Positions 1 through 64,000 of a DNA stretch of 64,000 nucleotides are shown piece by piece. The position numbers and the translations under genes were made by a program. Below the pieces are notes generated by a model. It saw only the letters and a list, made by a program, of their open reading frames with translations. It was not told the DNA's origin and made no database searches. The stretch is from Gloeomargarita lithophora Alchichica-D10 (GTDB lineage: Bacteria; Cyanobacteriota; Cyanobacteriia; Gloeomargaritales; Gloeomargaritaceae): positions 2,367,958 to 2,431,957 of the forward strand of contig NZ_CP017675.1 of the NCBI RefSeq assembly GCF_001870225.1. The letters are read 5' to 3'. How positions within the stretch are numbered: the stretch's first letter is position 1; each line of letters starts with the position of its first letter.

Positions 1-461
1 ATCTCAGCCAAAAGTATGGGGCGATTCACCTGCGTTCGGATGCGGTGCGGAAACATTTGGGGGGGATTTCATTACAGCAAAAAGGGGGTGCAGAACTTTA
101 TACTCCAGAGATGACCGAGCGCACCTACGGGGAACTTTTGGGTTTGGCTTTAGCCCTATTGGCTGAGGGGCAATCGGTAGTTTTGGATGCCAAATATGAC
201 CGGGTGAATTTGCGTCAACAGGTATTACAAACTGTGGGTAAATTACCGATTTCTGTGCGTATTATTCATCCCCAAGCCCCGGTGGAATTATTGCGAGAAC
301 GATTGCATTTACGCACGGGTGATATTGCCGATGCGACAGCGGATTTACTGGCACAACAATTGCAACAATGGGAACCTTTTAGCGAAACCGAATTGGCCTG
401 GGTAACAACGGTGGATACGACCCTAGAACCGGCGGCGTGGGAACTCGGTTTATCGCTGTGA
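1..461 (+). CDS. AAA-family ATPase/kinase, C-terminal part (5' end outside window)
   Basis: The reading frame is open from position 3, so the gene begins before the window; the GTG at 45 is internal. The visible part opens with a stretch containing HLRSDAVRKHLGG, the motif that follows the P-loop and first beta strand in cyanobacterial AAA kinases often fused to an aminoglycoside-phosphotransferase-like domain. The rest (VVLDAKYDRVNLRQQ, then IHPQAPVELLRERL) fits the lid and C-terminal half of that P-loop kinase fold. The Walker A motif lies upstream and cannot be seen. The substrate is unknown for the family. The family call rests on motif recall. Confidence 0.7.
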   Translation, partial: LSQKYGAIHLRSDAVRKHLGGISLQQKGGAELYTPEMTERTYGELLGLALALLAEGQSVVLDAKYDRVNLRQQVLQTVGKLPISVRIIHPQAPVELLRERLHLRTGDIADATADLLAQQLQQWEPFSETELAWVTTVDTTLEPAAWELGLSL

Positions 462-618
462 GGCATCGGTAAACCTCATGGAGATTATGCAGAAATCCGG
501 CATGGGTTGTGGGGGGGGATGCTTGCTGGCAAACAAAATGCTGTCAAAAAAGATACAATTTTTAATAAAGCGAAAGTTTTAATAATTGCATCAGACCTAG
601 GGGTCAACGGGGGGCGAT

Positions 619-1812
619 TTGGGGGCAAATTTGGGGCGGTTGTTTGGGTCAGCTTTGTTGTTTTGGTTGGGGTTGACTTTGCTTTTGCCGACTTTACCGC
701 TTTACTTGGACGAGGTACTGGGGGCGAGTGACTCCCAGATTGGCTGGGTGATCGGGGCATTTGCCTTAGGAATGTTGTTGTTTCGGGAGCCGGTGGGGCG
801 GTTGACGGATGAGCGGGGGCGCAAGCTGGGGATTCAGATTGGATTAATTGTTTTGGCGACCGCACCCCTGGGGTATCTCTGGTTGGAGGGGATTCCCGCC
901 CTGTTGGTACTGCGGACGTACCACGGGTTGAGTGTGGCGGCGTTTGCGACCGGGTATTTGGCACTGGTGACGGATTTGGCACCGGCGGCGCAGCGGGGGC
1001 AGGTGTTGGGGTATATGACCCTGGCGCAACCGGTGGGAGTGGCTCTGGGGCCGGCCATTGGGGGTTTTTTGGCAGATCAGGGGCAATATGAGTTGATTTT
1101 TAGCCTGTCGGCTCTGCTGGGCGGGTTGAGTTGGGTGGTGTGTACCTGGGGGGTACGGGAACCAGAACGGGAGCGGGTTCCAGCAAGTCGGTCTGCCTCT
1201 TGGGGTTTGTTGCTCACGCCCCGGTTACGCACGCCTGCTTTGGTGTTTTTGTTGGTGGGGTTGTTGTTTGGCAGTTTGCAGATTTTTATTCCCCTATTTA
1301 TCAAGCGCCAGGGTATCCCGATGAATCCGGGGTTGTTTTACACGGCGGTGGCGGTGGCCAGTTTCTCGGTGCGGCTTGCCCTGGGGCAGGCGGCGGATCG
1401 CTGGGGACGGGGGCGTTTGATTACCGTGAGTTTGGGGTGCTATTGGCTGGCGATGGTCACCCTGTGGTGGGCGCAGGGGGTGCCCTGGTTATTACTGGCG
1501 GGGGGATTTGAGGGCATCGGGGCGGGGTTGTTGATTCCGGGGATGGCGGCCTTGATTGCGGATCGTTCCCACCCCTACGAGCGGGGGCGCAGTTTCGGTC
1601 TGTGTCTGGGCGGGTTTGACCTGGGGATTGCCCTGGCTGGTCCGATACTGGGCAATTTGGCGGCACAACTGGGGTTGCGGGAGGTGTTTGGTGGGTTGGC
1701 GGGGGTGGCGTTGCTGGCCTTGGGGGTTTATGTGTTGTGGATTGGCAAAAACCCCCGCGATTCCTTGGCTTTTGCCTTTCGCAATCGTCCGGATGCCTAT
1801 CGCATCACTTAA
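619..1812 (+). CDS. MFS transporter
   Basis: A 397-residue protein with about twelve hydrophobic segments, the size of a single-unit major facilitator superfamily carrier. The loop between the second and third segments carries REPVGRLTDERGRKLG, the MFS signature D-R-x-G-R-K type motif, and a related AADRWGRGR occurs at the start of the second half. It should sit in the inner membrane and move a small solute by proton coupling; the substrate cannot be told. No ATG is available in frame at the 5' end, so the TTG at 619 is the most upstream start consistent with a full first helix. The 157 bases upstream hold no gene. Confidence 0.85.
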   Translation: MGANLGRLFGSALLFWLGLTLLLPTLPLYLDEVLGASDSQIGWVIGAFALGMLLFREPVGRLTDERGRKLGIQIGLIVLATAPLGYLWLEGIPALLVLRTYHGLSVAAFATGYLALVTDLAPAAQRGQVLGYMTLAQPVGVALGPAIGGFLADQGQYELIFSLSALLGGLSWVVCTWGVREPERERVPASRSASWGLLLTPRLRTPALVFLLVGLLFGSLQIFIPLFIKRQGIPMNPGLFYTAVAVASFSVRLALGQAADRWGRGRLITVSLGCYWLAMVTLWWAQGVPWLLLAGGFEGIGAGLLIPGMAALIADRSHPYERGRSFGLCLGGFDLGIALAGPILGNLAAQLGLREVFGGLAGVALLALGVYVLWIGKNPRDSLAFAFRNRPDAYRIT

Positions 1813-1867
1813 ACCGGCCTTAAATCAATTGTGTTAATATCTTGACAAATCTTGCCCCGTGGAAGTG

Positions 1868-2365
1868 ATGGCGAAGGTCTTGGTGCTAAATGCTTCCTAC
1901 GAGCCATTGAATATCACCACCTGGAAGCGGGCGGCGGTGTTGGTACTCAAGGGCAAGGCAGAGCAATTAGAACACAATGGCAAGGTGATTTACCCGAATT
2001 TTTCCCTGCCGACGGTGATCCGCCTGCGGCATTATGTGAACATTCCCCATAAGGAAATCCCTTTGACCCGCCGTAATGTTTTGCATCGAGATAGCCATAG
2101 TTGTCAATACTGTGGCTATACAGGAGAAGATTTAACCCTGGATCATGTGGTGCCCAAGTCCCGGGGCGGCGGGGAATCCTGGGAGAATATCGTCACCGCC
2201 TGTGTCCGGTGTAATATCAAAAAGGGTAACCGTACCCCAGACGAAGCCCGCCTGCCCCTGCGTCAACGTCCCCGCCGTCCCCACAGTAGTTTGCACTTTG
2301 AGGTGAGCAAGCATCTGCGGGGCGGTTCCCACCAGGAATGGCGCAAATATGTAATTGGTTTGTAA
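1868..2365 (+). CDS. HNH endonuclease
   Basis: A 165-residue HNH nuclease of the McrA-like group common in cyanobacteria. The zinc-finger-like core is clear: CQYCG, then LDHVVPKSRGG holding the catalytic His, then NIVTACVRCNIKKGNRTP with the Asn and second Cys pair. The N-terminal half (KVLVLNASYEPLNI) is the usual extension of this family. The ATG at 1868 was chosen because family members begin M-x-K-V-L-V-L-N; a GTG at 1859 would add three residues. The pentapeptide gene follows after 35 bases. The role may be DNA repair or defence. Confidence 0.85.
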   Translation: MAKVLVLNASYEPLNITTWKRAAVLVLKGKAEQLEHNGKVIYPNFSLPTVIRLRHYVNIPHKEIPLTRRNVLHRDSHSCQYCGYTGEDLTLDHVVPKSRGGGESWENIVTACVRCNIKKGNRTPDEARLPLRQRPRRPHSSLHFEVSKHLRGGSHQEWRKYVIGL

Positions 2366-2400
2366 TGTGATCTTTGTAACGTTTCTGTGGTGTTTTTGTA

Positions 2401-2985
2401 ATGACGGTATTACAGCTTACGGCGGAACAACTGCGGCAACGGTATTTGGCGGGGGAGCGGCATTTCCTGCGGGTGGATTTGAACCGGGTGGATTTGCATG
2501 GCCTGAACCTGGCCGGGATTGTCCTGGAGCGGGCGAACCTGTACCGGGCGGACTTGTTCGAGGCGGATTTGACGGGTGCCAACCTGGGCGGAGCGATTCT
2601 GTGCCGCTGTAACTTGACCCGCACCCGGCTCAACCAGGCGGGGCTACGGGAGGCGGATTTGATTTTTGCCAATTTTGGGGAGGCGCAACTCCAGGAGGCG
2701 GATTTGCGGGGGGCTTATTTGCGGGGGGTGGATGGGTTAAATGCCCAGATGCAGGGTTGTAGCTTGGCGCACAGCAATCTTACGGAGGCCAATCTGTACC
2801 ACGCCAACCTGTCCGGGGCGGATTTGACCGGGGCGTTTTTGGTGGTGGCGATTTTGCGGGGGGCGAATCTCACGGGTGCCAACCTCGCCGGAGCGAATTT
2901 GGCCGGAGCCAGTATGCGGGGGGCAAATTTAGCGGGAGCCAATCTCACCGGGGCGGTGATGCCCGATGGCACTATTCATCCGTGA
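2401..2985 (+). CDS. Pentapeptide repeat protein
   Basis: A 194-residue protein made mostly of tandem A(D/N)LxG-type pentapeptides, for example ADLFEADLTGANLGGAIL and repeated GANLAGANLAG, which fold into a right-handed quadrilateral beta helix. A short N-terminal segment precedes the repeats and the chain ends MPDGTIHP, a common cap. No signal peptide is visible, so it should be cytosolic. Function is unknown for most such proteins. The 3' end overlaps the end of the convergent hepT pseudogene by ten bases. Confidence 0.85.
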   Translation: MTVLQLTAEQLRQRYLAGERHFLRVDLNRVDLHGLNLAGIVLERANLYRADLFEADLTGANLGGAILCRCNLTRTRLNQAGLREADLIFANFGEAQLQEADLRGAYLRGVDGLNAQMQGCSLAHSNLTEANLYHANLSGADLTGAFLVVAILRGANLTGANLAGANLAGASMRGANLAGANLTGAVMPDGTIHP

Positions 2986-3450
2986 TTTTTGTGGTAAACC
3001 TGCTGGAGAATTGCTGCTATCGCTTGTTTCAAAGCTGGCAGATAATTCGCTACCACATTCCAGACAATATCAAGGTCAATATCTAAAGGACACCTCTATT
3101 TATTTGTACCAGCAGAAAGTTATCTCGCTGAAATGCCTATATTACCGAGAACCAAGGGCGGGGGGTGCCCCCCTGCGACCGCTAATTCTGAATTTATAGA
3201 GGTGCCCTAAATATTGATGTGCCAGAACGTTGCGAAAATCACCAATGGCTCTCCAATCAATTTCGGGGCGTATTGCTTTCCAGACATCCGGCAGTCGTTG
3301 GGTTGATTCACATAGCGTTTGCAGATTTCGGATCACCGCATCCTGAGTTTTTATATCTGAAAAAAAGGCTTCTTTCCCTTCGATTGTATAAGTTTCAATA
3401 CGCTGAATACAGTCTCTAATGTGAATCAAATAAACACGGTTGTCCTTCAT
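2976..3450 (-). pseudogene. HepT-like HEPN toxin, interrupted by a 120-bp element
   Basis: The first part encodes a HEPN-domain protein of the HepT/DUF86 family: MKDNRVYLIHIRDCIQRI at the start and DFRNVLAHQY, which contains the R-x4-H RNase motif. The frame then enters an inserted element (3088-3207) and ends in element-derived residues. Removing the element and one copy of its TTTA duplication (124 bases) restores the frame as HQYLDIDLDIVWNVVANYLP and on to a stop at 2976, giving 116 codons, a normal HepT length. The gene overlaps mntA by four bases, as is typical of HEPN-MNT pairs. A truncated product retaining the RNase motif might still be made; its activity is uncertain. Confidence 0.85.
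3088..3207. mobile_element. MITE-like element, copy in hepT (TTTA/TAAA target duplication)
   Basis: A 120-bp non-coding element. Its ends are inverted copies of GGACACCTCTA and GGGCACCTCTA, 11 bp with one mismatch. It is flanked by TAAA at 3084-3087 and 3208-3211, a 4-bp target duplication. The centre holds the G-run/C-run palindrome next to GAACCAAG and GCGACCG that recurs in all copies in the window. No transposase is encoded, so it must be mobilised in trans. Confidence 0.85.
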
Positions 3451-3755
3451 AGCAACTGCGCTTCCTTTAATATGCGATCACGGATCATATAGTGCAAAGA
3501 TTTTTCGGTGACAACATCTACTTTCCGGCCTAGCAATGCTTCTAAATCATGAATGAGACCGACCGGAAACCAGGGACTCAATGGGTCACCCAAATCTATC
3601 AATAAATCAATATCGCTATTGGGCTGGGCTTCTCCTCGCACGACGGAACCGAATATCCGCACGTTTTTGGCACCATGTTGAACGGCGAGTTCCAAAATGC
3701 GTTGGCGTTGCTCATGGACAATCGCTTCAATCTTGAGCGTTTCCGGTGTTTTCAT
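3447..3755 (-). CDS. MNT-type nucleotidyltransferase (antitoxin of HepT)
   Basis: A 102-residue minimal nucleotidyltransferase. The signature GSVVRGEAQPNSDIDLLID supplies the GS motif and the two catalytic Asp residues. In characterised HepT-MntA pairs, this type of enzyme AMPylates and inactivates the HEPN toxin. The start at 3755 gives MKTPETLK; a second Met two codons upstream is possible. It overlaps hepT by four bases, so the two were translationally coupled. Because the partner is now split by an element, this gene may be an orphan antitoxin. Confidence 0.88.
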   Translation of the reverse strand: MKTPETLKIEAIVHEQRQRILELAVQHGAKNVRIFGSVVRGEAQPNSDIDLLIDLGDPLSPWFPVGLIHDLEALLGRKVDVVTEKSLHYMIRDRILKEAQLL

Positions 3756-3772
3756 CGACAACTACAGCATCG

Positions 3773-4075
3773 TTAAAGAACCTTGTCCCTTAAGTTTATA
3801 GCAATATGACACGATTCACGAATAGAAATTCCGCAGAACCAGGGACGTGGGTAATGCCTACGGCACACTATCAGATTATCTAAAAGAAGCTGACCCAATT
3901 GCTTCTGCATCGCCCAACCACCACGATGGAATGCGAGATACATCGCTTCCGTCAGGCACGACCAAGTTGTGGTCAGAGGTTTTGCTAAATTTTGAACGGC
4001 GGTTCGATAAGCATTGTGCTGAGATTGAGTATGGTCAACCAAGCAAAGTAAAACCCCAGCATCACAGAGGATCAA
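3773..4075 (-). pseudogene. PIN-domain toxin, 3' half lost at an element scar
   Basis: The N-terminal 70 or so residues match a VapC-like PIN domain: MILCDAGVLLCLVD with the first catalytic Asp, then TTWSCLTEAMYLAF with the conserved Ser/Thr and Glu. After LGQLLLDNLIV the frame runs into element-derived sequence (3797-3868) and stops. The second half, with the remaining acidic residues, is not found beyond the element; the next gene begins within about 20 bases. The 3' half has therefore been deleted and the product cannot be an active RNase. It overlaps the antitoxin gene upstream by four bases. Confidence 0.78.
3797..3868. mobile_element. Truncated palindromic element in the PIN gene
   Basis: It begins TATAGCAATATGACACGATT, the end also seen at 4717 and, inverted, near 40286 and 59441. 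It continues through TTCCGCAGAACCAGGGACG and breaks off after TGCCTACGGCACAC. The other terminus is absent, so this is a partial copy. It coincides with the loss of the 3' half of the PIN gene. Confidence 0.7.
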
Positions 4076-4344
4076 AGGTCTAGTCCTTGTTGGCGATATT
4101 TACTCAACAACCGTTGTTGATACTCACTATTTGGCACTTTGGGTATGTCTTGTGGGGTGATTTCTAAGCTATCGGTAGCTTCAAACCATAGTGCCCACGC
4201 ATCCGAGTAATTGTCCTCAAGGGAGTCAATCACTGTTTTGGCTTGAGAATTGCGTATGATGAAATCTATAAACGCACTAATATCTTCCAACAGCGATTCT
4301 GGAAGTTGCTGTATCTTTGCAATCACAGTTTCTCGAATCGTCAT
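4072..4344 (-). CDS. Antitoxin-like protein upstream of the PIN gene
   Basis: A 90-residue acidic protein beginning MTIRETVIAKIQQLPESLLE, then EDISAFIDFIIRN, the pattern of short helical antitoxins of the DUF2281/VapB-like group that pair with PIN toxins in cyanobacteria. A GGAGGT-type ribosome site lies just upstream (read in reverse near 4350). Its stop overlaps the start of the PIN gene by four bases, the usual antitoxin-toxin coupling. With the toxin broken it is probably an orphan. The family assignment comes from pattern and context. Confidence 0.7.
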   Translation of the reverse strand: MTIRETVIAKIQQLPESLLEDISAFIDFIIRNSQAKTVIDSLEDNYSDAWALWFEATDSLEITPQDIPKVPNSEYQQRLLSKYRQQGLDL

Positions 4345-4430
4345 AAGGACACCTCCAGCAAATTATAAACTTATTTGACTCCCCTCGCCCTTTCAGTGAG
4401 AAGTATCGGGGCTGATGCGGTGGGCTACTC

Positions 4431-4716
4431 TCACAAATCCGTTAACCAACTCTCCACAGTCGCAACCGACTCCGTATCGCCTCTGGATTGATACAACTCC
4501 TTGGCTTTGAGTAGGTCAGTTTTTGCACTATATCTATCACCTAATTTAAGACTGGTAACACCCCGCCAGAAGTAGGCTGCGGCAAACCCTGGGTAAAGTT
4601 GGATGGCAGGGTCTAAGTCCTGGATCGCCCCACGATAATTCCCTAGTTTATTTTTAGCATAACCTCGATTGTTGTAGGGTATGGTATCTTTTGGGTTAAG
4701 TTGGATGGCACGGTTA
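4431..4716 (-). pseudogene. TPR protein fragment, 5' part lost at an element scar
   Basis: The frame encodes tetratricopeptide repeats: NRAIQLNPKDTIPYNNRGYA, then GNYRGAIQDLDPAIQLYP and AAAYFWRGVTSLKLG, ending in a short helix and stop. Upstream of YNRAIQLNP the frame enters an element (4717-4804), and the bases beyond it do not continue the TPR pattern. The open frame that runs through the element to 4838 is therefore a fusion artefact, and the true 5' end is missing. Confidence 0.75.
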
Positions 4717-4804
4717 TATAGCAATATGACACAATTTGCAAACAGCAATTCCACAGAACCAAGTACGGGGGCGGTACCCCCGCGACCGATTTTTAGAGGT
4801 GTCC
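4717..4804. mobile_element. Hybrid-ended palindromic element
   Basis: An 88-bp copy with two different termini: TATAGCAATATGACAC on the left and TTTTTAGAGGTGTCC on the right. In intact copies elsewhere the two ends match each other. The centre is the shared GAACCAAGTACGGGGG palindrome. No clear target duplication flanks it. It lies where the TPR gene is cut. Confidence 0.75.
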
Positions 4805-4933
4805 TAATCGAATTTTCTCCCAACGCAGAAATGCCCAAAACATCGGTAACACCGGCTAGCTAGATATTGTCCGGTCGCCACTGTCGCAAATTTTAAGCTA
4901 GGATTAGAAACATAGATAGCCCAGGGTGATTGT

Positions 4934-5254
4934 GTGTTTATTCGTTTAGCCAATCAGCATCGGGAATTTGTCCGGGATTTGGTAATGAATCTCCAGGCAT
5001 TAGCCACCGTTTTGGAACGGCAGGGGCGTTTGGCCTCCTGTTACACCTGCGGTCCGGCGATGAATAGTGCCTCGTTTATGGTCAGTTTGGCGGACGGGCA
5101 CTTGATTCGGTTTTTGGTGTCTGACTACGGCATTACCTGGACGGAAATGCGGGATGATCGGGAGTTGATGAAACTGGAAGGGGCGGAAGCGATTGCCCAA
5201 CTGCAAGAATTGGCGAATCTGGTGCGCCAACCGGGTTCCCCGGTAGAAGCCTAA
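4934..5254 (+). CDS. DUF1815 family protein
   Basis: A 106-residue protein that matches the cyanobacterial DUF1815 family almost throughout, with FIRLANQHREFVRDLVMNLQ at the start and DYGITWTEMRDDRELMKLEG near the end. A conserved CYTCG motif sits near residue 37. It starts with GTG at 4934. Function is unknown. There is no signal peptide or membrane segment. Its stop overlaps the end of convergent pdxA. Confidence 0.85.
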   Translation: MFIRLANQHREFVRDLVMNLQALATVLERQGRLASCYTCGPAMNSASFMVSLADGHLIRFLVSDYGITWTEMRDDRELMKLEGAEAIAQLQELANLVRQPGSPVEA

Positions 5255-6243
5255 GTCCCTGACCGGCGTTCCCACAACCATTCTGCCCATTGCCACGCAC
5301 TGATAAAGCTGGCAGGGTTGGCTTTGCCTTGACCAGCAATATCAAAGGCCGTGCCATGATCCGGAGACGTGCGAATAAAGGGCAACCCCAGGGTAGTATT
5401 GACCGCTTGGTCAAAGGCCAGGGCTTTGATGGGAATTAACCCCTGGTCGTGGTAAAGGGCGATGCAGGCATCCCAGGGGGAAGCAACGTTTTCCTGCCAC
5501 CAAGCCTGCGCTGGAGCTACCCAAAGGGTATCCGGGGGGACAGGGCCGATGAGATTCACCTGGGGAAATTGGGTTTGCATGGCCTGCATCCAGGGTTTTA
5601 GCATATCTTCCTCTTCCCGACCCAGATGCCCCTGCTCGCCGCTGTGGGGGTTCAAGCCCGCCAGTGCAATCCGAGGGTATTCCAGGCCAAAATCTCGCCG
5701 TAAACTCTGCACCAGCAGGCCAAGTTTTTCCGTCAGCAAGGCCGAGGTGATCTGGGATGGCACCTGCGCCAGGGGAATATGGGTGGTCGCCAGCAGGGTA
5801 CGCAAGATGCAACCGGTGTGCGGCGAACGGGCGAAAAAGGCCATTGCGGTGGGGCTGGCTCCAGTCGCCTGCGCCAAAAATTCCGTCTGCCCAGGGTAGG
5901 CATACCCCGCTTGCTGCCAGTAGGCTTTGGCAATGGGTGCTGTGACCATTGCCTGACAGCCCAGATTAAGAGCCGTCTGCAAATACTGCACACTCAATGC
6001 CCCAGTGAGAGTGGAGGGTTGTCCAGGCAAAACCGGCCCTGGGGCGGGCACATCCACCAGATTTAGCTTCGCCGGGTCAGCCACCACCTGCCCCAACATC
6101 CGCAGACGCTCGTAGGTATCTACCAGCACCGACCAGGAACCCACGACCCGCACCGGCCAACGGGGTGAGTAGGTTTGATAGGCCCGGAGGATCAATTCCG
6201 AGCCGATGCCCGCGGGGTCACCCAAGGTCAGGGTTATGGTCAC
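5251..6243 (-). CDS. pdxA: 4-hydroxythreonine-4-phosphate dehydrogenase
   Basis: PdxA oxidises 4-hydroxythreonine phosphate with NAD in the deoxyxylulose-independent branch point of pyridoxal phosphate synthesis. Family motifs are visible along the 330 residues: TLGDPAGIGSELILRA at the start, GLNPHSGEQGHLGREE, ALYHDQGLIPIKALAFD with the metal-binding His, and FIRTSPDHGTAFDIAGQGKA near the end. Length is normal. The frame is complete and opens with ATG at 6243. It converges on the DUF1815 gene with a few bases of overlap. Confidence 0.93.
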   Translation of the reverse strand: MTITLTLGDPAGIGSELILRAYQTYSPRWPVRVVGSWSVLVDTYERLRMLGQVVADPAKLNLVDVPAPGPVLPGQPSTLTGALSVQYLQTALNLGCQAMVTAPIAKAYWQQAGYAYPGQTEFLAQATGASPTAMAFFARSPHTGCILRTLLATTHIPLAQVPSQITSALLTEKLGLLVQSLRRDFGLEYPRIALAGLNPHSGEQGHLGREEEDMLKPWMQAMQTQFPQVNLIGPVPPDTLWVAPAQAWWQENVASPWDACIALYHDQGLIPIKALAFDQAVNTTLGLPFIRTSPDHGTAFDIAGQGKANPASFISAWQWAEWLWERRSGT

Positions 6244-6293
6244 AAAAAAGGTGTGGGAGCGATGTCAAAAGTGCCCGAAAATCTGGCAAATAT

Positions 6294-6698
6294 CTATTCT
6301 TCGTCTGCGGGAACCACCCCATTCAAAGAACGATCCACTTGGGTGAGGTGGATATGCTTATAACCGGGCTTGATTTCAAACTCATCCCCCGGCTTCAAAC
6401 CCATTTTTTGCGTGTAGGCGGCACCGATCACAATTTGCCCATTGCGATGCACACTCACCCGGTAGGTGGGTTCCCGACCCCGCCCATCCCGAGCATTATC
6501 AATCGCCACGCCTTTGGCCAACAAAACCGCATCCATGAAGTCGGATACATTAATTCGCATCCGTTCACCTTTCACCCGGTAGTAACCACAGTATTTCGCT
6601 TTCTCTCGCCGGGTGAGATGACGCAATTCATCCACCTTTTTGAGGAGGACTTTTCCCGTGAGTGGTTCCTTGGGTAATTCTGCAATGGTTTCAGTCAT
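6294..6698 (-). CDS. cyAbrB-family transcriptional regulator
   Basis: A cyanobacterial AbrB protein of about 134 residues. It has the two-part layout of the family: PLTGKVLLKKVDELRHLTRR and AKYCGYY in the N-terminal half, then GRGREPTYRVSVHRNGQIVI and YTQKMGLKPGDEFEIKPGYK, where the AbrB-like DNA-binding domain lies at the C-terminus. Such regulators tune carbon, nitrogen and redox genes. The ATG at 6698 was preferred over an upstream start at 6731 because family members begin M(T/S)ET. It could be the cyAbrB1 or cyAbrB2 paralogue. Confidence 0.9.
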   Translation of the reverse strand: MTETIAELPKEPLTGKVLLKKVDELRHLTRREKAKYCGYYRVKGERMRINVSDFMDAVLLAKGVAIDNARDGRGREPTYRVSVHRNGQIVIGAAYTQKMGLKPGDEFEIKPGYKHIHLTQVDRSLNGVVPADEE

Positions 6699-6852
6699 AT
6701 TGTTTGGGAGAAATTGATCAATCCCTAGCATAGCAGAATCATTTTTATCCTCCTAGGGTTAAAAGCAGTTTTTTGCAAAATTTGGGAAAAATTGCGGGGG
6801 GATTTTTCGCAAACTCCCAGGAATTGTCACCAAAAACTCCCCCCAGGCCGCT

Positions 6853-7374
6853 TTATGACCCACGACTGACTAGGGTTTTCAGATATTCGGTGTTGACTCC
6901 CGATTCCCGTACCAGGGCAATTTTACCCGTGCGTGCCATCTCCCGAATACCGAATTTCTGCAACATTTGCACAATTGCTACCATTTTTCCTGGGTCGCCG
7001 GTTACCTCTAGGGTGAGGGAATCTTCGGCCAAATCCACCACCCTAGCCCGAAATACCTGGGCAATTTCAATGATTTCCCGGCGGGTCAGGGGGGTGCCAT
7101 TCACCTTGATCAACATCAATTCCCGCTCGACACAAGGTACATCGGTGATGTCTTGAACCTTGAGGACGTGGATCAGTTTATAAAGTTGTTTGGTGAGTTG
7201 TTCGATTTCCCGTTCATCCCCAGGGACGACCATGGTGATTCGGGAGATGCCCATCTGTTCGGCGGGGCCAACGGCGAGGCTTTCAATATTAAATCCCCGG
7301 CGGGCGAATAATCCGGCAATTCGGGTCAAAACTCCGGCTTCATCTTCCACCAGCACGGAAAGGGTATGTTTCAT
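6853..7374 (-). CDS. ilvH: Acetolactate synthase small (regulatory) subunit
   Basis: A 173-residue protein opening with an ACT domain: [20 protein letters not shown], then [11 protein letters not shown] and ISRITMVV. The second half ([12 protein letters not shown], then [13 protein letters not shown]) matches the C-terminal domain of IlvH/IlvN. It binds valine and activates the IlvB catalytic subunit in branched-chain amino acid synthesis. The start at 7374 gives the standard N-terminus. The catalytic subunit gene is not in the window. Confidence 0.93.
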
Positions 7375-7401
7375 AGTCAATGGGTACAAAGGGTGGTTTT
7401 A

Positions 7402-8835
7402 TTATCCCTGGAAATTGTCCTGGATGACCTGGGGTTGGGTCATCTGCTCCGGCTGTACCCATTGGTCAAATTCACGGGCGGTAAAATAGCCCAATTCCAC
7501 ACCGGCTTGGCACAGGGTTTTTTGTTCTTGATGCGCTTTGCGGGCAACTTGGGCGGCGCGGTCATAACCGAGGTGGGGATTGAGGGCGGTCACCAGCATC
7601 AAAGACTGTTGGAGATGGCTCTGAATTTGGGGTAGATTTGGGGTCAATCCCTGCACGCAATGCTGGTGAAAACTGCGGCACCCATCGCTGAGCAATTGCA
7701 AAGATTGCAACACATTATAAATAATCAGGGGTTTGCACACGTTGAGTTCTAAATTGCCTTGGCTATGGGCAAAACTCACGGCCTGGTGGTTGGCCATCAC
7801 CTGCATCCCGACCATGATCAGGGCTTCGGCTTGGGTGGGGTTGACTTTGCCGGGCATGATCGAGCTACCGGGTTCGTTGGCGGGCAGGTGCAATTCCCCC
7901 AACCCGCACCGGGGGCCGGAACCCAACCAGCGGATGTCGTTGGCAATCTTGATCAAAGAACCGGCCAGGGCGTTTAACCCGCCGCTGAAATGCACGAGGG
8001 CTTCGTGACCGGCGAGGGCGGCGTAGGGATTGGGGGCTTTGCGCCAGGGGATGCCTGTCCATAATTGCAATAATTCCACGACCCGTTGGGCAAATGCTGG
8101 ATGGGTGTTGAGGCCGGTTCCCACGGCAGTTCCCCCCAGGGCGAGTTCATACAAACCGGGCAAACATCCCTCCAAATGGGTCTGGTGGTGAGCCAAATGG
8201 GCAACGTACCCGGAAAATTCCTGCCCCAGGGTGAGGGGCACTGCGTCCATGAGATGGGTGCGGCCAATTTTGGTAATCCCCTGCCATTGTTGGGCTTTAG
8301 CGTGCAATGCCTGGAGTAATTCGCTGAGGGCAGGGTAAAGCTGACTGCGGTAAGTGGTGACGGCGGCCAGGTGCATGGCGGTGGGAAAAACATCGTTGGA
8401 GGATTGCCCCAGGTTCACATGGTCGTTGGGATGCACGGGGGTTTTGCGCCCCAGGGGTTGGCCGAGGCGTTCATTAGCCCGGTTGGCGATCACCTCGTTG
8501 ACATTCATATTGGTTTGGGTGCCGGAGCCGGTTTGCCACACGCTGAGGGGGAATTGGTCATCCCAACGCCCCTGGGCAACTTCCTGGGCGGCCTGTTGGA
8601 TGGGGGTGGCGAGGGCGGGGGCTAAACATCCCAATTCCTGGTTGGCTTGGGCGGCGGCCTGTTTGACCCACCCCAGGGCGTGGATCACCGCCAGGGGCAT
8701 TGATTCCGTGCCAATGGCGAAATACTGGAGGGAGCGGGCGGTTTGACTCCCCCAGTAGGCAGTACGGGGCACCGCAACTTCACCTAAACTATCCGATTCG
8801 ATGCGAAAGTCCGCTGGCGTTTGAGATTCAGACAT
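7402..8835 (-). CDS. fumC: Class II fumarate hydratase
   Basis: FumC interconverts fumarate and malate in the TCA pathway. Recognisable segments include [19 protein letters not shown], the substrate-site [20 protein letters not shown], and the superfamily signature [17 protein letters not shown]. Length is about 477 residues, as usual. The Met at 8835 (MSESQTP) is favoured because a good promoter for the divergent phosphatase gene overlaps the alternative start at 8847. Aspartase-like enzymes share the fold, but the overall match is to fumarase. Confidence 0.93.
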
Positions 8836-8840
8836 GGCAC

Positions 8841-8868
8841 TTGACACGGTGGGTTCGAGTGTTAAAAT
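8841..8868 (+). promoter_or_regulatory. Sigma-70-type promoter for the PP2C gene
   Basis: TTGACA at 8841-8846 and TAAAAT at 8863-8868 with a 16-base spacer, leaving about 30 bases to the ATG at 8901. It lies between the divergent fumC and phosphatase genes. Read from the sequence only. Confidence 0.55.
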
Positions 8869-8900
8869 AGCGCATTACATTTTTGCAGGATAGGGTGATC

Positions 8901-10211
8901 ATGGTGGATCGGCCCGCGACCCCGACCCTAGAAGGGGTCTTAACCCTCAAGGAATTGGTGGCGCGTTCCCAACGGGAGCATCGCAAGGTGCAGGAGTTGC
9001 TGAGCTATTTGGGTTCAGCCCTGCGAAACTTGCACAACTTGAACCAATTTTTACAACTGATTCCGGTGATCGCCACCCGGGTCTGTGAGGGGGAGGGAGC
9101 CGCCCTCTTGCTTTGGCAGGCGAAGGAGGGTTGTTTGACTTTGGCACAGTTCCATTCCCATCGGGAGGAGTGGAATGTAACCCTGCGTCCCCTGTTGGGG
9201 GATTATTTGAGCCGCTTACCCCTTGAGATGGCGCACCCGTTGTTTGCCCGGCTGGAGGTGGAACTGCCCCAGGTGCTCCAGGTGACGGCGGTGGGGACGG
9301 CGGTGATTGTGGCGGGGCAGGAGCAGGGTTGGTTGGTGGTCTTTAGCGACCGGTCGGGACTGGTGACCCACGATGCCCGCAAGCAATTACTCAACCTGGT
9401 GGCGGATCAAACGGCGGTGGCGATGGAGCAGGAACAACTCCGGCTAGCCCTGCGGGAACGGGAACGTTTGGACCGGGAGTTAAAACTGGGGGCGGAAATT
9501 CAAAAACACCTCCTGCCGGAAACCCATCCCCGGATTCCGGGGCTACAGCTCGAATCCCGTTATTTTACGGCGCAGTGGGTGGGGGGTGATTACTACGACT
9601 TTATTCCGGTGGCCGGGGGCGAACGCTGGGCGATTGTGATTGGCGATGTGATGGGCAAAGGGGTGCCCGCCGGGTTGATCATGACCATGACCCGGGGGAT
9701 GTTGCGCTCGGAGGTGCTGCGGGGTCATACGCCAGCGGAGATTCTCAGCCATCTGAACCAGGTCATGTACGAGGATTTGACCAATTCCCATCGCTTTGTC
9801 ACCCTGTTTTATTCGGAGTACGACCCCCATTCCCGCCAACTTACCTTTTGTAATGCGGCGCACAATCCGCCTTTGTTGTGGCGTAGTCAGGTGCAGGAAA
9901 TTGTCCAATTGGATACGCCGGGGATGTTGATTGGCCTGGAACCCCAGGGGCAATACGAAAATGGTGCCATTTCCCTGACCGCCGGGGATGTGCTGGTTTA
10001 TTACACGGATGGTTTTACCGATGCGGCCAATTTTCAGGGTGCCCGGTTTGAAACGGCGGGACTGCTCCAGGCGGTGCAGGATGCCTGCGCTTTGCACACC
10101 ACAGCCCAGGATATTTTGGAGTATTTGTTTGTACAGGTGAAAGCCTTTGTTGGGCCACGGGGGAGTGCCGGGGACGACATTACTTTGATTGTGGTGCGGG
10201 TGACGGATTAA
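8901..10211 (+). CDS. GAF-SpoIIE/PP2C protein phosphatase
   Basis: About 436 residues. A helical N-terminus leads into a GAF-like domain (roughly 40-190), followed by a linker with QKHLLPETHPRIPGLQLESR, the classic lead-in to RsbU-type phosphatases. The PP2C domain shows VGGDYYDFIPV and WAIVIGDVMGKGVPAGLIMT for metal binding, and the C-terminal GDDITLIVVRV. Such enzymes dephosphorylate an anti-sigma-factor antagonist. The ATG at 8901 was chosen over a TTG at 8883 because of the promoter spacing and a purine-rich site upstream. No partner STAS or kinase gene is adjacent. Confidence 0.88.
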   Translation: MVDRPATPTLEGVLTLKELVARSQREHRKVQELLSYLGSALRNLHNLNQFLQLIPVIATRVCEGEGAALLLWQAKEGCLTLAQFHSHREEWNVTLRPLLGDYLSRLPLEMAHPLFARLEVELPQVLQVTAVGTAVIVAGQEQGWLVVFSDRSGLVTHDARKQLLNLVADQTAVAMEQEQLRLALRERERLDRELKLGAEIQKHLLPETHPRIPGLQLESRYFTAQWVGGDYYDFIPVAGGERWAIVIGDVMGKGVPAGLIMTMTRGMLRSEVLRGHTPAEILSHLNQVMYEDLTNSHRFVTLFYSEYDPHSRQLTFCNAAHNPPLLWRSQVQEIVQLDTPGMLIGLEPQGQYENGAISLTAGDVLVYYTDGFTDAANFQGARFETAGLLQAVQDACALHTTAQDILEYLFVQVKAFVGPRGSAGDDITLIVVRVTD

Positions 10212-10519
10212 TCCCCCTGGGCTTCGGCGCGCTCCACTTCCCGTTGCAACCGCTCCAACTCCTCCGGGGACAGTTGTTCAATTTGGCGGGCGAGCCAGGC
10301 TTGGTCGTACTGCTCCCGTTGCTGGTGATAGGTCATATCCTGGCGTACCACCCGCCGAGAGTAGGTCAAAATCCAGAGCATCAAGCCCACCGTCAAAGTC
10401 ACCTGCGTCCACAATCCGGCTTTCAAGCTATCCAAACCGAAGCCTTGGAGCAGCAGATAGAGCAATCCCCCCGCCCCCAACACAGCAACCCCCCAGCCAA
10501 TCACATCAATCCGTCGCAT
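10208..10519 (-). CDS. DUF3007 family membrane protein
   Basis: A 103-residue cyanobacterial protein: MRRIDVIGWGVAVLGAGGLL leads two transmembrane helices separated by a GLDSLKAGLWTQ loop, then DMTYHQQREQYDQAWLARQ and an acidic coiled-coil-like tail (LSPEELERLQREVERAEA). This matches DUF3007, which occurs in cyanobacteria and plastid lineages and has no settled function. Its end overlaps that of the convergent phosphatase gene. Confidence 0.82.
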   Translation of the reverse strand: MRRIDVIGWGVAVLGAGGLLYLLLQGFGLDSLKAGLWTQVTLTVGLMLWILTYSRRVVRQDMTYHQQREQYDQAWLARQIEQLSPEELERLQREVERAEAQGD

Positions 10520-10582
10520 GAGTTGGGTAACCCGTAATGCTTACCGCTTTTATTGTAACGAACCCGTAGGGACATCCGGGTT

Positions 10583-12229
10583 TCAGGACTTGACCCGTTG
10601 GTACAGAAATAAGGTGCGCCCCGCTTCCAGGGGATAGGGATTGGGATATTGTTTCAGTCTTTGAAACTCAGGAGTATTCAATTCACGAATCAATTGCTGT
10701 GCGGTGTCGTAATCAGATTTAGTGATTTTACCGTTATCTAAATCCCGTTCAAGACTGTCAACATAGCCCGTATCAAAAAATATGTAATCCGCCTGATTAA
10801 ATAATTTTACAGCGTTTGCCAAATCTTGATGGGAAAAAGTCACCCCCAGGAGTTGGGGGTCAATACCAGTTTTCAATGTATGGTAATTAGCCACAGAAGA
10901 ATACCAGTAGGATAATTCCACGATCAATTCTTCTGGTTTAACCTGTTGCGCTAAATCAACCGCAATTTCCTGGGTAATCGCCCGCACCTTTTGAGCCGAT
11001 GCCACATCGTAACGAGCCGCAGGCCATTTGAGTTGTCCAATCGCTAACACCGTTAGCAGGGACATCCCACCATAAAAAGTTAGTTTTTGCCTGTATGATG
11101 CTGATTGATAAAAGCGAATTAAATAAATTATCAAATATAAAGCCACGAAAAAAATTAATGCTGGAAAAACTGCGCCAATATGGGGCGTTTTGGTTTTAGG
11201 AATACTCACCGACAACCAAGTGATAATTAACATAATAACAGTTGCTAATGGCATACTTTGCCAAACATTTTGACGCTGCTGATACCAAAAATGTATCGAA
11301 CATAAAACGATAAGAACCAGCAATATGCCCAGCCAATGATAGCCAATCAGCCAGCGACCCGCCGCCCCAGATAGGTAGTATAATCCGTGGTCAAAGAAAG
11401 ATAAATTTTGGTGAAATTCTCGGCTGGATTTACCAAATAAAACCATATCAATATATCCTAAAATTCCCCGCCAATTGATCGCATAGTGCATGAATGCAAC
11501 CGCAATCGTTACCCCGATACAGCGTAGATTTACAGGAATTATCTGTGCAGATAAATTTTTGTTTCTGCACCAATCCACCAGACTGGCAGTTATTAACGTG
11601 CTAAGCAATAAAAATACGGTCACAGCACTGGTAGTCGGTTTCCAGAGCAAGGCCAATCCCCAAATCACCCCCGTAAAAACCTGCTTTCGCCAATGGGAAC
11701 GCAACCAATTGGATTCGGTAATCAGCAGGATGCCCATTGCCGCCAAAAGAGCCATCGTTAAATCAGGGCGACCCTCAGTTACCGTTGCCCCAATGATGCG
11801 CCAACTTAGCCCTAAAACCACCACAGCCAATTTCCAAATCAGGGGCAAACCCCGGCACAGATATTCCGCAATAAATAGAATGAGGCCAAAAATCACCAAC
11901 CCCCGTGCCGCTGAAGGTGCCCAATCATAGGAACCAAACAAGCCGAATCCGAGCATGGCAGGTAACGTACCCCCCGGCGCATGGATGCCATTTTGGATAA
12001 AATCAAGCAATAATTTATCCGGCCCGCCCTCATGAAATACCATGAGTCTGCGTAAAGCCTCCACATAATAAATTGAATCATCATCAAATAAAAACCAAGA
12101 AATCAATCGCCCGGTGCGTAAAGATTGCTGAATTTGCATGGCGGTAAAAAGTCCAGCAATTAATAACCATAGCAAGCTACGACCGAGGGTAAATTCGACC
12201 TTATGCTCTAAATTTTCTGGTTGATTCAT
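10583..12229 (-). CDS. Polytopic GT-C-like glycosyltransferase
   Basis: A 548-residue membrane protein with about eleven hydrophobic segments. An early loop carries [20 protein letters not shown], the acidic pair after the first helix expected of GT-C (GT39/ArnT-like) enzymes that use lipid-linked sugars. The C-terminal 130 residues are soluble. It overlaps the GT2 gene upstream by four bases, so the two are coupled. That enzyme would supply a polyprenyl-phosphate sugar for transfer here; the acceptor is unknown. The assignment is from topology and context, since the overall match is weak. Confidence 0.6.
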
Positions 12230-13170
12230 GATTTATTCTCCTCAAATTCAAAACCACACACCTCTGAAACTGTAAATAATGGTCGTGCCTTCACTTCTTC
12301 ATAAATTCGACCAATATATTCCCCCAAAATACCAATGGTAATCAGTTGCGCCGCACTCAGAAATAATACCGCCAGAATCACAATTGCATAACCCGCCAGG
12401 GGCGAATTTGGGGCAAAAAATCGCCAATAAATTACCAATATAAACATGATTAATGCTACTAATCCTGATAAAAAACCCAAATAGGTTGCCAAACGCAAGG
12501 GCACCCGTGAGAAGGAAACCAACGCATTAATCGCCAGAGATAAACTTTTGGTAAAGGTATATTTGGGTTCCCCGGCATACCGAGGGGGGCGATGATATAA
12601 AATGGCGGTCTGACGAAACCCCACCCACGCCCGCAAACCCCGCACATAACGGTTGCGCTCCGGCATCGCATTCAAAACATCCACCACCCGCCGGTCTAAC
12701 AAACAAAAATCCCCCGTATCCCGCGGCATATCCACACTCGCTAGATAAGCCAAAACTCGATAAAATCCATAGGCACATAATCGCTTGAACCAATTTTCTT
12801 TGCGTTTAATTCTTTGGCCATAAACCACTTGATAATCCTGCTTCCACAGGGCAATCATATCGGGGATCAATTCTGGCGGGTCTTGTAAATCCGCATCCAG
12901 AATCACCACCGCCTGCCCCCGCACAAACTGTAATCCAGCACTCACGGCAATTTGATGTCCAAAATTACGCGCCAAATTGATATAACATACCCGCTGGTCT
13001 TTTTGGTGCAATTCCCGCATTAAATGCAAGGAATCATCCCGACTGCCATCATTCACCAAAACCAATTCGGTTGCCCCATCTAACCCATCCATAATCGGCT
13101 GGAGCCGTTGATAGAGTTGGGGTAAATTTTGCGCCTCATTGTAAACCGGAACCAGCAGGGAATAGTGCAT
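12226..13170 (-). CDS. GT2 polyprenyl-phosphate glycosyltransferase (GtrB/DPM1-like)
   Basis: A 314-residue family 2 transferase. The N-terminal catalytic domain has [33 protein letters not shown], and [15 protein letters not shown] with the DxD-type motif. Two transmembrane helices near residues 230-290 follow the amphipathic [12 protein letters not shown], as in GtrB-type enzymes that charge undecaprenyl or dolichyl phosphate. The start ATG at 13170 is well supported by the first beta strand. It is followed directly by the GT-C-like gene. Confidence 0.88.
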
Positions 13171-13182
13171 TATTTTGAATCG

Positions 13183-13467
13183 TCAAGGCAGTTCACTTTT
13201 CACCCGTCGAATCGGTACATTGGCAATCAAGGCCGTCACCTGCTGGTCCATTTCTAGGGAAAATTCCATTCCCTCCGGGTCTAATTCCACATAACGGGAG
13301 ATGACTTCGATGATTTCTTGGCGCATCTTTTCCAATATTTCCGGGGTCAAATCGGCTCGGTCATGGGCTAAGACCAGTTGCAACCGCCGTTTCACGTCTT
13401 GGCGACTGCCCCCGGAGCGGGGAAATAAACCCTCTAAAAATTCCTGAATCACCGTTAGTACAGACAT
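13183..13467 (-). CDS. minE: Cell division topological specificity factor MinE
   Basis: 94 residues. The N-terminal membrane-targeting and MinD-binding segment is followed by [20 protein letters not shown], the strongly conserved MinE motif, and the dimerising C-terminal domain. MinE stimulates MinD ATPase and sets up pole-to-pole patterning. It is the last gene of minC-minD-minE, one base after minD. Confidence 0.93.
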
Positions 13468-13468
13468 A

Positions 13469-14266
13469 TCACCGGCTAAAGAAACGGCGCAAACGCCCTA
13501 TAAGGGTATTGTAGGGGGCATCGAGGTCAAGAAGCGGGACTTTTTCTCCCTCCAAGCGACGGGCGATATTACTAAAGGCAATCCCCGGCAGGGATAAATT
13601 GGCTTCCAATACCAAGGGTTCCCCCCGGTTGGTGGAAATAATCACCCGTTCGTCGTCCGGGACTAAACCGGCCAGGGGAATCGCCAAAATCTCCTGCACA
13701 TCGGCCACAGACATCATGTTGTTTGCCTGCACCATCTGGGGGCGAATCCGATTGACGATCAGGGCAATTTTACGAATCCCGTGCGCCTCCAGCAGACCCA
13801 CCACCCGGTCCGCATCCCGCACGGCGGCAATTTCCGGCGTGGTCACCAGCAGGGCTTCCTGCGCCGGAGCAATGGCATTTTTGAACCCGGATTCGATCCC
13901 GGCGGGGCAATCAATCAACACATAGTCAAATTTTTCTGTTAAGAGTGCCACCAGTTGTTGCATCTGCTCCGGGGTGATGGCATCTTTGTTGCGGTTTTGC
14001 GCCGCCGGGAGCAAGGCTAAACCCGGTTGGCGCTTATCCCGGACAAGTGCCTGTTCCAGACGACAATCCCCCGCCAAGACCTCCAACGCCGTGTAAACCA
14101 CCCGGTTTTCCAACCCCAAGAGCAAATCCAAATTCCGCAGACCAAAATCCGCATCCATCAAGGCCACCGTGCGCCCCGCTCGGGTCAAGGCCATGCCCAA
14201 ATTTGCCGTAGTGGTGGTTTTGCCCACCCCACCCTTGCCCGAAGTAATTACAATCGTCCGCCCCAT
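13469..14266 (-). CDS. minD: Septum site-determining ATPase MinD
   Basis: 265 residues with the deviant Walker A motif [17 protein letters not shown], the [18 protein letters not shown] strand, and [11 protein letters not shown]. The C-terminus ends GRLRRFFSR, an amphipathic membrane-targeting helix. MinD recruits MinC to the membrane to block FtsZ assembly away from midcell. It lies between minC and minE on the same strand. Confidence 0.95.
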
Positions 14267-14303
14267 ACCTTTATTTGACGAATCCTGATGCGGTTAATCC
14301 CTA

Positions 14304-14981
14304 TCAGAATACCCCCCCAGGGGACGTTCTGCCAAAATCCCGGGCTGGATGCAAGACAATCGCATCACCCTGCACCCAGGCCACCTCTGGATAAAAGGCC
14401 ACATTCGCCGGGGCACGAGCCACCAAGCCACCAATGCGTAACTGGGTAGCCGCCATCTGTAAAGCCATAATCAAGCGGTGGGGGTTCCCATTTGCCCCCG
14501 CATGGGCCACCCCCCGGAGCCGCCCCCACACCAAAATATCCCCATCAGCGACGATGCAGCCCCCCGGATTCACATCCCCCGCCAAAACCACCGTCCCCGG
14601 ATGCCGAATTTCCACCCCTGAGCGCACCGCATGGTCTAAATACAAAGCTGGAGCCGCAACAATTGCTGATGGAGACGCAGTTACACCCTGTTCCACCGAA
14701 TAGCCCGCCATCGCCGCCGCCACCGCCGTTGCCCGTAGGGATGCTTGAACATTGGTAATTATTAATTGATGTTTTTGTAATAACTCAGCCAGCCACTGGA
14801 TATGCTCCATACCCAAGACCCGTGCCCCCGCCAGCACCCGCACCGGGGTTTCTGGTTGCCACCAGGAGTCACTGATTTGGAAATACTGTTGCAGGAGTTC
14901 TTGCAGATGCAACCAATCGGGTTCCGGGGGCAAGGTCAGGTCAAGCCCAGCCGCCCCCGGTTGCACCAGCGGGCAATTCAT
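14304..14981 (-). CDS. minC: Septum site-determining protein MinC
   Basis: About 225 residues. The C-terminal beta-helical domain is clear: HPGTVVLAGDVNPGGCIVAD and GDILVWGRLRGVAHAGANGN are standard MinC signatures. The N-terminal FtsZ-inhibiting half is more divergent. The ATG at 14981 overlaps the stop of the upstream NTF2-like gene, so the open frame extending to 15053 is not needed. It starts the minCDE cluster. Confidence 0.93.
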   Translation of the reverse strand: MNCPLVQPGAAGLDLTLPPEPDWLHLQELLQQYFQISDSWWQPETPVRVLAGARVLGMEHIQWLAELLQKHQLIITNVQASLRATAVAAAMAGYSVEQGVTASPSAIVAAPALYLDHAVRSGVEIRHPGTVVLAGDVNPGGCIVADGDILVWGRLRGVAHAGANGNPHRLIMALQMAATQLRIGGLVARAPANVAFYPEVAWVQGDAIVLHPARDFGRTSPGGVF

Positions 14982-15751
14982 GGCACCGCCACCCGCAGTC
15001 GCCGGGTCACCACCGTAATCCCCCCCTGCCGGACAAGAATCGCCGACAACCACTGACTGCCGGGAGTATCCGGGGCTTGCCCAGTTTTGAATAGCCCCCC
15101 GGAGGAAAGCACCTCCAGGGAAAGCCGGGGATTTTCCAATAACTGGCTGGGGTTCACGTTTGCCGTCACCGCCGTCCCCAGCACCTGGTCATCCCGCAGA
15201 GGTTCTTGGACAATCACATCAAAATCGAATCTCTGGCCGGGAGCCACCACATCCGGCGCATTTACCGTCACCTGGGGGGGTTCTTTACCAGAGGTGAGTT
15301 GGGTCTGTTCACTGAGAATATCCTGGCGTTGAATTTGCCCCTGGAGCAAAGTTTGCCGGGTTTTAAGGGTACTGGAGAGGTCAAATTGACGGCTCTTTTG
15401 CATTTCCGTGCCCCGGATACTGGTCTGGAGTTCGAGCACAAACCCCTGGCCTTGGGGTTGCCAATCGGTCAATTCGGTACGGTAGGTGAGGTTCGGAAAT
15501 CTCTGCCACAAACGAGCAAAGGATTTGGCAAGGGCTTCCCGGTCGTAACCATCCCCGTGGCTAAAATTATTGCTGTATAAATTCAATACAGAACTGGGGT
15601 TACGCTGGTTAATAGCCTCATCCAACTGGCGGACAAAGGTTTTCACCGCTTCGGGAGCCGACTCCGGGGGCAACGCCCGCACCATCCCCCCCCAACTCCA
15701 GAGCAGTGCCCCCCAACTCCAGCCCCAAACCCACCGCCCATATTTACCCAT
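14978..15751 (-). CDS. Secreted NTF2-like protein
   Basis: 257 residues. An N-terminal hydrophobic segment with repeated Trp looks like a signal peptide, ending near MVRALPPE. An NTF2/SnoaL-like region follows: VKTFVRQLDEAINQRNPSSV, LNLYSNNFSHGDGYDREALA and LTYRTELTDW. The C-terminal half is beta-rich with PPQVTVNAPDVVAPGQRFDF, like an immunoglobulin-type domain. The stop overlaps minC's start, so it is probably cotranscribed with minCDE. The function is unknown, and an envelope role is inferred only from position. Confidence 0.72.
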   Translation of the reverse strand: MGKYGRWVWGWSWGALLWSWGGMVRALPPESAPEAVKTFVRQLDEAINQRNPSSVLNLYSNNFSHGDGYDREALAKSFARLWQRFPNLTYRTELTDWQPQGQGFVLELQTSIRGTEMQKSRQFDLSSTLKTRQTLLQGQIQRQDILSEQTQLTSGKEPPQVTVNAPDVVAPGQRFDFDVIVQEPLRDDQVLGTAVTANVNPSQLLENPRLSLEVLSSGGLFKTGQAPDTPGSQWLSAILVRQGGITVVTRRLRVAVP

Positions 15752-15843
15752 AACGTTTTTAGCCTATCCATGCAAGTTGCCCCCATTTTAGCGGCGAACC
15801 GGTAAAATTTGTGATGTTGGCGGCAATTTTGGCGGAGTCACCC

Positions 15844-17814
15844 ATGACCACGGAAACAGCATTTATCCTTCCAGCCACCGCAGGCGAACCGGTTTGGCAC
15901 ATCGAAGATAGCGAAGAATTGTATCGCATCAAAGGCTGGGGGGAACCCTATTTTTCCATCAATGCCGCCGGTCATATTACCGTGTCACCGATGGGGGAAC
16001 GGGGCGGGTCTTTGGATTTATTTGAATTGGTACAATCCTTACAGCGACGCAATATCCAGCTACCTTTACTCATTCGTTTTCCCGATATTTTACAAAATCG
16101 AATTGAACGCCTCCATGCCTGTTTTGCCAAAGCCATTGCCCGCTACAATTACAATGGCGTTTATCGGGGCGTATTCCCGGTTAAATGCAATCAACAACGG
16201 CATTTAGTCGAAGCCCTGGTGCAATTTGGTCAACCCTATCACTTTGGCCTGGAAGCGGGTTCCAAACCGGAATTACTGATTGCGCTGTCCACCCTACCTA
16301 CGGGACAAAATCAAGCGGCTCCCCTCCTGATTTGTAATGGTTACAAAGACCGGGAGTATATCGAAACCGCCATTTTAAGCCGTCGGTTGGGACACGAAAC
16401 CATCATTGTTTTAGAGCAATTAGAAGAACTCGAACTGGTGATCCGTGCCAGTCAACAATTGGGGATTCGGCCAGTGGTGGGTGTGCGCGCCAAACTCAGC
16501 ACCAAAGGGGTGGGACGCTGGGGGGATTCGGCGGGAGAGCGGGCGAAATTCGGCCTCACTGTACCGGAAATTTTACAAACCGTAGAACGCCTGCAAAGTG
16601 TTGATTTACTCGACTGTTTACAGTTATTACATTTCCATATTGGTTCCCAAATTTCAGCGATTGGTGTGCTTAAAGATGCCCTCAAGGAAGCGGGGCAAAT
16701 TTACACGGAATTGATGGGTTTGGGGGCCCCGATGGGTTATTTGGATGTGGGGGGAGGATTGGGGGTAGATTATGACGGTTCTAAAACCAATTTTTATGCC
16801 TCCGTCAATTACACCATGCAAAACTATGCCAATGATGTGGTGGCGGCAATTAAAGATGCCTGTATGCAGAAAAATTTACCCGTACCGACACTTATTAGTG
16901 AAAGCGGGCGGGCATTAACGGCGCATCAATCCGTGTTAGTTTTTGATGTTTTAGGGACGAGTGATGTGTTGCGGGATATGCCAAATTGCCCAACGGAATC
17001 GGCGCATATTGTCCTGCGTAATTTGTATGAAACCTACACCACCATCCGCCCGGATAACAATCAGGAAGCCTACCATGATGCCACCCAATTTAAGGATGAA
17101 GCCATTAGTTTATTCAACTTAGGTTATTTAAGCCTGCGGGAACGGGCGGAAGCAGAACGATTGTACTGGGCTTGTTGCCAAAAAATCCTGGATATTATCC
17201 AACAACAGGACTATGTTCCTGATGATTTGGAAGACTTGTCCAACATTATGGCCTCTATTTATTATGTGAATCTTTCGGTTTTCCAATCCGCTCCTGATAC
17301 CTGGGCGATTGACCAACTGTTTCCGATTATGCCCATTCATCGCCTCAATAAAAAACCCACGCACCGGGGGACGTTAGCGGATTTGACCTGCGATAGTGAT
17401 GGCAAGATCAATCGGTTTATTGACCTGCGGGATGTGAAATCTTTGCTGGAATTACACCCCTATCAACCGGGACAACCCTATTATCTGGGGCTATTTTTGG
17501 GGGGAGCGTATCAGGAAATCATGGGAAATTTACATAACCTTTTTGGCGATACCAATGCGGTACACATTCGCTTGTCCCCGTCCGGGTATCAGATTGAACA
17601 CGTGGTAAAGGGCGATACTCTGCGGGAAGTGTTAGGCTATGTGCAGTACGATGCTGAGGATTTATTAGAACATCTGCGCCGTCAAAGCGAGGCCGCCTTG
17701 CAAGCCAATCGCATTACGTTAGACGAGGCGCAACGCCTGCTTTCCCACTACGAACACAGCTTGAACCGTTACACCTATCTGAGTGACCCGGCCTACGATA
17801 GCGAAATGCGCTAA
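15844..17814 (+). CDS. speA: Biosynthetic arginine decarboxylase
   Basis: SpeA converts arginine to agmatine for polyamine synthesis, using pyridoxal phosphate. The 656-residue length is right. Motifs include GVFPVKCNQQRHLVEALVQF with the PLP-binding Lys, LLHFHIGSQIS, LDVGGGLGVDYDGS and LISESGRALTAHQSV. The ATG at 15844 begins MTTETAF; an upstream ATG at 15811 is in frame but less likely. Confidence 0.95.
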   Translation: MTTETAFILPATAGEPVWHIEDSEELYRIKGWGEPYFSINAAGHITVSPMGERGGSLDLFELVQSLQRRNIQLPLLIRFPDILQNRIERLHACFAKAIARYNYNGVYRGVFPVKCNQQRHLVEALVQFGQPYHFGLEAGSKPELLIALSTLPTGQNQAAPLLICNGYKDREYIETAILSRRLGHETIIVLEQLEELELVIRASQQLGIRPVVGVRAKLSTKGVGRWGDSAGERAKFGLTVPEILQTVERLQSVDLLDCLQLLHFHIGSQISAIGVLKDALKEAGQIYTELMGLGAPMGYLDVGGGLGVDYDGSKTNFYASVNYTMQNYANDVVAAIKDACMQKNLPVPTLISESGRALTAHQSVLVFDVLGTSDVLRDMPNCPTESAHIVLRNLYETYTTIRPDNNQEAYHDATQFKDEAISLFNLGYLSLRERAEAERLYWACCQKILDIIQQQDYVPDDLEDLSNIMASIYYVNLSVFQSAPDTWAIDQLFPIMPIHRLNKKPTHRGTLADLTCDSDGKINRFIDLRDVKSLLELHPYQPGQPYYLGLFLGGAYQEIMGNLHNLFGDTNAVHIRLSPSGYQIEHVVKGDTLREVLGYVQYDAEDLLEHLRRQSEAALQANRITLDEAQRLLSHYEHSLNRYTYLSDPAYDSEMR

Positions 17815-18059
17815 AACTGTCGCCTCAAGGAGAAAAAGAATCAATGGCGGGACGTTGCCCTACGACCCCGATTATCTCAAGAACACCTCTAAAAATAGGT
17901 CGCAGCACCGCCCCCGTGCTTGGTTCTCCTGAATCCAAGGCTTCTAGCCAGATAATTTTCTGTCATTACAAATCAATCGAAGTGTCCCATTAATAGTTGA
18001 CAATTTTTTTCATTAGCTTTAGAATAATTGCCTGTAGGTAGTATGGTTCAACCAATTGA
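17815..18059. other. Non-coding gap with an element copy
   Basis: There is no credible gene between speA and the pseudogene near 18060. The stretch holds one decayed element copy (17881-17988) and, at 18031-18041, the sequence CCTGTAGGTAG, which also occurs before the pirin gene. Confidence 0.6.
17881..17988. mobile_element. Palindromic element, GGACACCTCTA-type ends, decayed
   Basis: It starts GAACACCTCTAAAAATAGG and ends CGAAGTGTCCC, both degenerate forms of the end seen at 3088 and 18276. The centre keeps GGTCGCAGCACCGCCCCCG and TTGGTTCTC. No clear target duplication remains. Confidence 0.65.
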
Positions 18060-18433
18060 TGCCACCCAAAGCTGAATTTCCTTCCCTTTGAGGAATATAC
18101 AGATGCCCAAGTACAGGAGATGAAAACCAACGTGATGCCATTGTTTATTCAAGCACCGCCCAGTGGCAAAAATACAGTGTGGGGCACGATGATATTTTCG
18201 AGGCGGCTACGGGCATTTATCCCGACCCCCAAGGGATTGCCCACATCTTACTACCCGATGGTAAGGGTAGCTTTAGGATACCTCTAAAAATAGGTCGCAG
18301 GGGCATCGCCCCCGTACTTGGTTCTCGGTAATACCGGTATTCCAGCGAGATAACTTTCTGCGGGTTCAAACAAATAGAGGTGCCCTTTAAGTTGATAGCC
18401 AATATGTTGCCAGAGGAGTGGATGAAACTTTAA
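18060..18433 (+). pseudogene. Unidentified gene remnant, frameshifted and interrupted
   Basis: One frame reads LNFLPFEEYTDAQVQ near 18072-18117; a second frame continues from about 18119 as DENQRDAIVYSSTAQWQKY and VGHDDIFEAATGIYPDPQG. An element sits at 18276-18385. Removing it with one TTTA copy joins LLPDGKGSF to KLIANMLPEEWMKL and a stop at 18431. The remnant therefore has one frameshift and one insertion. I do not recognise the ancestral family. Confidence 0.6.
18276..18385. mobile_element. MITE-like element with TTTA target duplication
   Basis: 110 bp, with ends GGATACCTCTA and, inverted, GGGCACCTCTA. TTTA flanks it at 18272-18275 and 18386-18389. The interior shares GGTCGCAGGGGC, CCCCGTACTTGGTTCTC and the ACCGGTATTCCAG stretch with the copy at 36283. 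It has the same target preference as the hepT copy. Confidence 0.85.
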
Positions 18434-18495
18434 GGATGATACATGATCGCCACCCGTAAATTCAGTCAATTTTAGTCACCAAAAAGGAGTTTTTC

Positions 18496-19377
18496 ATGCG
18501 TCGGTATTGGTCTATTCTGTTAATTAGCGTATCAGTCTGTTTGATGTTAGTAAGCTGTTCTTACTTTCAATCCTCAGCACAAAAAAATTCTGAATCTTCC
18601 GCTCAAAGTTCTCCCATGAATGACCCCTATACCCAGCAGGTAAACGTAGGGGTTGCTTATTTTCAAAAGCGGGCGAATGAACAGTTTAAACTAGTAGAAA
18701 ATCTACGCACTGCCCTAGAAAGTGGGGATATTAACCGAGCCAGACAAGCCTATGTGGATGCCCGTCCTCCCTACGAAGAAATCGAGGTTTATGCGGCCAG
18801 TTTTCCCGAAGAAGATGAAGGGATTGATGCCCGTCCCTATGCCATTGATGGGGGGGAAACTTCTGAGAATTATCACAGCATTCATCGTATTGAATCCCTC
18901 ATTTATCGGGACAATGATCTAACAGCGGCAGTGCCCTATGGTGGAAAATTGGTAGAAACGGTGAAATCTTTGATTGTCAAGCTCAACGACCCCAAAAATT
19001 TCAATTCATCCTTAAATTATGCCGGGATGTTGGCTTTGGCTGAGGAGGTTCCTGCCAAAAAAATTTCCAGTGAAGAAGAAACCTGGTCAGATCAAAGCAT
19101 TTTAATTTTCAAACACAATTGGATTGGGATTCAAAGCCAATTTGAACCCTACAAATCCAAACTTGACCCGGCGCTGGTAACAGAGGTTGATCAAGCCTAC
19201 AAAAATGCAATGGCAACCATTATGGAATTTACAATTCCTGGTAAAGCCATGACCAAGCCCTACAGTTCAGTAAGTGCCCAGCAACGGGGTAAAATTGTGG
19301 CCGCCGCCTATGCCTATCGAGATGCTTTAGCCAAGGCAAAAGTGGCTTTGAATATTCCTGATCCACCGGAAGCATAA
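18496..19377 (+). CDS. EfeO/imelysin-family lipoprotein
   Basis: 293 residues. A lipoprotein signal peptide ends in the lipobox LVSC near residue 21, followed by a Ser-rich linker. The mature part is an imelysin (M75) helical domain: ALESGDINRARQAYVDARPPYEEIEVYA is typical of EfeO/EfeM, and HSIHRIESLIY supplies the HxxE motif. Relatives take part in ferrous iron uptake with EfeU and EfeB or act alone as envelope metal-binding proteins. No EfeU or EfeB gene is adjacent. AAGGAG lies eight or so bases before the ATG. Confidence 0.87.
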   Translation: MRRYWSILLISVSVCLMLVSCSYFQSSAQKNSESSAQSSPMNDPYTQQVNVGVAYFQKRANEQFKLVENLRTALESGDINRARQAYVDARPPYEEIEVYAASFPEEDEGIDARPYAIDGGETSENYHSIHRIESLIYRDNDLTAAVPYGGKLVETVKSLIVKLNDPKNFNSSLNYAGMLALAEEVPAKKISSEEETWSDQSILIFKHNWIGIQSQFEPYKSKLDPALVTEVDQAYKNAMATIMEFTIPGKAMTKPYSSVSAQQRGKIVAAAYAYRDALAKAKVALNIPDPPEA

Positions 19378-19418
19378 GGTCAGACATTCGCCCCATAGTT
19401 CAAGCTATGGAGCATTTC

Positions 19419-19497
19419 TATAGCAATCCTAATTGGCTTTAGAACGGCAGTCGCCGCCCTAGAAGCACCTGCGGTGTATGGTTCTCCAGAATATTTG
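19419..19497. mobile_element. Partial palindromic element, TATAGCAATCC end
   Basis: It begins TATAGCAATCCTAATTGG and runs through TTAGAACGGCAGTCGCCG and GGTTCTCCAGAATATTTG, then meets the start of the next copy. Its right terminus is missing. Confidence 0.65.
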
Positions 19498-19619
19498 TAT
19501 AGCAATCCTATTTGAGTTTTGAACAGCGGTCGCAGGGGGGCACCCCCCGTACTTAGTTCTCCAGAATATCTATTCGCCAAATGGCTACGCCACGCAGGCT
19601 ATCGGGTGGGATTGCTATA
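19498..19619. mobile_element. Palindromic element, TATAGCAATCC at both ends
   Basis: 122 bp. The left end is TATAGCAATCCTATTTG and the right end is GTGGGATTGCTATA, inverted repeats of 11 bp. The centre holds CGGTCGCAGGGGGGCACC, the C run and TACTTAGTTCTCCAG. The terminal TA on each side fits a TA target duplication, as at 59343. A TGGCTACGCCACGCAGGC segment also occurs in the 36283 copy. Confidence 0.78.
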
Positions 19620-19657
19620 GTGCAAAGTAAAGTTAGTTGTGTCAAAGGGTGCCGGTC

Positions 19658-20866
19658 ATGTGGCGAGAAGTTTCCGGTGGGGTGACGGCTCCCCAGGGGT
19701 ATCGGGCGGGGGCGGTGCAGGCGGGGCTAAAACCCTCTGGGGCGTTGGATTTGACCTTGATTTATTCGGAACAACCAGCCGTAGCCGCCGGAGCCTTTAC
19801 CACCTCCCAGGTGCGGGCGGCCTGTGTCACCTATTGTCAACAGCAACTCCAGACCGGCCAACCCATCCAGGCGATTGTCTGTAATGCGGGGCAGGCCAAT
19901 GCGGCCACCGGCACTCAGGGCTGGCAGGATACCTGTATTACGGCGGCGGCGTTTGCCCAAGCCCTGGGGATTGCCCCGAATCAAGTGTTGGTGGCTTCTA
20001 CTGGGGTAATTGGCCGTTTGATCCCGATGGATAAACTGGTGGGGGCGATTCCCGCTTTATTAACCGTCACCACGAGCGACGGGGGTGATTTGGCCGCCCA
20101 GGGGATTCTGACCACGGATTTGGTGACCAAAACCATTGCCCTGGAAAGCACCGGGCTAAATCCACCCCTCCGGGTCGGTGGGATTGCCAAGGGTTCCGGG
20201 ATGATCCACCCGGACATGGCGACCCTGCTGGCTTTTGTCACCTGCGATGCCCCGGTGGAGGCGGGTCTGTGGCGCAATTTGGTACAGCAGGCGGTGGCGG
20301 CTAGTTTTAACCAAATCACCGTGGATGGGGACACCAGCACCAACGATATGCTCTTGGCTCTGGCGAATGGGGCGGCGGGGGGAATGGAAATTCAAACCGA
20401 TGACCCGCAGGCGCACACCCTGAAAGCCATGCTGACGGAAGTCTGTATCCAACTGGCCAAAAAAGTCGCCCGGGACGGGGAGGGGGCGACCTGTCTGATT
20501 GAAGTGCAGGTGCGGGGGACGGACACGGATACGGCGGCCAGAACCATTGCCCGCACCATCAGCGGCTCCCTGTTGGTCAAATCGGCGGTCTTCGGGCGTG
20601 ACCCCAACTGGGGACGGATTGCGGCGGCGGCGGGACGGGCGGGGGTGCCCTTCAATCCCGATGAACTCGCCATTGACCTGGGGCCGATTCCCCTGATGCG
20701 GGCGGGTCAACCCTTGCCCTTTGACCGGGAGGCGGGGAAAAATTACCTGCACTCCGACCCGGTGGTAATCCAAGTCCAGGTGGGAAATGGCTCCGGGGTG
20801 GGTTGCGCCTGGGGCTGTGACCTGAGCTATGACTACGTGCGAATCAACGCCGAATACACCACCTAG
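19658..20866 (+). CDS. argJ: Bifunctional glutamate N-acetyltransferase / ornithine acetyltransferase
   Basis: ArgJ recycles the acetyl group in arginine synthesis and can also make N-acetylglutamate. About 402 residues. The self-cleavage site is in IAKGSGMIHPDMATLLAF, where the Thr becomes the beta-chain nucleophile. Other matches are SVDGDTSTNDM-like TVDGDTSTNDMLLALANG and GRDPNWGRIAAAAGRAGV. The ATG at 19658 starts MWREVSGGVTAPQGY, which aligns with family starts; a GTG at 19637 is less likely. Confidence 0.95.
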   Translation: MWREVSGGVTAPQGYRAGAVQAGLKPSGALDLTLIYSEQPAVAAGAFTTSQVRAACVTYCQQQLQTGQPIQAIVCNAGQANAATGTQGWQDTCITAAAFAQALGIAPNQVLVASTGVIGRLIPMDKLVGAIPALLTVTTSDGGDLAAQGILTTDLVTKTIALESTGLNPPLRVGGIAKGSGMIHPDMATLLAFVTCDAPVEAGLWRNLVQQAVAASFNQITVDGDTSTNDMLLALANGAAGGMEIQTDDPQAHTLKAMLTEVCIQLAKKVARDGEGATCLIEVQVRGTDTDTAARTIARTISGSLLVKSAVFGRDPNWGRIAAAAGRAGVPFNPDELAIDLGPIPLMRAGQPLPFDREAGKNYLHSDPVVIQVQVGNGSGVGCAWGCDLSYDYVRINAEYTT

Positions 20867-21351
20867 GGGACTTTACCCTCCTGTAAATTCAGCAACAAAC
20901 CCCCACAGGCATCCGTGAGTAAATCCAACACCAATTCAAACCCCTCAGCCCCGCCGTAATAGGGGTCGGGAACTTCTTTGTAGGGATGGGTGCGGCAAAA
21001 TTCACACATCATTCTTACTTTGTACTTGTATTTATTCTCCGAGTCCTGCGCCAACACATCCCAATAGTTTTGCCGATCCATCGTTAAAATCAGAGCAAAA
21101 TTCTCAAAATCCGCCCGTTGAAATTGCCGTGCCCGACTGGTGAGCGCAATGCCCCGTTTTTGCGCCGCCAACTGCATCCGCTCGTCCGGGGGACTGCCCT
21201 GGTGGTAGCCAATCGTCCCCGCCGAATCACAAACGTACTCCGCCTGCACGTTCTCTTGCCGGAGTAGGTGGTTCATCATCCCCTCCGCCGCCGGTGAACG
21301 GCAGATATTGCCCATGCAAACAAAAAGGATTTGGGTCGCTGGGTGGCTCAT
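20863..21351 (-). CDS. Low-molecular-weight protein tyrosine phosphatase
   Basis: 162 residues. The P-loop LFVCMGNICRSPAAEGMM holds the catalytic Cys and Arg, and EVPDPYYGGAEGFE near the C-terminus holds the general-acid Asp. Cyanobacterial homologues dephosphorylate tyrosine-phosphorylated proteins. The stop overlaps the argJ stop by four bases in a convergent arrangement. Confidence 0.92.
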   Translation of the reverse strand: MSHPATQILFVCMGNICRSPAAEGMMNHLLRQENVQAEYVCDSAGTIGYHQGSPPDERMQLAAQKRGIALTSRARQFQRADFENFALILTMDRQNYWDVLAQDSENKYKYKVRMMCEFCRTHPYKEVPDPYYGGAEGFELVLDLLTDACGGLLLNLQEGKVP

Positions 21352-21449
21352 GGATTCCAGTGGGTTTTCGGCACCAAAGCAGTTTCAATGTAACAAACTT
21401 GCCCCCAAACCCGCTAAACTGGGCATTGATTCATCAGAGTAAGAGGCGT

Positions 21450-21665
21450 ATGGCGGCGGAAATGTATCTCGGCCAGCAGGTGCGGGTGTGCTGTTTGAAA
21501 GACCGGGTCGGCTCCGAGGTCGGCAAAAAGCTGGGTCAAGTCGGCGTGGTCAGCGATATGCGGGTGGTGGATGGCAAAGGAATTGGCCTGATCGTGCGTT
21601 TCAATGACCAGAGCCAAACCTGGTTTTTCCTAGAAGAATTGGAACCCGCCTTCCAGTTGCACTAA
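21450..21665 (+). CDS. PetP-like DUF2862 protein
   Basis: 71 residues with an SH3-like pattern: YLGQQVRVCCLKDRVG, KLGQVGVVSDMRVVDGKGIG and WFFLEELEP. The DUF2862 family includes PetP, a small peripheral subunit of the cytochrome b6f complex, but cyanobacteria also carry paralogues. The start at 21450 has a purine-rich site (AAGAGG) close by; a second ATG at 21462 is possible. Its stop overlaps the start of the ArsA-like gene by one base, so the two are coupled. Confidence 0.72.
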   Translation: MAAEMYLGQQVRVCCLKDRVGSEVGKKLGQVGVVSDMRVVDGKGIGLIVRFNDQSQTWFFLEELEPAFQLH

Positions 21666-22717
21666 TGGCACGCATTATTACCTGGTTGGGACAGACGGGG
21701 CAACGGGCGCAGGTGGGGGGGGCGGTAGCTCGGTGGTTCGCCCAACGACACCGGCGGGTTTTGGTCGTTACCCATTGCCCGAATCCCGCATTGGATAGGG
21801 AACTGGGTGCGGTATTAACCCCGGAACCCCAGGAAGTCGCCCCAGGAATCAAAGCGGTGCAACTGCAAGCGATTGTCCTACTAGAACAACTTTGGGAAGA
21901 ACTCAAAGCCCTAGAAGCCCGCTATGTGAAATCGCCCTTTTTTCGGGATGTGTATGGGCAAGAATTAAGCGTCTTTCCCGGTTTAGATAGTTTATTAACC
22001 CTGAATGCCCTGCGGGGTTATCGTCAGAATGACCAGTACGATGTGATTCTTTATGATGGAGCCAGTGACCGGGAAACCCTCTGCATGATGGGGGTGCCCA
22101 CCCTGGCGGATTGGTACTACCAGCGCTTTACCCAGGTGTTGGCCGCTTCCGAATTTAGCCGCAATGTCTCGCCTTTTGTCAGTCCCTTGTTTGGGGCGAT
22201 GTTTACCAACAGTTGGGACAACCCAAACCCGGAGCAACCCAAACAACTCCTAGAAAATTTGTTCCGCCAGGGGCAAGCCCTCGTCAATGACCCCCAAGCC
22301 CTGTGCGCCTATTTGGTCACGAGTGATCAGGATACGGAGGTACATCTGGCGCGGTGGTGGTGGGGCAGTGCCCAGCAGGTGAATGTGCGGGTGCAAGGGG
22401 TGCTGTTGACCGAGGGGGAACCGGCCACCCTGGGGGATCGGTTTGCGCCTTTGCCGGTGGGGACGGTGGAGAATCTCTTGGATTTTGACCAGATGACCCC
22501 GGTGCCGCCCCCCCTAGCATTGGACTTGGAAGCCAAACAAATTCAGTTGTTTTTACCCGGTTTTAGCAAATCCCAGGTTAAACTCACCCAATATGGGCCG
22601 GGTTTAACCATCGAAGCGGGGGATCAGCGGCGGAATATCACCCTACCCAGCCAATGGCAGGGGCAAAGTATTACCGGTGCCCGCTTCCATGAACCTTATC
22701 TAACGATTACATTTTAA
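21665..22717 (+). CDS. ArsA/Get3-like protein with degenerate P-loop and Hsp20-like tail
   Basis: 350 residues. It aligns with the cyanobacterial ArsA-type ATPase family through VVTHCPNPALDRELGAVL, ALEARYVKSPFFRDVYGQEL and YDVILYDGASDRETL. The P-loop position reads WLGQTGQRAQVGGAVA and lacks the Lys and Thr needed to bind ATP phosphates. The last 55 residues (KQIQLFLPGFSKSQVKL and GARFHEPYLTITF) look like an alpha-crystallin-type beta sandwich, common at the end of these proteins. ATP hydrolysis is unlikely, so a scaffold or chaperone role is inferred. It is coupled to the PetP-like gene. Confidence 0.75.
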   Translation: MARIITWLGQTGQRAQVGGAVARWFAQRHRRVLVVTHCPNPALDRELGAVLTPEPQEVAPGIKAVQLQAIVLLEQLWEELKALEARYVKSPFFRDVYGQELSVFPGLDSLLTLNALRGYRQNDQYDVILYDGASDRETLCMMGVPTLADWYYQRFTQVLAASEFSRNVSPFVSPLFGAMFTNSWDNPNPEQPKQLLENLFRQGQALVNDPQALCAYLVTSDQDTEVHLARWWWGSAQQVNVRVQGVLLTEGEPATLGDRFAPLPVGTVENLLDFDQMTPVPPPLALDLEAKQIQLFLPGFSKSQVKLTQYGPGLTIEAGDQRRNITLPSQWQGQSITGARFHEPYLTITF

Positions 22718-22739
22718 GTATGTTGTACCGGGGGAACGT

Positions 22740-25031
22740 ATGGCGGACGCAGACCAACGGCCAACCAACCCACCGCCAGCAGATGCCGGGGGGCAACCGA
22801 TACCAGAGAAATTATCGGCTCAAGAACCAGGGTTAGAATCGGTCGCCTCGGAGCAATCATCGCCTTTAGCAGAATTAGAAGCTCCTTTATCTGAAGAATT
22901 GCTTCATCCCTTAGAATTAGCAGATCATTCCTTGGCGCAATCATCTAATTTGCCAGCATTAGACCCTAATCCTTTAGAAATATCTGTTAGCTCAGTAGAA
23001 CTAGGTGATAATTTATTAGATGTAGATGATAATTTGCCCACACAAGATTTTAATTCACTAGAATTAGATGATAATTTTCCTGTGCAAGAAACTAATCCGA
23101 CTGAAGCATTTACTAATCCACCCGAATTAGATAATCCATCTGTAGAGCAATTACCGCCGCCGCCTGCGTTAAATCCTGAGTCACCAGCACCAGAATTAAC
23201 ATCCCCAGAAGGGACGCTCACGACCACACCCCAATTACCCACCCCGCAGGTGCCCGTCCAGCGGGCTTGGCGCCATGCCCCTCGTCCCCACAAGTGGACA
23301 CAACTGAAACGCTCCCCCACGTGGCCGCTGTGGTTGTTGGGTTTGGGAACGTTGGGGTTGGCCTATGTACTGGTATTGACCAGCTTTTATTGGGTGGGGC
23401 AGGTGGGGAGTCAGGTTTTATTTTTTGCCCTGCGCTACTTTACCTGGGTGCAACCGCCGGTATGGATCACGGTGGGTGTGCTGTGGTTGTGTTTAACGGT
23501 GGCTCCTTGGGTACTGCGGTTGAGCTTACGCAGGTTGGGGGCGGGGCGCACGTTGACCCTAGCGGAATTAGGCGAAAATTTTCCCGAAACCGCCCGATTG
23601 TTGGAAAAATTCAGCACGGACAGGCGTTGGCCGCCGGTGAAATTGTGGTGCTTGGAAAGTCCGGTGGCGGTGGTGTGGAGTTGGGGTTGGTTGCCCCGTG
23701 CCCATTGGTTGGTGATCACTACTGGGGCGCAATCGGTGCTGGCTGACCGGGAGTTGGCGGCTTTGGTGGCGCAGGAGTTGAGTCGCAGGTTGTTGGTGCG
23801 GTTACCCCTGGGGCGGACGGCGGTGTTTGTGGGGTTGGGATTGCTAACGGGTTTAACCTTGTTGCTCCAAATTCCCTATCTTATCTATCTGCATCTGGCA
23901 CACCTGGGGGAACGTTGGTCGCGGGTCAGTTGGCTGACGGGTACCCTGTCCTGGTTATTTTATGGCCTGTGGTGGCTGTGGCGGTGGGCGGGGTTGGGAT
24001 TTGCTCGTGTATTTACCTTGTATGCCGACCGGCGGGCACTGCAACTTACCCCTGACCCGAATGCCCTCGCCCGTGGGATTTTGAAATTGAACGTGGCGAC
24101 GGCGGCGGTGCTGGAGGAGAAAGGGGGTCTGCCCCATCTCTACGACCTGTGGGAATTGCTTTTGCCGGTGCATCCCCGCTGGGGGGTATTTTTGGGGACA
24201 CTGCCGCCGGAGGTGCCCTGGGAGCAGGTGTTGCGTCCCCGTTGGCCTTGGTTGAATTTATCCCTGGCGCAGGCGGATGTGACGACACGGTTGGGTTATT
24301 TGATGCGGGTGGCGCACACCTGGAGTATCCCGCCGGAGGTGACGATCCCGGAGCGGGAACCCCTACCCTGGCGGCAACACGCCCTGTATCTGGCTCCCTG
24401 GTTGGGGTTGGGGGCGGGGTGGTTGTTGGGGTGGGTGGTTGGGCTGTTGATGGGGTGGATTTTGTCCCAGCCGGATCGGTGGGTGGCGGTGGCCTTGGCC
24501 TGGTTGGGCTGGGGCTGTGGCGCATTGGTGCGGGTGAATTTCCTTTATCCCGATTTGCCCCGCACGCGTCCGGAGGCGGAACCGGCGGTGGTTGAGGCAA
24601 TAACTGCTGGGGCGCACTCGCCCGCCTGTGGGCAACCCCAGTATTGGCAGGGGCAATTATTGGGGCGGCTGAGTTGGGATAATGTCCTGGGGCAGGATTT
24701 GTGGTTGGCAACTCGCCAGGGCACGATTCCCCTGCATTATCAGCCCTCGCCCAGCTATCTGCGGCATCTGTGGTTGGGCAGTCGCCATCCCCTGCGGTTG
24801 ATTGGTAAGCCGGTGGCGGTGCAGGGTTGGTTGCGGTGGGGAGCGACCCCCTGGCTGGATGTGGAACAAATTGAAACCCGGCAGGGCAAAAAAACCAAGG
24901 GCGGTCATCCGATTTGGGCAACCTTGGCCGCCTTTGCCGCCATTGCTATCGGGGTGTATATCCTGGGCTTTGTGGGGGTGAGTTGGCAAATTTTTACCCC
25001 GACCGAATCCATCCCGGATTTGGGTTCGTAA
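22740..25031 (+). CDS. M48-like membrane protein lacking the zinc motif
   Basis: 763 residues. Residues 1-165 are a low-complexity acidic and Pro-rich tail with repeated short LELDDN-type units. Two transmembrane segments follow. A peptidase M48-like region then reads VLADRELAALVAQELSRRL, which is the position of HExxH in this family, but both His are absent (AQELS). The downstream YADRRALQL site also lacks the usual Glu. Two further hydrophobic segments and a beta-rich tail complete the protein. It is probably a catalytically dead M48 relative that keeps a membrane or chaperone role. Confidence 0.65.
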   Translation: MADADQRPTNPPPADAGGQPIPEKLSAQEPGLESVASEQSSPLAELEAPLSEELLHPLELADHSLAQSSNLPALDPNPLEISVSSVELGDNLLDVDDNLPTQDFNSLELDDNFPVQETNPTEAFTNPPELDNPSVEQLPPPPALNPESPAPELTSPEGTLTTTPQLPTPQVPVQRAWRHAPRPHKWTQLKRSPTWPLWLLGLGTLGLAYVLVLTSFYWVGQVGSQVLFFALRYFTWVQPPVWITVGVLWLCLTVAPWVLRLSLRRLGAGRTLTLAELGENFPETARLLEKFSTDRRWPPVKLWCLESPVAVVWSWGWLPRAHWLVITTGAQSVLADRELAALVAQELSRRLLVRLPLGRTAVFVGLGLLTGLTLLLQIPYLIYLHLAHLGERWSRVSWLTGTLSWLFYGLWWLWRWAGLGFARVFTLYADRRALQLTPDPNALARGILKLNVATAAVLEEKGGLPHLYDLWELLLPVHPRWGVFLGTLPPEVPWEQVLRPRWPWLNLSLAQADVTTRLGYLMRVAHTWSIPPEVTIPEREPLPWRQHALYLAPWLGLGAGWLLGWVVGLLMGWILSQPDRWVAVALAWLGWGCGALVRVNFLYPDLPRTRPEAEPAVVEAITAGAHSPACGQPQYWQGQLLGRLSWDNVLGQDLWLATRQGTIPLHYQPSPSYLRHLWLGSRHPLRLIGKPVAVQGWLRWGATPWLDVEQIETRQGKKTKGGHPIWATLAAFAAIAIGVYILGFVGVSWQIFTPTESIPDLGS

Positions 25032-25113
25032 TTATTTATAGATGCAAAAATTTGCGTGGGTTCTTGCCCATCCAAAATTAACGAATTTATCCCCCTTCAT
25101 GCAGGAGTAGATC

Positions 25114-25527
25114 ATGCTGATTTCCCGTTGGTTGGTCGGTGGGGCGATGTTTGTCTCCCTGGCGGGTGCGCCGGTATTCATGGCACCTGGGTTCGCCCAA
25201 GCCCTGCGCCAAGGTACCTTCGTAAAAGCCGAACATCCCACCCAAGGTACGGCCAAAGTTGTTAGCGATGGCGGCAAAACCTTTATCGAATTTGACCAGA
25301 AGTTCAAAACCGATGCGGGACCTGATTTGCAGGTGATTTTGTACCGCCGGGGCAGTGTTCCCATTGGCGGGTTGAAGGCACAGGATTATGTGACGTTGGG
25401 CAAATTGCAGAAGACCCAAGGCCAACAACGCTATGCAATTCCCGCCAATGTGGATGTTAGCCAGTACCAATCCATAGCGGTTTGGTGTCGGCAATTTAAT
25501 GCCACCTTTGGGTTCGCCAAGCTGTAG
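25114..25527 (+). CDS. Exported DM13-domain protein
   Basis: 137 residues. A signal peptide ends near APGFAQA. The mature DM13 domain shows GTAKVVSDGGKTFIEFDQKF, GPDLQVILYR and the C-terminal SIAVWCRQFNATFGFAKL with the single conserved Cys. DM13 domains are predicted redox or electron-transfer modules. An AGGAG site precedes the ATG. An ECF sigma gene starts 29 bases after it and an anti-sigma gene follows, suggesting one operon. Confidence 0.82.
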   Translation: MLISRWLVGGAMFVSLAGAPVFMAPGFAQALRQGTFVKAEHPTQGTAKVVSDGGKTFIEFDQKFKTDAGPDLQVILYRRGSVPIGGLKAQDYVTLGKLQKTQGQQRYAIPANVDVSQYQSIAVWCRQFNATFGFAKL

Positions 25528-25556
25528 GGGTAAGTCCGGGCGGTACACTGGAGGGT

Positions 25557-26117
25557 ATGAATTTTTTCTCCCCCAGCGCCACCGACCAGGAATTGTTCCA
25601 GGGCATTCAGCAGGGTCGCTCCCGGGCAATGGCTCTGCTCTACGAACGCTACGGTAAATTGGTGTATTCCTTGGCATTGCGGGTACTACAACAACCCCAG
25701 GAGGCGGAAGATTTGACCCAAGAAGTGTTTACGACCCTATGGCATAAGGGGGGCTACAATCCCCACCGGGGTTCCCTGGCGACCTATTTGACCACCTTGA
25801 CCCGTTCCCGGGGCATTGACCGCCTGCGGATGCGCCAAGCTCGCCTGCGGTTGGCTCAGCGGTGGGGTGCCGGGGAATTACCACTGCTGGAACCGGGGCT
25901 GTGGGAACAGGTGAGTGTGCAGGAACGGCAAGAGCGGGTACAGGCGGCTTTAGCTCAACTGGAACCGGAGCAACGCCATCTGCTGGAACTGGCCTATTAC
26001 CAGGGGTTGACCCAAGCCCAGATCGCTGAGCAGTTAAACCTGCCCCTGGGCACGGTGAAAACCCGTACCCGCACCGTCCTGTTAAAACTCCGCAAATTGT
26101 TGCAGGATCAAATATAG
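25557..26117 (+). CDS. ECF-type RNA polymerase sigma factor
   Basis: 186 residues with region 2 (LYERYGKLVYSLALRVLQQP, EAEDLTQEVFTTLW, RGSLATYLTTLTRSRGIDRL) and region 4 (LEPEQRHLLELAYYQGLTQA, then LNLPLGTVKTRTRTVLLKLR). Region 3 is absent, as in ECF factors. It should direct polymerase to an envelope or stress regulon under control of the RskA-like protein encoded 15 bases downstream. Confidence 0.92.
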   Translation: MNFFSPSATDQELFQGIQQGRSRAMALLYERYGKLVYSLALRVLQQPQEAEDLTQEVFTTLWHKGGYNPHRGSLATYLTTLTRSRGIDRLRMRQARLRLAQRWGAGELPLLEPGLWEQVSVQERQERVQAALAQLEPEQRHLLELAYYQGLTQAQIAEQLNLPLGTVKTRTRTVLLKLRKLLQDQI

Positions 26118-26132
26118 ACCTATCACATTGCC

Positions 26133-26846
26133 ATGAACGACCCTACGGAAGAATTATTGGCCGGGATTGTCCTCGAAGACCTATCGGCGCAGGAGTGGCA
26201 GGAGTGGGAAACCCAAATTGCCACCAACCCCGCTTTGGCGCAAGAAGCCTGGGCACAAGAACTGGCGGAACTGAATACCGCTTGGCACACTTTGGCCTAC
26301 GGTTGCGAACCCGCAGCTCCCCCCCCCGGCCTCAAGCAAAAAATTCTGGCCACTGCGCCCGCTCGTCCCCGCTCTTGGTTGTGGGGGGTAGCGGCGGCGG
26401 GTGTGCTAAGTACCTGTGGATTGGGGGCCTGGGGCTGGTTGAATGGTCAGCAGTTGCGCCTTGCCCAGCAACAATTACAAGTGCAACGGGAAGTGGTGGC
26501 GGCTTTACAAAACCAGGACACCCAGATGGCGACCCTAACGGGTACCAATACGGCCAAAGGAGCCACCGCCCGGGTGCTGACGGGGCAAGGGGAGGTGATG
26601 GTGGTATTTAACCAAAAACTACCCACCCCCCCAAAAGACCAGGTGTATGTCCTGTGGGCGATTACCAAAGATGGGCAAAAACTAGCCTGCGGTAAATTCA
26701 CTCCCAACGAGAGTGGGGTGATTCGCTGGGTGAATCCTCAATTTATGCCCAACGACCCCAATGTGAAAACCCTCGCCATTACCCAGGAACCAAAGATGAC
26801 CGATGCGCCCACCGGTCCCCTGGTGATGGATGGTTCGGCCATTTGA
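26133..26846 (+). CDS. RskA-like anti-sigma factor
   Basis: 237 residues. The cytoplasmic N-terminus (residues 1-80, LLAGIVLEDLSAQEWQEWET) should hold the sigma-binding helices. One transmembrane segment lies around 85-105 (SWLWGVAAAGVLSTCGLGAW). The outer part matches the anti-sigma-K (RskA) domain: GEVMVVFNQKLPTPPKDQVY, VLWAITKDGQKLACG and LAITQEPKMTDAPTG. It would sequester the preceding sigma factor until cleaved or displaced. No zinc-binding HxxxCxxC is present. Confidence 0.87.
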   Translation: MNDPTEELLAGIVLEDLSAQEWQEWETQIATNPALAQEAWAQELAELNTAWHTLAYGCEPAAPPPGLKQKILATAPARPRSWLWGVAAAGVLSTCGLGAWGWLNGQQLRLAQQQLQVQREVVAALQNQDTQMATLTGTNTAKGATARVLTGQGEVMVVFNQKLPTPPKDQVYVLWAITKDGQKLACGKFTPNESGVIRWVNPQFMPNDPNVKTLAITQEPKMTDAPTGPLVMDGSAI

Positions 26847-26847
26847 T

Positions 26848-27408
26848 TTATGCCAGCGAACGGGTACTCAGCAAGGCCAATTCTATCCATTCATCTTGAG
26901 TTTGGTGCAAAGCCACTTTAATATCTGGTCCAAAAAAATTGGTTAATTTTTCCGCCTTTTCCTGCCAGGTTGTGAATGCCACATCCGGGGAATCAAAGGT
27001 TAATACCAATGTGTAATGGTGATCTCGCACTTCCTCGTGGATACCTGCCAAAACCGGCCATTCCTGATCCGTATTGCCCAATTTTAACCGTTCCAGGGCG
27101 GCACCCAAATGCACCTTTTCCCCGTAACGATAGCGGGTGACCTCCTGGCGGATTTGCTTTTGGGTCGGGGTGGCCTGGGTACGGAGTGCGATCACCTCTG
27201 GAGGAGTCGGTTGCGTCCAAGGCACCGGGGGCAATTCCGCCGCTTTTAGGGCTAATCCACCCAACAACAAGGGAATACCGTAAAAGAAACCGGCCAAATT
27301 CAAGGTGGGCATATCGGCGAAATACGCCCCTAACCCAATCACCGTCAAAATGGAACCGACAACTAATCCTATTCCACCCAAGGGAATTTGTTGCAATATC
27401 TGGGGCAT
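26848..27408 (-). CDS. DUF2854 family membrane protein
   Basis: 186 residues, closely matching the cyanobacterial and plastid DUF2854 family: QIPLGGIGLVVGSILTVIGL, then LNLAGFFYGIPLLLGGLALK form two transmembrane helices, followed by a soluble domain with VTRYRYGEKVHL and KLTNFFGPDIKVALH. Function is not established. It faces the anti-sigma gene convergently with one base between them. Confidence 0.85.
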   Translation of the reverse strand: MPQILQQIPLGGIGLVVGSILTVIGLGAYFADMPTLNLAGFFYGIPLLLGGLALKAAELPPVPWTQPTPPEVIALRTQATPTQKQIRQEVTRYRYGEKVHLGAALERLKLGNTDQEWPVLAGIHEEVRDHHYTLVLTFDSPDVAFTTWQEKAEKLTNFFGPDIKVALHQTQDEWIELALLSTRSLA

Positions 27409-27573
27409 TTTTGGCTGTTTGCTTCAAGGTAAGGAAAACGCTATCACCCGCCACGAATAGCGTTAGACAGTAGTAGTTACTTTAACATACACTGGAAAAA
27501 CTTGATATTTTCCCGATTGATCCCGCCATAAAATTTGGTTTTAACCGTTGGTTTATCTCCCTTGAACCACTTA

Positions 27574-27584
27574 CCTGTAGGTAG
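27574..27584. promoter_or_regulatory. CCTGTAGGTAG motif upstream of pirin
   Basis: The sequence TTACCTGTAGGTAGGTACTG lies about 70 bases before the pirin start. The same 11 bases occur at 18031-18041, just before a pseudogene. It may be an operator. No regulator gene is adjacent, so the role is a guess. Confidence 0.3.
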
Positions 27585-27650
27585 GTACTGTACGATGCAA
27601 AATTTCAAATTCATAATAGAAATAACACCATTCAAAGTTAAATAATCTCT

Positions 27651-28358
27651 ATGATCACGATACGCAAATCGGCAGAGCGGGGTTTGGCAAAAATGGGTTG
27701 GTTGACCAGTTATCATACGTTTTCCTTTGGTTCTTATGCTGACCCGAATTTCATGGGTTTTGGTGCCCTGCGGGTGATCAATGAAGACCGGGTACAACCG
27801 GGGCAAGGATTTGGTACCCACGGTCACCGGGATATGGAAATTATTACCTACGTTTTGTCCGGGCAATTAGAGCACCAGGATAGTTTGGGCACGGGTTCAA
27901 TAATCGTGCCGGGGGAGGTGCAGAAGATGTCGGCGGGGACGGGGATTCGCCACAGTGAATTTAATCCTTCGGCAACCGAATGGCTGCATCTCCTGCAAAT
28001 TTGGATCATTCCCAATCGCCGGGGTTTACCTCCTAGTTATGCACAAAAAAACTTTACCCCAGCCGAAAAACAAGGGCAGTTGCGGTTAGTGGGTTCGGGT
28101 GATGGGCGGCAGGGTTCCCTAACCATTTACCAGGATGTGAATCTGTATAGCTCGGTGTTGGCGGTGGGGGAGGCGGTGGTCTTGCCCTTGGCTCCAGGAC
28201 GCAGGGCTTGGGTGCAGGTCGCCGGGGGGGAAGTGTGGCTGAATAACCAGCTTTTAGACGCTGGGGATGGTGCCGCTGTCGAGTCCGAATCCCTGGTGCA
28301 TCTGGAAGGGGGTGCCTCCGGGGGCGAAGTCCTGGTGTTTGATTTGGCCGGGGTTTAA
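27651..28358 (+). CDS. Pirin-family bicupin protein
   Basis: 235 residues. The first cupin carries the metal ligands in FGTHGHRDMEIITYVLSGQL with the later EHQDS, and KMSAGTGIRHSEFN completes the site. The second cupin is degenerate. Homologues include YhaK and quercetinase-type enzymes; cyanobacterial pirins respond to stress. The start ATG at 27651 gives the standard MITIRKS beginning. The region upstream has no gene and holds a CCTGTAGGTAG motif. Confidence 0.9.
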   Translation: MITIRKSAERGLAKMGWLTSYHTFSFGSYADPNFMGFGALRVINEDRVQPGQGFGTHGHRDMEIITYVLSGQLEHQDSLGTGSIIVPGEVQKMSAGTGIRHSEFNPSATEWLHLLQIWIIPNRRGLPPSYAQKNFTPAEKQGQLRLVGSGDGRQGSLTIYQDVNLYSSVLAVGEAVVLPLAPGRRAWVQVAGGEVWLNNQLLDAGDGAAVESESLVHLEGGASGGEVLVFDLAGV

Positions 28359-28428
28359 GGTCTTGGGGAGCTACCATTCCTGGGGCGGCTCGGTACAATG
28401 GAAACTGAGAATATCGCCCTGAAAATTC

Positions 28429-28860
28429 ATGCCTGAATCGGTGACCCATCTGCCCGCCACCCTATTAGCAATTCTCGAACGGCTCCAACGGGCGCAACCC
28501 GCCAAAATGAAGTATGAATTACTGATTCGTTATGCCCAGAAAGTGCCCCCCTTGCCCGCTGGGGAAAAAATTTCTGCCCAGCAGGTGAAAGGCTGTGTGT
28601 CCCAGGTTTGGTTGGTGACGCACCTGGATGCGGATGGGCGAGTCCAAATAGATGGGGATGCGGATTCCCAGTTGGTGAAGGGGTTGTTGGCGATTTTGGT
28701 GCTGGGGCTGGGGGGGTTGACCCCGGCGGAAATTTTGGCGGTGCCACCAGATTTTATTAAATTAACCGGTTTAGATGTGAGCCTGACCCCATCCCGGAAT
28801 AATGGGTTTATCAATATGGTGAATTTCTTGAAAAAACAAGTGATGGCATACCCCGGTTAG
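28429..28860 (+). CDS. sufE: Fe-S assembly sulfur acceptor SufE
   Basis: 143 residues. The catalytic Cys lies in QQVKGCVSQVWLVTHL, and the end carries SLTPSRNNGFINMVNFLKKQ, typical of SufE. It accepts persulfide sulfur from SufS and stimulates it for iron-sulfur cluster assembly. No other suf gene is near, so it is a free-standing copy as in many cyanobacteria. Confidence 0.93.
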   Translation: MPESVTHLPATLLAILERLQRAQPAKMKYELLIRYAQKVPPLPAGEKISAQQVKGCVSQVWLVTHLDADGRVQIDGDADSQLVKGLLAILVLGLGGLTPAEILAVPPDFIKLTGLDVSLTPSRNNGFINMVNFLKKQVMAYPG

Positions 28861-28970
28861 GGAGCATCTGCCCGGAATCCCCAGGGGGTCTAAATCCTTT
28901 CATGGTCAGGCTCCGGCGTGAGCCAGAAAACCCCGCATGGATATGAAACTAAAGCTGAAAATTAGTTCAT

Positions 28971-29000
28971 CATAACCTTTCCTTTACCTAAACGTGTTAA
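28971..29000 (+). promoter_or_regulatory. Pho box upstream of pstS
   Basis: CATAACCT at 28971-28978 and CTTTACCT at 28982-28989 are 8-bp direct repeats spaced by three bases, and CGTGTTAA at 28993 is a weaker third. This matches the cyanobacterial PhoB (SphR) box. It lies about 115 bases before the pstS start, in the 256-base gap after sufE that otherwise holds no gene. Confidence 0.72.
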
Positions 29001-29116
29001 ATTGCCTTTGAAAACCCATGTGGTTTTGGCACTTGGCAGGTGGTAAAGTTCGGTCAAATTTACTTAGTCCGTATTTTTCTGTCTGTACTATGTCTGTAAA
29101 ATTTGAGGAGTGGATT

Positions 29117-30229
29117 ATGCTGAAGCGGTTCGGCCTGGCTCGGCGGTGGATGAGTTTTGTAACCCTATTTCTGTTGGTGACGGGTTTGACGGCGGCCTGT
29201 GATTTTGGGGGTCAGCAGGCGGTGGATTCCAAGTTGCCGATTACTGGGGAAGTGAGTTTGATTGGTCTGGGAGCTTCGTTCCCAGCACCTTTGTATCAGA
29301 ATTGGGCGGTGGGCTTGAACCAGGTGCATAGCAATATCCGGGTGGATTACCAGTCCCAGGGGAGTGGGGCGGGAATTGAGAATTTTATTCAGGGGAATGT
29401 GGATTTTGCCGCCAGTGATGTGGCGATGAAGGATGAGGATATTACGAAGGTGGAGCGGGGGGTGTTGTTGCTCCCGATGACGGCGGGAAGCATTGTGCTG
29501 GCCTACAATTTGCCAGGGGTGCCCACGGGGTTGAAACTGAGCCGGGAACTGTATGTGGGGATTTTGAGCGGGCAAATCCGCCGCTGGAATGACCCGAAAA
29601 TTGTGGCTTTGAATCCGGGGGTCACCTTACCAGATCAGGCGATTACGGTGGTGCATCGCTCCGATGGCAGTGGCACGACGGGGGTGTTTACCAAGCATCT
29701 GAGTGCGATTAGCCCCGTCTGGAAGCAAAAGTTTGGTGATGGTACCACGATTCAGTGGCCGACCACGGGGAATTTTGTGGGGGCGCGGGGCAATGAAGGG
29801 GTGACGGCACAAATCCAGCAGACTCCCGGAGCGGTTGGTTACATTGAGTTTGGCTTTGCCCGCACCAATAATATGACCGTAGCGGCTTTGGAGAATAAAG
29901 CTGGGGATTATGTGATCCCCACGCCCGAATCCGGGGCGGCGACCCTAGCGGCGGTGGAGTTACCGGCAAATCTGCGGGCGTTTATCAGCGACCCGGAAGG
30001 AAAAGAGTCCTACCCGATTGTGACTTACACTTGGCAAATGCAGTATCAGAAGCAACCGGATGCCAACAAGGGGGTGGCACTGGAGGTGTGGGTTGAATAT
30101 GGCTTAAATGAAGGTCAAACCGTGGCGCCGGGGTTGGGTTATATTCCCCTGCCCAAGGTGGTGCGGGAACGGATTGCCAAGGCCGCTGATACGATAAGTG
30201 ACAAGTACACGATTACTTTGAAGGATTAA
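29117..30229 (+). CDS. pstS: Phosphate ABC transporter substrate-binding lipoprotein
   Basis: 370 residues. The signal peptide ends in the lipobox LTAAC near residue 28. Phosphate-binding motifs are visible: IGLGASFPAPLYQNW, YQSQGSGAGIENFIQG, FAASDVAM and VVHRSDGSGTTGVFTKHL. It binds periplasmic phosphate and delivers it to PstCA. The ATG at 29117 has a GAGGAG site seven bases upstream; the open frame from 29018 includes leader sequence. It is first in pstSCAB. Confidence 0.95.
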   Translation: MLKRFGLARRWMSFVTLFLLVTGLTAACDFGGQQAVDSKLPITGEVSLIGLGASFPAPLYQNWAVGLNQVHSNIRVDYQSQGSGAGIENFIQGNVDFAASDVAMKDEDITKVERGVLLLPMTAGSIVLAYNLPGVPTGLKLSRELYVGILSGQIRRWNDPKIVALNPGVTLPDQAITVVHRSDGSGTTGVFTKHLSAISPVWKQKFGDGTTIQWPTTGNFVGARGNEGVTAQIQQTPGAVGYIEFGFARTNNMTVAALENKAGDYVIPTPESGAATLAAVELPANLRAFISDPEGKESYPIVTYTWQMQYQKQPDANKGVALEVWVEYGLNEGQTVAPGLGYIPLPKVVRERIAKAADTISDKYTITLKD

Positions 30230-30233
30230 GCCC

Positions 30234-31190
30234 ATGACTCCAGGCGCCGCCCTCCCCGAAGGTCGTTCCCGTTCCCCTCAGGAGCGGTTGATTGACCGTT
30301 TGTTTGTCCGTTCCACCCTGGGGCTGGCGGTGCTGACCGGGGTGCTTCTGGCCTTTATTGTGTTGGTGATCGCCTGGGGGGCGGTACCGGCACTGCGGCA
30401 GTTTGGTCTGGATTTTATTACCCGTTCGGCTTGGAATCCGGTGCCGGGACGGGAGGATTTTGGGGTGTTTCCCATGTTGGCGGGGACTTTGATCAGTTCG
30501 GTGATTGCCCTGCTGATTGCGGTGCCCTTGGGGTTGGGAACGGCGGTGTTTTTGAGTGAGGATTTTATCCCACCCCAACCCCGGATGGTGATTTCTTTTT
30601 TGGTGGAACTGCTGGCGGCGATTCCCAGTGTGGTATATGGGCTGTGGGGGATTTTTGTGTTGATTCCCCTGATTCAACCGGTCGCCCAGTGGTTGCACGC
30701 CAATTTGGGCTGGATTCCCCTGTTTGGCACCGAGCCGGTGGGGCCGGGGATGTTGCCCGCTTCGTTGGTGTTGTCCATTATGATTTTGCCGATTATGACC
30801 GCCATTGCCAAGGATTCCCTGGCGGCTTTGCCCCCGGAACTGCGGCAGGCTTCGATGGGGTTGGGGGCGACCCGGTGGTGGACGATTTTTCGGGTGTTGA
30901 TTCCGGGGGCGATTTCGGGGATCGTGGGGGGGACAATGCTGGGCTTGGGGCGGGCGTTGGGGGAGACGATGGCGGCCACAATGTTGATCGGCAATTCCAA
31001 CCAGTTCCAGGTGTCTTTGTTGGCACCTTCTAATACTATTGCCTCTTTGCTGGCGAATCAGTTCCCGGAGGCGCGGGGGATTCAGGTATCGGCGTTGATG
31101 TATGCCGCTGTTTTGTTGATGCTGATGACGCTGCTGGTGAATATCCTGGCGGAGGTGATTGTCAACCGGCTGAAGGCCAAGTATGAATAG
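30234..31190 (+). CDS. pstC: Phosphate ABC transporter permease PstC
   Basis: 318 residues with six transmembrane segments. AAIPSVVYGLWGIFVLIP and ELRQASMGLGATRWWTIFRV with the EAA-loop, then GLGRALGETMAATMLIGN, are PstC signatures. It pairs with PstA in the inner membrane. It starts four bases after pstS and is followed by pstA after nine bases. Confidence 0.95.
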   Translation: MTPGAALPEGRSRSPQERLIDRLFVRSTLGLAVLTGVLLAFIVLVIAWGAVPALRQFGLDFITRSAWNPVPGREDFGVFPMLAGTLISSVIALLIAVPLGLGTAVFLSEDFIPPQPRMVISFLVELLAAIPSVVYGLWGIFVLIPLIQPVAQWLHANLGWIPLFGTEPVGPGMLPASLVLSIMILPIMTAIAKDSLAALPPELRQASMGLGATRWWTIFRVLIPGAISGIVGGTMLGLGRALGETMAATMLIGNSNQFQVSLLAPSNTIASLLANQFPEARGIQVSALMYAAVLLMLMTLLVNILAEVIVNRLKAKYE

Positions 31191-31199
31191 GGGGAAGTG

Positions 31200-32096
31200 A
31201 TGACCGCAACGACCTTAAGTTCCAAAGTGGAGGGGTTGATTAAACGCCCCCAGTTTCGCACCCTGTTTGGGGGGGTAATGACGGGGCTGGTGGGTTTGTG
31301 TGCCCTCTTGACGGTGATTCCCCTGTTTGCGGTGCTGGGGTTTGTGCTGGTGCGGGGAATTGGCCGGTTTAGTCTGACGTTGTTTACCCAATTGCCGCCG
31401 CCACCGGGGTTGTCCGGGGGTGGGTTTGGGAATGCTTTTATCGGCACGCTGATTGTGGTGTTGTTGGGGACGCTGATTGCGGTGCCGTTTGGGGTGTTGA
31501 CGGCGGTTTATCTGTCGGAATTTAGCAATATCAGTAGAACCCAGAAAGAGGTGGCGCGCTGGGTACGGTTTGGGATCAATGTTTTGGCGGGGGTGCCCTC
31601 GATTATTGCCGGGGTGTTTGCCTTTGGGTTATTGGTGACGACGGGGATTTTTGGTTATTCGGCGGCGGCGGCGGGGGTGGCCTTGGCGGTGTTGATGTTG
31701 CCCACGGTGGTTCGCACGGCGGATGAAGCCCTGAAAATTGTCCCCCAGGAGGTGCGCTGGGCTTCGGTGGGGTTGGGTGCCTCCAATTACTACACGATTT
31801 TGCGGGTGGTTCTGCCAGCGGCGTTGCCTTCGATTTTGACCGGGGTGATTTTAGCGATGGCACGGGCGGTGGGGGATACGGCGGCCTTGATCTTTACGGC
31901 GTTGTTTTCCAGCTTTTGGCCGCGGGGGGTGTTTGAACCGATTGCTACCCTGTCGGTGTTGGTTTATAACTTTGCCACGGTGCCGTTTAAGCCCCAACAG
32001 GAATTGGCCTGGGCGGCTTCGTTCTTTTTGGTGATGATCATTTTGGTGGCGAGTGTGGCCTCACGGCTGGTGATTCGCCGTCAACCCATGCGTTAG
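31200..32096 (+). CDS. pstA: Phosphate ABC transporter permease PstA
   Basis: 298 residues with six membrane segments. Matches include NAFIGTLIVVLLGTLIAVPF, GVPSIIAGVFAFGLLV, the EAA-loop EVRWASVGLGASNYYTILRV and ARAVGDTAALIFTALF. A GTG three bases upstream is also in frame; the ATG at 31200 has a GGGGAAG site. It partners PstC. Confidence 0.95.
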   Translation: MTATTLSSKVEGLIKRPQFRTLFGGVMTGLVGLCALLTVIPLFAVLGFVLVRGIGRFSLTLFTQLPPPPGLSGGGFGNAFIGTLIVVLLGTLIAVPFGVLTAVYLSEFSNISRTQKEVARWVRFGINVLAGVPSIIAGVFAFGLLVTTGIFGYSAAAAGVALAVLMLPTVVRTADEALKIVPQEVRWASVGLGASNYYTILRVVLPAALPSILTGVILAMARAVGDTAALIFTALFSSFWPRGVFEPIATLSVLVYNFATVPFKPQQELAWAASFFLVMIILVASVASRLVIRRQPMR

Positions 32097-32126
32097 ATTC
32101 GTGTACAGTATCCTGGAGGTGTAATT

Positions 32127-32927
32127 ATGGTGAATGGAGCTTCCCCCGCAGGGCAACCCGTATTTAAGGTGGAAAATGCCGATATTTTCTACGGCAATTT
32201 CAAGGCAGTACGGGATGTTTCTTTGACAATTCCCAAGAATCAAGTCACGGCGTTTATTGGCCCTTCTGGCTGTGGCAAGAGTACGCTTTTGCGGTGCCTA
32301 AATCGCTTGAATGATTTAATCCCTTCGTTTCGTTTGGAAGGCCGGATTACCTACCACGATAAAAACATCTATGACCCGGATATTGATGCGGTGGAAGTGC
32401 GCCGGAAAATTGGCATGGTATTTCAAAAACCCAACCCTTTTCCCAAGTCTATTTATGACAATGTGGTGTACGGGGCGCGGGTGATCAATTACAAGGGGGA
32501 TTTGGATGAATTGGTGGAGCGTTCCCTGCGGCGGGCGGCACTTTGGGATGAGGTCAAGGATAAGCTAAAACAGAGCGGGTTTTCCCTCTCCGGGGGGCAA
32601 CAACAACGGCTGTGCATTGCCCGCACGATTGCGGTGGAACCGGAGGTGGTATTGATGGATGAACCCTGCTCTGCCCTCGACCCGATTTCTACCCTCAAAG
32701 TTGAAGAATTGATGCACGAATTGAAGGCCAATTATACGATTGTGATCGTCACCCACAATATGCAACAGGCAACCCGGGTGGCGGATATGACCGCTTTTTT
32801 CAACGCCGAAGCCACGCCCAAGGGGGGTAAGGTGGGTCATTTGGTGGAATTTGATGCCACCAAGACCATCTTTGGTTCCCCCCAACAGCAGGCGACGATG
32901 GATTATGTGAGCGGTCGGTTTGGTTAG
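32127..32927 (+). CDS. pstB: Phosphate ABC transporter ATP-binding protein
   Basis: 266 residues. Walker A is [19 protein letters not shown], the signature is [18 protein letters not shown] and Walker B is [16 protein letters not shown]. The [12 protein letters not shown] and [18 protein letters not shown] regions are specific to PstB. It powers PstCA. A GGAGGT site precedes the ATG. No phoU gene follows; its end overlaps the convergent sulfurtransferase gene by four bases. Confidence 0.96.
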
Positions 32928-33733
32928 GGTCTTGGATAGCCGCACCAATCACTCCAGCCCCCCACGTACAAGCGACCAGGGGCATACCCCGCCCATTCTA
33001 AAGTCAGTAAATTCACGCAGGCGGTGACCCCGGAGCCGCAGTAGCAAATGATTTTCTGCTGGTTTTGGTAAATTTCTTGCCAACGCTCCCGGTAGGCTTG
33101 GGGCGGTAGGAGTTCCAGCCAGGGCAGGTTCACGGCACCGGGGATGTGACCGGCCACCGGGTCAATCGGTTCCCATTCCCCCCGATAACGTCGGGCTTCC
33201 CGGGCATCTACTAGCAAAATATCCGGGTCATTCTGGGCGGCGATGACCTCTTCTCGACTGGCAAGGTATTGATTTTGTATGTGGGGGATAAAATCCCCTG
33301 GGTGGGGGTGGGGCGTTGCATTGCCCACGGGATAACCGCCTTGGACGTAGGCATCCCAGCCCCCGGTTAATAATGTCACCCGTGGGTGCCCCAGGTAGCG
33401 CAACAGCCACCACAGGCGGGCGGCGTAGGCCAACCGTCCCTGGTCGTAGGCAATGACTTGGGTTCTGGCAGTTAAGCCTATGTGATTCAATTTTTTAGTC
33501 AATGTATGCACATCGGGCAGGGGATGCCTTCCCCCGTGTTCCTTAACTGGGCTGGATAAGTCCCGATTCAAGTCCAGGTAAAACGCCCCCGGAATGTGGC
33601 TGGTCTGGTACTGCGCTTGCCCCCAATTAGGTTCCGCCAGGTCAAAGCGACAGTCCAGGATGAGTAGCTCCGGGTCATCCAAACGGTCAGCCAACTCCGC
33701 CGGGGTGATCAGGTTCGGTAAATTACAATTCAT
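32924..33733 (-). CDS. Two-domain rhodanese sulfurtransferase
   Basis: 269 residues made of two rhodanese domains. The second carries the active-site loop [20 protein letters not shown] with catalytic Cys in CGSGVTA, which fits thiosulfate or 3-mercaptopyruvate sulfurtransferases. The first ([36 protein letters not shown]) lacks the Cys, as expected. The substrate is not decided by sequence. It overlaps the upstream Uma2 gene by eleven bases. Confidence 0.9.
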
Positions 33734-34499
33734 CTGGGTTTAGCCCCAACTCCCGTAGTCTAGCGGCCAGTCGTTCCGCCCGTTGGTGTTCCTGGGTTGC
33801 CTGACGTTGAGCTGATTCTACCCGTTGTTCTGCGAGTCGCACCTGTTCCAGCGGCCACAGGAGTAAATTACCCGACCGATCCCACCACCGCAACCAAGGA
33901 ATGTCAAAGCCCTGCCGTTCCCCCGACCACAACCCCAAAAATAAATTCATTTCCGCCAGCCAAAACCGACCCTGGGCATCGGGAGTTCCCAGAATATACC
34001 GCCCATTTTGCCAATAACGCACGGTTAAATGGCACCGATAGGGGTCATACATCACATACACCGGCACCTGTAAAATCTGTTCATAAAAGTACAATTTGCC
34101 GTAGGGAAAAGTATCACGGTAGGCTAATTCATTCCCATCCGTATCCGAGAGAAATTCCATCACCACCGCCACCGACCCACCCTCGCAATGGGGGGTGTAA
34201 CTGCGGCGAATCACCCCCGCTGGCAGTGGCTGTACCTGCGAAACGTAAAACCAATCCGGGGCTTTCACCACAAATTTACCCGCCACCTTGGCGACCAAGC
34301 CCATGTTAATGGCAATTAGCATTTCTGGTTTGACCCACCCGGCACCATCCAGGGCATCATTGAGGGCGTGCGCCAGCAGGGGTTGTTGGATATTGTCCAC
34401 CGGGTCATCCGGGAGCAGGTAATCCGCCGGGAGGGGTTCCCAGGTGATCGCAGGGGCAAAAACCATCGGGCATCTTAAAATAACTAGGGGATGTTTCAT
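33723..34499 (-). CDS. Uma2-family (DUF820) protein with coiled-coil tail
   Basis: 258 residues. It has a restriction-endonuclease-like Uma2 core: VAKVAGKFVVKAPDWFYVSQ, SVAVVMEFLSDTDG with the acidic residue, and YGKLYFYEQILQVPVYVMYD. The last 55 residues form a heptad-rich coiled coil (RLAEQRVESAQRQATQEHQR) ending [10 protein letters not shown]. Such proteins are very numerous in cyanobacteria and mostly of unknown role. The ATG at 34499 was chosen because the frame further upstream lies within the divergent CHAT gene's leader. Confidence 0.83.
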   Translation of the reverse strand: MKHPLVILRCPMVFAPAITWEPLPADYLLPDDPVDNIQQPLLAHALNDALDGAGWVKPEMLIAINMGLVAKVAGKFVVKAPDWFYVSQVQPLPAGVIRRSYTPHCEGGSVAVVMEFLSDTDGNELAYRDTFPYGKLYFYEQILQVPVYVMYDPYRCHLTVRYWQNGRYILGTPDAQGRFWLAEMNLFLGLWSGERQGFDIPWLRWWDRSGNLLLWPLEQVRLAEQRVESAQRQATQEHQRAERLAARLRELGLNPDEL

Positions 34500-34533
34500 T
34501 ATAAAATTCTCCACCATCAGGGAGTTCAAACCC

Positions 34534-36282
34534 ATGTATCGGAAGGTAGCCTTACTTCTGCTGGTAAGTTTGTGGCTCGGCCAGCCCCTTGTTCTCGCCC
34601 AGCGGCGACCCAATGCGGACAACTGGCAACGGGCGGATATTCCCACTTTAGAACGACTCTTGAGCATCAGCCGCCAGCAACAGCGCACCGGCATCGAGGC
34701 TCTGATTTTAGCCCGCCTGGGGGAACTGTACCAACAACAGGGGCAAACCGCCCAGGCGCAAGCCGCCTACCAGCAAGCCCTGGCCCTGATGACCCAAAGT
34801 GGCAACCGCTTGGGGGAAACCCGGTTACTCAGCCGCATGGCCAACGCAGTCACCGACCCCACCACCCGGATTAAGCTATTGGAACGCGGGATGGGTTTGG
34901 CTCTGAATCTACCCGCCAGCGAGCGCAAAGCCCTGCAAAACCAACTTTTGTCCCGGTTGATTCAACAAGGCCGCAGTGAGCAAGCCTACCTGTGGAGCGA
35001 TGCCCTGCGGCGACAGGAATTGCAGGATTTTGGCGAACAGATTCGGGCGCAAATCGGCACCCCCGCAGCCCAAGCCCTGCTCACCCAATGGCGTACCCTG
35101 CGGCAAAAGTGGTTACAACTGCAAAAAAACTACGACCAAGACCCCAGCCCCGCCCTTTCCCAAGAATTGCTGGCTCTACAAAAAGAATTAGACAGCCTCA
35201 AAACCCAACTCACCCAACAATTTCCCCAACTGGCCGACTGGGTGCAGACCTCCCCCCGCAATTTGCAAAAGCTCCAAGCCCAATTGCCCCCCCAGGTGGC
35301 GGTACTCCAACCCGTCCTCCTCAGCGAAGCCAGTGGCGGTAATGTAATTTTATTTGTGGTCACGGCCAAGTCCCTCACCAGCACCCCCGTCCCGGTCAAA
35401 CCCGCAGAATTGACCACTCTGATCGAAACCTACCGCAATCAACTGCAAAACCGTCGCTCCCAGGAATTTCGCACCACCAGCACTCAACTCTACGACCTGC
35501 TGATCCGTCCGATCACGGCTCAATTGCGCCAGCAAAACATTACCCATCTCAGCCTGATCGCCACCGACCCTTTTCGCACCATCCCCTTGGAAACCCTCTA
35601 CGATCAAAAAGAGCAAAAGTACTTAATTCAGCAGTACCCCGTCAGTTATCTCACCCGGATTTCCGCCCGCAACCTCGCCCAAAATTCCCCCACTGGCCTG
35701 AAATTGCTGGCTCTGGGCAATCCCCACCCTCAAGATGCCCGTGCCTTACCCGGTTCCGAACGAGAAGTCCAAGCCATTAGCGAATTATTAACCGGTAGTA
35801 CCCGTTATTTAGGCAAAGAAGCCACTCTGGTAAATTTCCAGCGCAGTGCCGCCGGATTTCCTATTTTGCACCTGGCGACCCACGGGTGTTTCAAAGATGC
35901 AGGCTGTCCGGGTTTGCAGATGGAACCCCATACCCTGCTGTTTGCGGATCGTAATTTTCAGGTGGCGGATGTGGCACAACTGCCCTTAAAAAATACGGAT
36001 TTGGTCGTACTCAGTGCCTGTCAAACCGCCGTCCGCACAGAAGAATCTGGTGGCGAATTAGCGGGGGTGGCCTACTTGTTTGAATTGGCCGGTGCCCGCA
36101 GTGTGATTGCCAGTTTGTGGAGCGTGGATGACCAGGTCACCAGCGAACTCATGGTCGAGTTTTATCGGCAAATCTATTCAGGTAAACCCAAGGCCATTGC
36201 CCTACAAAATGCCAAATTAACCCTGATCAATCGCCATCCCTACTATTGGTCGCCCTTTATTTTATTGGGGGATTCTAATTAA
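34534..36282 (+). CDS. Secreted CHAT-domain protein with TPR-like repeats
   Basis: 582 residues. A signal peptide ends near PLVLAQRR. Helical repeats (DIPTLERLLSISRQQQRTGI, GQTAQAQAAYQQALALM) precede a coiled region and a C-terminal CHAT domain, a caspase-like fold. The catalytic His lies in ILHLATHGCFKDAGC and the Cys in LVVLSACQTAVRTEE. ARSVIASLWSVDDQVTSELM and NRHPYYWSPFILLGD are standard CHAT ends. It is probably a periplasmic protease or sensor. GGGAG lies before the ATG at 34534. Confidence 0.9.
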   Translation: MYRKVALLLLVSLWLGQPLVLAQRRPNADNWQRADIPTLERLLSISRQQQRTGIEALILARLGELYQQQGQTAQAQAAYQQALALMTQSGNRLGETRLLSRMANAVTDPTTRIKLLERGMGLALNLPASERKALQNQLLSRLIQQGRSEQAYLWSDALRRQELQDFGEQIRAQIGTPAAQALLTQWRTLRQKWLQLQKNYDQDPSPALSQELLALQKELDSLKTQLTQQFPQLADWVQTSPRNLQKLQAQLPPQVAVLQPVLLSEASGGNVILFVVTAKSLTSTPVPVKPAELTTLIETYRNQLQNRRSQEFRTTSTQLYDLLIRPITAQLRQQNITHLSLIATDPFRTIPLETLYDQKEQKYLIQQYPVSYLTRISARNLAQNSPTGLKLLALGNPHPQDARALPGSEREVQAISELLTGSTRYLGKEATLVNFQRSAAGFPILHLATHGCFKDAGCPGLQMEPHTLLFADRNFQVADVAQLPLKNTDLVVLSACQTAVRTEESGGELAGVAYLFELAGARSVIASLWSVDDQVTSELMVEFYRQIYSGKPKAIALQNAKLTLINRHPYYWSPFILLGDSN

Positions 36283-36422
36283 GGAACCTCGATCAATTGC
36301 AAATTAGCGGTCGCCGGGGGGCACCCCCCGATAGCTTGCGTGGCGTAGCCATTCTTGGTTCTCGGTAATACCGGTATTCCAGTGAGATCCCGTTCTGCTC
36401 GTTCAAATAAATAGAGATGCCC
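36283..36422. mobile_element. Palindromic element with internal extension
   Basis: It starts GGAACCTCGATCAATTGC and ends AAATAGAGATGCCC, decayed forms of the GGACACCTCTA end. It contains GGTCGCCGGGGGGCACC, a GCTTGCGTGGCGTAGCC insert also seen (inverted) near 19590, and TTGGTTCTCGGTAATACCGG as at 18276. About 280 bases between the CHAT gene and menA hold only this and the next copy. Confidence 0.68.
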
Positions 36423-36449
36423 ATTAGCAAATTTTTAATTGGCAAAAAC

Positions 36450-36515
36450 TTAGGGCGAGTTCCTAGAACCCAGTCCGGGGGCGTTGTCCCTGCAACCTAT
36501 TTTTAGGGGTGTCCT
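36450..36515. mobile_element. Partial palindromic element
   Basis: A short copy with CCTAGAACCCAGTCCGGGGG, CCCTGCAACC and the right end ATTTTTAGGGGTGTCC. The left terminus is missing. Confidence 0.6.
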
Positions 36516-36562
36516 GATTGGCTATATCTTAAAAATATCCCCATCGCCAAATCCCCTCATCT

Positions 36563-37465
36563 ATGACGACGACCGCCCGTGCTGACCTGTGGTTTCAAGC
36601 CCTGAATCCCCTTATCTATACCGCCGCCGTGATCCCGGTTTTGGTGGGGACAACCGCCAGCTACGCCGAAGCCCCCACCTTGTTCAAAGGGACAACCTTC
36701 GCCTGGGTGTTGGCGGGGGTGGTGTTATTACAAGCCTGGTTGAATATCACCAATGATGTCTATGATGCCGAAACCGGCGTAGATGTGAACAAACCCTCGT
36801 CTCTGGTGAACCTTACCGGCCAATCAATGTTATTACAAATTATTGCTTGGTCATGTCTGGCCTTGGGCATGGTATGTATTTATATCGTTAATGCAAATTT
36901 GGCGGATAATTGGATTTTGGGCATCGCCGGGGCGGGCATCGGGCTGGGGTATTGTTACCAGGGGCCACCCTTTCGGTTCAGCTATCGGGGTTGGGGGGAG
37001 CCGATGACGTTTATCGCCTTTGGCCCTTTGTCAACTTTGGCGGCCAGCTATGCCCAGTTGGGGCGGTTCAGCCCAATGGCCTTTGGGGCTTCCTTGGTGG
37101 TGGGGTGTTTGGTCACCGGGATTATTTTTGCCCACCATTTCCCGCAGGTGGCGGACGACCAACGGGCAGGGAAACGGTCGCCCGTGGTGCAGTGGGGTAG
37201 CAAACGCGCCAGCCGGGTTTATCCCTGGGTGGTTTTGCCCGCCTATGGCATCACGGTGGGGGGGGTCTGGCTGGGCATTTTACCGCTAACGGCCTTGCTA
37301 TTTTTGGTCAGTCTGCCCCTGGCGCTACGCCTGGTCACCTTTCTCTGGCAGAACCATGAAGGAGCGGCCAGTGGGGGAGCCATGCCCCTGGCGGTGGGGT
37401 TACACGCCCTGGGGGGTGCATTACTCGCAGTAGGACTCTGGGGCGCCCAGGCCAATTTGTTTTAA
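36563..37465 (+). CDS. menA: 2-carboxy-1,4-naphthoquinone phytyltransferase
   Basis: 300 residues with eight or nine membrane helices. The prenyltransferase Asp motifs are NITNDVYDAETGVDVNK and QVADDQRAGKRSPVVQWG. GYCYQGPPFRFSYRGWGEP is typical of the cyanobacterial MenA, which adds the phytyl chain in phylloquinone synthesis for photosystem I. The ATG at 36563 is the only good start. The end overlaps convergent ybeY by 45 bases. Confidence 0.92.
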   Translation: MTTTARADLWFQALNPLIYTAAVIPVLVGTTASYAEAPTLFKGTTFAWVLAGVVLLQAWLNITNDVYDAETGVDVNKPSSLVNLTGQSMLLQIIAWSCLALGMVCIYIVNANLADNWILGIAGAGIGLGYCYQGPPFRFSYRGWGEPMTFIAFGPLSTLAASYAQLGRFSPMAFGASLVVGCLVTGIIFAHHFPQVADDQRAGKRSPVVQWGSKRASRVYPWVVLPAYGITVGGVWLGILPLTALLFLVSLPLALRLVTFLWQNHEGAASGGAMPLAVGLHALGGALLAVGLWGAQANLF

Positions 37466-37891
37466 TAATGCCTCTTGCTTGGCCAGCATTTGGGTCAACC
37501 GGGGGGCATCGGGATGATCCCAACCCAACAGGTGCAATAGCCCATGCGCCGCTAACCAGGCCAACTCATTGGTCAATGCTCCGGGAGCCGCTTGTCGTTG
37601 GGCGGTGGGCACAGAAATGACAATATCTCCCAAAAATAAAGGGGCATCGGCAACCCAGGGCACCCCCACCTCCAAAGCACTAAACGCCAAAACATCCGTG
37701 GGCACATCCTGACCCCGATAGTCCCGATTGAGAGCCTGGATTTCCCCATCATCCGTGAGGCGCAAACCCAGTTCGTAGCTGGGAGCCAGCGGTGGTTTTA
37801 AGTCCGTTAGCCAGTAGGTCAGCCAGTCCTGCCAGGGTAAATTTACCAGCGCATGGTCAACCAGGTCGCCGGTGCAGTCGAGTTCAAGCAC
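37421..37891 (-). CDS. ybeY: Endoribonuclease YbeY, rRNA maturation factor
   Basis: 156 residues. The zinc motif HGLLHLLGWDHPDAPRL (HxxxHxxGxxH) is intact, and the earlier LGLRLTDDGEIQALNRDYRG and TDVLAFSALE are family signatures. YbeY trims the 3' end of 16S rRNA. It starts with GTG at 37891, which overlaps the stop of a 50-codon upstream frame, suggesting coupling. Confidence 0.93.
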   Translation of the reverse strand: MLELDCTGDLVDHALVNLPWQDWLTYWLTDLKPPLAPSYELGLRLTDDGEIQALNRDYRGQDVPTDVLAFSALEVGVPWVADAPLFLGDIVISVPTAQRQAAPGALTNELAWLAAHGLLHLLGWDHPDAPRLTQMLAKQEALLKQIGLGAPESYCE

Positions 37892-38036
37892 GGGGGGGCA
37901 AAGATTGCCGTTCTAAAACCCCCGCATCCAACACCTGCAAAAGGTCTTTCAGATGCTCCGGCTGACGTTGAATCGGTTTGAGGGTAAGCACTTGGCGAAT
38001 CATCGGATGGGTGAGGTCAATCATTTCTTTAGCCAT
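37884..38036 (-). CDS. Small 50-residue protein upstream of ybeY
   Basis: A short frame starting ATG at 38036 with a strong GGAGGT ribosome site nine or so bases ahead. The product begins MAKEMIDLTHPMIRQVLTLK, continues with PIQRQPEHLKDLLQVLDAGV and ends RQSLPPRA. Its stop overlaps the ybeY start by eight bases. It has no membrane segment or signal peptide and I do not recognise a family. The ribosome site and coupling make a real gene likely. Confidence 0.65.
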   Translation of the reverse strand: MAKEMIDLTHPMIRQVLTLKPIQRQPEHLKDLLQVLDAGVLERQSLPPRA

Positions 38037-38234
38037 TGTACATACCTCCAGAGGGCATAGGTTAGGTGAGATTGCGATTACAATTAGCCTACAAGCTTGC
38101 CCTTAAGTTTAGGGTCAAGTTCTGTGCTAACATTTTTAACATTTATTTACAAAAAAACCGGTGTGTGGGGGCGATGGGGGGATGGGGTTACAATGGTAGC
38201 CGGGCTTTAGGTGTTTATAATTTACGGACAAAAA

Positions 38235-39218
38235 ATGCGGCAAGTTTCCGTGGTGGTGCCGATTTACAACGAGGTGGAGAATATCCCCCATCTCCTGCCA
38301 GCGGTGGCGGGGGTGCTGGCCGAGGCGGGTTTAGACTATGAATTAATTTGCGTGGATGACGGCTCCCAGGATGGTTCTACGGAACGATTGCGGCATTTAG
38401 CCCAGGAACGCTACGACCTGAAGGTGGTGGTTTTGCGGCGCAATTATGGCCAGACGGCGGCGATGGCGGCGGGGTTTGACCAGGCGGCGGGGCGGGTGGT
38501 GGTCACCTTGGACGGGGATTTACAAAACGACCCCCAGGATATTCCCCGCTTGCTGGCAAAATTGGACGAGGGCTATGACCTGGTAAGTGGTTGGCGGCAG
38601 GCACGGCAGGATCATGGGGTGACCCGGTTGCTTCCATCCCGGGTGGCAAATTGGCTGATTGGCCGGGTAACGGGAGTACAACTGCATGACTATGGCTGTA
38701 CCCTCAAGGCGTACCGGCGGGAATTGCTCCAGGATATGAATCTATATGGGGAACTGCATCGCTTTTTACCCGCCTTGGCCTACATCGAGGGGGCACGGAT
38801 TGCAGAATTGCCAGTGCGTCACCATCCCCGCCGGTTTGGACAAAGTAAGTACGGTTTGGGGCGCACCTTCCGGGTAATGATGGATTTGCTCACCATTGCC
38901 TTTATGAAAACCTTTCTCACCCGCCCGATGCACGTCTTTGGCCTGCTGGGTTTGGGGTTTCTGGGGCTGGGGCTGGGGTTGGGAATCTACCTGCTGGTGC
39001 TGAAAGTAGGGCTAAGCCAAAGCATTGGTCAACGTCCCCTATTATTTTTGGCGGGGTTAGCGGTGATTTCGGGACTGCAACTGTTTTGCTTTGGTTTGCT
39101 GGCCGAATTGCTAATGCGTACCTACCACGAATCCCAGGGGCGACCCATTTACCGGGTGCGGGAGGTGGTGGGTGGGGAACCGCCCGTGTTAGTCAATGGA
39201 AATCCGCTGCGGCCTTGA
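38235..39218 (+). CDS. GT2 glycosyltransferase with membrane anchor
   Basis: 327 residues. Family 2 catalytic features are QVSVVVPIYNEVENIPHLLP, LICVDDGSQDGSTERL and VVTLDGDLQNDPQDIPRLL; then HHPRRFGQSKYGLGRTFRVM precedes two transmembrane helices. This layout fits polyprenyl-phosphate sugar transferases (DPM1/GtrB-like) and the processive-related group. The ATG at 38235 begins MRQVSVV; a GTG at 38211 is less likely. It is a second copy of the type seen at 12226. Confidence 0.88.
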   Translation: MRQVSVVVPIYNEVENIPHLLPAVAGVLAEAGLDYELICVDDGSQDGSTERLRHLAQERYDLKVVVLRRNYGQTAAMAAGFDQAAGRVVVTLDGDLQNDPQDIPRLLAKLDEGYDLVSGWRQARQDHGVTRLLPSRVANWLIGRVTGVQLHDYGCTLKAYRRELLQDMNLYGELHRFLPALAYIEGARIAELPVRHHPRRFGQSKYGLGRTFRVMMDLLTIAFMKTFLTRPMHVFGLLGLGFLGLGLGLGIYLLVLKVGLSQSIGQRPLLFLAGLAVISGLQLFCFGLLAELLMRTYHESQGRPIYRVREVVGGEPPVLVNGNPLRP

Positions 39219-39389
39219 GGCGGGGGGCATGGGGGTTGGCGGGGCGGCGGGGGTTTGGCGTTCCAACCAGGATTTTAAGGGGTCTTCCTGCAAATCCAAA
39301 CCCAACAACCCGGAGACAAACCCGCCCAGAAATGCGGTCGGTTGCTGGAGCAGTTCTTGCATCAGGGGACTTAGTTCGTTGAACAACAT
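39189..39389 (-). CDS. Small conserved cyanobacterial protein
   Basis: 66 residues, beginning MLFNELSPLMQELLQQPTAF and LGGFVSGLLGLDLQEDPLKS, then WLERQ and a Pro-rich tail. Similar short proteins with the QQPxAFLGGFVSGLL core occur in other cyanobacteria, with no known function. It may associate weakly with membranes through the hydrophobic core. The end overlaps the convergent glycosyltransferase gene by 30 bases. Confidence 0.62.
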   Translation of the reverse strand: MLFNELSPLMQELLQQPTAFLGGFVSGLLGLDLQEDPLKSWLERQTPAAPPTPMPPASRPQRISID

Positions 39390-39483
39390 CGGTTTAATTG
39401 GGGTCACTGTTACTTACACAAGGCCATTTTAACTTAGCACAAAGTTTCCTTGGACACCCGAAAAAAGCTATGATAAAAAATGA

Positions 39484-39580
39484 CCTGGAACCATGCGGTT
39501 TCAACGCCTGAACCGTGTCAGAACCGGAAGGAAGCAGCACTAAAGGATGCTTGCGACAGGCGTGGCCTCCGGGTCTTCCC
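39484..39580 (+). ncRNA. ffs: Signal recognition particle RNA (small bacterial type)
   Basis: The conserved SRP core is present: CAGAACCGGAAGGAAGCAGC at about 39519-39538 with the Ffh-binding asymmetric loop, and the closing strand GCGACAGGCG pairs with CGCCTG upstream. The outer strands GGAACC and GGTCTTCC also pair. About 97 nt long. Exact ends are estimated. It guides Ffh to signal sequences. The pyrR frame starts about 36 bases after it. Confidence 0.88.
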
Positions 39581-39615
39581 AAGTTTATCTCAATGGGATT
39601 GCATCCGGGTACGCT

Positions 39616-40149
39616 GTGGAAATCGAACTATTTTCGGCGGAAGAACTGCGGCGTACCCTGAATCGGCTGACTTCCCAAGTGGTGGAAGCTACGCCCCATT
39701 TGGCGGATTTATGTTTGTTGGGCATCCACACCCGCGGGGTACCCCTGGCGCAACGGTTGGCGCACAATATCCACCAGTGGGAGACGGTGCAGGTGCCGGT
39801 GGGGGCGTTGGATATTACCTTTTACCGGGATGATTTGGATCGCATTGGTGCCCGTACTCCGGCTCCGACCCAGGTGCCGTTTGACATTACCGGGCGGGTG
39901 GTGGTGCTGGTGGATGATGTGATTTATAGTGGCCGGACGGTGCGGGCGGCTTTGGAGGCGATCAAAGACCACGGTCGCCCCCAGGTGGTGCGCTTGGCGG
40001 TGTTGATAGACCGGGGGCATCGGGAATTGCCCATTCACCCGGATTTTACGGGCAAAGTGGTGCCCACATCGCGAGAAGAGGCGGTGCGGGTGTGTTTGGC
40101 GGAAACTGACCACCGGGATCGGATTATTCTGGCAAAGAAAACGGGATAA
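39616..40149 (+). CDS. pyrR: PyrR-like bifunctional regulator / uracil phosphoribosyltransferase
   Basis: About 177 residues from GTG at 39616, chosen because the frame upstream runs into the SRP RNA. Matches are [36 protein letters not shown] and the PRPP site [20 protein letters not shown]. In Bacillus PyrR attenuates pyr mRNA; in cyanobacteria the UPRT role or regulation is not settled. No pyr gene is next to it. Confidence 0.88.
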
Positions 40150-40178
40150 TTTTATGATTTCTAGGGGTATAGGGTAAT

Positions 40179-40286
40179 GACACCTCTAAAAATAGGTCGT
40201 AGGGGCGTACCCACCGTTCCTGGTTCTGTGGAATTTCAGTATGCCTAAGGCACACAGGCTAACGCAAATCGTGTCATATTGCTATA
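40179..40286. mobile_element. Hybrid-ended element before the Eco47II-type pair
   Basis: The left end is GACACCTCTAAAAATAGG and the right end is CGTGTCATATTGCTATA, so the two termini come from different end types. The interior has GGTCGTAGGGGCG, CTGGTTCTGTGGAATTTC and a GTATGCCTAAGGCACAC palindrome. No target duplication is evident. It marks the left edge of the AT-rich island, 25 bases before the endonuclease start. Confidence 0.75.
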
Positions 40287-40310
40287 CTCAGGTAAATTTA
40301 AAAAAAGCGT

Positions 40311-41054
40311 ATGAGAGATTATAATCTTGGCTTTATAAGTAATGAAAATATTTATAGTCACGTCAAAGAGACTGTAAAGAAATACAGATTTAGCGTTGAC
40401 TTGGCTGAATTCAACAGAAATTTAGTTGATCCAATCAAATTGACATTTGATACAAGAGTTTATCGTAAAGACATTGAATTTGTAATCGAAAGTGAGGTAT
40501 TAAGACAAATAGATAAATCCAATACAAATCATATTGGATATTTTCATCAAAACATATTTCAATACTTAGGTCACGGATGGGAAGTACCAGCCCAAGGATA
40601 CGACATTATTAATACTGAACTCAAGTATTTTATCGAAATAAAAAATAAGCATAATACCATGAATTCTTCATCTGCTCAGAAGACTTATATGAGAATGCAA
40701 AATACTTTACTATCTAGTCCAGAGGCAATATGTCTGCTAGTAGAAGTGATTGCACGAAAAAGTCAAAATGTTACATGGAGAGTGAGTTTAGATGGTCAAA
40801 CTGTCTCCAACGAAAGAATACGTCGTGTTTCCATTGATAAATTTTATGAGCTTGTGACTGGTAACAGAGTTGCATTTAGGGAATTGTGTGAGAAGCTTCC
40901 TTTAATAATCCAAGACGTAGTCGAGGATAACAATTTTGAGGCCGAATCTAACTCTGTATTCAAAGAGTTAAGGACTATTGATCCGAATTTATTGAAAAGT
41001 ATTTATCTGCTTTCTTTTAGGGAATATGAAGGATTTAATGATTTCAATGTTTGA
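40311..41054 (+). CDS. Eco47II-family type II restriction endonuclease
   Basis: 247 residues. The run from HIGYFHQNIFQYLGHGWEVP through AQGYDIINTELKYFIEIKNK and MNSSSAQKTYMRM matches the Eco47II family, with the acidic D-x(n)-ExK nuclease residues in YDIIN and IEIKNK. Characterised members cut GGNCC. The gene is AT-rich compared with its neighbours and is coupled by an 8-base overlap to the methyltransferase gene. An element copy lies immediately upstream. Confidence 0.85.
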   Translation: MRDYNLGFISNENIYSHVKETVKKYRFSVDLAEFNRNLVDPIKLTFDTRVYRKDIEFVIESEVLRQIDKSNTNHIGYFHQNIFQYLGHGWEVPAQGYDIINTELKYFIEIKNKHNTMNSSSAQKTYMRMQNTLLSSPEAICLLVEVIARKSQNVTWRVSLDGQTVSNERIRRVSIDKFYELVTGNRVAFRELCEKLPLIIQDVVEDNNFEAESNSVFKELRTIDPNLLKSIYLLSFREYEGFNDFNV

Positions 41055-42354
41055 TTCAGACGTGGTTTCAGCAGAATTGCTGGCAGATATAGTTTCTGTA
41101 TCAAAAGCTACGCTATTAAAGTGGGAAAAAAGTGGGAGACTGATTCCTTCTCAAAATTCTATTACGCACAGAAAAGAATATAAAGTTTCTCAACTAATTC
41201 AGTTTGAAGAAGTGAGAAATATGATAAACAGTAATTGGGATCAGGAATTGAATGTTAAGCCTGCAAAAGACTTTTCATCGGTTGAACTTTTTGCGGGTGC
41301 GGGCGGACTAGCTCTAGGACTGGAAAAAGCCGGATTTAATGCAGTCGCTCTCAATGAACTCGATGAAGATGCTTGCAAAACTCTCCAAGGGAATCATTCT
41401 CAATGGAATGTCATTCAAGGCGATGTAAAGAATGTAGATTTTGCTAAATTTATTGATGTTGATCTTGTGTCTGGCGGATTTCCGTGTCAAGCATTTTCCT
41501 ATGCGGGCGAAAAATTAGGTTTTGAGGATACCAGAGGCACACTATTTTTTGAATTTTCCCGAGCAGTAAAAGAAATAAGACCGAAGGTTTTTCTAGGTGA
41601 AAATGTGCGTGGTTTGTTAAATCATGACAATGGGAAAACGTTGTCTGTTATAAAATCGATTATCTCAGATTTAGGGTATACGCTGATTGAACCAAAAGTT
41701 TTGAAGGCACTGTTCTATCGCGTCCCTCAAAAGAGAGAGCGTTTATTTTTTGTTGGGATCAGAAACGACTTAGTTAAGTTTGCAAAATTTCAATGGCCAT
41801 CACCGTATTACAGAATATTGGTTTTGAAAGATGCTTTGAAAGCAGGCGAATTATATGCTACTGATGTTCCAAAATCAGAAGGTCAATCTTATCCCAACAG
41901 AAAAAGGGAAATACTATCCTATATTCCTCAAGGTGGTTACTGGAGAGATTTGCCGGATGATCTCCAAAGAGAATATATGCAAGGTAGTTATTTCTTAAGT
42001 GGTGGTAAAACTGGTATGGCACGGCGGCTTTCATGGGATGAGCCGAGTTTAACGCTCACCTGTTCTCCGGCTCAAAAACAAACCGAGAGATGTCATCCAG
42101 AGGAGACAAGACCCTTAACCATTAGAGAGTATGCCAGGATACAAACATTCCCAGATGAATGGCATTTTTCAGGTTCCGTGAGTAGTCAATATAAACAAAT
42201 TGGTAATGCGGTGCCTGTGAATTTGGCTTACGCAGTCGGTCGTAGTATTATTGCTCTATTAAATAGTATTGACGCAGAGGTTGATCTAGGAAGTGATTCT
42301 TTAGCATTTAATGGGTCATTTCACTCCAGACAATTAACTTTGCTAAACACCTAA
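41047..42354 (+). CDS. DNA cytosine-5 methyltransferase with N-terminal HTH
   Basis: About 435 residues. The N-terminal 70 hold a MerR-like helix-turn-helix (LADIVSVSKATLLKWEKSGR). The methylase motifs follow: VELFAGAGGLALGLEKAGF (I), SGGFPCQAFSYAGEKLGF (IV, catalytic Cys near 147), GENVRGLLNHD (VI), PQKRERLFFVGIRND (VIII), and YKQIGNAVPVNLAYAVG (X). It should protect the site cut by the upstream enzyme and, through the HTH, may repress its own operon. An ATG at 41026 would add seven residues. Confidence 0.9.
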   Translation: MFDSDVVSAELLADIVSVSKATLLKWEKSGRLIPSQNSITHRKEYKVSQLIQFEEVRNMINSNWDQELNVKPAKDFSSVELFAGAGGLALGLEKAGFNAVALNELDEDACKTLQGNHSQWNVIQGDVKNVDFAKFIDVDLVSGGFPCQAFSYAGEKLGFEDTRGTLFFEFSRAVKEIRPKVFLGENVRGLLNHDNGKTLSVIKSIISDLGYTLIEPKVLKALFYRVPQKRERLFFVGIRNDLVKFAKFQWPSPYYRILVLKDALKAGELYATDVPKSEGQSYPNRKREILSYIPQGGYWRDLPDDLQREYMQGSYFLSGGKTGMARRLSWDEPSLTLTCSPAQKQTERCHPEETRPLTIREYARIQTFPDEWHFSGSVSSQYKQIGNAVPVNLAYAVGRSIIALLNSIDAEVDLGSDSLAFNGSFHSRQLTLLNT

Positions 42355-42573
42355 CCACTCAAATGCTGACGATCGTATAGATTGCTGGTTCCCCGGTGCC
42401 GTCTAGGGAACAAAGCACTGCAACCGACGATGTAGTAATATCTTATTTATCATCCGAAGTCAGTGGCGGGGGGTGAGTTTAGTCGCTATATCGCTTGAGT
42501 TAGCGGTAGGGTCAGCAACCAAAAGATCATCGGTCAAGTTAAAATGTTCAGTGTTGAAATCTATACAATGGTT
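42355..42573. other. Gap between methyltransferase and hicB
   Basis: 219 bases with no gene. It contains the attC-like sequence at 42405-42489 and AT-rich leader sequence before hicB. Confidence 0.5.
42405..42489 (+). repeat. attC-like sequence 1
   Basis: It starts GGGAACAAAGCACTGCAACC and GACG and ends GGGGTGAGTTTAGTCGCTATA, with a variable centre. The arms can partly pair (CACTGCAACC against GGTGAG). The arrangement matches attC recombination sites of integron cassettes, though the outer boxes are degenerate. It follows the end of the methyltransferase gene. Confidence 0.45.
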
Positions 42574-42801
42574 ATGAAACAAAAACGGCAGTTCACGGCA
42601 ATCATCGAACGTGAGGGCAATGGATATATTTCTTTATGCCCAGAATTAGATATTGCAAGTCAAGGAGAGACCATTGAGGAATCTCGTAATAATCTAATTG
42701 AGGCATTAGAGCTATTTTTTGAAACTGCTGATCTTTCAGAGATTGAGAGTCGCTTGCACGGAGAGATATTTGTGACCAGTTTGGAGGTAATAGTTGGGTA
42801 G
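42574..42801 (+). CDS. hicB: HicB-type antitoxin
   Basis: 75 residues in the partial RNase-H fold of HicB: FTAIIEREGNGYISLCPELD, IASQGETIEESRNNLIEALE and LFFET. It lacks a C-terminal DNA-binding domain, as in the short HicB form. It should inhibit HicA encoded next, with an 8-base overlap. The start is uncertain: ATG at 42574, 42568 or 42544; the 42574 start matches family N-termini best. Confidence 0.85.
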   Translation: MKQKRQFTAIIEREGNGYISLCPELDIASQGETIEESRNNLIEALELFFETADLSEIESRLHGEIFVTSLEVIVG

Positions 42802-43021
42802 GCTACGAGTTCTATCCGCTCGTGAAGTCTGTCAAATTCTTGAAGGACAGGGATTTACGAAGATACGGCAACGAGGTAGCCACATTATCATGCAAAAGCA
42901 AACAGAAGATTCAACAATTACCGTTCCTATTCCTAATTGCTCAGAGATACGGATTGGTACTTTGCAGTCAATCATTCGTCAGTCAGGGTTACCTCGGTCA
43001 TTGTTTGAAGTCTCTCGGTAG
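42794..43021 (+). CDS. hicA: HicA-type mRNA interferase toxin
   Basis: 75 residues, a dsRNA-binding-like fold: LSAREVCQILEGQGFTKIRQ, then RGSHIIMQK with the catalytic His, and TVPIPNCSEIRIGTLQSIIR with QSGLPRSLF. It starts with TTG at 42794 inside the end of hicB. HicA cleaves mRNA and is blocked by HicB. The order hicB before hicA is the reverse of the Escherichia coli operon but common. Confidence 0.88.
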   Translation: MGRLRVLSAREVCQILEGQGFTKIRQRGSHIIMQKQTEDSTITVPIPNCSEIRIGTLQSIIRQSGLPRSLFEVSR

Positions 43022-43039
43022 GGAAGATAATGATCAACC

Positions 43040-43127
43040 ACATAACAAGCCCTTGCAACGGAACGTATTAGCTTAGTCAGTTGAGTTACAAAGGTGATCT
43101 GCGTCTGGTGAGCGGGAACGGTAGCTT
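43040..43127 (+). repeat. attC-like sequence 2
   Basis: It begins ACATAACAAGCCCTTGCAAC and GGAACG and ends CTGGTGAGCGGGAACGGTAGCT. The left box ACATAAC matches RYYYAAC at six of seven places; the right box is degenerate. It follows hicA directly, so hicBA lies between two attC-like sequences as a cassette would. Confidence 0.45.
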
Positions 43128-43167
43128 GCGTGTATCCTAAAAGTTAGGGGCATGGGAGGTTTTGGTA

Positions 43168-43689
43168 ATGATGAAAGGATGGTTAATGGTTGTAACACTG
43201 GCTTTGACGGCACTGCCCGCATTGGCGCAACCGGAGGCGGTACAACGGCTCAAAAACACCCGTGAGTGCGTGAACTGTAATCTCAGCGGGGCGGACTTGC
43301 GGGGCATTAATCTCATTGGGGCAAACCTGAGCGGGGCAAATTTGAGTGGGGCGAGGCTGGGGGCTGGGGATATGGATTTGAATCGCACCGCCCTCAGTCG
43401 GGCCAATTTGAGTGGGGCAAATTTGAGTGGGGCGGATTTAAGCAATGCCAGTCTGTACGGCACGAATTTGACGGGTGCCAATCTCACGGGTGCCAATTTA
43501 ACCGGGGTGAGCCTAGTGGGAGCCAATTTAACCGGTGCCAATGGGCAGGGGGTAAATTTAACGGGAGCCGTGTTGGTAAACACAAATTTGACCAATACCA
43601 ACCTGAGTGGAGCCATTTTGAATCAAGCCTTTATCGCCGAAGTAATCTACAAAAGCACCCGTTTACCCGATGGCTCAGTCCGCAATTGA
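43168..43689 (+). CDS. Exported pentapeptide repeat protein
   Basis: 173 residues. A signal peptide (MMKGWLMVVTLALTALPALA) precedes RLKNTRECVNCNLSGADLRG, the common opening of secreted cyanobacterial pentapeptide proteins with two Cys, and then tandem ANLSGANLSG and ANLTGANLTG units. It ends TRLPDGSVRN. The GGGAGGT site at 43154-43160 supports the ATG at 43168. Function is unknown; a periplasmic or lumenal site is likely. Confidence 0.87.
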   Translation: MMKGWLMVVTLALTALPALAQPEAVQRLKNTRECVNCNLSGADLRGINLIGANLSGANLSGARLGAGDMDLNRTALSRANLSGANLSGADLSNASLYGTNLTGANLTGANLTGVSLVGANLTGANGQGVNLTGAVLVNTNLTNTNLSGAILNQAFIAEVIYKSTRLPDGSVRN

Positions 43690-43761
43690 ACCCAGAATGC
43701 CCCCGGTGGGTCATGGGGATCAAGTAAACTGAGGGTGAATTTTGATTGGGAGGGTTTGGGG

Positions 43762-44661
43762 GTGAAAATAGGACTATCACTGGCATACATTGTAGGTTTC
43801 ACGGCGGGGCAGGTGTTCTTTATGCCCACGGCAACGACTGCCCAAACCGCTCGCACCATTACCTGTGAGTCGGTGAATGGCCGTTACGTTACCTGCATGA
43901 CGGATACCAGCGGCGGGGTGACCTTGCAACGGCAATTGAGTGGCACCGGTTGTGTGGAAAATCGCACCTGGGGCGTGAACAACCAGGGTATTTGGGTGGA
44001 TAAAGGCTGTCGGGGGGTGTTTAGTGTCGCCGCCGGGCCGACCACCCTCACCTGTCGGTCGGTGAATTTCAAGTATCAGTTTTGTCAAATTGACACCCGG
44101 GGTGGGGTGCGCTTAGCCCGCCAGTTGAGTGATACCCGTTGCACCTTGAATAGTAGCTGGGGTTATGACAACCGGGGCATCTGGGTGGACAAAGGCTGTG
44201 GGGCGGAGTTTTTGGTGGGGGCGGCCAATCCCATTACTCCTACGCCGCCGGTGAACTCTGGGCAGGTGATTCGCTGTGAGTCGGCAAATAACCGCCGGGT
44301 TGACTGTCCAGTGAATACCCGCCAAGCGACCGTGACCCTGCGGCGGCAATTGAGTGGTGCGGCCTGTGTGCCAAACCGCACCTGGGGTTATGACAACCGG
44401 GGCATCTGGGTCACCAGCGGCTGTCGGGGGGAATTTTTGGTGGCGGCGGGGAACGCCAACGTCCCGCCCAAGGATCAACTGGTGGTGTGCCGCTCCCGCA
44501 ATGGCACCTATATCCGTTGTGCCGCCAATACCCGCCGGGGGGTGCTTCTGCAACGGCAGTTGACCAACCGTCCTTGCCGCCAAAATCAAACCTGGGGTTT
44601 TGACAATCAGGGCATCTGGGTCACCCAGGGCTGTGAAGCGGAGTTTCTCGTGCGGAGATGA
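43762..44661 (+). CDS. Secreted protein with four DUF3011 repeats
   Basis: 299 residues. GTG at 43762 follows GGGAGG and starts a signal peptide ending near TATTAQTA. The mature part has four Cys-rich DUF3011 repeats of 60-70 residues, each with C(R/E)S, RQLS, a Cys, then TWGxxNxGIWV and GCxxxF (for example NRTWGVNNQGIWVDKGCRG). Each repeat has four Cys, probably disulfide-bonded. Function is unknown; the fold may be lectin-like. The stop overlaps queE by four bases. Confidence 0.85.
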   Translation: MKIGLSLAYIVGFTAGQVFFMPTATTAQTARTITCESVNGRYVTCMTDTSGGVTLQRQLSGTGCVENRTWGVNNQGIWVDKGCRGVFSVAAGPTTLTCRSVNFKYQFCQIDTRGGVRLARQLSDTRCTLNSSWGYDNRGIWVDKGCGAEFLVGAANPITPTPPVNSGQVIRCESANNRRVDCPVNTRQATVTLRRQLSGAACVPNRTWGYDNRGIWVTSGCRGEFLVAAGNANVPPKDQLVVCRSRNGTYIRCAANTRRGVLLQRQLTNRPCRQNQTWGFDNQGIWVTQGCEAEFLVRR

Positions 44662-45413
44662 ACCAAAAGGCTAACCTGGTGGAAATTTTCGCCGCCATCC
44701 AGGGGGAAGGTAGCTACCTGGGGGAACGGCAAATTTTTCTGCGGTTGGGGGGCTGTGACCTGCGCTGTCGGTTTTGTGACAGTCCCCATACCTGGCAGAC
44801 CAAGCCCCACGCTCGGGTGGAAGTTACTGCTGGGGAGCGGGATTTCCAACCGGTAACCAATCCCGTTACCAGGGCGCAGATTTTGGCCTGGTTACACCGG
44901 CAAGCCCAGGGAGGGCGGCATCAAGCCATTAGCATCACCGGCGGCGAACCCCTGTTGCAGGCGAATTTTTTGGCCGCATTGTTACCCGAATTAACCGCTC
45001 AGATTCCCCTCCCCATTTACTTGGAAACCGGCGGTCATCGCCCCCAGGAATTAGCCCAGGTGTTGCCTTGGGTGAGTATTATCGCTATGGATTACAAGCT
45101 ACCCAGCGTCAGTGGCGAATCCCAGCATCGGGCGCACCAGGAATTTCTCACCCAGGCGATCGGCACCGGGGTAGAACTTTTTGTGAAAATCATCCTGGAT
45201 CAGCACACCCAAACCTCAGAATTGGCGGCGGCTCTGGCGATGATCCAAGCCATTGCCCCGGAGATTTTGGTCATTTTGCAACCCGTTACCCCCCGCCCCA
45301 CCAGCCCCGCTCCCACCCCGGCGCAGGTATTGGGCTGGCAAAAACTCGCCCAGGATTATATGCAAAAGGTGCGGGTGATTCCCCAAACCCATCCCTTCTT
45401 GGGGCAATTGTAA
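44658..45413 (+). CDS. queE: 7-carboxy-7-deazaguanine synthase
   Basis: 251 residues. The radical-SAM cluster ligands are in LGGCDLRCRFCDSPHTW (C-x3-C-x2-C), with IFAAIQGEGSYLGERQIFLR before it and ISITGGEPLLQANF after. QueE makes the deazapurine core of queuosine. It is coupled to the DUF3011 gene by a four-base overlap, which may be chance packing since the functions differ. Confidence 0.93.
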   Translation: MNQKANLVEIFAAIQGEGSYLGERQIFLRLGGCDLRCRFCDSPHTWQTKPHARVEVTAGERDFQPVTNPVTRAQILAWLHRQAQGGRHQAISITGGEPLLQANFLAALLPELTAQIPLPIYLETGGHRPQELAQVLPWVSIIAMDYKLPSVSGESQHRAHQEFLTQAIGTGVELFVKIILDQHTQTSELAAALAMIQAIAPEILVILQPVTPRPTSPAPTPAQVLGWQKLAQDYMQKVRVIPQTHPFLGQL

Positions 45414-45419
45414 CCAACC

Positions 45420-45884
45420 CTACAAATCCAACGGCCCATCCACAATCACCGTGCCCTCCCCACAGGCAATCTGCCCCTTGCGGGTGGTGGGGTCGGCTCC
45501 GGGGCGAAATATCGGGTCTGCCGGACGAAACCGGCCTGGGGTACGGGCTTCACAAACCACCATCGTCATGTTCGTCGGGCCGGTGGCCGCCTGGTCAATA
45601 AAAATCGCACTCACCATCGGCCGACGAGAGGCGGCGGTGGGGATGGCATAAACAAAAGCCCCCCGCACCGTTGTCCGAATCGCATAATTGTACCCACCGG
45701 CCAGACGCGCCCCAGATATTCGCTCTAGGGGTGAAAACGCCGCCGTAAACCGGCCATTGCGTTGGTGATAGGTCTTCTGCGCCCGGGTGATAGCACTCAA
45801 GGGTTGCCAAGCCGTCGTTTGCGCCTGCACTACACCCGCTATGACCATACTGCCGATGATTCCCCACGCCGCCCAAATTTTCAT
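45420..45884 (-). CDS. Exported pilin-like (GspH-type) protein
   Basis: 154 residues. A signal peptide ends near GVVQAQTTA. The mature part matches the type IV pilin-like G/H family found in cyanobacteria: LSAITRAQKTYHQRNGRFTA, RISGARLAGGYNYAIRTT and MTMVVCEARTPG. It lacks a prepilin peptidase site and long pilin helix, so it is likely a soluble exported relative, not a pilus subunit. It starts with ATG at 45884. Confidence 0.7.
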   Translation of the reverse strand: MKIWAAWGIIGSMVIAGVVQAQTTAWQPLSAITRAQKTYHQRNGRFTAAFSPLERISGARLAGGYNYAIRTTVRGAFVYAIPTAASRRPMVSAIFIDQAATGPTNMTMVVCEARTPGRFRPADPIFRPGADPTTRKGQIACGEGTVIVDGPLDL

Positions 45885-46034
45885 TATCCTGTCCCAGCGG
45901 TTGCCTGCATCCCCAGTAAATCATAGGCAATGCCCCTGGCACCAGTCGAGTCACCTTAGGCACAGCAATAGGTGGCAGAAATGCGCCGCCCATATTAAAA
46001 GGTAAATAAAAGGCTAATTATGGAGGTTGGTATC

Positions 46035-46322
46035 ATGGCGCAATTGCTCACCCCAGAAGAAATTAACACCCAAGCCGCTGGTTTAACGGGCTGGGTGGTG
46101 GCAGGCAATTCTCTCAAGTGGGAACATCGGTTTGTGGATTTCTTGGCGGCGATGAAATTCGTCAATTCCCTGGTGGAACCGGCAGAACAGAGGGGGCATC
46201 ACCCGGACATTTTCATCTCCTACAACCGGGTGGTGGTCACCCTCACCACCCATGATGCCGGTGGTTTAACCCAAAAGGATTTTGATTTGGCTCAACAGGT
46301 GAACCAATTGCACTCAAAATAG
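46035..46322 (+). CDS. phhB: Pterin-4a-carbinolamine dehydratase
   Basis: 95 residues. The active-site pattern is WEHRFVDFLAAMKFVNSLVE, EQRGHHPDIFISYNRVVVTL and THDAGGLTQKDFDLA. It dehydrates the 4a-hydroxypterin formed by aromatic hydroxylases; in cyanobacteria the partner is often unclear. A GGAGG site at 46022 supports the ATG at 46035 over that at 46020. Confidence 0.92.
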   Translation: MAQLLTPEEINTQAAGLTGWVVAGNSLKWEHRFVDFLAAMKFVNSLVEPAEQRGHHPDIFISYNRVVVTLTTHDAGGLTQKDFDLAQQVNQLHSK

Positions 46323-46484
46323 GGAATTTTTACAGGAAATGTATCAAGTTTTACCGTTTAACCCCATTGCAAAACTCATAAATTTCCCTTAAACTGATAT
46401 TCATCTGGTTTATGTATGCCTTGATTTAAGGTTCAGCATTGACCTGTGGTGCATCTGTTGTTTGTTTTGGTGTGAGGATAAACC

Positions 46485-48209
46485 ATGTCCAAAAAATTCA
46501 TGTTCAAGTTGTTGGCCACCGGTTCCCTGGCGATGGGGGTTTCTCTAGCGATGGCTGGGGAAGCACAAGCCCAAATCACCACCCAAAATTCCCGGGAGTC
46601 CATCAATCAAGTCCGGGAATACATTCGGGAATTGAAAGAAGATAACGAACTGGGTCAGGTTACTTCCGTTTCCGAATTTGTAGATGTGAAACCGACGGAC
46701 TGGGCGTTTTTGGCACTGCAGTCTTTGGTAGAACGCTACGGCTGTATCGTCGGTCTGCCCACGAATCCGCCTACTTACCAAGGGCGTAGAGCCACCACCC
46801 GCTATGAATTTGCCGCCGGTTTGAATGCTTGTTTGGATCGGATCAATGAATTGATTGCCGCCTCGGTGGAAAACCTGGTCACGAAAGAAGACCTGAAGTT
46901 GCTCCAACGCCTGCAAGAGGAATTTGCGGCGGAATTAGCACTCCTGCGGGGACGGGTGGACACCCTGGAAGCCCGGACTGCCACCTTGGAAGCGCAACAA
47001 TTTTCCACCACGACCAAGCTGAGCGGTCAGGTGATTTTGGCGGCGCAGGGGGCATTTGGGGGCAATCAGGCGGTGCCCAAGGGGGTTCCCCAGGGTGCGT
47101 TTGGCAATATCCAAGATGCCACCACGTTTGGTTACCGGGTGAATCTGAATTTCAACACCAGCTTCACGGGTAAAGACCTGTTGCTGACCACAATTCAGAT
47201 GGATGACGTGACTCTCGGTGCGGGTGCCGCCGGGGTGACGGGGACAAATAATTCGGCACTGGGCTATAGCTTCCTTAACCGGGCTGGTGGTGGGGTAGCT
47301 GGTCTGTGGTATTTGAGTTATACCTTTCCGGTGTTGGCGGACAAGGGGTCAATTTACATCACTGGCTACGGCGGTGGGGTGAATGACTACGTGGATACCC
47401 TCAGCCCCTTGAATGATGATGGTCAGGGTGCGCTGTCTGGTTTTGGTCTGCGTAACCCTCTGTATAACCAAAACTTGGCTTTGGGGGTGGGTGCAGGCTT
47501 TAACTACAACTTCCTGGATGACAAATTGAACTTTGCCATCGGTTATTTGGCCAATGGTAATGCGGGGGGTGGAGCGTTTGGTACCGTGGGAACTGTAAAT
47601 CCTGCCGGGACGGAAGGGTTGTTTGGTTCTTCTTTCAACGCTTTTGTGCAATTAACGGGCTATCCCACGGATAACCTGGGCTTGAGCGTGTTGTATATTC
47701 GCAGTGGCAGTGACCCAGATTCCGGTTTGGCAATCAACTATGGTGGGGGTGTTGGTACCGCTGCCGTAGATGCCGTGAATGTAGGTACTTCTCAGGCGGA
47801 CAATGTGGGCTTCCAATTCAAGTGGCAACCCCTGAAGAACTTCATTTTGGGCGGCTGGTTTGGGGCGACCTGGTTTGCTGGCGTGAGTGCGGCTAACGCC
47901 GGTACTTCAGGTACGGCGTTGAACTACGCCCTGGTGTTTGCCTTCCCAGATGTAGGCACCAAGGGGAGTCAAGCGCAGATCGTGGTGGGTGCGCCCCCCT
48001 ACCTGACAAATAGTACTGGATTGGTAGCAAATGGCTTGACGGCGGCGGCGGCGGATGATGTCCCTATCTTGGTGGAAGGTTCCTACCGCTTCAAGTTCAC
48101 TGAATACCTTTCTATTACTCCGGGTATTATTGCCATCTTCAGTCCTGAAGGGAATAGTGCCAACAGTACCGTGCTGGTGGGTGTGATTCGTTCCACCTTC
48201 AGCTTCTAA
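46485..48209 (+). CDS. SLH-OprB outer-membrane porin (iron uptake porin type)
   Basis: 574 residues. A signal peptide ends AGEAQAQ. An SLH domain follows (VSEFVDVKPTDWAFLALQSL, VERYGCIVGLP, ATTRYEFAAGLNACLDRINE), then a coiled coil around 130-170 and an OprB-like beta barrel ending in Phe (GVIRSTFSF). These are the main outer-membrane proteins of cyanobacteria (Som family), anchored to the cell wall by SLH. The 162 bases before it may be a long leader. A terminator lies just after. Confidence 0.93.
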   Translation: MSKKFMFKLLATGSLAMGVSLAMAGEAQAQITTQNSRESINQVREYIRELKEDNELGQVTSVSEFVDVKPTDWAFLALQSLVERYGCIVGLPTNPPTYQGRRATTRYEFAAGLNACLDRINELIAASVENLVTKEDLKLLQRLQEEFAAELALLRGRVDTLEARTATLEAQQFSTTTKLSGQVILAAQGAFGGNQAVPKGVPQGAFGNIQDATTFGYRVNLNFNTSFTGKDLLLTTIQMDDVTLGAGAAGVTGTNNSALGYSFLNRAGGGVAGLWYLSYTFPVLADKGSIYITGYGGGVNDYVDTLSPLNDDGQGALSGFGLRNPLYNQNLALGVGAGFNYNFLDDKLNFAIGYLANGNAGGGAFGTVGTVNPAGTEGLFGSSFNAFVQLTGYPTDNLGLSVLYIRSGSDPDSGLAINYGGGVGTAAVDAVNVGTSQADNVGFQFKWQPLKNFILGGWFGATWFAGVSAANAGTSGTALNYALVFAFPDVGTKGSQAQIVVGAPPYLTNSTGLVANGLTAAAADDVPILVEGSYRFKFTEYLSITPGIIAIFSPEGNSANSTVLVGVIRSTFSF

Positions 48210-48245
48210 TTTTTCAACCTGAACTCAACATTAATTTGCAGTTTG

Positions 48246-48270
48246 CCCCTCCAATCAGAGGGGTTTTTTA
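48246..48270 (+). terminator. Rho-independent terminator after the porin gene
   Basis: CCCCTC at 48246-48251, a six-base loop, GAGGGG at 48258-48263, then six T. It ends the porin transcript and lies between convergent genes. Confidence 0.8.
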
Positions 48271-48279
48271 TTGCCTTTT

Positions 48280-48927
48280 TTATTGCGCTTGAATTTGACC
48301 CATAAACCAGGCAGTGACGGCGGCTTGATTTGCCGTGCGACTCCGTTGCAAAGCCTGTTCCAGTAAATTTAATGCCAATCCGGGTAAAACCTGAGAAGTG
48401 CGAATACGGCGACTGGTGCCATCCGGGCTAATGGAAAAACCAAAAATGTGCTGGGTTTCCACCGCCACAATCCAATACTCAGCAATGCCCAAATCCTCAT
48501 ACTGTAAGCGTTTGGCTCCCAAATCATCCGCCAGGGACGTATCGCTAATTTCAATCACCAAATCCGGCAGGGGATAGCTATCCAAATCCACCACCCGCGT
48601 CCCCCAGGGGATACTATTAGCCTGGTCACCCACATAAACCGAAATATCCGGTTGGAGTTCATTGCGCCCCGGTTGCCGATAGGAACAGGCATCTTTGACC
48701 GTAGCTAATATTTGTCTCTGCCCTACCCAAAAGGTGAGCATAAATAAAATCAGCGCATGGTCTTGAGAATGGTCAGAGCCGGTGGACATGGGTTCTAGGC
48801 GTAAATGTCCTTGGTAATAATAACCCTTGAGTTTGCTATTTTTGGGGTCATCGGCAATTTGTACAAACTCGCTCCAATCGGCTTTTTGCCAAGTGTTTAA
48901 GGGAGTTTGGGTGAGGCTGGTCGTCAT
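48280..48927 (-). CDS. Uma2-family (DUF820) protein, tandem copy A
   Basis: 215 residues. The Uma2 nuclease-like core shows GRNELQPDISVYVGDQANSI, LPDLVIEISDTSLADDLGAK and IAEYWIVAVETQHIFGFSIS. The Asp and ExS-type acidic residues of the restriction-endonuclease-like fold are present. It is a near-copy of the next gene apart from a block around residues 56-85. Function is unknown; many cyanobacteria carry dozens of such genes. Confidence 0.87.
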   Translation of the reverse strand: MTTSLTQTPLNTWQKADWSEFVQIADDPKNSKLKGYYYQGHLRLEPMSTGSDHSQDHALILFMLTFWVGQRQILATVKDACSYRQPGRNELQPDISVYVGDQANSIPWGTRVVDLDSYPLPDLVIEISDTSLADDLGAKRLQYEDLGIAEYWIVAVETQHIFGFSISPDGTSRRIRTSQVLPGLALNLLEQALQRSRTANQAAVTAWFMGQIQAQ

Positions 48928-48960
48928 GGAATTTTAGGGGTGATTAAATTAAAAATTCAA

Positions 48961-49605
48961 TCAGGTTTTCACCTGTTCCATAAACCAAGCGGTAACGGCG
49001 GCTTGATTTTCCGTGCGACTCCGTTGCAAAGCCTGTTCGAGTAAATTTAATGCGAGTCCGGGTAAAACTTGCGAAGTGCGAATACGGCGACTGGTGCGAT
49101 CCGGGCTAATCGAAAAACCAAAAATTTGCTGGTTTTCCACCGCCACAATCCAATACTCAGCAATGCCCAAATCCTCGTATTGCAAGCGTTTGGCTCCCAA
49201 ATCATCCGCCAGGGACGTATCGCTAATTTCAATGACCAAATCCGGCAGGGGATAGGTATCCAAATCCACCACCCGCGTCCCCCAGGGAATCCCATTAGCC
49301 TGGTCACCCACATAAACCGAAATATCCGGTTGGAGTTCATTGCGCCCCCGTTGCCGATAGGAACAGGCATCATGGCCATTCATTGCCATACCCCGCAGGG
49401 CGGCAAACAAACCGACTAAAATGCTGATGGTCATGTGGTCTTTAGCATGGTCAGAGCCGGTGGACATGGGTTCTAGGCGTAAATGTCCTTGGTAATAATA
49501 ACCCTTGATTTTGCTATTTTTAGGGTCATCGGCAATACGCTCAAACGCATCCCAATCAGCTTTTTGCCAAGTGTTTAAGGGGGTTTGTATCGCACTGGTG
49601 GTCAT
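48961..49605 (-). CDS. Uma2-family (DUF820) protein, tandem copy B
   Basis: 214 residues, nearly identical to copy A at both ends (TPLNTWQKADW, then GRNELQPDISVYVGDQANGI, VIEISDTSLADDLGAKRLQY), but the block after STGSDH reads AKDHMTISILVGLFAALRGM where copy A reads SQDHALILFMLTFWVGQRQI. The pair arose by tandem duplication. The start at 49605 matches copy A's MTTS opening; a Met four codons upstream is in frame. Confidence 0.87.
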   Translation of the reverse strand: MTTSAIQTPLNTWQKADWDAFERIADDPKNSKIKGYYYQGHLRLEPMSTGSDHAKDHMTISILVGLFAALRGMAMNGHDACSYRQRGRNELQPDISVYVGDQANGIPWGTRVVDLDTYPLPDLVIEISDTSLADDLGAKRLQYEDLGIAEYWIVAVENQQIFGFSISPDRTSRRIRTSQVLPGLALNLLEQALQRSRTENQAAVTAWFMEQVKT

Positions 49606-49632
49606 CGCCAATTCCAACGCAAGGAAACACCA

Positions 49633-50004
49633 TTACATAAACAAATTATCCAGGGACAAGGCGGCACTATTGCCCCGTTCCAACTCCACCAGCAGGCGGT
49701 TTAACTGCGCCCAGATTAACAGAGTGATCGCAACGGTCAACCCCACCGCCACCCCCAGCGACCACTGCCAGGGAAACCCAAAGATATTCACCCCGGCGGC
49801 CAAAAAACTGGTCATCCCCCCGGCAATCCCCACAATTGGCAGTTGTAACTGTCGCCGCAAATCCGCCAACGTGCGGGTGGAATGCTGGACTTGCCAGGAC
49901 TGCACCGACTGCTTGAGTAGGGCATTAAAGGCACTGCCCGCCGTGAGAGCCGCCATCAGACCCATGACCAACAGTAAATAGGGAGGATTGTAATAAAAAT
50001 ACAC
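49633..50004 (-). CDS. Small membrane protein of unknown function
   Basis: 123 residues with two or three hydrophobic helices: YLLLVMGLMAALTAGSAFNA at the start, then IVGIAGGMTSFLAAGVNIFG and LGVAVGLTVAITLLIWAQLN. A charged loop with SWQVQHSTRTLADLRRQLQL separates them. I do not recognise a family. It lies 20 bases after the LpxB-like gene on the same strand, so they may be cotranscribed. Confidence 0.6.
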   Translation of the reverse strand: MYFYYNPPYLLLVMGLMAALTAGSAFNALLKQSVQSWQVQHSTRTLADLRRQLQLPIVGIAGGMTSFLAAGVNIFGFPWQWSLGVAVGLTVAITLLIWAQLNRLLVELERGNSAALSLDNLFM

Positions 50005-50023
50005 AGTGAACCTGTAAATGCCG

Positions 50024-51268
50024 TTAGCCTATTCTACCATTGGCCAGCAGTTCCCCCACCATCGCCGCCACCTCCCGGTCAGCCCCCACCGCCCCCCGCA
50101 CCTGCAAGAGTTCCCGGCGCACCTGGGCTAGGGTTTCCGGCTGGGTCAACCATTGGTCAAGCAGTTCCCCCACCACCTCAGGGGGAATCGCCCCGATCAA
50201 CTCCGGGACAATCTGCCGCCCCGCCCAGATATTCGGCCAGGCCAGTAGTCCCAGCCGCCGCCGCATCCACCACCCATAGGCCGTGGCAAAACCCCACCCC
50301 AGCCCCGGCAAATTCGCCAACACCCCCGGAATCCCATCCCACGCCCGCGCCACCTCCCCCACGGTCTGATGGGTCAACACCAAAACCAGCATCGGCACCC
50401 CCAAGGCACACAATTCCGCCGTATTGGCTCCCACGGTGGTAATACAGACACAACATTCCCGCAAAACACTATAGGCCGGAAACGCTTGCACCAAGCGCAC
50501 CCGCAGGCCGTTTTTTAAGACAAAGTAATTATATTGACCGACTTGTTCTAGGGTGGCTGATTCCCAACCCAAGCGGGTAATGATCGGATTGTCCTGGGGG
50601 TCAGCATAGCGAGCCAAGGCCGCCAGGGTCAGGGTAGGAGCCACGGGCAGGATAAACTCCACGTCCGGGTGCCGTTGCGCCAACCCCGCCGCCACCGTCA
50701 AACAAAAGGGCACCCCCTGGGTAAGTTTATTGGGTTTGGAACCGGGTAATAAGCCAATTTGCCTGCGGGGTGGGGTGATAACCGCTTCTGCCGCCGCCGC
50801 CACCATCAAATCCCCCACCACCCGTGCCCGTGGCTGGTAACGGGGGGGGATTTGGCTGAGTAGATGCTTTTTGGCCAACGCCAGCGCCGTAAACCAATCG
50901 GGCCAGCGCACCTGCACCTCCGCATAGGCCAGGGTTGCATAACCCAGCCGCCCGCCGCACACCAGGGTATAAAAGGGGTCGCCTCCCAAAAACAGCGCCA
51001 CCCCCTGGGGCAACCAATCCCAACCCGCCGCCGTGCGCCCCCAGAGCAGAAACGGCCAAAAATCCTCTGCCGCCTGCACCCGTGCTACCCCCGCTATCTG
51101 TTGGAGGATTTGCGTCTCTTCCCCAGTGCTGTGGGGACAGGGGGACAAGACCACCGAAATCCGTAGGTTTTCCCCCCAGGTGGCGTGCAACTGCGCTACC
51201 ACCGGGCGTACCCAGGTGGACACCTCCCCAGGGCCGTTGGTCAAAATCAGTACATCCGCCTGCGGCAT
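50024..51268 (-). CDS. LpxB-like (lipid-A-disaccharide synthase-related) glycosyltransferase
   Basis: 414 residues. It has two Rossmann-like halves of the GT-B fold: DVLILTNGPGEVSTWVRPVV, GVALFLGGDPFYTLVCG, RVVGDLMV and IGLLPGSKPNKLTQGVPFCL, then CVCITTVGANTAELCALGVP and MLVLVLTHQTVG. This is the cyanobacterial lipid-A-disaccharide synthase-related family, distinct from true LpxB, whose substrate is not established. The stop lies just before the start of the membrane protein gene downstream. Confidence 0.83.
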   Translation of the reverse strand: MPQADVLILTNGPGEVSTWVRPVVAQLHATWGENLRISVVLSPCPHSTGEETQILQQIAGVARVQAAEDFWPFLLWGRTAAGWDWLPQGVALFLGGDPFYTLVCGGRLGYATLAYAEVQVRWPDWFTALALAKKHLLSQIPPRYQPRARVVGDLMVAAAAEAVITPPRRQIGLLPGSKPNKLTQGVPFCLTVAAGLAQRHPDVEFILPVAPTLTLAALARYADPQDNPIITRLGWESATLEQVGQYNYFVLKNGLRVRLVQAFPAYSVLRECCVCITTVGANTAELCALGVPMLVLVLTHQTVGEVARAWDGIPGVLANLPGLGWGFATAYGWWMRRRLGLLAWPNIWAGRQIVPELIGAIPPEVVGELLDQWLTQPETLAQVRRELLQVRGAVGADREVAAMVGELLANGRIG

Positions 51269-51589
51269 TTACCCCGGTTCCCCCAACCATTCCCCCGCCC
51301 GTTGCCCCAAACTCAGCGGTAAACTCACCGCCCGTCCCAACCGAGGCCGTTCGCGGGTTTGCTCCAGCCAATGCCACACCTGCTCCACCACCTGCCATTC
51401 GTGCAGGTACAGCAACACCTCGTGCAAATGCGCCAGATATTCCTCCTCATTCAAGGGGAAAGACACCTGCTCCAGATACCGCCACATCACCTGAAAATAC
51501 AAGCGATTGCGGAGTTGCCGCAGTTGTACATCGTAGGCATAGCCCCACTTGCTTTGCAATAACTGCCGCAAGTCCTGCGCCGTTTTCAT
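51269..51589 (-). CDS. DUF3067 family protein
   Basis: 106 residues: MKTAQDLRQLLQSKWGYAYD, VQLRQLRNRLYFQVMWRYLE and RPRLGRAVSLPLSLGQRAGE match the DUF3067 family shared by cyanobacteria and chloroplast lineages, with no settled function. Its stop is one base from the start of the LpxB-like gene, suggesting an operon. The Met at 51589 was chosen by family start; one at 51604 is in frame. Confidence 0.82.
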   Translation of the reverse strand: MKTAQDLRQLLQSKWGYAYDVQLRQLRNRLYFQVMWRYLEQVSFPLNEEEYLAHLHEVLLYLHEWQVVEQVWHWLEQTRERPRLGRAVSLPLSLGQRAGEWLGEPG

Positions 51590-51614
51590 CCCCAACCCTC
51601 GCAATGCTCTTCCT

Positions 51615-52391
51615 CTATCCTAATGCGGTGCCGATGATCTGCCGCATGATCGCCTCTGCCGCCGGAGTGGTCGCCAGAATGCTGGGCAATAAGGGGGGCA
51701 TTTGATTAAATTCCAATGCTTGCCCCGCCGCCGTAATCACTACCCCCCCCGCCGCCAAAACCAAGGCCACGCCCCCTGCCACATCCCATTCATGCTTCGG
51801 GCTTAGGCTAAAGGTGGCATCCGCCCGCCCCGCCGCCACCTGAGCCAACTTGTAGGCAATCGAACCCACCACCCGGATGGTCATCTGCCCCTCAAACCGC
51901 TGCCACGTCCCCCGGCGCACCTCGGAGCGACTCGCCAACACCACCGGCATTGCCCCCAAAGGATGCCCCGCCCCCACCGGCAGGCCGTTACAGGTCACCC
52001 CCGCCCCGATCTGTCCCAGAAATAGCTCCTCCTGCGCCGGGTTGTACACCCCACCCAAGCAGGGCTGACCATCCACCACCAAGGCCACCGAGAGCGCATA
52101 TTCGGGAATCCCCTGCACCAACTCCCGGGTGCCATCAATCGGGTCCACCACCCACACCCGCTGCTGCCCCAACCGTTGCGGCTGATCTTGAGTTTCCTCC
52201 GAGAGCCAGCCATCGGTGGGAAACGCCCCCAGCAACGCCGCTTGCAGTACCCGATTGGCCGCTAAATCCGCCTCAGTCAACGGGTCATCCCCGGTTTTAT
52301 AGGTGGTTTTTAGCCCCGTTTCCACCACCTGACATACCGCCGCCCCCGCCTGCCGGAGGGCACTTTCTAAAACCGCCAGTTCCCTAACCAT
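51615..52391 (-). CDS. Inositol-monophosphatase-family phosphatase (CysQ-like)
   Basis: 258 residues. The metal site WVVDPIDGTRELVQGIPEYA, the upstream WLSEETQ and the C-terminal KHEWDVAGGVALVLAAGG are typical. KTGDDPLTEADLAAN and the spacing fit the 3'(2'),5'-bisphosphate nucleotidase group (CysQ), which removes PAP from sulfate assimilation. Inositol phosphatase activity cannot be ruled out. The start overlaps the end of cax by eight bases. Confidence 0.85.
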   Translation of the reverse strand: MVRELAVLESALRQAGAAVCQVVETGLKTTYKTGDDPLTEADLAANRVLQAALLGAFPTDGWLSEETQDQPQRLGQQRVWVVDPIDGTRELVQGIPEYALSVALVVDGQPCLGGVYNPAQEELFLGQIGAGVTCNGLPVGAGHPLGAMPVVLASRSEVRRGTWQRFEGQMTIRVVGSIAYKLAQVAAGRADATFSLSPKHEWDVAGGVALVLAAGGVVITAAGQALEFNQMPPLLPSILATTPAAEAIMRQIIGTALG

Positions 52392-53484
52392 GAAAGTAAA
52401 AAGCCGTACCTAAAACCGCATAGGTAACCAACAACAAAAGCCCTTCCAACCAATTCATCTGACCATCATGCACAATGGAATTGGTAATCAGAATTGTCAT
52501 CGCTACAGTTAATACTTCAAATATATTAAATTGCAAATCCATTTGTTTCGGGAAAAAAGAACTGGCCAGCACCAGCAGGGGAGCGACAAACATGGTGATT
52601 TGCACCGTGGAACCAATCGCCACATTAAAGGCCAAATCCATCTTGTTTTTCCAAGCAAACGTCACACAGGCAATGTATTCCACCACCCCGGCGAACAGGG
52701 GGATTAAAATCACACCGCTAAACAATTCACTTAACCCCAAATCCTTAGTGGCTGTTTCCAAACTGGCCACCAAAATTTCCGACACAAATACCATCCCCAC
52801 CGTCGCCACCAACAAAATCCCCACCTGCAAAGGGATGTTAATATTATGATGCACCTCCTCCCCATGAATGGCCGTTGCCCCATGCACCGTACCATTGGCT
52901 TCAGCGGCCATCAATTCCGATGTGGCCTGGGAACGTTTAATAGAGAACAAGATACTCATGGCATAAAAACCCAACAATAAAACCGAAGTCACCACCGAAA
53001 ACCCCTGGATCGAACCGGCTTCCAAATTGGGGGAAGTTGCCACAATTAAGGTGGGGGTCAACAACACCGTCACCGCCAACAACAAAGAGGAAGAATTCAT
53101 CCGGGCGGTACCGGATTCAAAAGTCAATTCTGGCACCCGTATCCCCCCCAGCAATGCCCCCAACCCCAAGGCCAGCAGCAAATTAGCAATAATCGAACCG
53201 CTAATACTGGCTTCGACAATATCCACCAAACCCGAACGCAAAGCCACAATCGCAATAATCAATTCCGTTGCATTGCCAAAAGTGGCATTCAGCAAGCCCC
53301 CAATGGTCGGCCCTGTCACCACCGCAATTTCCTCCGTACTGTTGGCAATCCAGGCCGCCAAGGGCACAATCGCCAACCCGGAAATCGCAAACACCACCAG
53401 CGGGGACACTGGCAAAGTTTCCACCCAAAAGGCAATCGGCACAAATAGGAGTAAACCCAGGAAAATCTTGGTTTTTAACGACAT
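52384..53484 (-). CDS. cax: Calcium/proton exchanger
   Basis: 366 residues with eleven hydrophobic segments. The two inverted CaCA repeats are clear: GLLNATFGNATELIIAIVAL and GVVEYIACVTFAWKNKMDLA with AFNVAIGSTVQI. It expels calcium using the proton gradient. It lies upstream of, and overlaps, the CysQ-like gene. No calcyanin-like glycine-zipper gene was found nearby. Confidence 0.93.
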   Translation of the reverse strand: MSLKTKIFLGLLLFVPIAFWVETLPVSPLVVFAISGLAIVPLAAWIANSTEEIAVVTGPTIGGLLNATFGNATELIIAIVALRSGLVDIVEASISGSIIANLLLALGLGALLGGIRVPELTFESGTARMNSSSLLLAVTVLLTPTLIVATSPNLEAGSIQGFSVVTSVLLLGFYAMSILFSIKRSQATSELMAAEANGTVHGATAIHGEEVHHNINIPLQVGILLVATVGMVFVSEILVASLETATKDLGLSELFSGVILIPLFAGVVEYIACVTFAWKNKMDLAFNVAIGSTVQITMFVAPLLVLASSFFPKQMDLQFNIFEVLTVAMTILITNSIVHDGQMNWLEGLLLLVTYAVLGTAFYFHG

Positions 53485-53586
53485 AAATCCTCCCCACAGG
53501 ACAAGCGGATGGAGCCGGTAACGCTTTTAATATACCCGACCCAGACCTGATAAGATCAGCCAAGCAGGAGGCCGAGGCGCAAAGCG

Positions 53587-54345
53587 ATGTCCCAAATCAT
53601 CTCTGTCCATTCCTTCCGGGGCGGTACCGGTAAATCCAATCTCACCGCCAACCTTTCCGTCACCATTGCCAAGGCCGGTAAGCGGGTGGGCATCGTGGAT
53701 ACGGATATTCAATCCCCCGGCATCCATGCCATTTTTGGCCTGGACGAAGACGATATGCGCCTGTCTTTGAATGATTACCTGTGGGGTCGCTGTCGGATCG
53801 AGGAAGCCGCCGTGGATGTAACCCGTGTCCTGCCTGCCGATACCGGCCAAATTTTTTTGATTCCCTCCAGTTTGCGCGCCGGAGAAATCGCCCGCGTCCT
53901 GAGGGAAGGCTTTGATATGAACCTGCTGAGCGAAGGGTTTGATGAACTCGTGGAAACCCTGAAACTAGATTACTTATTCATTGACACCCACCCCGGCTTG
54001 AATGAGGAGACATTGCTCTCCATTGCCATTTCCGATTGCCTGCTGTTGCTCCTGCGCCCCGACCGTCAGGATTATCAGGGCACCGCCGTCACCGTTGAAG
54101 TCGCCCGCAAACTCGACATTCCCCAACTGCTGTTGTTGGTCAATAAAATGCCCAGAGCCTTTGAACCGGAGGTCATCCGGCAACAGGTAGAGCAAAGTTA
54201 TCAGGCGACCGTCGCCGGAATTTTCTTTGAAAATGAGGAAATGTTGCAACTCGCCAGTAGCGATGTCTTCTGTCTGCGCTACCCCGACCACCCCTTCACC
54301 CAGGAAGTCCAAAAGGTCGTCAGCCAAATTGGTTTGGCAATGTAA
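53587..54345 (+). CDS. MinD/ParA-like ATPase
   Basis: 252 residues. The deviant Walker A is SFRGGTGKSNLTANLSVTIA, then GIVDTDIQSPGIHAIFGLDE and YLFIDTHPGLNEETLLSIA. It resembles a cyanobacterial MinD/ParA subgroup distinct from MinD at 13469: it lacks a C-terminal amphipathic tail. A role in positioning a cargo or controlling a transporter is possible. It is divergent from cax across about 100 bases. Confidence 0.85.
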   Translation: MSQIISVHSFRGGTGKSNLTANLSVTIAKAGKRVGIVDTDIQSPGIHAIFGLDEDDMRLSLNDYLWGRCRIEEAAVDVTRVLPADTGQIFLIPSSLRAGEIARVLREGFDMNLLSEGFDELVETLKLDYLFIDTHPGLNEETLLSIAISDCLLLLLRPDRQDYQGTAVTVEVARKLDIPQLLLLVNKMPRAFEPEVIRQQVEQSYQATVAGIFFENEEMLQLASSDVFCLRYPDHPFTQEVQKVVSQIGLAM

Positions 54346-54556
54346 AGATATATGACAGTTGGGCAGGGGTTTTTCAGTGATTTTGCGGTCACGGCGCAAA
54401 AAAAAGGCCAAAATGAAATTGGTTTTCCTGTTACCAGGATTACAATAAAAGTGCCTTGCGGGGGAACGATGGGGTTACATCCCTGTCATTCTGTGCATCC
54501 CCTGCTAATATAGGCGGTTGTCCCCCTTCATTTTAGACCAAGGAGTACCCGTTAAG

Positions 54557-55681
54557 ATGACCCAGGTGCGTAATGTCCTCCCAACCCTTGCTGACCCGTC
54601 TCTCGATGACTTAGGCGATGCCCCTGGGGATGACCTGAGCGACCTGGAACTCCTAGACGAGTTGGATGACTCGGACGAGGAGAGTGTGACCCCCGCCCGC
54701 TCCGGGGGGAAACGGGTGGGGGCGAAGAAAAATCCCTACACGGAAGACTCGATTCGCCTGTATCTGCAAGAAATTGGCCGGATTCGTCTGTTGCGGGCGG
54801 ATGAGGAGATCGAACTGGCGCGGCAAATTGCCAGTCTGCTTGAATTTGAACGGCAACGGGAGGACTGGATTCACCAGCATGGCTATCTCCCCAGCGAGGC
54901 GGATTGGGCGGCGGTGGTGGGTTTGCCCTTGGGGGATTTTCAGCGGCAGTTGCGCCAGGGCTATCGGGCGAAGGAAAAGATGGTGCAGTCCAATCTACGG
55001 TTGGTGGTTTCGATTGCCAAAAAGTATATGAACCGGGGGCTATCCTTCCAGGATTTGATCCAGGAGGGCAGTTTGGGTTTGATCCGCGCCGCCGAAAAAT
55101 TTGACCACGAAAAGGGTTACAAATTTTCCACCTATGCGACCTGGTGGATTCGCCAGGCCATCACCAGAGCGATTGCCGACCAGTCCCGCACCATCCGTCT
55201 GCCGGTGCATCTCTACGAGACGATTTCTCGCATCAAAAAAACCACCAAAATTCTTTCCCAGGAAATGGGTCGCAAACCCACGGAAGAAGAAATTGCCACC
55301 CGCATGGAAATTACCATTGAAAAACTCCGGTTTATTGCCAAATCTGCCCAACTCCCTATTTCGTTAGAAACCCCCATCGGTAAGGAAGAGGATTCCCGGT
55401 TGGGGGATTTTATTGAAGCGGATGGGGAAACCCCCGAAGACCAAGTGGCCAAGCATCTCCTGCGGGAGGATTTAGAAAATGTTTTGAATACTTTGAGTGC
55501 CCGGGAGCGGGATGTATTGCGTTTGCGCTATGGCTTAGACGATGGCCGCATGAAAACGTTAGAAGAAATCGGCCAAACGTTCAATGTCACTCGCGAACGC
55601 ATCCGGCAAATTGAGGCCAAAGCCCTCCGGAAACTGCGCCACCCCAACCGCAATAGCATTCTCAAAGAGTACATCCGCTAG
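54557..55681 (+). CDS. sigA: Principal RNA polymerase sigma factor (group 1, SigA type)
   Basis: About 374 residues. An acidic N-terminus ([20 protein letters not shown]) precedes regions 1.2 ([20 protein letters not shown]), 2 ([40 protein letters not shown]), 3 and 4 ([40 protein letters not shown]). The order and the missing spacer domain match cyanobacterial SigA. The ATG at 54557 has AAGGAG 11 bases ahead. A group 2 factor cannot be excluded by sequence alone, but the acidic tail argues for the housekeeping one. Confidence 0.9.
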
Positions 55682-55689
55682 TAAGGTTA

Positions 55690-55796
55690 GGACACTTCTA
55701 AAAGGAGGTCACAGGGGGCGTACTCCTCGTGCCAGAAGCACCTGCGGTGTATGATTCTCCATAATATCGGTTCGCCAATCGGGTAGGATTGCTGTA
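55690..55796. mobile_element. Hybrid-ended element before the second restriction-modification pair
   Basis: The left end is GGACACTTCTAAAAGGAGG and the right end is GGTAGGATTGCTGTA (inverted, TACAGCAATCC). The centre keeps GGTCACAGGGGGCGTAC, the AGAAGCACCTGCGGTGTATG stretch also seen at 19460, and ATTCTCCATAATAT. No target duplication is evident. It marks the left edge of the AT-rich island. Confidence 0.72.
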
Positions 55797-55901
55797 GTTG
55801 ATATAATATGTACACAACAAATACATTTTTCCTGAACCTTGCGTTTTTCAAGAATTTGGTATTTTCTATGGAAAAGTTTTTCAACAACCCAAAGTGAAAA
55901 T

Positions 55902-56876
55902 ATGACCATCTTTGAACGATTGACTAATTTTGTTCAGCGAGTATTCAAGACTAATTTGGAAATTTTTCTTGAAGCATTAAAGCACAGCCCTAATGCACAG
56001 GGGTATGTCAGTGGCTCAATCACGGAGTTATTGCTAAAAAAGAAACTTGAAGAAGAATATGGATTTGAAGTCAAACGAATTCGTGAAAAATGGGAAGGCA
56101 AAAAACATCCTAATCATCATGGAGATTTTTATTTCCGCAAACTAGAATCAAACATCTGGTATGTTATGGAATCTAAAGGCGTAAAATCGAATTCTGAAAA
56201 GTGGCATAAATTATACAACTTAGAGAAATTAAAAACTTTTCTCATCGCACATTCTGAAAAAATTCGTTGGATTAACCAGAATAACAATATTGAAGAACAA
56301 GTTATCAAATGGATATATCGAGAATTGCCAAAGTTTCAAGGTGAGTTTTCAACAACCATTTATGAATATGAAGAAATCCAAAACTACAACCCGCAACGGA
56401 AAACAGTAAAATCACGAGCAGTAGGGGCATTGAAACACCTTTCAAGAGAAGAAGTAAATGCTTTATTTGACAGTCGCCTCAATTATGTTATGTCAAAGAT
56501 TCGAGTTTTGGAAACTCACTTTGTTTCTGGTAAATCTGCTTCAAGTGACAGAACTCAAGCAACGCCCCGAAAAAATGAATTCAACGTTATTTCGATTGAC
56601 ATTTTTCTTCGGTATTCAGAACATAAATTTCTTTTTGCCAACCCTCAACACTTAGAATCATCTGGGGACGATGAAAATCACTTACAGCAAAATTACATCA
56701 TGGGATTTGTATTTACCGACGAATCTGGAAATGCAACATTAAGTATTACAGATGACTGGTACGAAAGCTTAAATGATGTTTACCAGACATTGAAGAAGGA
56801 AGATAGTATCAAAGAAGACGAAATGCAGGTTGATAATAGATATTTGATTGCAGAAGAAGCAAATGGAGAGTTGTAG
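55902..56876 (+). CDS. Probable PD-(D/E)XK restriction endonuclease
   Basis: 324 residues, AT-rich. The nuclease core is visible: an early helix with ITELLLKKKLEEEYGFEVKR, then HHGDFYFRKLE with Asp75 and WYVMESKGVKS with Glu90 and Lys92, giving D-x(n)-ExK. The rest is mixed alpha and beta (EEVNALFDSRLNYVMSKIRV, FNVISIDIFLRYSEH). No translocase helicase motifs occur, so it is not HsdR. It lies three bases before a methylase-specificity fusion, so it is inferred to be the cutting subunit. The ATG at 55902 follows an A-rich stretch. Confidence 0.65.
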   Translation: MTIFERLTNFVQRVFKTNLEIFLEALKHSPNAQGYVSGSITELLLKKKLEEEYGFEVKRIREKWEGKKHPNHHGDFYFRKLESNIWYVMESKGVKSNSEKWHKLYNLEKLKTFLIAHSEKIRWINQNNNIEEQVIKWIYRELPKFQGEFSTTIYEYEEIQNYNPQRKTVKSRAVGALKHLSREEVNALFDSRLNYVMSKIRVLETHFVSGKSASSDRTQATPRKNEFNVISIDIFLRYSEHKFLFANPQHLESSGDDENHLQQNYIMGFVFTDESGNATLSITDDWYESLNDVYQTLKKEDSIKEDEMQVDNRYLIAEEANGEL

Positions 56877-56879
56877 TAA

Positions 56880-58943
56880 ATGAAAAGGACACAGCAACAA
56901 ACTCGAAAAATGAAAGAGCAAGGATTGTTATTTTCCGAAGACAGTCTGTTACCTGAAAAACTCCCCCAAATTCAGGAATTACAACCTTCTAGCAATCTTT
57001 CAGCAGTTTTTGATGAGTGTCATAATTATATTTATGCCAATGAAGGAATGCTCAAAGACAAGATTTTTCATGAGATGGTTAAGTTGCTTATCATAAAACT
57101 TCATGACGAAAAATCTGCCAAGCAATTTGTAGATTTTGGCGTTACAACAAGTGAATATAAAGCCATTGTGGCAAATAAGCCCGATGAATTTATTTTGCGT
57201 CTCAGTAAATTATTTACTTCAATCAAGAATCACTATCGGGGATTTTTCACGGATGACGCATTAAAGTTAAAACCTTTGACTCTCGCTTATATTGTAGGAA
57301 AATTACAATATATTAGTTTAAGTAAAACATCTGGCGATATAAAAGGTGAAGCATTTCAAACTTTTGTAAATAGACATCAACGGGGAGACAGAGGAGAATT
57401 TTTTACACCCCACCCGATTGTTCGTCTTGCAGTTGAAATGATAGACCCCAAACTAAATGATAAAATTATAGACCCTGCTTGTGGAAGTGGGGGCTTCTTA
57501 ATTCAAGCAATAAATCATGCCCGACAAAATAATCCAAAATTAGACACGGCCAGTTTTGTGCAAAAAAGCATTACAGGCATTGAGTTTAATCCAGATGTAG
57601 CTCTTTCTGCAATGATACGTTTAGTTTTTGAAGGCGGCACAGGTTCAGAAATTATATGCACCAATGCGCTTATAGAAGATGAAAAATTAAATGATTCTTT
57701 TGATATTGTTTTAACAAATCCACCTTTTGGAAATAAAGGAAAGGTCGAAGACCAGAAGATTCTTGAGTCATACCTTCTTGCAAGAAAATGGAATAAATCA
57801 GCATCAAATGGAGGGGAAGTTTCCAGAACTGTTTTAGCCGGTCAATCACCTGATATTCTATTTATTGAGAAATCCATAAAATTATTGCGGGCAGGCGGAC
57901 GAATGGCAATCATCTTGCCAGATGGTCTATTACAAAATATCTCTAATCGGCATATTCGTTATTGGTTGCGTTCTCAGGCAAAAATATTAGGTGTTATTTC
58001 CATACCACAAGAAGCTTTTGTTCCGTACGGCACAGGAATTAAAACTTCACTTCTAGTAGTTCAAAAATTGCCCGCAAATAACGATTCCTGTTTTATGGCA
58101 CAAATCAAAAAGATGGGATATGATGTTAAAGGACAACCGATATATAAACGCAATGATTCTGGAATTATCGCCCGAACAAAATCAGGTCTTCCAATAGTTG
58201 ATGATGACATAGACGATATTTCTAAATCTTTTAGATTATTTGTCAATGGCGAATTTGAACAAAGTAATGATTGTGTTTATACAGTCAATAATGATTTGCT
58301 CAATTCAAGACTAGATGCTGAGCATTATTTGCCGAATGACCAAAAACTGTTGGCACATCTAAAATCTATTGGCGCAAGACCCTTAGGAGAAATTGCTGAT
58401 ATTTTGAGTGATTCAGATAATTTTCGTTTGGCAAGTGATAGTGAAATTAAATATATTGCTATTTCAGATGTTGATTATCGTACAATGCAAGTTGTTGCTC
58501 AACAAGTTATTAAAGCGCATGAGGCTCCATCACGCGCAACTTACAGAGTACACAGCGGCGATATTATTACAGCGGTTTCAGGAGCAAGCACAGGAAGCCC
58601 TCGGCAAGCAACTGCCCTTATTACAGAAGATGAAGACGGAGCGATTTGTTCAAATGGATTTTCAGTATTACGAAATATTCACGGAGTTGAGCCTTTATTT
58701 TTACTAGCGTATATGCGAACAGACCATTTCCTACGTCAGGTTAAAAGGTATATGACAGGTCATGCTATTCCTACTATTTCAGTGGATGATTTGTCACAAG
58801 TTTTAGTGCCTATTCCACCACAAACCGAACAGCAAAGAATAGCGCAAAACATTGCTGAAATTCAAGCAATGAGCAAAGTAGCGCTGAAAGCAGTCGAAAA
58901 AATTGTCAATGAGATGAGTCTTTTATTAGGCGAGGTTGCGTAG
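56880..58943 (+). CDS. HsdM-type N6-adenine methylase fused to a specificity domain
   Basis: 687 residues. The N-terminal helical domain leads to the SAM motif IDPACGSGGFLIQAINHA (198-215) and the catalytic VLTNPPFGNKGK (NPPF at 280-283), as in HsdM. From about 480 the chain changes to an HsdS-like target-recognition domain (ARPLGEIADILSDSD, ITAVSGASTGSPRQATALIT, GHAIPTISVDDLSQVLVPIP), ending in the helix EQQRIAQNIAEIQAMSKVAL. One half-S domain is present, so binding may be as a dimer. It is coupled to the nuclease gene. Confidence 0.87.
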   Translation: MKRTQQQTRKMKEQGLLFSEDSLLPEKLPQIQELQPSSNLSAVFDECHNYIYANEGMLKDKIFHEMVKLLIIKLHDEKSAKQFVDFGVTTSEYKAIVANKPDEFILRLSKLFTSIKNHYRGFFTDDALKLKPLTLAYIVGKLQYISLSKTSGDIKGEAFQTFVNRHQRGDRGEFFTPHPIVRLAVEMIDPKLNDKIIDPACGSGGFLIQAINHARQNNPKLDTASFVQKSITGIEFNPDVALSAMIRLVFEGGTGSEIICTNALIEDEKLNDSFDIVLTNPPFGNKGKVEDQKILESYLLARKWNKSASNGGEVSRTVLAGQSPDILFIEKSIKLLRAGGRMAIILPDGLLQNISNRHIRYWLRSQAKILGVISIPQEAFVPYGTGIKTSLLVVQKLPANNDSCFMAQIKKMGYDVKGQPIYKRNDSGIIARTKSGLPIVDDDIDDISKSFRLFVNGEFEQSNDCVYTVNNDLLNSRLDAEHYLPNDQKLLAHLKSIGARPLGEIADILSDSDNFRLASDSEIKYIAISDVDYRTMQVVAQQVIKAHEAPSRATYRVHSGDIITAVSGASTGSPRQATALITEDEDGAICSNGFSVLRNIHGVEPLFLLAYMRTDHFLRQVKRYMTGHAIPTISVDDLSQVLVPIPPQTEQQRIAQNIAEIQAMSKVALKAVEKIVNEMSLLLGEVA

Positions 58944-58954
58944 GGCAGAAAGCA

Positions 58955-59040
58955 ATCTAACAAATCACTGCACCCAACCGTATGCTAAACCATTCACATC
59001 ATCCAAATTCACTAACAACGGGTGAGTTCAACCGTTATAC
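58955..59040 (+). repeat. attC-like sequence 3
   Basis: The left box is ATCTAAC (matches RYYYAAC), followed by AAATCACTGCACCCAACCG. The right side is ACGGGTGAGTTCAACC and the box GTTATAC (six of seven to GTTRRRY). CACCC and GGGTG pair. The site follows the methylase-specificity gene. Part of it (58961-58988) is repeated at 59656-59683. Confidence 0.55.
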
Positions 59041-59091
59041 ACAAAGACCAGTCATAATAGACTTAATCCCTAGATTACAAAGACTATCCCA

Positions 59092-59476
59092 GTGGCAGAA
59101 ATTCCAAAAGGTACAATTTTAGAAATACTAGACCTGATGAGAAGATTAACAGAGCTTATCAACACTTCCGCCTACTTAGAGCTATCAGCATTTAATAAAT
59201 ATGGAGAAATTGGACAAATTGCCTATGTACTGGAGCAACTACAGAATGTTAAAGAAAAAGCTGTATCCACGTACACAAGGTTATCCACAGTTTTATTAAG
59301 AATTTCAGAAACTCAGCCCTCGCTAACTGCTACAATGTCAGATATAGCAATCTTATTTGAATTTAGAACAGCGGTCGCAGGGGGGTATCCCCCGCCCTTG
59401 GTTCTGCGGAATTTCCGTTCGTAACTCGTGTCATATTGCTATAGCATTGAAGAAGTAGTAAATGAATGGAGCCTAT
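59092..59476 (+). pseudogene. Small cassette-like gene split by an element
   Basis: The first part encodes MAEIPKGTILEILDLMRRLT, then ELINTSAYLELSAFNKYGEI and ETQPSLTATMSD, a helical protein of unknown family. The frame then enters an element (59345-59441). Removing the element and one TA restores TATMSDSIEEVVNEWSL and a stop at 59474, giving a product of about 94 residues. The start is GTG at 59092. The truncated form ends in element-derived residues and may still be stable. Confidence 0.75.
59345..59441. mobile_element. MITE-like element with TA target duplication
   Basis: 97 bp, ends TAGCAATCTTA and, inverted, TAGCAATATGA. TA lies at 59343-59344 and 59442-59443. The interior has TTAGAACAGCGGTCGCAGGG, the C run and CCCTTGGTTCTGCGGAATTTC. 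A TA target and short inverted ends are typical of elements mobilised by IS630/Tc1-like transposases. Confidence 0.82.
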
Positions 59477-59481
59477 AGGGT

Positions 59482-59655
59482 ATGAATACAGATGATCCTA
59501 AAAAAATTGAAGAAACCGTAGGAAAACTCAGAAAAGTTAGCCACCAATTTGATGCACTGAACTTTTCGCTTGATGTATTCTTATCGGAAATTGATGAAGA
59601 AATTCGGAAGAATTCAATTGTTGCGCTTCGTTTGCAAGCAAATCGGAGTGTATAG
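59482..59655 (+). CDS. Small 57-residue protein
   Basis: ATG at 59482 with AGGGT just before it. The product is MNTDDPKKIEETVGKLRKVS, HQFDALNFSLDVFLSEIDEE and ends ALRLQANRSV, a charged helical pattern. It starts five bases after the restored stop of the previous gene, so the two probably form a pair, perhaps a small toxin-antitoxin or an anti-restriction module. I do not recognise it. Confidence 0.55.
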   Translation: MNTDDPKKIEETVGKLRKVSHQFDALNFSLDVFLSEIDEEIRKNSIVALRLQANRSV

Positions 59656-59683
59656 CAAATCATTGCACCCAACCTCATGCTAA
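59656..59683 (+). repeat. Partial attC-like direct repeat
   Basis: CAAATCATTGCACCCAACCT and CATGCTAA repeat the sequence at 58961-58988 with three differences. It directly follows the stop of the small gene. The matching right arm is not clear. The two copies bracket the small-gene unit. Confidence 0.5.
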
Positions 59684-59730
59684 TGTGGTTATATTATCTA
59701 AAACTTTGACATCGGTTGCGTACAACGCAC

Positions 59731-60387
59731 ATGACCCATCATATACTTCTGGTGGATGACGAACCGGGACTGCGGCAGGCGGTGCAAGCCTATCTGGAAG
59801 AAAGTGGTTTTACGGTGACGGCGGTGGCCAATGCCCAGGTGGCTTGGGAATTTTTGCAAAACCAAAAACCAGACCTGGTGGTTTCTGATGTAATGATGCC
59901 CCAGGTGAGTGGTTATGAATTTCTCAAACAACTGCGGGATGATGCCCGTTTTCAACATTTGCCGGTGGTTTTTCTCACCGCCCGGGGCATGACCAAAGAC
60001 CGCATCAGTGGGTTTCGCTCTGGGGTGGATGGTTATATTGCCAAACCCTTTGACCCGGAGGAATTGGTGGCGGTGATTGGGAATCTTTTACGCAAAAATG
60101 AACCGCAACCCACGGATATGGCACAGGAATTGGCGGAAATTAAGGCACTTTTGGCACGGCAAGGGGGAACTATTACGAAAGAACCGCTGGATTTGGATTT
60201 AACCCCCAGGGAACGCAGTGTTTTGGAACTATTAGCGCAGGGGTTGATGAACAAAGAGATTGCCCACCGGTTGGAAACCAGCGTGCGAAACGTGGAAAAA
60301 TATGTTAGCCGTTTATTTAGCAAAACCGGCACCAACAGCCGCACCGAATTGGTACGTTTTGCCCTGGAAAACGGGTTGGCGAAGTAA
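59731..60387 (+). CDS. rre1: NarL-type response regulator Rre1 (Ycf29)
   Basis: 218 residues. The receiver has LLVDDEPGLRQAVQAYLEES, the phosphoacceptor in DLVVSDVMMPQVSGYEFLKQ and VFLTARGMTKDRISGFRSG with KPFDPEELVAV. A linker leads to a LuxR-type helix-turn-helix (LTPRERSVLELLAQGLMNKE, then RNVEKYVSRLFSKTGTNSRT). This is the conserved cyanobacterial and plastid Rre1/Ycf29, partner of Hik2/Hik34 in stress and redox signalling. The ATG at 59731 fits the family start. Confidence 0.88.
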   Translation: MTHHILLVDDEPGLRQAVQAYLEESGFTVTAVANAQVAWEFLQNQKPDLVVSDVMMPQVSGYEFLKQLRDDARFQHLPVVFLTARGMTKDRISGFRSGVDGYIAKPFDPEELVAVIGNLLRKNEPQPTDMAQELAEIKALLARQGGTITKEPLDLDLTPRERSVLELLAQGLMNKEIAHRLETSVRNVEKYVSRLFSKTGTNSRTELVRFALENGLAK

Positions 60388-60458
60388 TTTTCCTGGGATT
60401 GCCAATCCAAGGGCGGAGGGACTCCGTATCATGGATGTTCCCGATGGAGATAATCCAA

Positions 60459-61253
60459 ATGAAGATTCGCATTGCGGCGACCTTGGCTGTTTTGGCCGTT
60501 GTAGGGGCGGTGGTGGGCGCAAAAGTATTCAAAAGCAACAATCCCGCCATTGCCGATAGTGGTGTTATTGCCGGTAACCCCTGTGCTGGTAAAAATCCTT
60601 GCGCCGGTAAAGCTAACAACCCCTGTGCTGGTAAAAATCCCTGCGCCGGTAAAGCTAATAACCCCTGTGCTGGTAAAAATCCTTGCGCTGGTAAAGCTAA
60701 CAACCCCTGTGCTGGTAAAAATCCCTGTGCCGGTAAAGCTAACAACCCCTGTGCTGGCAAAAATCCCTGCGCTGGTAAAGCTAACAACCCCTGTGCTGGC
60801 AAAAATCCCTGCGCCGCCGCCAACCCCAAAGTGCGGATTCGCCAAGGGGCAAAACATGAACAGGTTTACAACCAATTTGGCCGGGGTATTGCCCTCAAAG
60901 GTCAAGACGTGGTGGCCTATTTCACCCAAAACCGTGCCGTGCCGGGGAACAGTCAATTTACCCACCAATGGCAAGGGGTGACGTGGCAATTTGCCAGTGC
61001 CGCCAACCGGGATAAATTTGCCCAAAATCCCCAACAATATGCGCCGCAATATGGGGGGTACTGTGCCAAAGCCGCCGCCGAAGGTAATTTAGCCAAAACC
61101 GACCCGGATGCCTTCAAAGTTGTGGACGGTAAACTTTACCTCAACTACGATAAATCCGTGCAGGCGCAATGGAACCAAAATGTCCCCGGTAATATCGTGG
61201 CCGCCAACAAAAACTGGGATAAAATCCTCACCAACCGGGAGCTTTATGAATAA
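60459..61253 (+). CDS. YHS-domain protein with Cys-rich NPCAGK repeats
   Basis: 264 residues. An N-terminal hydrophobic segment (AATLAVLAVVGAVVGAKVF) is a signal peptide or anchor. Residues 40-121 are twelve NPCAGK-type units arranged as NPCAGKNPCAGKAN pairs, giving twelve evenly spaced Cys. The C-terminal part is a YHS domain: GIALKGQDVVAYFTQNRAVP, WQGVTWQFASAANRDKFAQN and YGGYCAKAAAEGNLAKTDPD. YHS domains bind metal or heme-like groups. The Cys run suggests metal binding or redox sensing outside the cytoplasm. Confidence 0.85.
   Translation: MKIRIAATLAVLAVVGAVVGAKVFKSNNPAIADSGVIAGNPCAGKNPCAGKANNPCAGKNPCAGKANNPCAGKNPCAGKANNPCAGKNPCAGKANNPCAGKNPCAGKANNPCAGKNPCAAANPKVRIRQGAKHEQVYNQFGRGIALKGQDVVAYFTQNRAVPGNSQFTHQWQGVTWQFASAANRDKFAQNPQQYAPQYGGYCAKAAAEGNLAKTDPDAFKVVDGKLYLNYDKSVQAQWNQNVPGNIVAANKNWDKILTNRELYE
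60576..60821 (+). repeat. 42-bp tandem repeat inside the YHS gene
   Basis: Nearly six copies of a 42-base unit (AACCCCTGTGCTGGTAAAAA, then TCCCTGCGCCGGTAAAGCTA and AC). Third-position changes (TGT/TGC, GGT/GGC) vary between copies while the peptide stays fixed, so selection has kept the protein repeat. Unit number may differ between strains. Confidence 0.85.
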
Positions 61254-61345
61254 GTAACGTTGCATAATTACTAGGGTGGAAGCTGGGGTGATAATTGACC
61301 TGGTTTTTCACCCTGGGATTTTCGCTGGGCAAATGAGGTTCACCG

Positions 61346-61939
61346 ATGCACTGGTTGGTTGATAACCATAGTAATATCCTGCCCTTGGCGACTAAACCCT
61401 GGCGCCCCTACCGGGGTACCTATAGGCTGTACCGATTTTTGACGGACGTAGAAGATATTTTGGCGGCGACCCCCGATGACCAGGAGCGGTTGGGGCTGAT
61501 TTGCCCTTTGTTGGCACGGCTGATCCAGGATTCCTTTTGGCTAGAATTGCCCGACCTTACCCCCGACCCGGAGACCGGCTGGGCAATCCAGACCCTTTAC
61601 GATGAACCGGAATTTCCCTTGACGGTGCAGGTGGTGGCCTGGAATCCTGGCAGTGTGTCCCCGATTCATAATCACGGCACCTGGGGGGTGGTGGCGATGC
61701 TTAGCGGTCAGGAACGCCATCCCCTCTGGCAACGCACGGCGGAACACTCTGAACGGGTGATCAACCACGCGGAATTGACGCTAGGGGCAGGGGATATGGT
61801 CGCTTTTCTCCCCTCAGCCATTCACAGTTTGCACACCCTCGGTTCTGAACCCAGTATGAGTTTGAATGTGTATGGGGAAACGGATTTTCGCCGCCGCTGG
61901 GAATTTGACCCGGTGCATCACACCGCTACCCTATTCTAA
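61346..61939 (+). CDS. Cysteine dioxygenase-family cupin protein
   Basis: 197 residues. The cupin metal site is VSPIHNHGTWGVVAMLSGQE with two His, and a later His in PSAIHSLHTLG. An N-terminal helical stretch (TDVEDILAATPDDQERLGL) and SMSLNVYGETDF fit the COG5553 cysteine dioxygenase-like group. The substrate in cyanobacteria is not established. The ATG at 61346 is clear. Confidence 0.8.
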   Translation: MHWLVDNHSNILPLATKPWRPYRGTYRLYRFLTDVEDILAATPDDQERLGLICPLLARLIQDSFWLELPDLTPDPETGWAIQTLYDEPEFPLTVQVVAWNPGSVSPIHNHGTWGVVAMLSGQERHPLWQRTAEHSERVINHAELTLGAGDMVAFLPSAIHSLHTLGSEPSMSLNVYGETDFRRRWEFDPVHHTATLF

Positions 61940-62003
61940 ATGCAATCCATAGGGTATTCTAACGAGGGATTGTTCTCTACCCATTACCTGGGTAATTGCC
62001 CCT

Positions 62004-63233
62004 ATGCCCTCGATTGAATTGGTGGGATTTGTCGCCGGAATATTACTGCTGGTGAGTATTTTTGCCAGCAAATTAGCTAATCAGTTTGGTGTGCCCTCTC
62101 TGTTGTTATTTCTATTCACCGGTTGGTTGGTGGAACACTTCACCGCCATTGATTTAACCAATCCCGCCATCGCTAAGTTTGTGGGGGATTTTGCTTTAAT
62201 TTTTATTATTTTTACCGGGGGATTGGATACCCGTTGGCAACAGGTGAAGCCGGTGATTTTCTCCGGGGTGAAATTAGCTACTTTGGGGGTATTACTCACC
62301 ATGCTTTTGATGGGAATTTTTATTTGGCTAATTTTAGGTTCCTACAGTACCTTTTCCCTGGGAACCGAGGGTTTACCCCTCAATAAAGCCTTTCTTTTGG
62401 CGGCAATTATTTCCTCAACCGATGCGGCGGCGGTATTCTCTGTCCTGCGCTCTAGCCGTACGGAATTGCGGGGGAATTTACAACCTCTTTTGGAACTCGA
62501 ATCTAGTAGTAATGACCCGATGGCTGTGCTTTTGACCACGACGATTTTGAGTCAAATGGCGGGGGAAAATATCTCGATTTTAGCCAGTGGTATGATGCTG
62601 ATTTCCCAACTATTGATTGGCACGTTGTTGGGGTATGGGTTGGGACGATTGGACAGCTATTTACTCAATCATCTGGGGTTGGCGACCCAGGGGCTTTATG
62701 CGGTGGGTTCGCTTGCTTTGGTTTTATTTATTTATAGCTTTAGCGTTTTCCTCAATGGTAATGGCTATCTGGCGGTTTATGTGGCGGGGTTAGTATTAGG
62801 CAATCATCCCCTCATTCACCGGGAATATATTAGTAATTTCCACGAAGGTTTCACTTGGTTGATGCAGATTATTATGTTTGTCACCCTGGGGATGCTGTCC
62901 GTACCCTACCAGGCGACCTTGGGTTCTTTGGCACTGGTGGCGGTGATTATTGGTTTGTTTCTCATGTTTGTCGCCCGCCCGGTGAGTGTGTTTGTGAGTT
63001 TGGCGGGCAGTGGTATCCCCTGGCGTGAACAGGGATTGATCGCTTGGGTGGGTCTGCGGGGGGCGGTGCCGATTGTTTTGGCAACCTTTCCCTTGGCCCT
63101 GGGGATGGAGCAGGCGGGGGAAATGTTCGTGGTGGTCAGTATCCTGGTGGTCATGTCCCTGCTGGGGCAAGGCTTTACCCTCGCGACCGTCGCCCGGTGG
63201 CTGGGGTTGACCGCTCCCGGTGAAATAACTTAA
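62004..63233 (+). CDS. Potassium or sodium/proton antiporter (CPA1 NhaP2-like)
   Basis: 409 residues with about thirteen helices. GLDTRWQQVKPVIFSG, ISSTDAAAVFSVLRSSRTEL with the Asp pair region, and LELESSSNDPMAVLLTT with the ion-binding ND motif are typical of NhaP2/CvrA-type antiporters, as is GLRGAVPIVLATFPLALG. It lacks a C-terminal TrkA domain. Ion preference cannot be told. It probably aids pH or salt balance. Confidence 0.9.
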   Translation: MPSIELVGFVAGILLLVSIFASKLANQFGVPSLLLFLFTGWLVEHFTAIDLTNPAIAKFVGDFALIFIIFTGGLDTRWQQVKPVIFSGVKLATLGVLLTMLLMGIFIWLILGSYSTFSLGTEGLPLNKAFLLAAIISSTDAAAVFSVLRSSRTELRGNLQPLLELESSSNDPMAVLLTTTILSQMAGENISILASGMMLISQLLIGTLLGYGLGRLDSYLLNHLGLATQGLYAVGSLALVLFIYSFSVFLNGNGYLAVYVAGLVLGNHPLIHREYISNFHEGFTWLMQIIMFVTLGMLSVPYQATLGSLALVAVIIGLFLMFVARPVSVFVSLAGSGIPWREQGLIAWVGLRGAVPIVLATFPLALGMEQAGEMFVVVSILVVMSLLGQGFTLATVARWLGLTAPGEIT

Positions 63234-63291
63234 CAAAATGTAATGATTCATGTAATAATTAGCAACAACATGAGTAAATCGAGGTTTTGAC

Positions 63292-63660
63292 ATGGGCAAA
63301 CTGATGGAAAAATTCAATGTGAATCCCACCGGAGCGGGTACGTTTGGCTTTACCCATTTCGCCGAGGTGTGGAACGGGCGGTTGGCGATGGTGGGCATTA
63401 TTTGTCTGGTAGCGGGGGAAGTCACCACCGGCAAAGGTCAGTTGGCGCAGATGGGCATCGTCGGTCGGGGTGCCGGTTTGTTGGTGGTGCTATTGCTGGT
63501 GGGTTTGACCGTGGCCTCGATGTTGGGCTACTACGCCGTTGGGATGGCGCAACAGATGGCACTCACGGAATCGGAAAATTCAACAACCCCTGTTCCGGCA
63601 GGTAGCCCCGAAACTGCCCCGTCTGCCCCAGTACCAACAGCAGGGACACCGACCAGCTAG
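63292..63660 (+). CDS. High-light-inducible protein with an extra membrane helix
   Basis: 122 residues. The first part carries the chlorophyll-binding motif FAEVWNGRLAMVGIICLVAG (ExxNGRxAMxG). A second hydrophobic helix (GRGAGLLVVLLLVGLTVASM) follows, then a Pro- and Ser-rich tail after residue 85. Typical HLIPs are 50-70 residues with one helix, so this is an elongated form. It should bind chlorophyll and carotenoid in thylakoids and protect against excess light. Its last 98 bases overlap the convergent GH57 gene. Confidence 0.88.
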   Translation: MGKLMEKFNVNPTGAGTFGFTHFAEVWNGRLAMVGIICLVAGEVTTGKGQLAQMGIVGRGAGLLVVLLLVGLTVASMLGYYAVGMAQQMALTESENSTTPVPAGSPETAPSAPVPTAGTPTS

Positions 63661-64000
63661 GGGCCACCGGGAGTTCAGCCCAGGGTACGGCGACCTCCAG
63701 GCAGGTGTCCAGGGCAATTTGGCTATGGGTGGGTTGGGCATTCCACTTGCCCTCCTCCCCCGCGGTCATCAGCCAGCAAAACCGTTCCCGCAGGTGAATC
63801 CCCAGGTGATGGCGAAAGCGGTAGTTGCAGGGAGCCACATCCGGCACATCCACCAGGGGCATGGGGCTGGTTTTTCCCGACTGCCCTGGATAAAACCAAA
63901 GCAAATGTAAGCTAGAAAAGCCGTCCTTGCCGGGAATCACCCCCTGGCTGAAATCCACCCGCAGGTAAAAATGTAGGTGATCCGTGCCATAACGAATGGC
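63563..64000 (-). CDS. C-terminal part of a GH57 family glycoside hydrolase (start outside window)
   Basis: The frame is open to the window edge and encodes the C-terminal beta domain: IRYGTDHLHFYLRVDFSQG, LLWFYPGQSGKTSPMPLVDV, NYRFRHHLGIHLRERFCWL and LEVAVPWAELPVAPSWSVSL. This end is typical of the long cyanobacterial GH57 amylase or branching-enzyme-related proteins. The catalytic domain is beyond the window. The stop at 63563 lies inside the HLIP gene's tail on the other strand. Confidence 0.72.
   Translation of the reverse strand, partial: AIRYGTDHLHFYLRVDFSQGVIPGKDGFSSLHLLWFYPGQSGKTSPMPLVDVPDVAPCNYRFRHHLGIHLRERFCWLMTAGEEGKWNAQPTHSQIALDTCLEVAVPWAELPVAPSWSVSLLLVLGQTGQFRGYLPEQGLLNFPIP

What the first reader, a model, noticed from the sequence alone, without database searches (positions are those of the whole stretch)
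42405..43127. hicBA lies between two attC-like sequences, as an integron cassette would
The two sequences at 42405-42489 and 43040-43127 share a layout: AAC near the left edge, then TGCAAC, and GGTGAG near the right edge. A third with better outer boxes is at 58955-59040. Integron cassettes carry one such attC site after the gene, and toxin-antitoxin pairs are frequent cassettes. No integrase gene lies in the window, so these may be a cassette cluster lacking an integrase, or solo insertions at secondary sites. The match is from memory of attC layouts, and the outer boxes of sites 1 and 2 are degenerate.
Basis: partly seen in the sequence, partly recalled or inferred. Interest (0 to 1): 0.65.

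Follow-up and report, generated by a model that had tools for sequence, protein, structure and literature searches.

The report
Stray integron cassettes in a cyanobacterial chromosome
A toxin-antitoxin gene pair and the restriction-enzyme genes beside it are worn-down integron cassettes (small gene units moved by a site-specific integrase) that were inserted into a cyanobacterial chromosome far from the cell's own integron, and the same genome carries about two dozen spots with such stray cassettes.

Summary
The three attC-like sequences are real. A covariance model built only from attC sites of other cyanobacteria has exactly these three places as its best hits in the window (34.1, 33.5, 19.3 bits), and each aligns to attC sites of integrase-bearing cyanobacteria far above every shuffle. 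A fourth, decayed site lies at 59651-59726.

hicBA and the upstream Eco47II-type restriction-modification pair form one inserted block (about 40143-43120). In three congeneric genomes the flanking genes are neighbours without it. The right junction falls inside the R' box of site 2, where IntI crossover would put it, which explains that degenerate box.

The genome is not integrase-free: partial intI copies and a 16-attC array lie about 1.5 Mb away. Another 35 attC sites are scattered over about 24 loci. Elsewhere in the genus, cassette junctions break exactly at G|TT.

The window's sites fold poorly, so they are probably fossils that no longer excise. The mechanism (off-target insertion; attG, CALIN) is known. 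Notable are the natural, base-level evidence and its extent in this genus.

The parts
40143..43120 (+). Inserted block: restriction-modification cassette plus hicBA cassette
   Evidence: Flanks 38217-40140 and 43196-45395 are contiguous (78 bp apart) in G085; flanks also neighbours in G389 and G390. Right edge precise to a base or two; left edge by comparison only.
40180..40290 (.). Copy of a dispersed intergenic repeat (about 40 other copies found in this genome), inside the block near its left edge
40311..41054 (+). Eco47II-family restriction endonuclease (cassette cargo)
   Evidence: PF09553 5.2e-89; PADLOC REase_II
41026..42354 (+). C5-cytosine DNA methyltransferase (cassette cargo)
   Evidence: PF00145 3.8e-87; TIGR00675
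42405..42491 (+). attC site 1, decayed (R'' AGGGAAC, R' GCTATAT); ends the restriction-modification cassette
   Evidence: R1 19.3 bits, E=0.027; alignment score 73 to the attC L044:1801-1887 of a Pseudanabaena integron, shuffle maximum 28
42544..42801 (+). HicB-like antitoxin
   Evidence: 48% identity over 48 aa to a HicB-like protein next to another HicA in this genome; weak PF12910 match below cut-off; weak PDB match 2yzt, E=0.0083
42794..43021 (+). HicA toxin
   Evidence: PF07927 1.4e-17
43040..43126 (+). attC site 2, decayed, ends the hicBA cassette; R' box 43120-43126 is a hybrid, its last six bases being host DNA; crossover between 43120 and 43121
   Evidence: R1 34.1 bits, E=6.5e-6; homology to empty site of G390 resumes at 43128
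55839..56876 (+). 345-aa protein without a family hit, in the second AT-rich island
   Evidence: no Pfam or PADLOC hit; only a sub-threshold NCBIfam hit; GC 0.35
56880..58943 (+). N6-adenine methyltransferase with a type I specificity-like C-terminal domain (cassette cargo before site 3)
   Evidence: PF02384 4.1e-36, PF01420 3.8e-7; below the cut-off of NF047738 MADS2
58955..59040 (+). attC site 3 (R'' ATCTAAC, R' GTTATAC; L arms intact, inner stem decayed)
   Evidence: R1 33.5 bits, E=8.9e-6; score 89 to L044:1801-1887, shuffle maximum 29; 80-87% identical to attC sites of G389, G085, G390
59651..59726 (+). Fourth attC-like site, strongly decayed
   Evidence: alignment score 52, shuffle maximum 31; not found by R1

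Best explanation
hicBA (42544-43021) with attC site 2, and the Eco47II-type restriction-modification pair with attC site 1, are two consecutive integron cassettes that an integron integrase placed at a secondary (attG-type) site at the 3' end of the gene 39547-40149, far from the genome's own integron. Inferred mechanism: IntI recombined the folded bottom strand of the attC of a circular cassette (or cassette pair) with ordinary double-stranded chromosomal DNA; the crossover lies after the first G of R', so the rest of the R' box of the last site is target sequence. The sites have since lost stem pairing and are probably no longer excisable. Toxin-antitoxin and restriction-modification cargo, which penalise loss, plausibly explain why the cassettes were kept. 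Shown: attC homology, block structure, empty site in relatives, junction position, many sister cassettes in the genome. Inferred: which integrase acted, whether one or two events occurred, why the block was retained. For site 3 and its methyltransferase cargo the claim rests on the attC and cargo layout alone, because no empty site was found there.
For: R1 hits and alignments to foreign attC sites. Empty site in G085, G389, G390 with homology resuming just behind site 2 and equal length after joining the flanks. Own-genome intI copies and array. 35 attC outside the array at about 24 loci; 14 of 34 dispersed attC keep an exact cassette left end upstream, 0 of 500 shuffles. Base-exact cassette ends at G|TT at 2174 kb against the empty site of G085, and one cassette at two different places in G389 and G085 with breaks exactly at the cassette ends. 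No attC hits and no intI in G386, G387, G388.
Against: The three window sites do not fold as attC and site 1 is weak in a whole-genome search (E=1.28). The left end of the block (G|ATAATT) is not a canonical TTRRRY end. The target reads G|GT instead of G|TT. Intactness of the genome's intI is unknown. No empty site for the site 3 island.
Confidence: 0.85

Rival explanations
1. The block is a piece of an integron array carried away by chromosomal rearrangement, or the remnant of a second integron that lost intI, rather than an off-target insertion.
For: Gene order in the genus is heavily rearranged, the second island sits at a rearrangement breakpoint, and both origins are proposed for CALINs (PMC8618304).
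Against: The flanks of the hicBA block are intact and adjacent in three relatives, and the right junction falls at the crossover inside R'. Single cassettes with exact ends occur elsewhere. No intI remnant near the block.
Confidence: 0.1
2. The attC copies are incidental: the island was brought in by homologous recombination or another mobile element that merely contained old cassettes.
For: The left end is not a clean cassette end, and a dispersed repeat lies close to it.
Against: Annotated ORFs in the block are only the cassette cargo, and the right end coincides with the attC crossover. The dispersed repeat has some 40 copies elsewhere in this genome and lies inside the block, not at the right end.
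Confidence: 0.05
3. The sequences are ordinary gene leaders or a repeat family without relation to attC.
For: They are intergenic and do not fold stably.
Against: Model and alignment evidence from attC sites beside intI in other species; three congeners give no hits at all; copies sit in the genome's own integron array.
Confidence: 0.01

Closest known systems
attG-type off-target insertion of integron cassettes into chromosomes (Loot et al. 2024, Nat Microbiol; primary paper not held, read only as cited in PMC12901181 and PMC11023631)
   Same: Cassettes ending in attC sit in ordinary chromosomal DNA far from intI; crossover after the G of R'; empty site in relatives.
   Different: Natural fixed insertions seen across species of one cyanobacterial genus; the window's copies are decayed; the target of the hicBA block reads G|GT today.
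CALIN (cluster of attC sites lacking an integrase; described in PMC8618304)
   Same: Two attC sites 0.6 kb apart with cassette genes and no intI nearby.
   Different: The genome has partial intI copies and an array elsewhere, and most stray attC sites of this genome are single or in groups of two to four.
Sedentary chromosomal integrons, as in Vibrio (from general knowledge and PMC8618304)
   Same: A subfamily of near-identical attC sites (AAATCACTGCACCC...) recurs within the genome, and toxin-antitoxin pairs are common cargo.
   Different: About two thirds of the detected attC sites (35 of 51) lie outside the array.

Membership tests
integron gene cassette (hicBA unit) | attC site directly 3' of the cargo, same orientation | tested here: met
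   site 2 starts 18 bp after the hicA stop; R1 34.1 bits on the + strand
integron gene cassette (hicBA unit) | R'' (RYYYAAC) and R' (GTTRRRY) outer boxes | tested here: inconclusive
   R'' ACATAAC fits; R' GGTAGCT does not, as expected if its last six bases are host DNA; site 1 has both boxes decayed
integron gene cassette (hicBA unit) | bottom strand folds into the attC hairpin with extrahelical bases | tested here: not met
   attC-form energies -1.3, -0.7 and -3.0 kcal/mol, probabilities 0.003, 0.001, 0.20; most sister sites reach -8 to -19. Hence descent from a cassette is claimed, not present activity
integron gene cassette (hicBA unit) | cassette 5' end (G|TTRRRY) complementary to its own R'' | tested here: inconclusive
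   hicBA left end GCTATAT matches GTTATGT at 5 of 7; exact at 14 of 34 dispersed sites of the genome
integron gene cassette (hicBA unit) | excision or integration by IntI | not testable with these tools
   needs a recombination assay
off-target (attG-type) insertion | empty target site in relatives and junction at the crossover point in R' | tested here: met
   G085, G389, G390 lack the block; right junction 43120/43121
off-target (attG-type) insertion | an integron integrase in the genome or lineage | tested here: met
   TIGR02249 partial hits 2.3e-45 and 2.6e-31, fragments in G085 and G389; intactness not judged, part withheld
CALIN | two or more attC sites close together without intI | tested here: met
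   42405-42491 and 43040-43126; no intI in window
HicAB toxin-antitoxin | HicA toxin domain with adjacent HicB antitoxin | tested here: met
   PF07927 1.4e-17; the HicB assignment is weaker

The most novel reading that the evidence does not exclude
In this cyanobacterial genus the usual fate of an integron cassette is not the array but the open chromosome: cassettes rich in toxin-antitoxin and restriction-modification cargo are inserted one by one just behind the stop codons of host genes, some target sites are reused across species, and the integron acts as a genome-wide gene disperser.
Probability: 0.4. Interest if true: 0.7.

Novelty: new member of a known kind. Interest (0 to 1): 0.5.

Why it matters
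Off-target cassette insertion was proposed as one of three origins of integrase-free attC clusters (PMC8618304) and is now described as attG insertion. This genus gives natural examples resolved to the base: empty sites, hybrid R' boxes, exact cassette ends, and one chromosomal site behind a TAG stop codon that holds different cassettes in three species. It makes directly testable how often cassettes settle outside arrays, which targets they use, and whether addictive cargo is what fixes them.

Tried and rejected
Rfam gathering scan: only the SRP RNA. A hand-made R/L-box scanner gave too many false hits at low scores and served only to collect attC seeds beside intI genes. Free single-strand folding of the window sites gave no support; reported as evidence of decay. 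No empty site was found for the 55.8-59.7 kb island: its flanks lie at unrelated places in the relatives. Empty sites for the stray cassettes at 1396, 2524 and 1253 kb were not resolved because flanks are rearranged. The dispersed repeat at 40180-40290 was considered as the cause of the block and rejected, having some 40 copies elsewhere. The genome may be Gloeomargarita: a guess from size and setting, not verified; the paper library holds no paper with both 'Gloeomargarita' and 'integron'.

Full report
Observation. The three sequences are present as described, except that site 3 reads TGCACC. To test them without circularity I collected attC sites only from other species. The genome has hits to the integron-integrase family TIGR02249 at 839.6 kb and 835.3 kb. 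A search with the first 141 residues brought 80 contigs encoding relatives, and attC sites on those contigs were found with a box scanner. Twenty cyanobacterial sites of 85-88 bases were aligned. Their structure (R''/R' and L''/L' arms with an extrahelical G) shows 94.7% pairing and strong covariation, which 0 of 500 shuffles reach. Local alignment to foreign attC sites exceeds all shuffles, and shows a fourth, decayed site at 59651-59726.

Anatomy. Site 1 follows an Eco47II-type endonuclease and a C5 methyltransferase. Site 2 follows a HicB-like antitoxin and a HicA toxin. Site 3 follows an N6-methyltransferase fused to a specificity-like domain. All cargo has the orientation expected of a cassette with its attC at the 3' end. 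GC content drops from 0.47-0.59 in the neighbouring DNA to 0.35-0.43 in both islands.

Empty site. Window 38217-40140 and 43196-45395 lie 78 bp apart in the congener G085; the same left flank and the gene at 43162-43689 are neighbours in G389 and G390. Homology to G390 resumes at 43128, just behind site 2. G390 reads GAAACCCGGCGGTTGAGCGTGTATCC; joining the window's left flank (GAAAACGGG) to its right flank (GTAGCTTGCGTGTATCC) gives the same length, 26 bases. The right junction thus lies after the first G of the R' box of site 2 (43120/43121), the crossover point of IntI, and the remaining six bases of that box are host sequence. The left end (G|ATAATT) is less canonical, so the left boundary rests on the comparison alone. 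The hicBA cassette's own left end, GCTATAT in site 1, matches the reverse complement of its R'' (GTTATGT) at 5 of 7 positions.

Genome context. The own genome holds 50 R1 hits at E <= 0.05, plus site 1 at 19.3 bits. Sixteen lie in an array at 837.8-869.7 kb beside the intI copies; 35 are spread over about 24 loci. Congeners G389, G085 and G390 have 28, 13 and 4 hits; G386, G387 and G388 have none and no intI. Partial intI genes are in G085 and G389. Of 34 dispersed attC sites, 14 have an exact copy of the reverse complement of their own R'' upstream, mostly 470-870 bp away, the size of a one-gene cassette; shuffled assignment gives 5.9 +/- 1.8 and never 14 in 500 trials.

Two cases fix the mechanism. 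At 2,174 kb the sequence is GGATTGAATG|TTAGCCC ... GGCG|TTATCCGGCC, while G085 has an uninterrupted junction of equal length; the cassette's left end GTTAGCC is the exact complement of its R'' GGCTAAC, and its R' (GTTATCC) ends in host sequence. At the locus of 2,124 kb, the three species have different DNA inserted behind the same stop codon (ACAGTAG|TTAT...), each with attC hits. In G389 one inserted unit is 94% identical to a cassette on contig 2 of G085, with homology breaking exactly at G|TT on the left and after CAACCG on the right. Discrete cassette units therefore do reach chromosomal sites in this genus.

Cargo. Many dispersed attC sites follow toxin-antitoxin genes: two further HicA/HicB-like pairs (356 kb, 2,017 kb), ParE-like toxins, YoeB, a PIN-domain toxin and a PemK/MazF-like toxin. 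hicBA plus attC is thus a recurrent arrangement in this genome. Enrichment was not formally tested.

Present state. With DNA energy parameters the window's sites have attC-form energies of -1.3, -0.7 and -3.0 kcal/mol and probabilities of 0.003, 0.001 and 0.20, among the poorest of the 51 sites; most others reach -8 to -19 kcal/mol. The window's cassettes are probably fossils.

Breadth. 83 of 386 sampled cyanobacterial genomes have R1 hits at E <= 1e-5, whereas 41 have an intI-like hit at E <= 1e-30 and 22 pass the family cut-off. Cassettes without a recognisable intI are therefore common in the phylum. The attC search was run with stricter filters and few candidates scored per genome, so its counts are lower bounds.

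Known or new. Integrase-free attC clusters, with off-target insertion as one proposed origin, are described in PMC8618304. attG insertion is cited in PMC12901181 and PMC11023631; the primary paper was not held. The element is a new member of a known kind. The natural, base-level evidence and the extent of scatter are what a specialist would notice.

Noticed in passing
L006:1-5042 (G000:C1:835001-840042): Two partial intI copies about 4.3 kb apart with cassettes between them; the left copy is truncated at its N-terminal end by an attC-like end. The C-terminal part of both is withheld, so it is open whether an intact integrase exists.
   Followed up: partly
G000:C1:2124179 (L224), G389:C1:654560 (L237), G085:C1:1179308-1179606 (L244): A chromosomal site directly behind a TAG stop codon that holds different cassette DNA in three species: an insertion hot spot for cassettes.
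   Followed up: partly
window 40180-40290 and 59378-59445: A roughly 110-bp intergenic repeat with some 40 copies in this genome and related copies in congeners; resembles a MITE or REP-type repeat.
   Followed up: no
G000:C1:356.3 kb and 2016.9 kb (L210, L223): Two further HicA/HicB-like pairs, unrelated in position to the window's, each ending 5-9 bp before an attC.
   Followed up: partly
L006:771-2772: An ATPase-like protein followed by an HNH-like protein as cargo just before the attC at L006:2819, resembling a two-gene defence system by eye; no family search was run.
   Followed up: no
cyanobacterial genomes, for example G278 and G284: Genomes with strong attC hits at widely separated places but no intI hit: stray cassettes seem common in cyanobacteria.
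   Followed up: no

Follow-up and report, generated by a model that had tools for sequence, protein, structure and literature searches.

A putative exported cysteine-array module joined to a YHS domain and partnered by a thiol-dioxygenase-family cupin

Judged by its sequence, the protein encoded at positions 60459 to 61253 of the window (the whole 64-kb stretch of DNA analysed) belongs to a broad group of Cys-array proteins matched by none of the family models applied here. Sequence comparison likewise presents the array as a widespread module, with the YHS domain as one of several attachments. The array and a neighbouring cupin of the thiol dioxygenase family appear to be a functional unit. 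On the best reading of these data, the array would be a disordered polythiol module that is exported and serves soft-metal or thiol homeostasis in the envelope. The gene is laid out as follows.

60459..61253, forward strand: coding sequence of 264 aa with signal sequence, 12-Cys array and YHS_seleno domain; its start matches those of the orthologues in alignment A5.
60459..60554, forward strand: signal sequence, residues 1-32, probable cleavage between AIA and D; residues 6-18 form a hydrophobic helix in the structure model.
60576..60821, forward strand: Cys array of six NPCAGKNPCA-type pairs, 12 Cys.
60888..61223, forward strand: YHS domain-containing (seleno)protein domain NF041384, residues 144-255; 158 bits, folded in the model.
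61062..61064, forward strand: C202 of the GGYC motif in the YHS domain, invariant across 16 aligned relatives.

The order given in the original prediction, an export signal followed by Cys repeats and a YHS domain, was confirmed, the signal by sequence and the domain by PF04945 and NF041384. The AIAD site was also present in the G089 orthologue. Twelve evenly spaced NPCAGK units had been described; there are twelve Cys units, arranged as six 14-residue pairs, but only eleven read NPCAGK and the last reads NPCAAA, and the spacing is regular but not even, as the Cys-to-Cys steps alternate between 6 and 8 residues. The whole protein contains 13 Cys, the thirteenth being C202. Tandem Repeats Finder placed the underlying repeat (period 42, 5.7 copies, 93% matches) as the strongest array within the window. 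Five nucleotide columns vary among the five full 42-bp units, and pairwise comparison gave 24 silent and 0 replacing differences. The chance of this all-silent outcome is about 5e-4 under uniform mutation and, by hand calculation, (1/3)^5 = 0.004 if only transitions occur. Because all between-unit differences are silent at so low a chance probability, selection on the array peptide, as earlier proposed, is a reasonable suggestion with moderate evidence from few changes.

In the structure model the array was disordered (pLDDT about 27-41) and the YHS part was folded (pLDDT 70-87). A fold search with the whole-protein model returned nothing significant, the similarity of the model to toluene monooxygenase hydroxylase was weak and only suggestive (VIA Z 4 to 5), and phmmer found no match for the whole protein in the PDB. 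Pfam matches of the array to Cornifin and SUEL lectin were low-complexity matches below the cut-offs and were rejected.

The protein scored 30.8 bits against Pfam PF04945 (YHS; cut-off 30.3) and 158.4 bits against NCBIfam NF041384 (cut-off 70), covering model positions 2-113 of 113, which assigns it by profile to NF041384, the YHS domain-containing (seleno)proteins. GxU is listed as the Sec motif of YHS selenoprotein members (PMC13188914), and the GGYC of the window protein is the Cys version of GxC/U, with C202 at the Sec position. The protein thus resembles this family in its full-length domain match, its Cys at the GxC/U position and its predicted export, and differs from it in the extra 12-Cys array ahead of the domain. 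An array was found in 8 of the 16 NF041384-type relatives examined, the window protein counted, and was missing from the other 8, and it was gained or lost at least twice within the YHS family. Among cyanobacterial YHS relatives the arrays hold 5 to 25 PC units; a close counterpart in Oscillatoriales cyanobacterium USR001 (L123) has nine NPCAGK units followed by YHS. According to the original prediction, a Cys ladder of this kind was not known from any described YHS protein. No description of one was found in the open-access literature searched, which also yielded no description of NPCAAK arrays or of DUF6969, but such proteins are common. A Mycobacterium phlei cyclase has a YHS domain that responds to Cu2+, and transition-metal binding has been shown only for a YHS protein other than that of the window (PMC4626032).

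A degenerate pattern for NPCA[A/G]KNPCA, scanned over public genomes, identified at least 119 stretches. The matches listed include Alpha-, Beta- and Gammaproteobacteria, Rokubacteria, Nitrospinota and cyanobacteria, and [N/D]PCA arrays were present in more than 100 bacterial contigs. The search for arrays elsewhere in cyanobacteria that had been recommended therefore found them, in several phyla as well, and this occurrence in many other bacteria ruled out an array unique to the strain or to cyanobacteria. Some arrays stand alone; others are fused to YHS, thioredoxin-like, DM13, cupredoxin, SoxA/TsdA-type cytochrome c or P460-like domains. Across 182 distinct frames the constant features were P-C, preceded by N or D and followed by A. 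Cys made up 17% of array residues (median 9 Cys), with almost no His or aromatics, and 51% of Cys steps were of 6 residues, 12% of 3 and 0.1% of 2. Array charge is unconserved, because many cyanobacterial arrays have Asp, Val or Ala in place of Lys. Array proteins are often lipoproteins, and several homologues carry a lipobox Cys in place of the signal cleavage site, which supports export. One cyanobacterial gene (L257, genome G061) has 26 PC units, nearly all PCAS and without Asn or Asp before the Pro, and adjoins an array-cupredoxin fusion.

The gene downstream of the YHS gene is a conserved partner of array genes.

61346..61939, forward strand: cupin of the thiol dioxygenase family, supported as an array partner by co-occurrence, adjacency and a PDB profile match.

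A profile of 25 cupin homologues matched 3-mercaptopropionate dioxygenase (3uss/4tlf) at 4e-18, 8vni at 1e-15 and CDO at about 1e-5 in the PDB, where its matches include mercaptosuccinate dioxygenase and cysteine dioxygenases. The residues of the three-His iron site and the active-site Tyr (H108, H110, H160 and Y176) were invariant in the 25 homologues. By sequence and active-site residues the cupin falls in the thiol dioxygenase family and is predicted to oxidise a thiol to a sulfinate. It shares the profile match and the invariant His and Tyr with the 3-mercaptopropionate, mercaptosuccinate and cysteine dioxygenases, and is unlike them in being a constant gene partner of Cys-array proteins. 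We know of no description of such a constant pairing.

When the same 96 genomes were searched with the cupin and with the array pattern, the cupin was found in 19/19 array-positive genomes versus 18/77 pattern-negative ones (Fisher 3e-10). At genus level, where relatedness is only partly controlled, the figures were 13/13 versus 13/44 (4e-6). Inspection beside cupins and homology revealed arrays in eight of the 18 cupin genomes that were pattern-negative; these eight were left out of the co-occurrence test. In 18 genomes, an array gene and the cupin were no more than about 1.5 kb apart (G000, G017, G019, G021, G023, G028, G029, G038, G048, G050, G056, G063, G072, G073, G082, G083, G089 and G094). 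As the adjoining arrays carry a YHS, thioredoxin-like or cupredoxin domain, or none, the cupin link follows the array and not YHS. Since the cupin tracks arrays whatever the attached domain, array and cupin appear to be a functional unit.

Other genes near arrays were counted at 119 loci among the matches listed, 102/119 of them with a called array gene. Because these counts were made in 8-kb stretches without a background model, they are leads only. DUF6969 (PF22308) was encoded in 40 of the 119 (L038, L040, L042, L046-L051 and 31 others), followed by ECF sigma factors (15), a cupredoxin-fold protein (11), DUF3179 (10), multihaem cytochromes (10), FGE-like proteins (9), DUF302 (7) and YeeE-type sulfur transporters (6). 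One four-locus neighbour cluster had no Pfam match. The recurrent clusters identified included no P-type ATPase, RND pump or multicopper oxidase. MerR-family, MerA-like/VTT and ECF-sigma genes lay near some arrays, and DsbD_TM, thioredoxin, peroxiredoxin-like, YeeE-type sulfur transport and SelD-fusion genes recurred. Around the array gene of the window there is no adjoining DsbD or thioredoxin gene and no FGE-like gene.

The cupredoxin-fold neighbour was modelled with confidence (pLDDT 87), and among solved structures the model matched EfeO best (Foldseek 2e-6), followed by many cupredoxins; the protein has no recognisable type-1 copper motif. A cupredoxin is fused to arrays in two cyanobacteria (G048 and G061), and the cupredoxin-fold protein was not found in the window genome. 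Best CopS/CopR-type models for a heavy-metal two-component system beside array-thioredoxin genes scored below the cut-offs, and the system was not used as evidence.

FGE/EgtB-superfamily proteins adjoin arrays in both Pseudomonadota and cyanobacteria, and DUF3179 and FGE-like genes occur beside arrays or the cupin in cyanobacteria too. Exported FGE-like proteins near the cupin (L205, L206 and L215, in genomes G034, G084 and G019) are related to those adjoining arrays in Pseudomonadota; their C-terminal Cys pair presumably differs from that of true FGE. Cupin and DUF6969 were compared as a possible single family and showed no relationship (hhalign probability 0.1%). A plasmid search with DUF6969 returned Azospirillum and Sinorhizobium relatives and one array locus on a Skermanella plasmid; one annotated Azospirillum stretch with a DUF6969 relative names no array. 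Skermanella mucosa plasmid pSM-3 (L253, 7941-10605) carries, one after the other, DUF6969, a Cys-array protein that stands alone and is annotated as hypothetical, DUF302, an ECF sigma factor and a short frame annotated as NrsF. Oxidoreductase/SelD-type fusion genes adjoin array loci at L041 (3815-6094) and L057 (1100-3400). Given these fusions and the selenoprotein members of the YHS and DUF3179 families, a selenium theme is possible.

The YHS and cupin genes lie in a lineage-specific insertion bounded and shared by the following genes.

59716..60387, forward strand: LuxR-type response regulator, conserved left border of the insertion.
62004..63233, forward strand: potassium/proton antiporter, part of the same insertion, with no array link elsewhere.
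63292..63660, forward strand: high-light-inducible-type protein, conserved right border, directly after the regulator in two congeners.

YHS gene, cupin and antiporter were taken as a lineage insertion because the regulator directly precedes the high-light-inducible-type gene in G003 and G006. Seven relatives from the same family gave no match to the antiporter, which appears to have arrived with the YHS-cupin insertion. The YHS array gene was absent from six congeners, and in one of them, G002, a degraded stump corresponding to the signal-sequence region is left where the gene would be expected (71% over 83 bp, 41 bits versus at most 21 in 100 shuffles). This stump suggests that the gene is older than the split from G002 and was probably lost in that sister species, with separate gain and decay as the alternative. 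Absence of the repeat from close relatives with no phenotype had been named as counting against the original prediction. With six congeners lacking the gene, one of them retaining a stump, this objection applies in part: the gene is dispensable in the genus, but this does not show it to be functionless. The interval 60388-63291 is a variable slot between regulator and high-light-inducible gene (L189, L190, L193 and L194), empty in G003 and G006 and filled in G002 by the decayed stump and unrelated genes. In G004 it holds, by eye, an SQR-like oxidoreductase, an ArsR-type regulator, a haem-domain protein and a ChrA-like transporter.

We tentatively propose, with somewhat less than even confidence, that the exported disordered polythiol array binds soft metal, Cu(I) first, for the attached domain, and that the cupin belongs to the same system. 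In the periplasm or thylakoid lumen, soft metal ions would most likely be bound and buffered by the array thiols, and the attached domain, here YHS, would use or hand over the metal or its redox state. The cytosolic cupin would probably act on an accompanying thiol. We infer export from signal and lipobox sequences, as we do the reduced state of the array thiols, the metal binding and the cupin substrate. Consistent with metal buffering are the real array with signal sequence and YHS, the conserved P-C context, the predicted disorder, a PC-unit number of 5 to 25 as expected of a dose-like binder, the cupredoxin-fold neighbours and fusions, the MerR-family, MerA-like/VTT and ECF-sigma genes, the cupin co-occurrence and the Cu2+ response of the M. 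phlei YHS domain. Against it stand the absence of a recurrent efflux pump or multicopper oxidase from the clusters identified, a cupredoxin without type-1 motif and missing from the window genome, the 6/8 spacing, the recurrence of SoxA/TsdA-type cytochrome, YeeE, DsbD_TM and thioredoxin, and the probable loss in a sister species. Of the roles first thought plausible, an exported metal store is still plausible given the lipoboxes, signal sequences and cupredoxin-fold partner, but no metal-efflux pump recurs among the neighbour clusters identified and sulfur/thiol genes are as frequent; a copper/mercury-type sensor found no support.

The array Cys could instead form an exported thiol-redox or reactive-sulfur relay passing electrons or sulfane sulfur, which we consider rather unlikely. 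DsbD/thioredoxin-type partners would keep the Cys reduced, the thiol dioxygenase would clear them, and YHS, DM13, thioredoxin and cytochrome would be redox outlets. Fusions to thioredoxin-like, DM13 electron-transfer, SoxA/TsdA-type cytochrome c and P460-like domains, the recurrent DsbD_TM, thioredoxin, peroxiredoxin-like, YeeE-type and SelD-fusion genes, and the family of the cupin all agree with such a relay. A relay explains neither the P-C-A context nor so large a number of Cys, the window lacks an adjoining DsbD or thioredoxin gene, and metal is indicated by the cupredoxin and YHS partners. We somewhat favour Cu(I)-type buffering over a sulfur/redox relay.

It is doubtful, at a lower level again, that [N/D]PCA arrays with their cupin (in cyanobacteria), DUF6969 (in Pseudomonadota) or FGE-like (in both) partners constitute an undescribed envelope system, the array being enzymatically matured into, or serving as, a mobile metal/sulfur module on YHS, thioredoxin, DM13, cupredoxin and cytochrome domains. 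Quite improbable is an array that is the substrate for enzymatic Cys modification by a RiPP-like route without MNIO enzymes, modified by the cupin, the FGE-like exported protein or, in Pseudomonadota, DUF6969. The partner link does track the array rather than the attached domain, FGE/EgtB-superfamily genes lie beside arrays in both phyla and DUF6969 in 40/119 listed loci; but the window has no FGE-like gene, cupin and DUF6969 are unrelated, and known thiol dioxygenases act on small thiols. A low-complexity linker or structural spacer, expanded by slippage and with no thiol-specific role, would fit the tandem 42-bp repeats of variable copy number, the gain or loss of the array at least twice among YHS relatives and the absence of the gene from congeners, but is very improbable given that every between-unit difference is silent, that unrelated fusions from different phyla retain the Cys and their P-C context and that one partner enzyme follows the arrays.

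The bufferin/MNIO route was rejected for the window genome (3,049,282 bp, one contig): the complete genome had no MNIO/DUF692 (PF05114) match, and BufA2 (NF050166) scored 17.6 bits against a cut-off of 60. An MNIO survey (PMC12452194) contained no NPC proteins. Bufferins (BufA1/BufA2, Buf_EGKCG) resemble the array proteins in their export, repeated Cys motifs, proposed metal chelation and ECF-sigma genes near some relatives, whereas the window array differs in motif and repeat length and lacks an MNIO/DUF692 gene. Bacterial metallothioneins (SmtA/BmtA) have high Cys content, presumed soft-metal thiolate binding and dense CxC/CxxC-type clusters. The window array shares the first two but, with steps of 6 and 8, has no such clusters and was not assigned to them; it is also predicted to be exported, long, disordered, almost free of His and fused to other domains. 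Scs and DsbD-thioredoxin copper and thiol systems may be analogous, as array-thioredoxin fusions adjoin a DsbD_TM gene in other cyanobacteria; they are absent from the window.

The array-cupin link is the most valuable result and points to an undescribed extracytoplasmic handling of reactive thiols or soft metals. The constant cupin partner offers a concrete handle, a thiol dioxygenase tied to Cys-array proteins that is testable at the bench. If the proposal holds, the orphan families YHS_seleno, DUF3179, DUF6969, cupredoxin-like and FGE-like would be tied to one physiological theme, and bacteria of several phyla would have a modular exported polythiol tag for managing extracytoplasmic soft metals or reactive sulfur.
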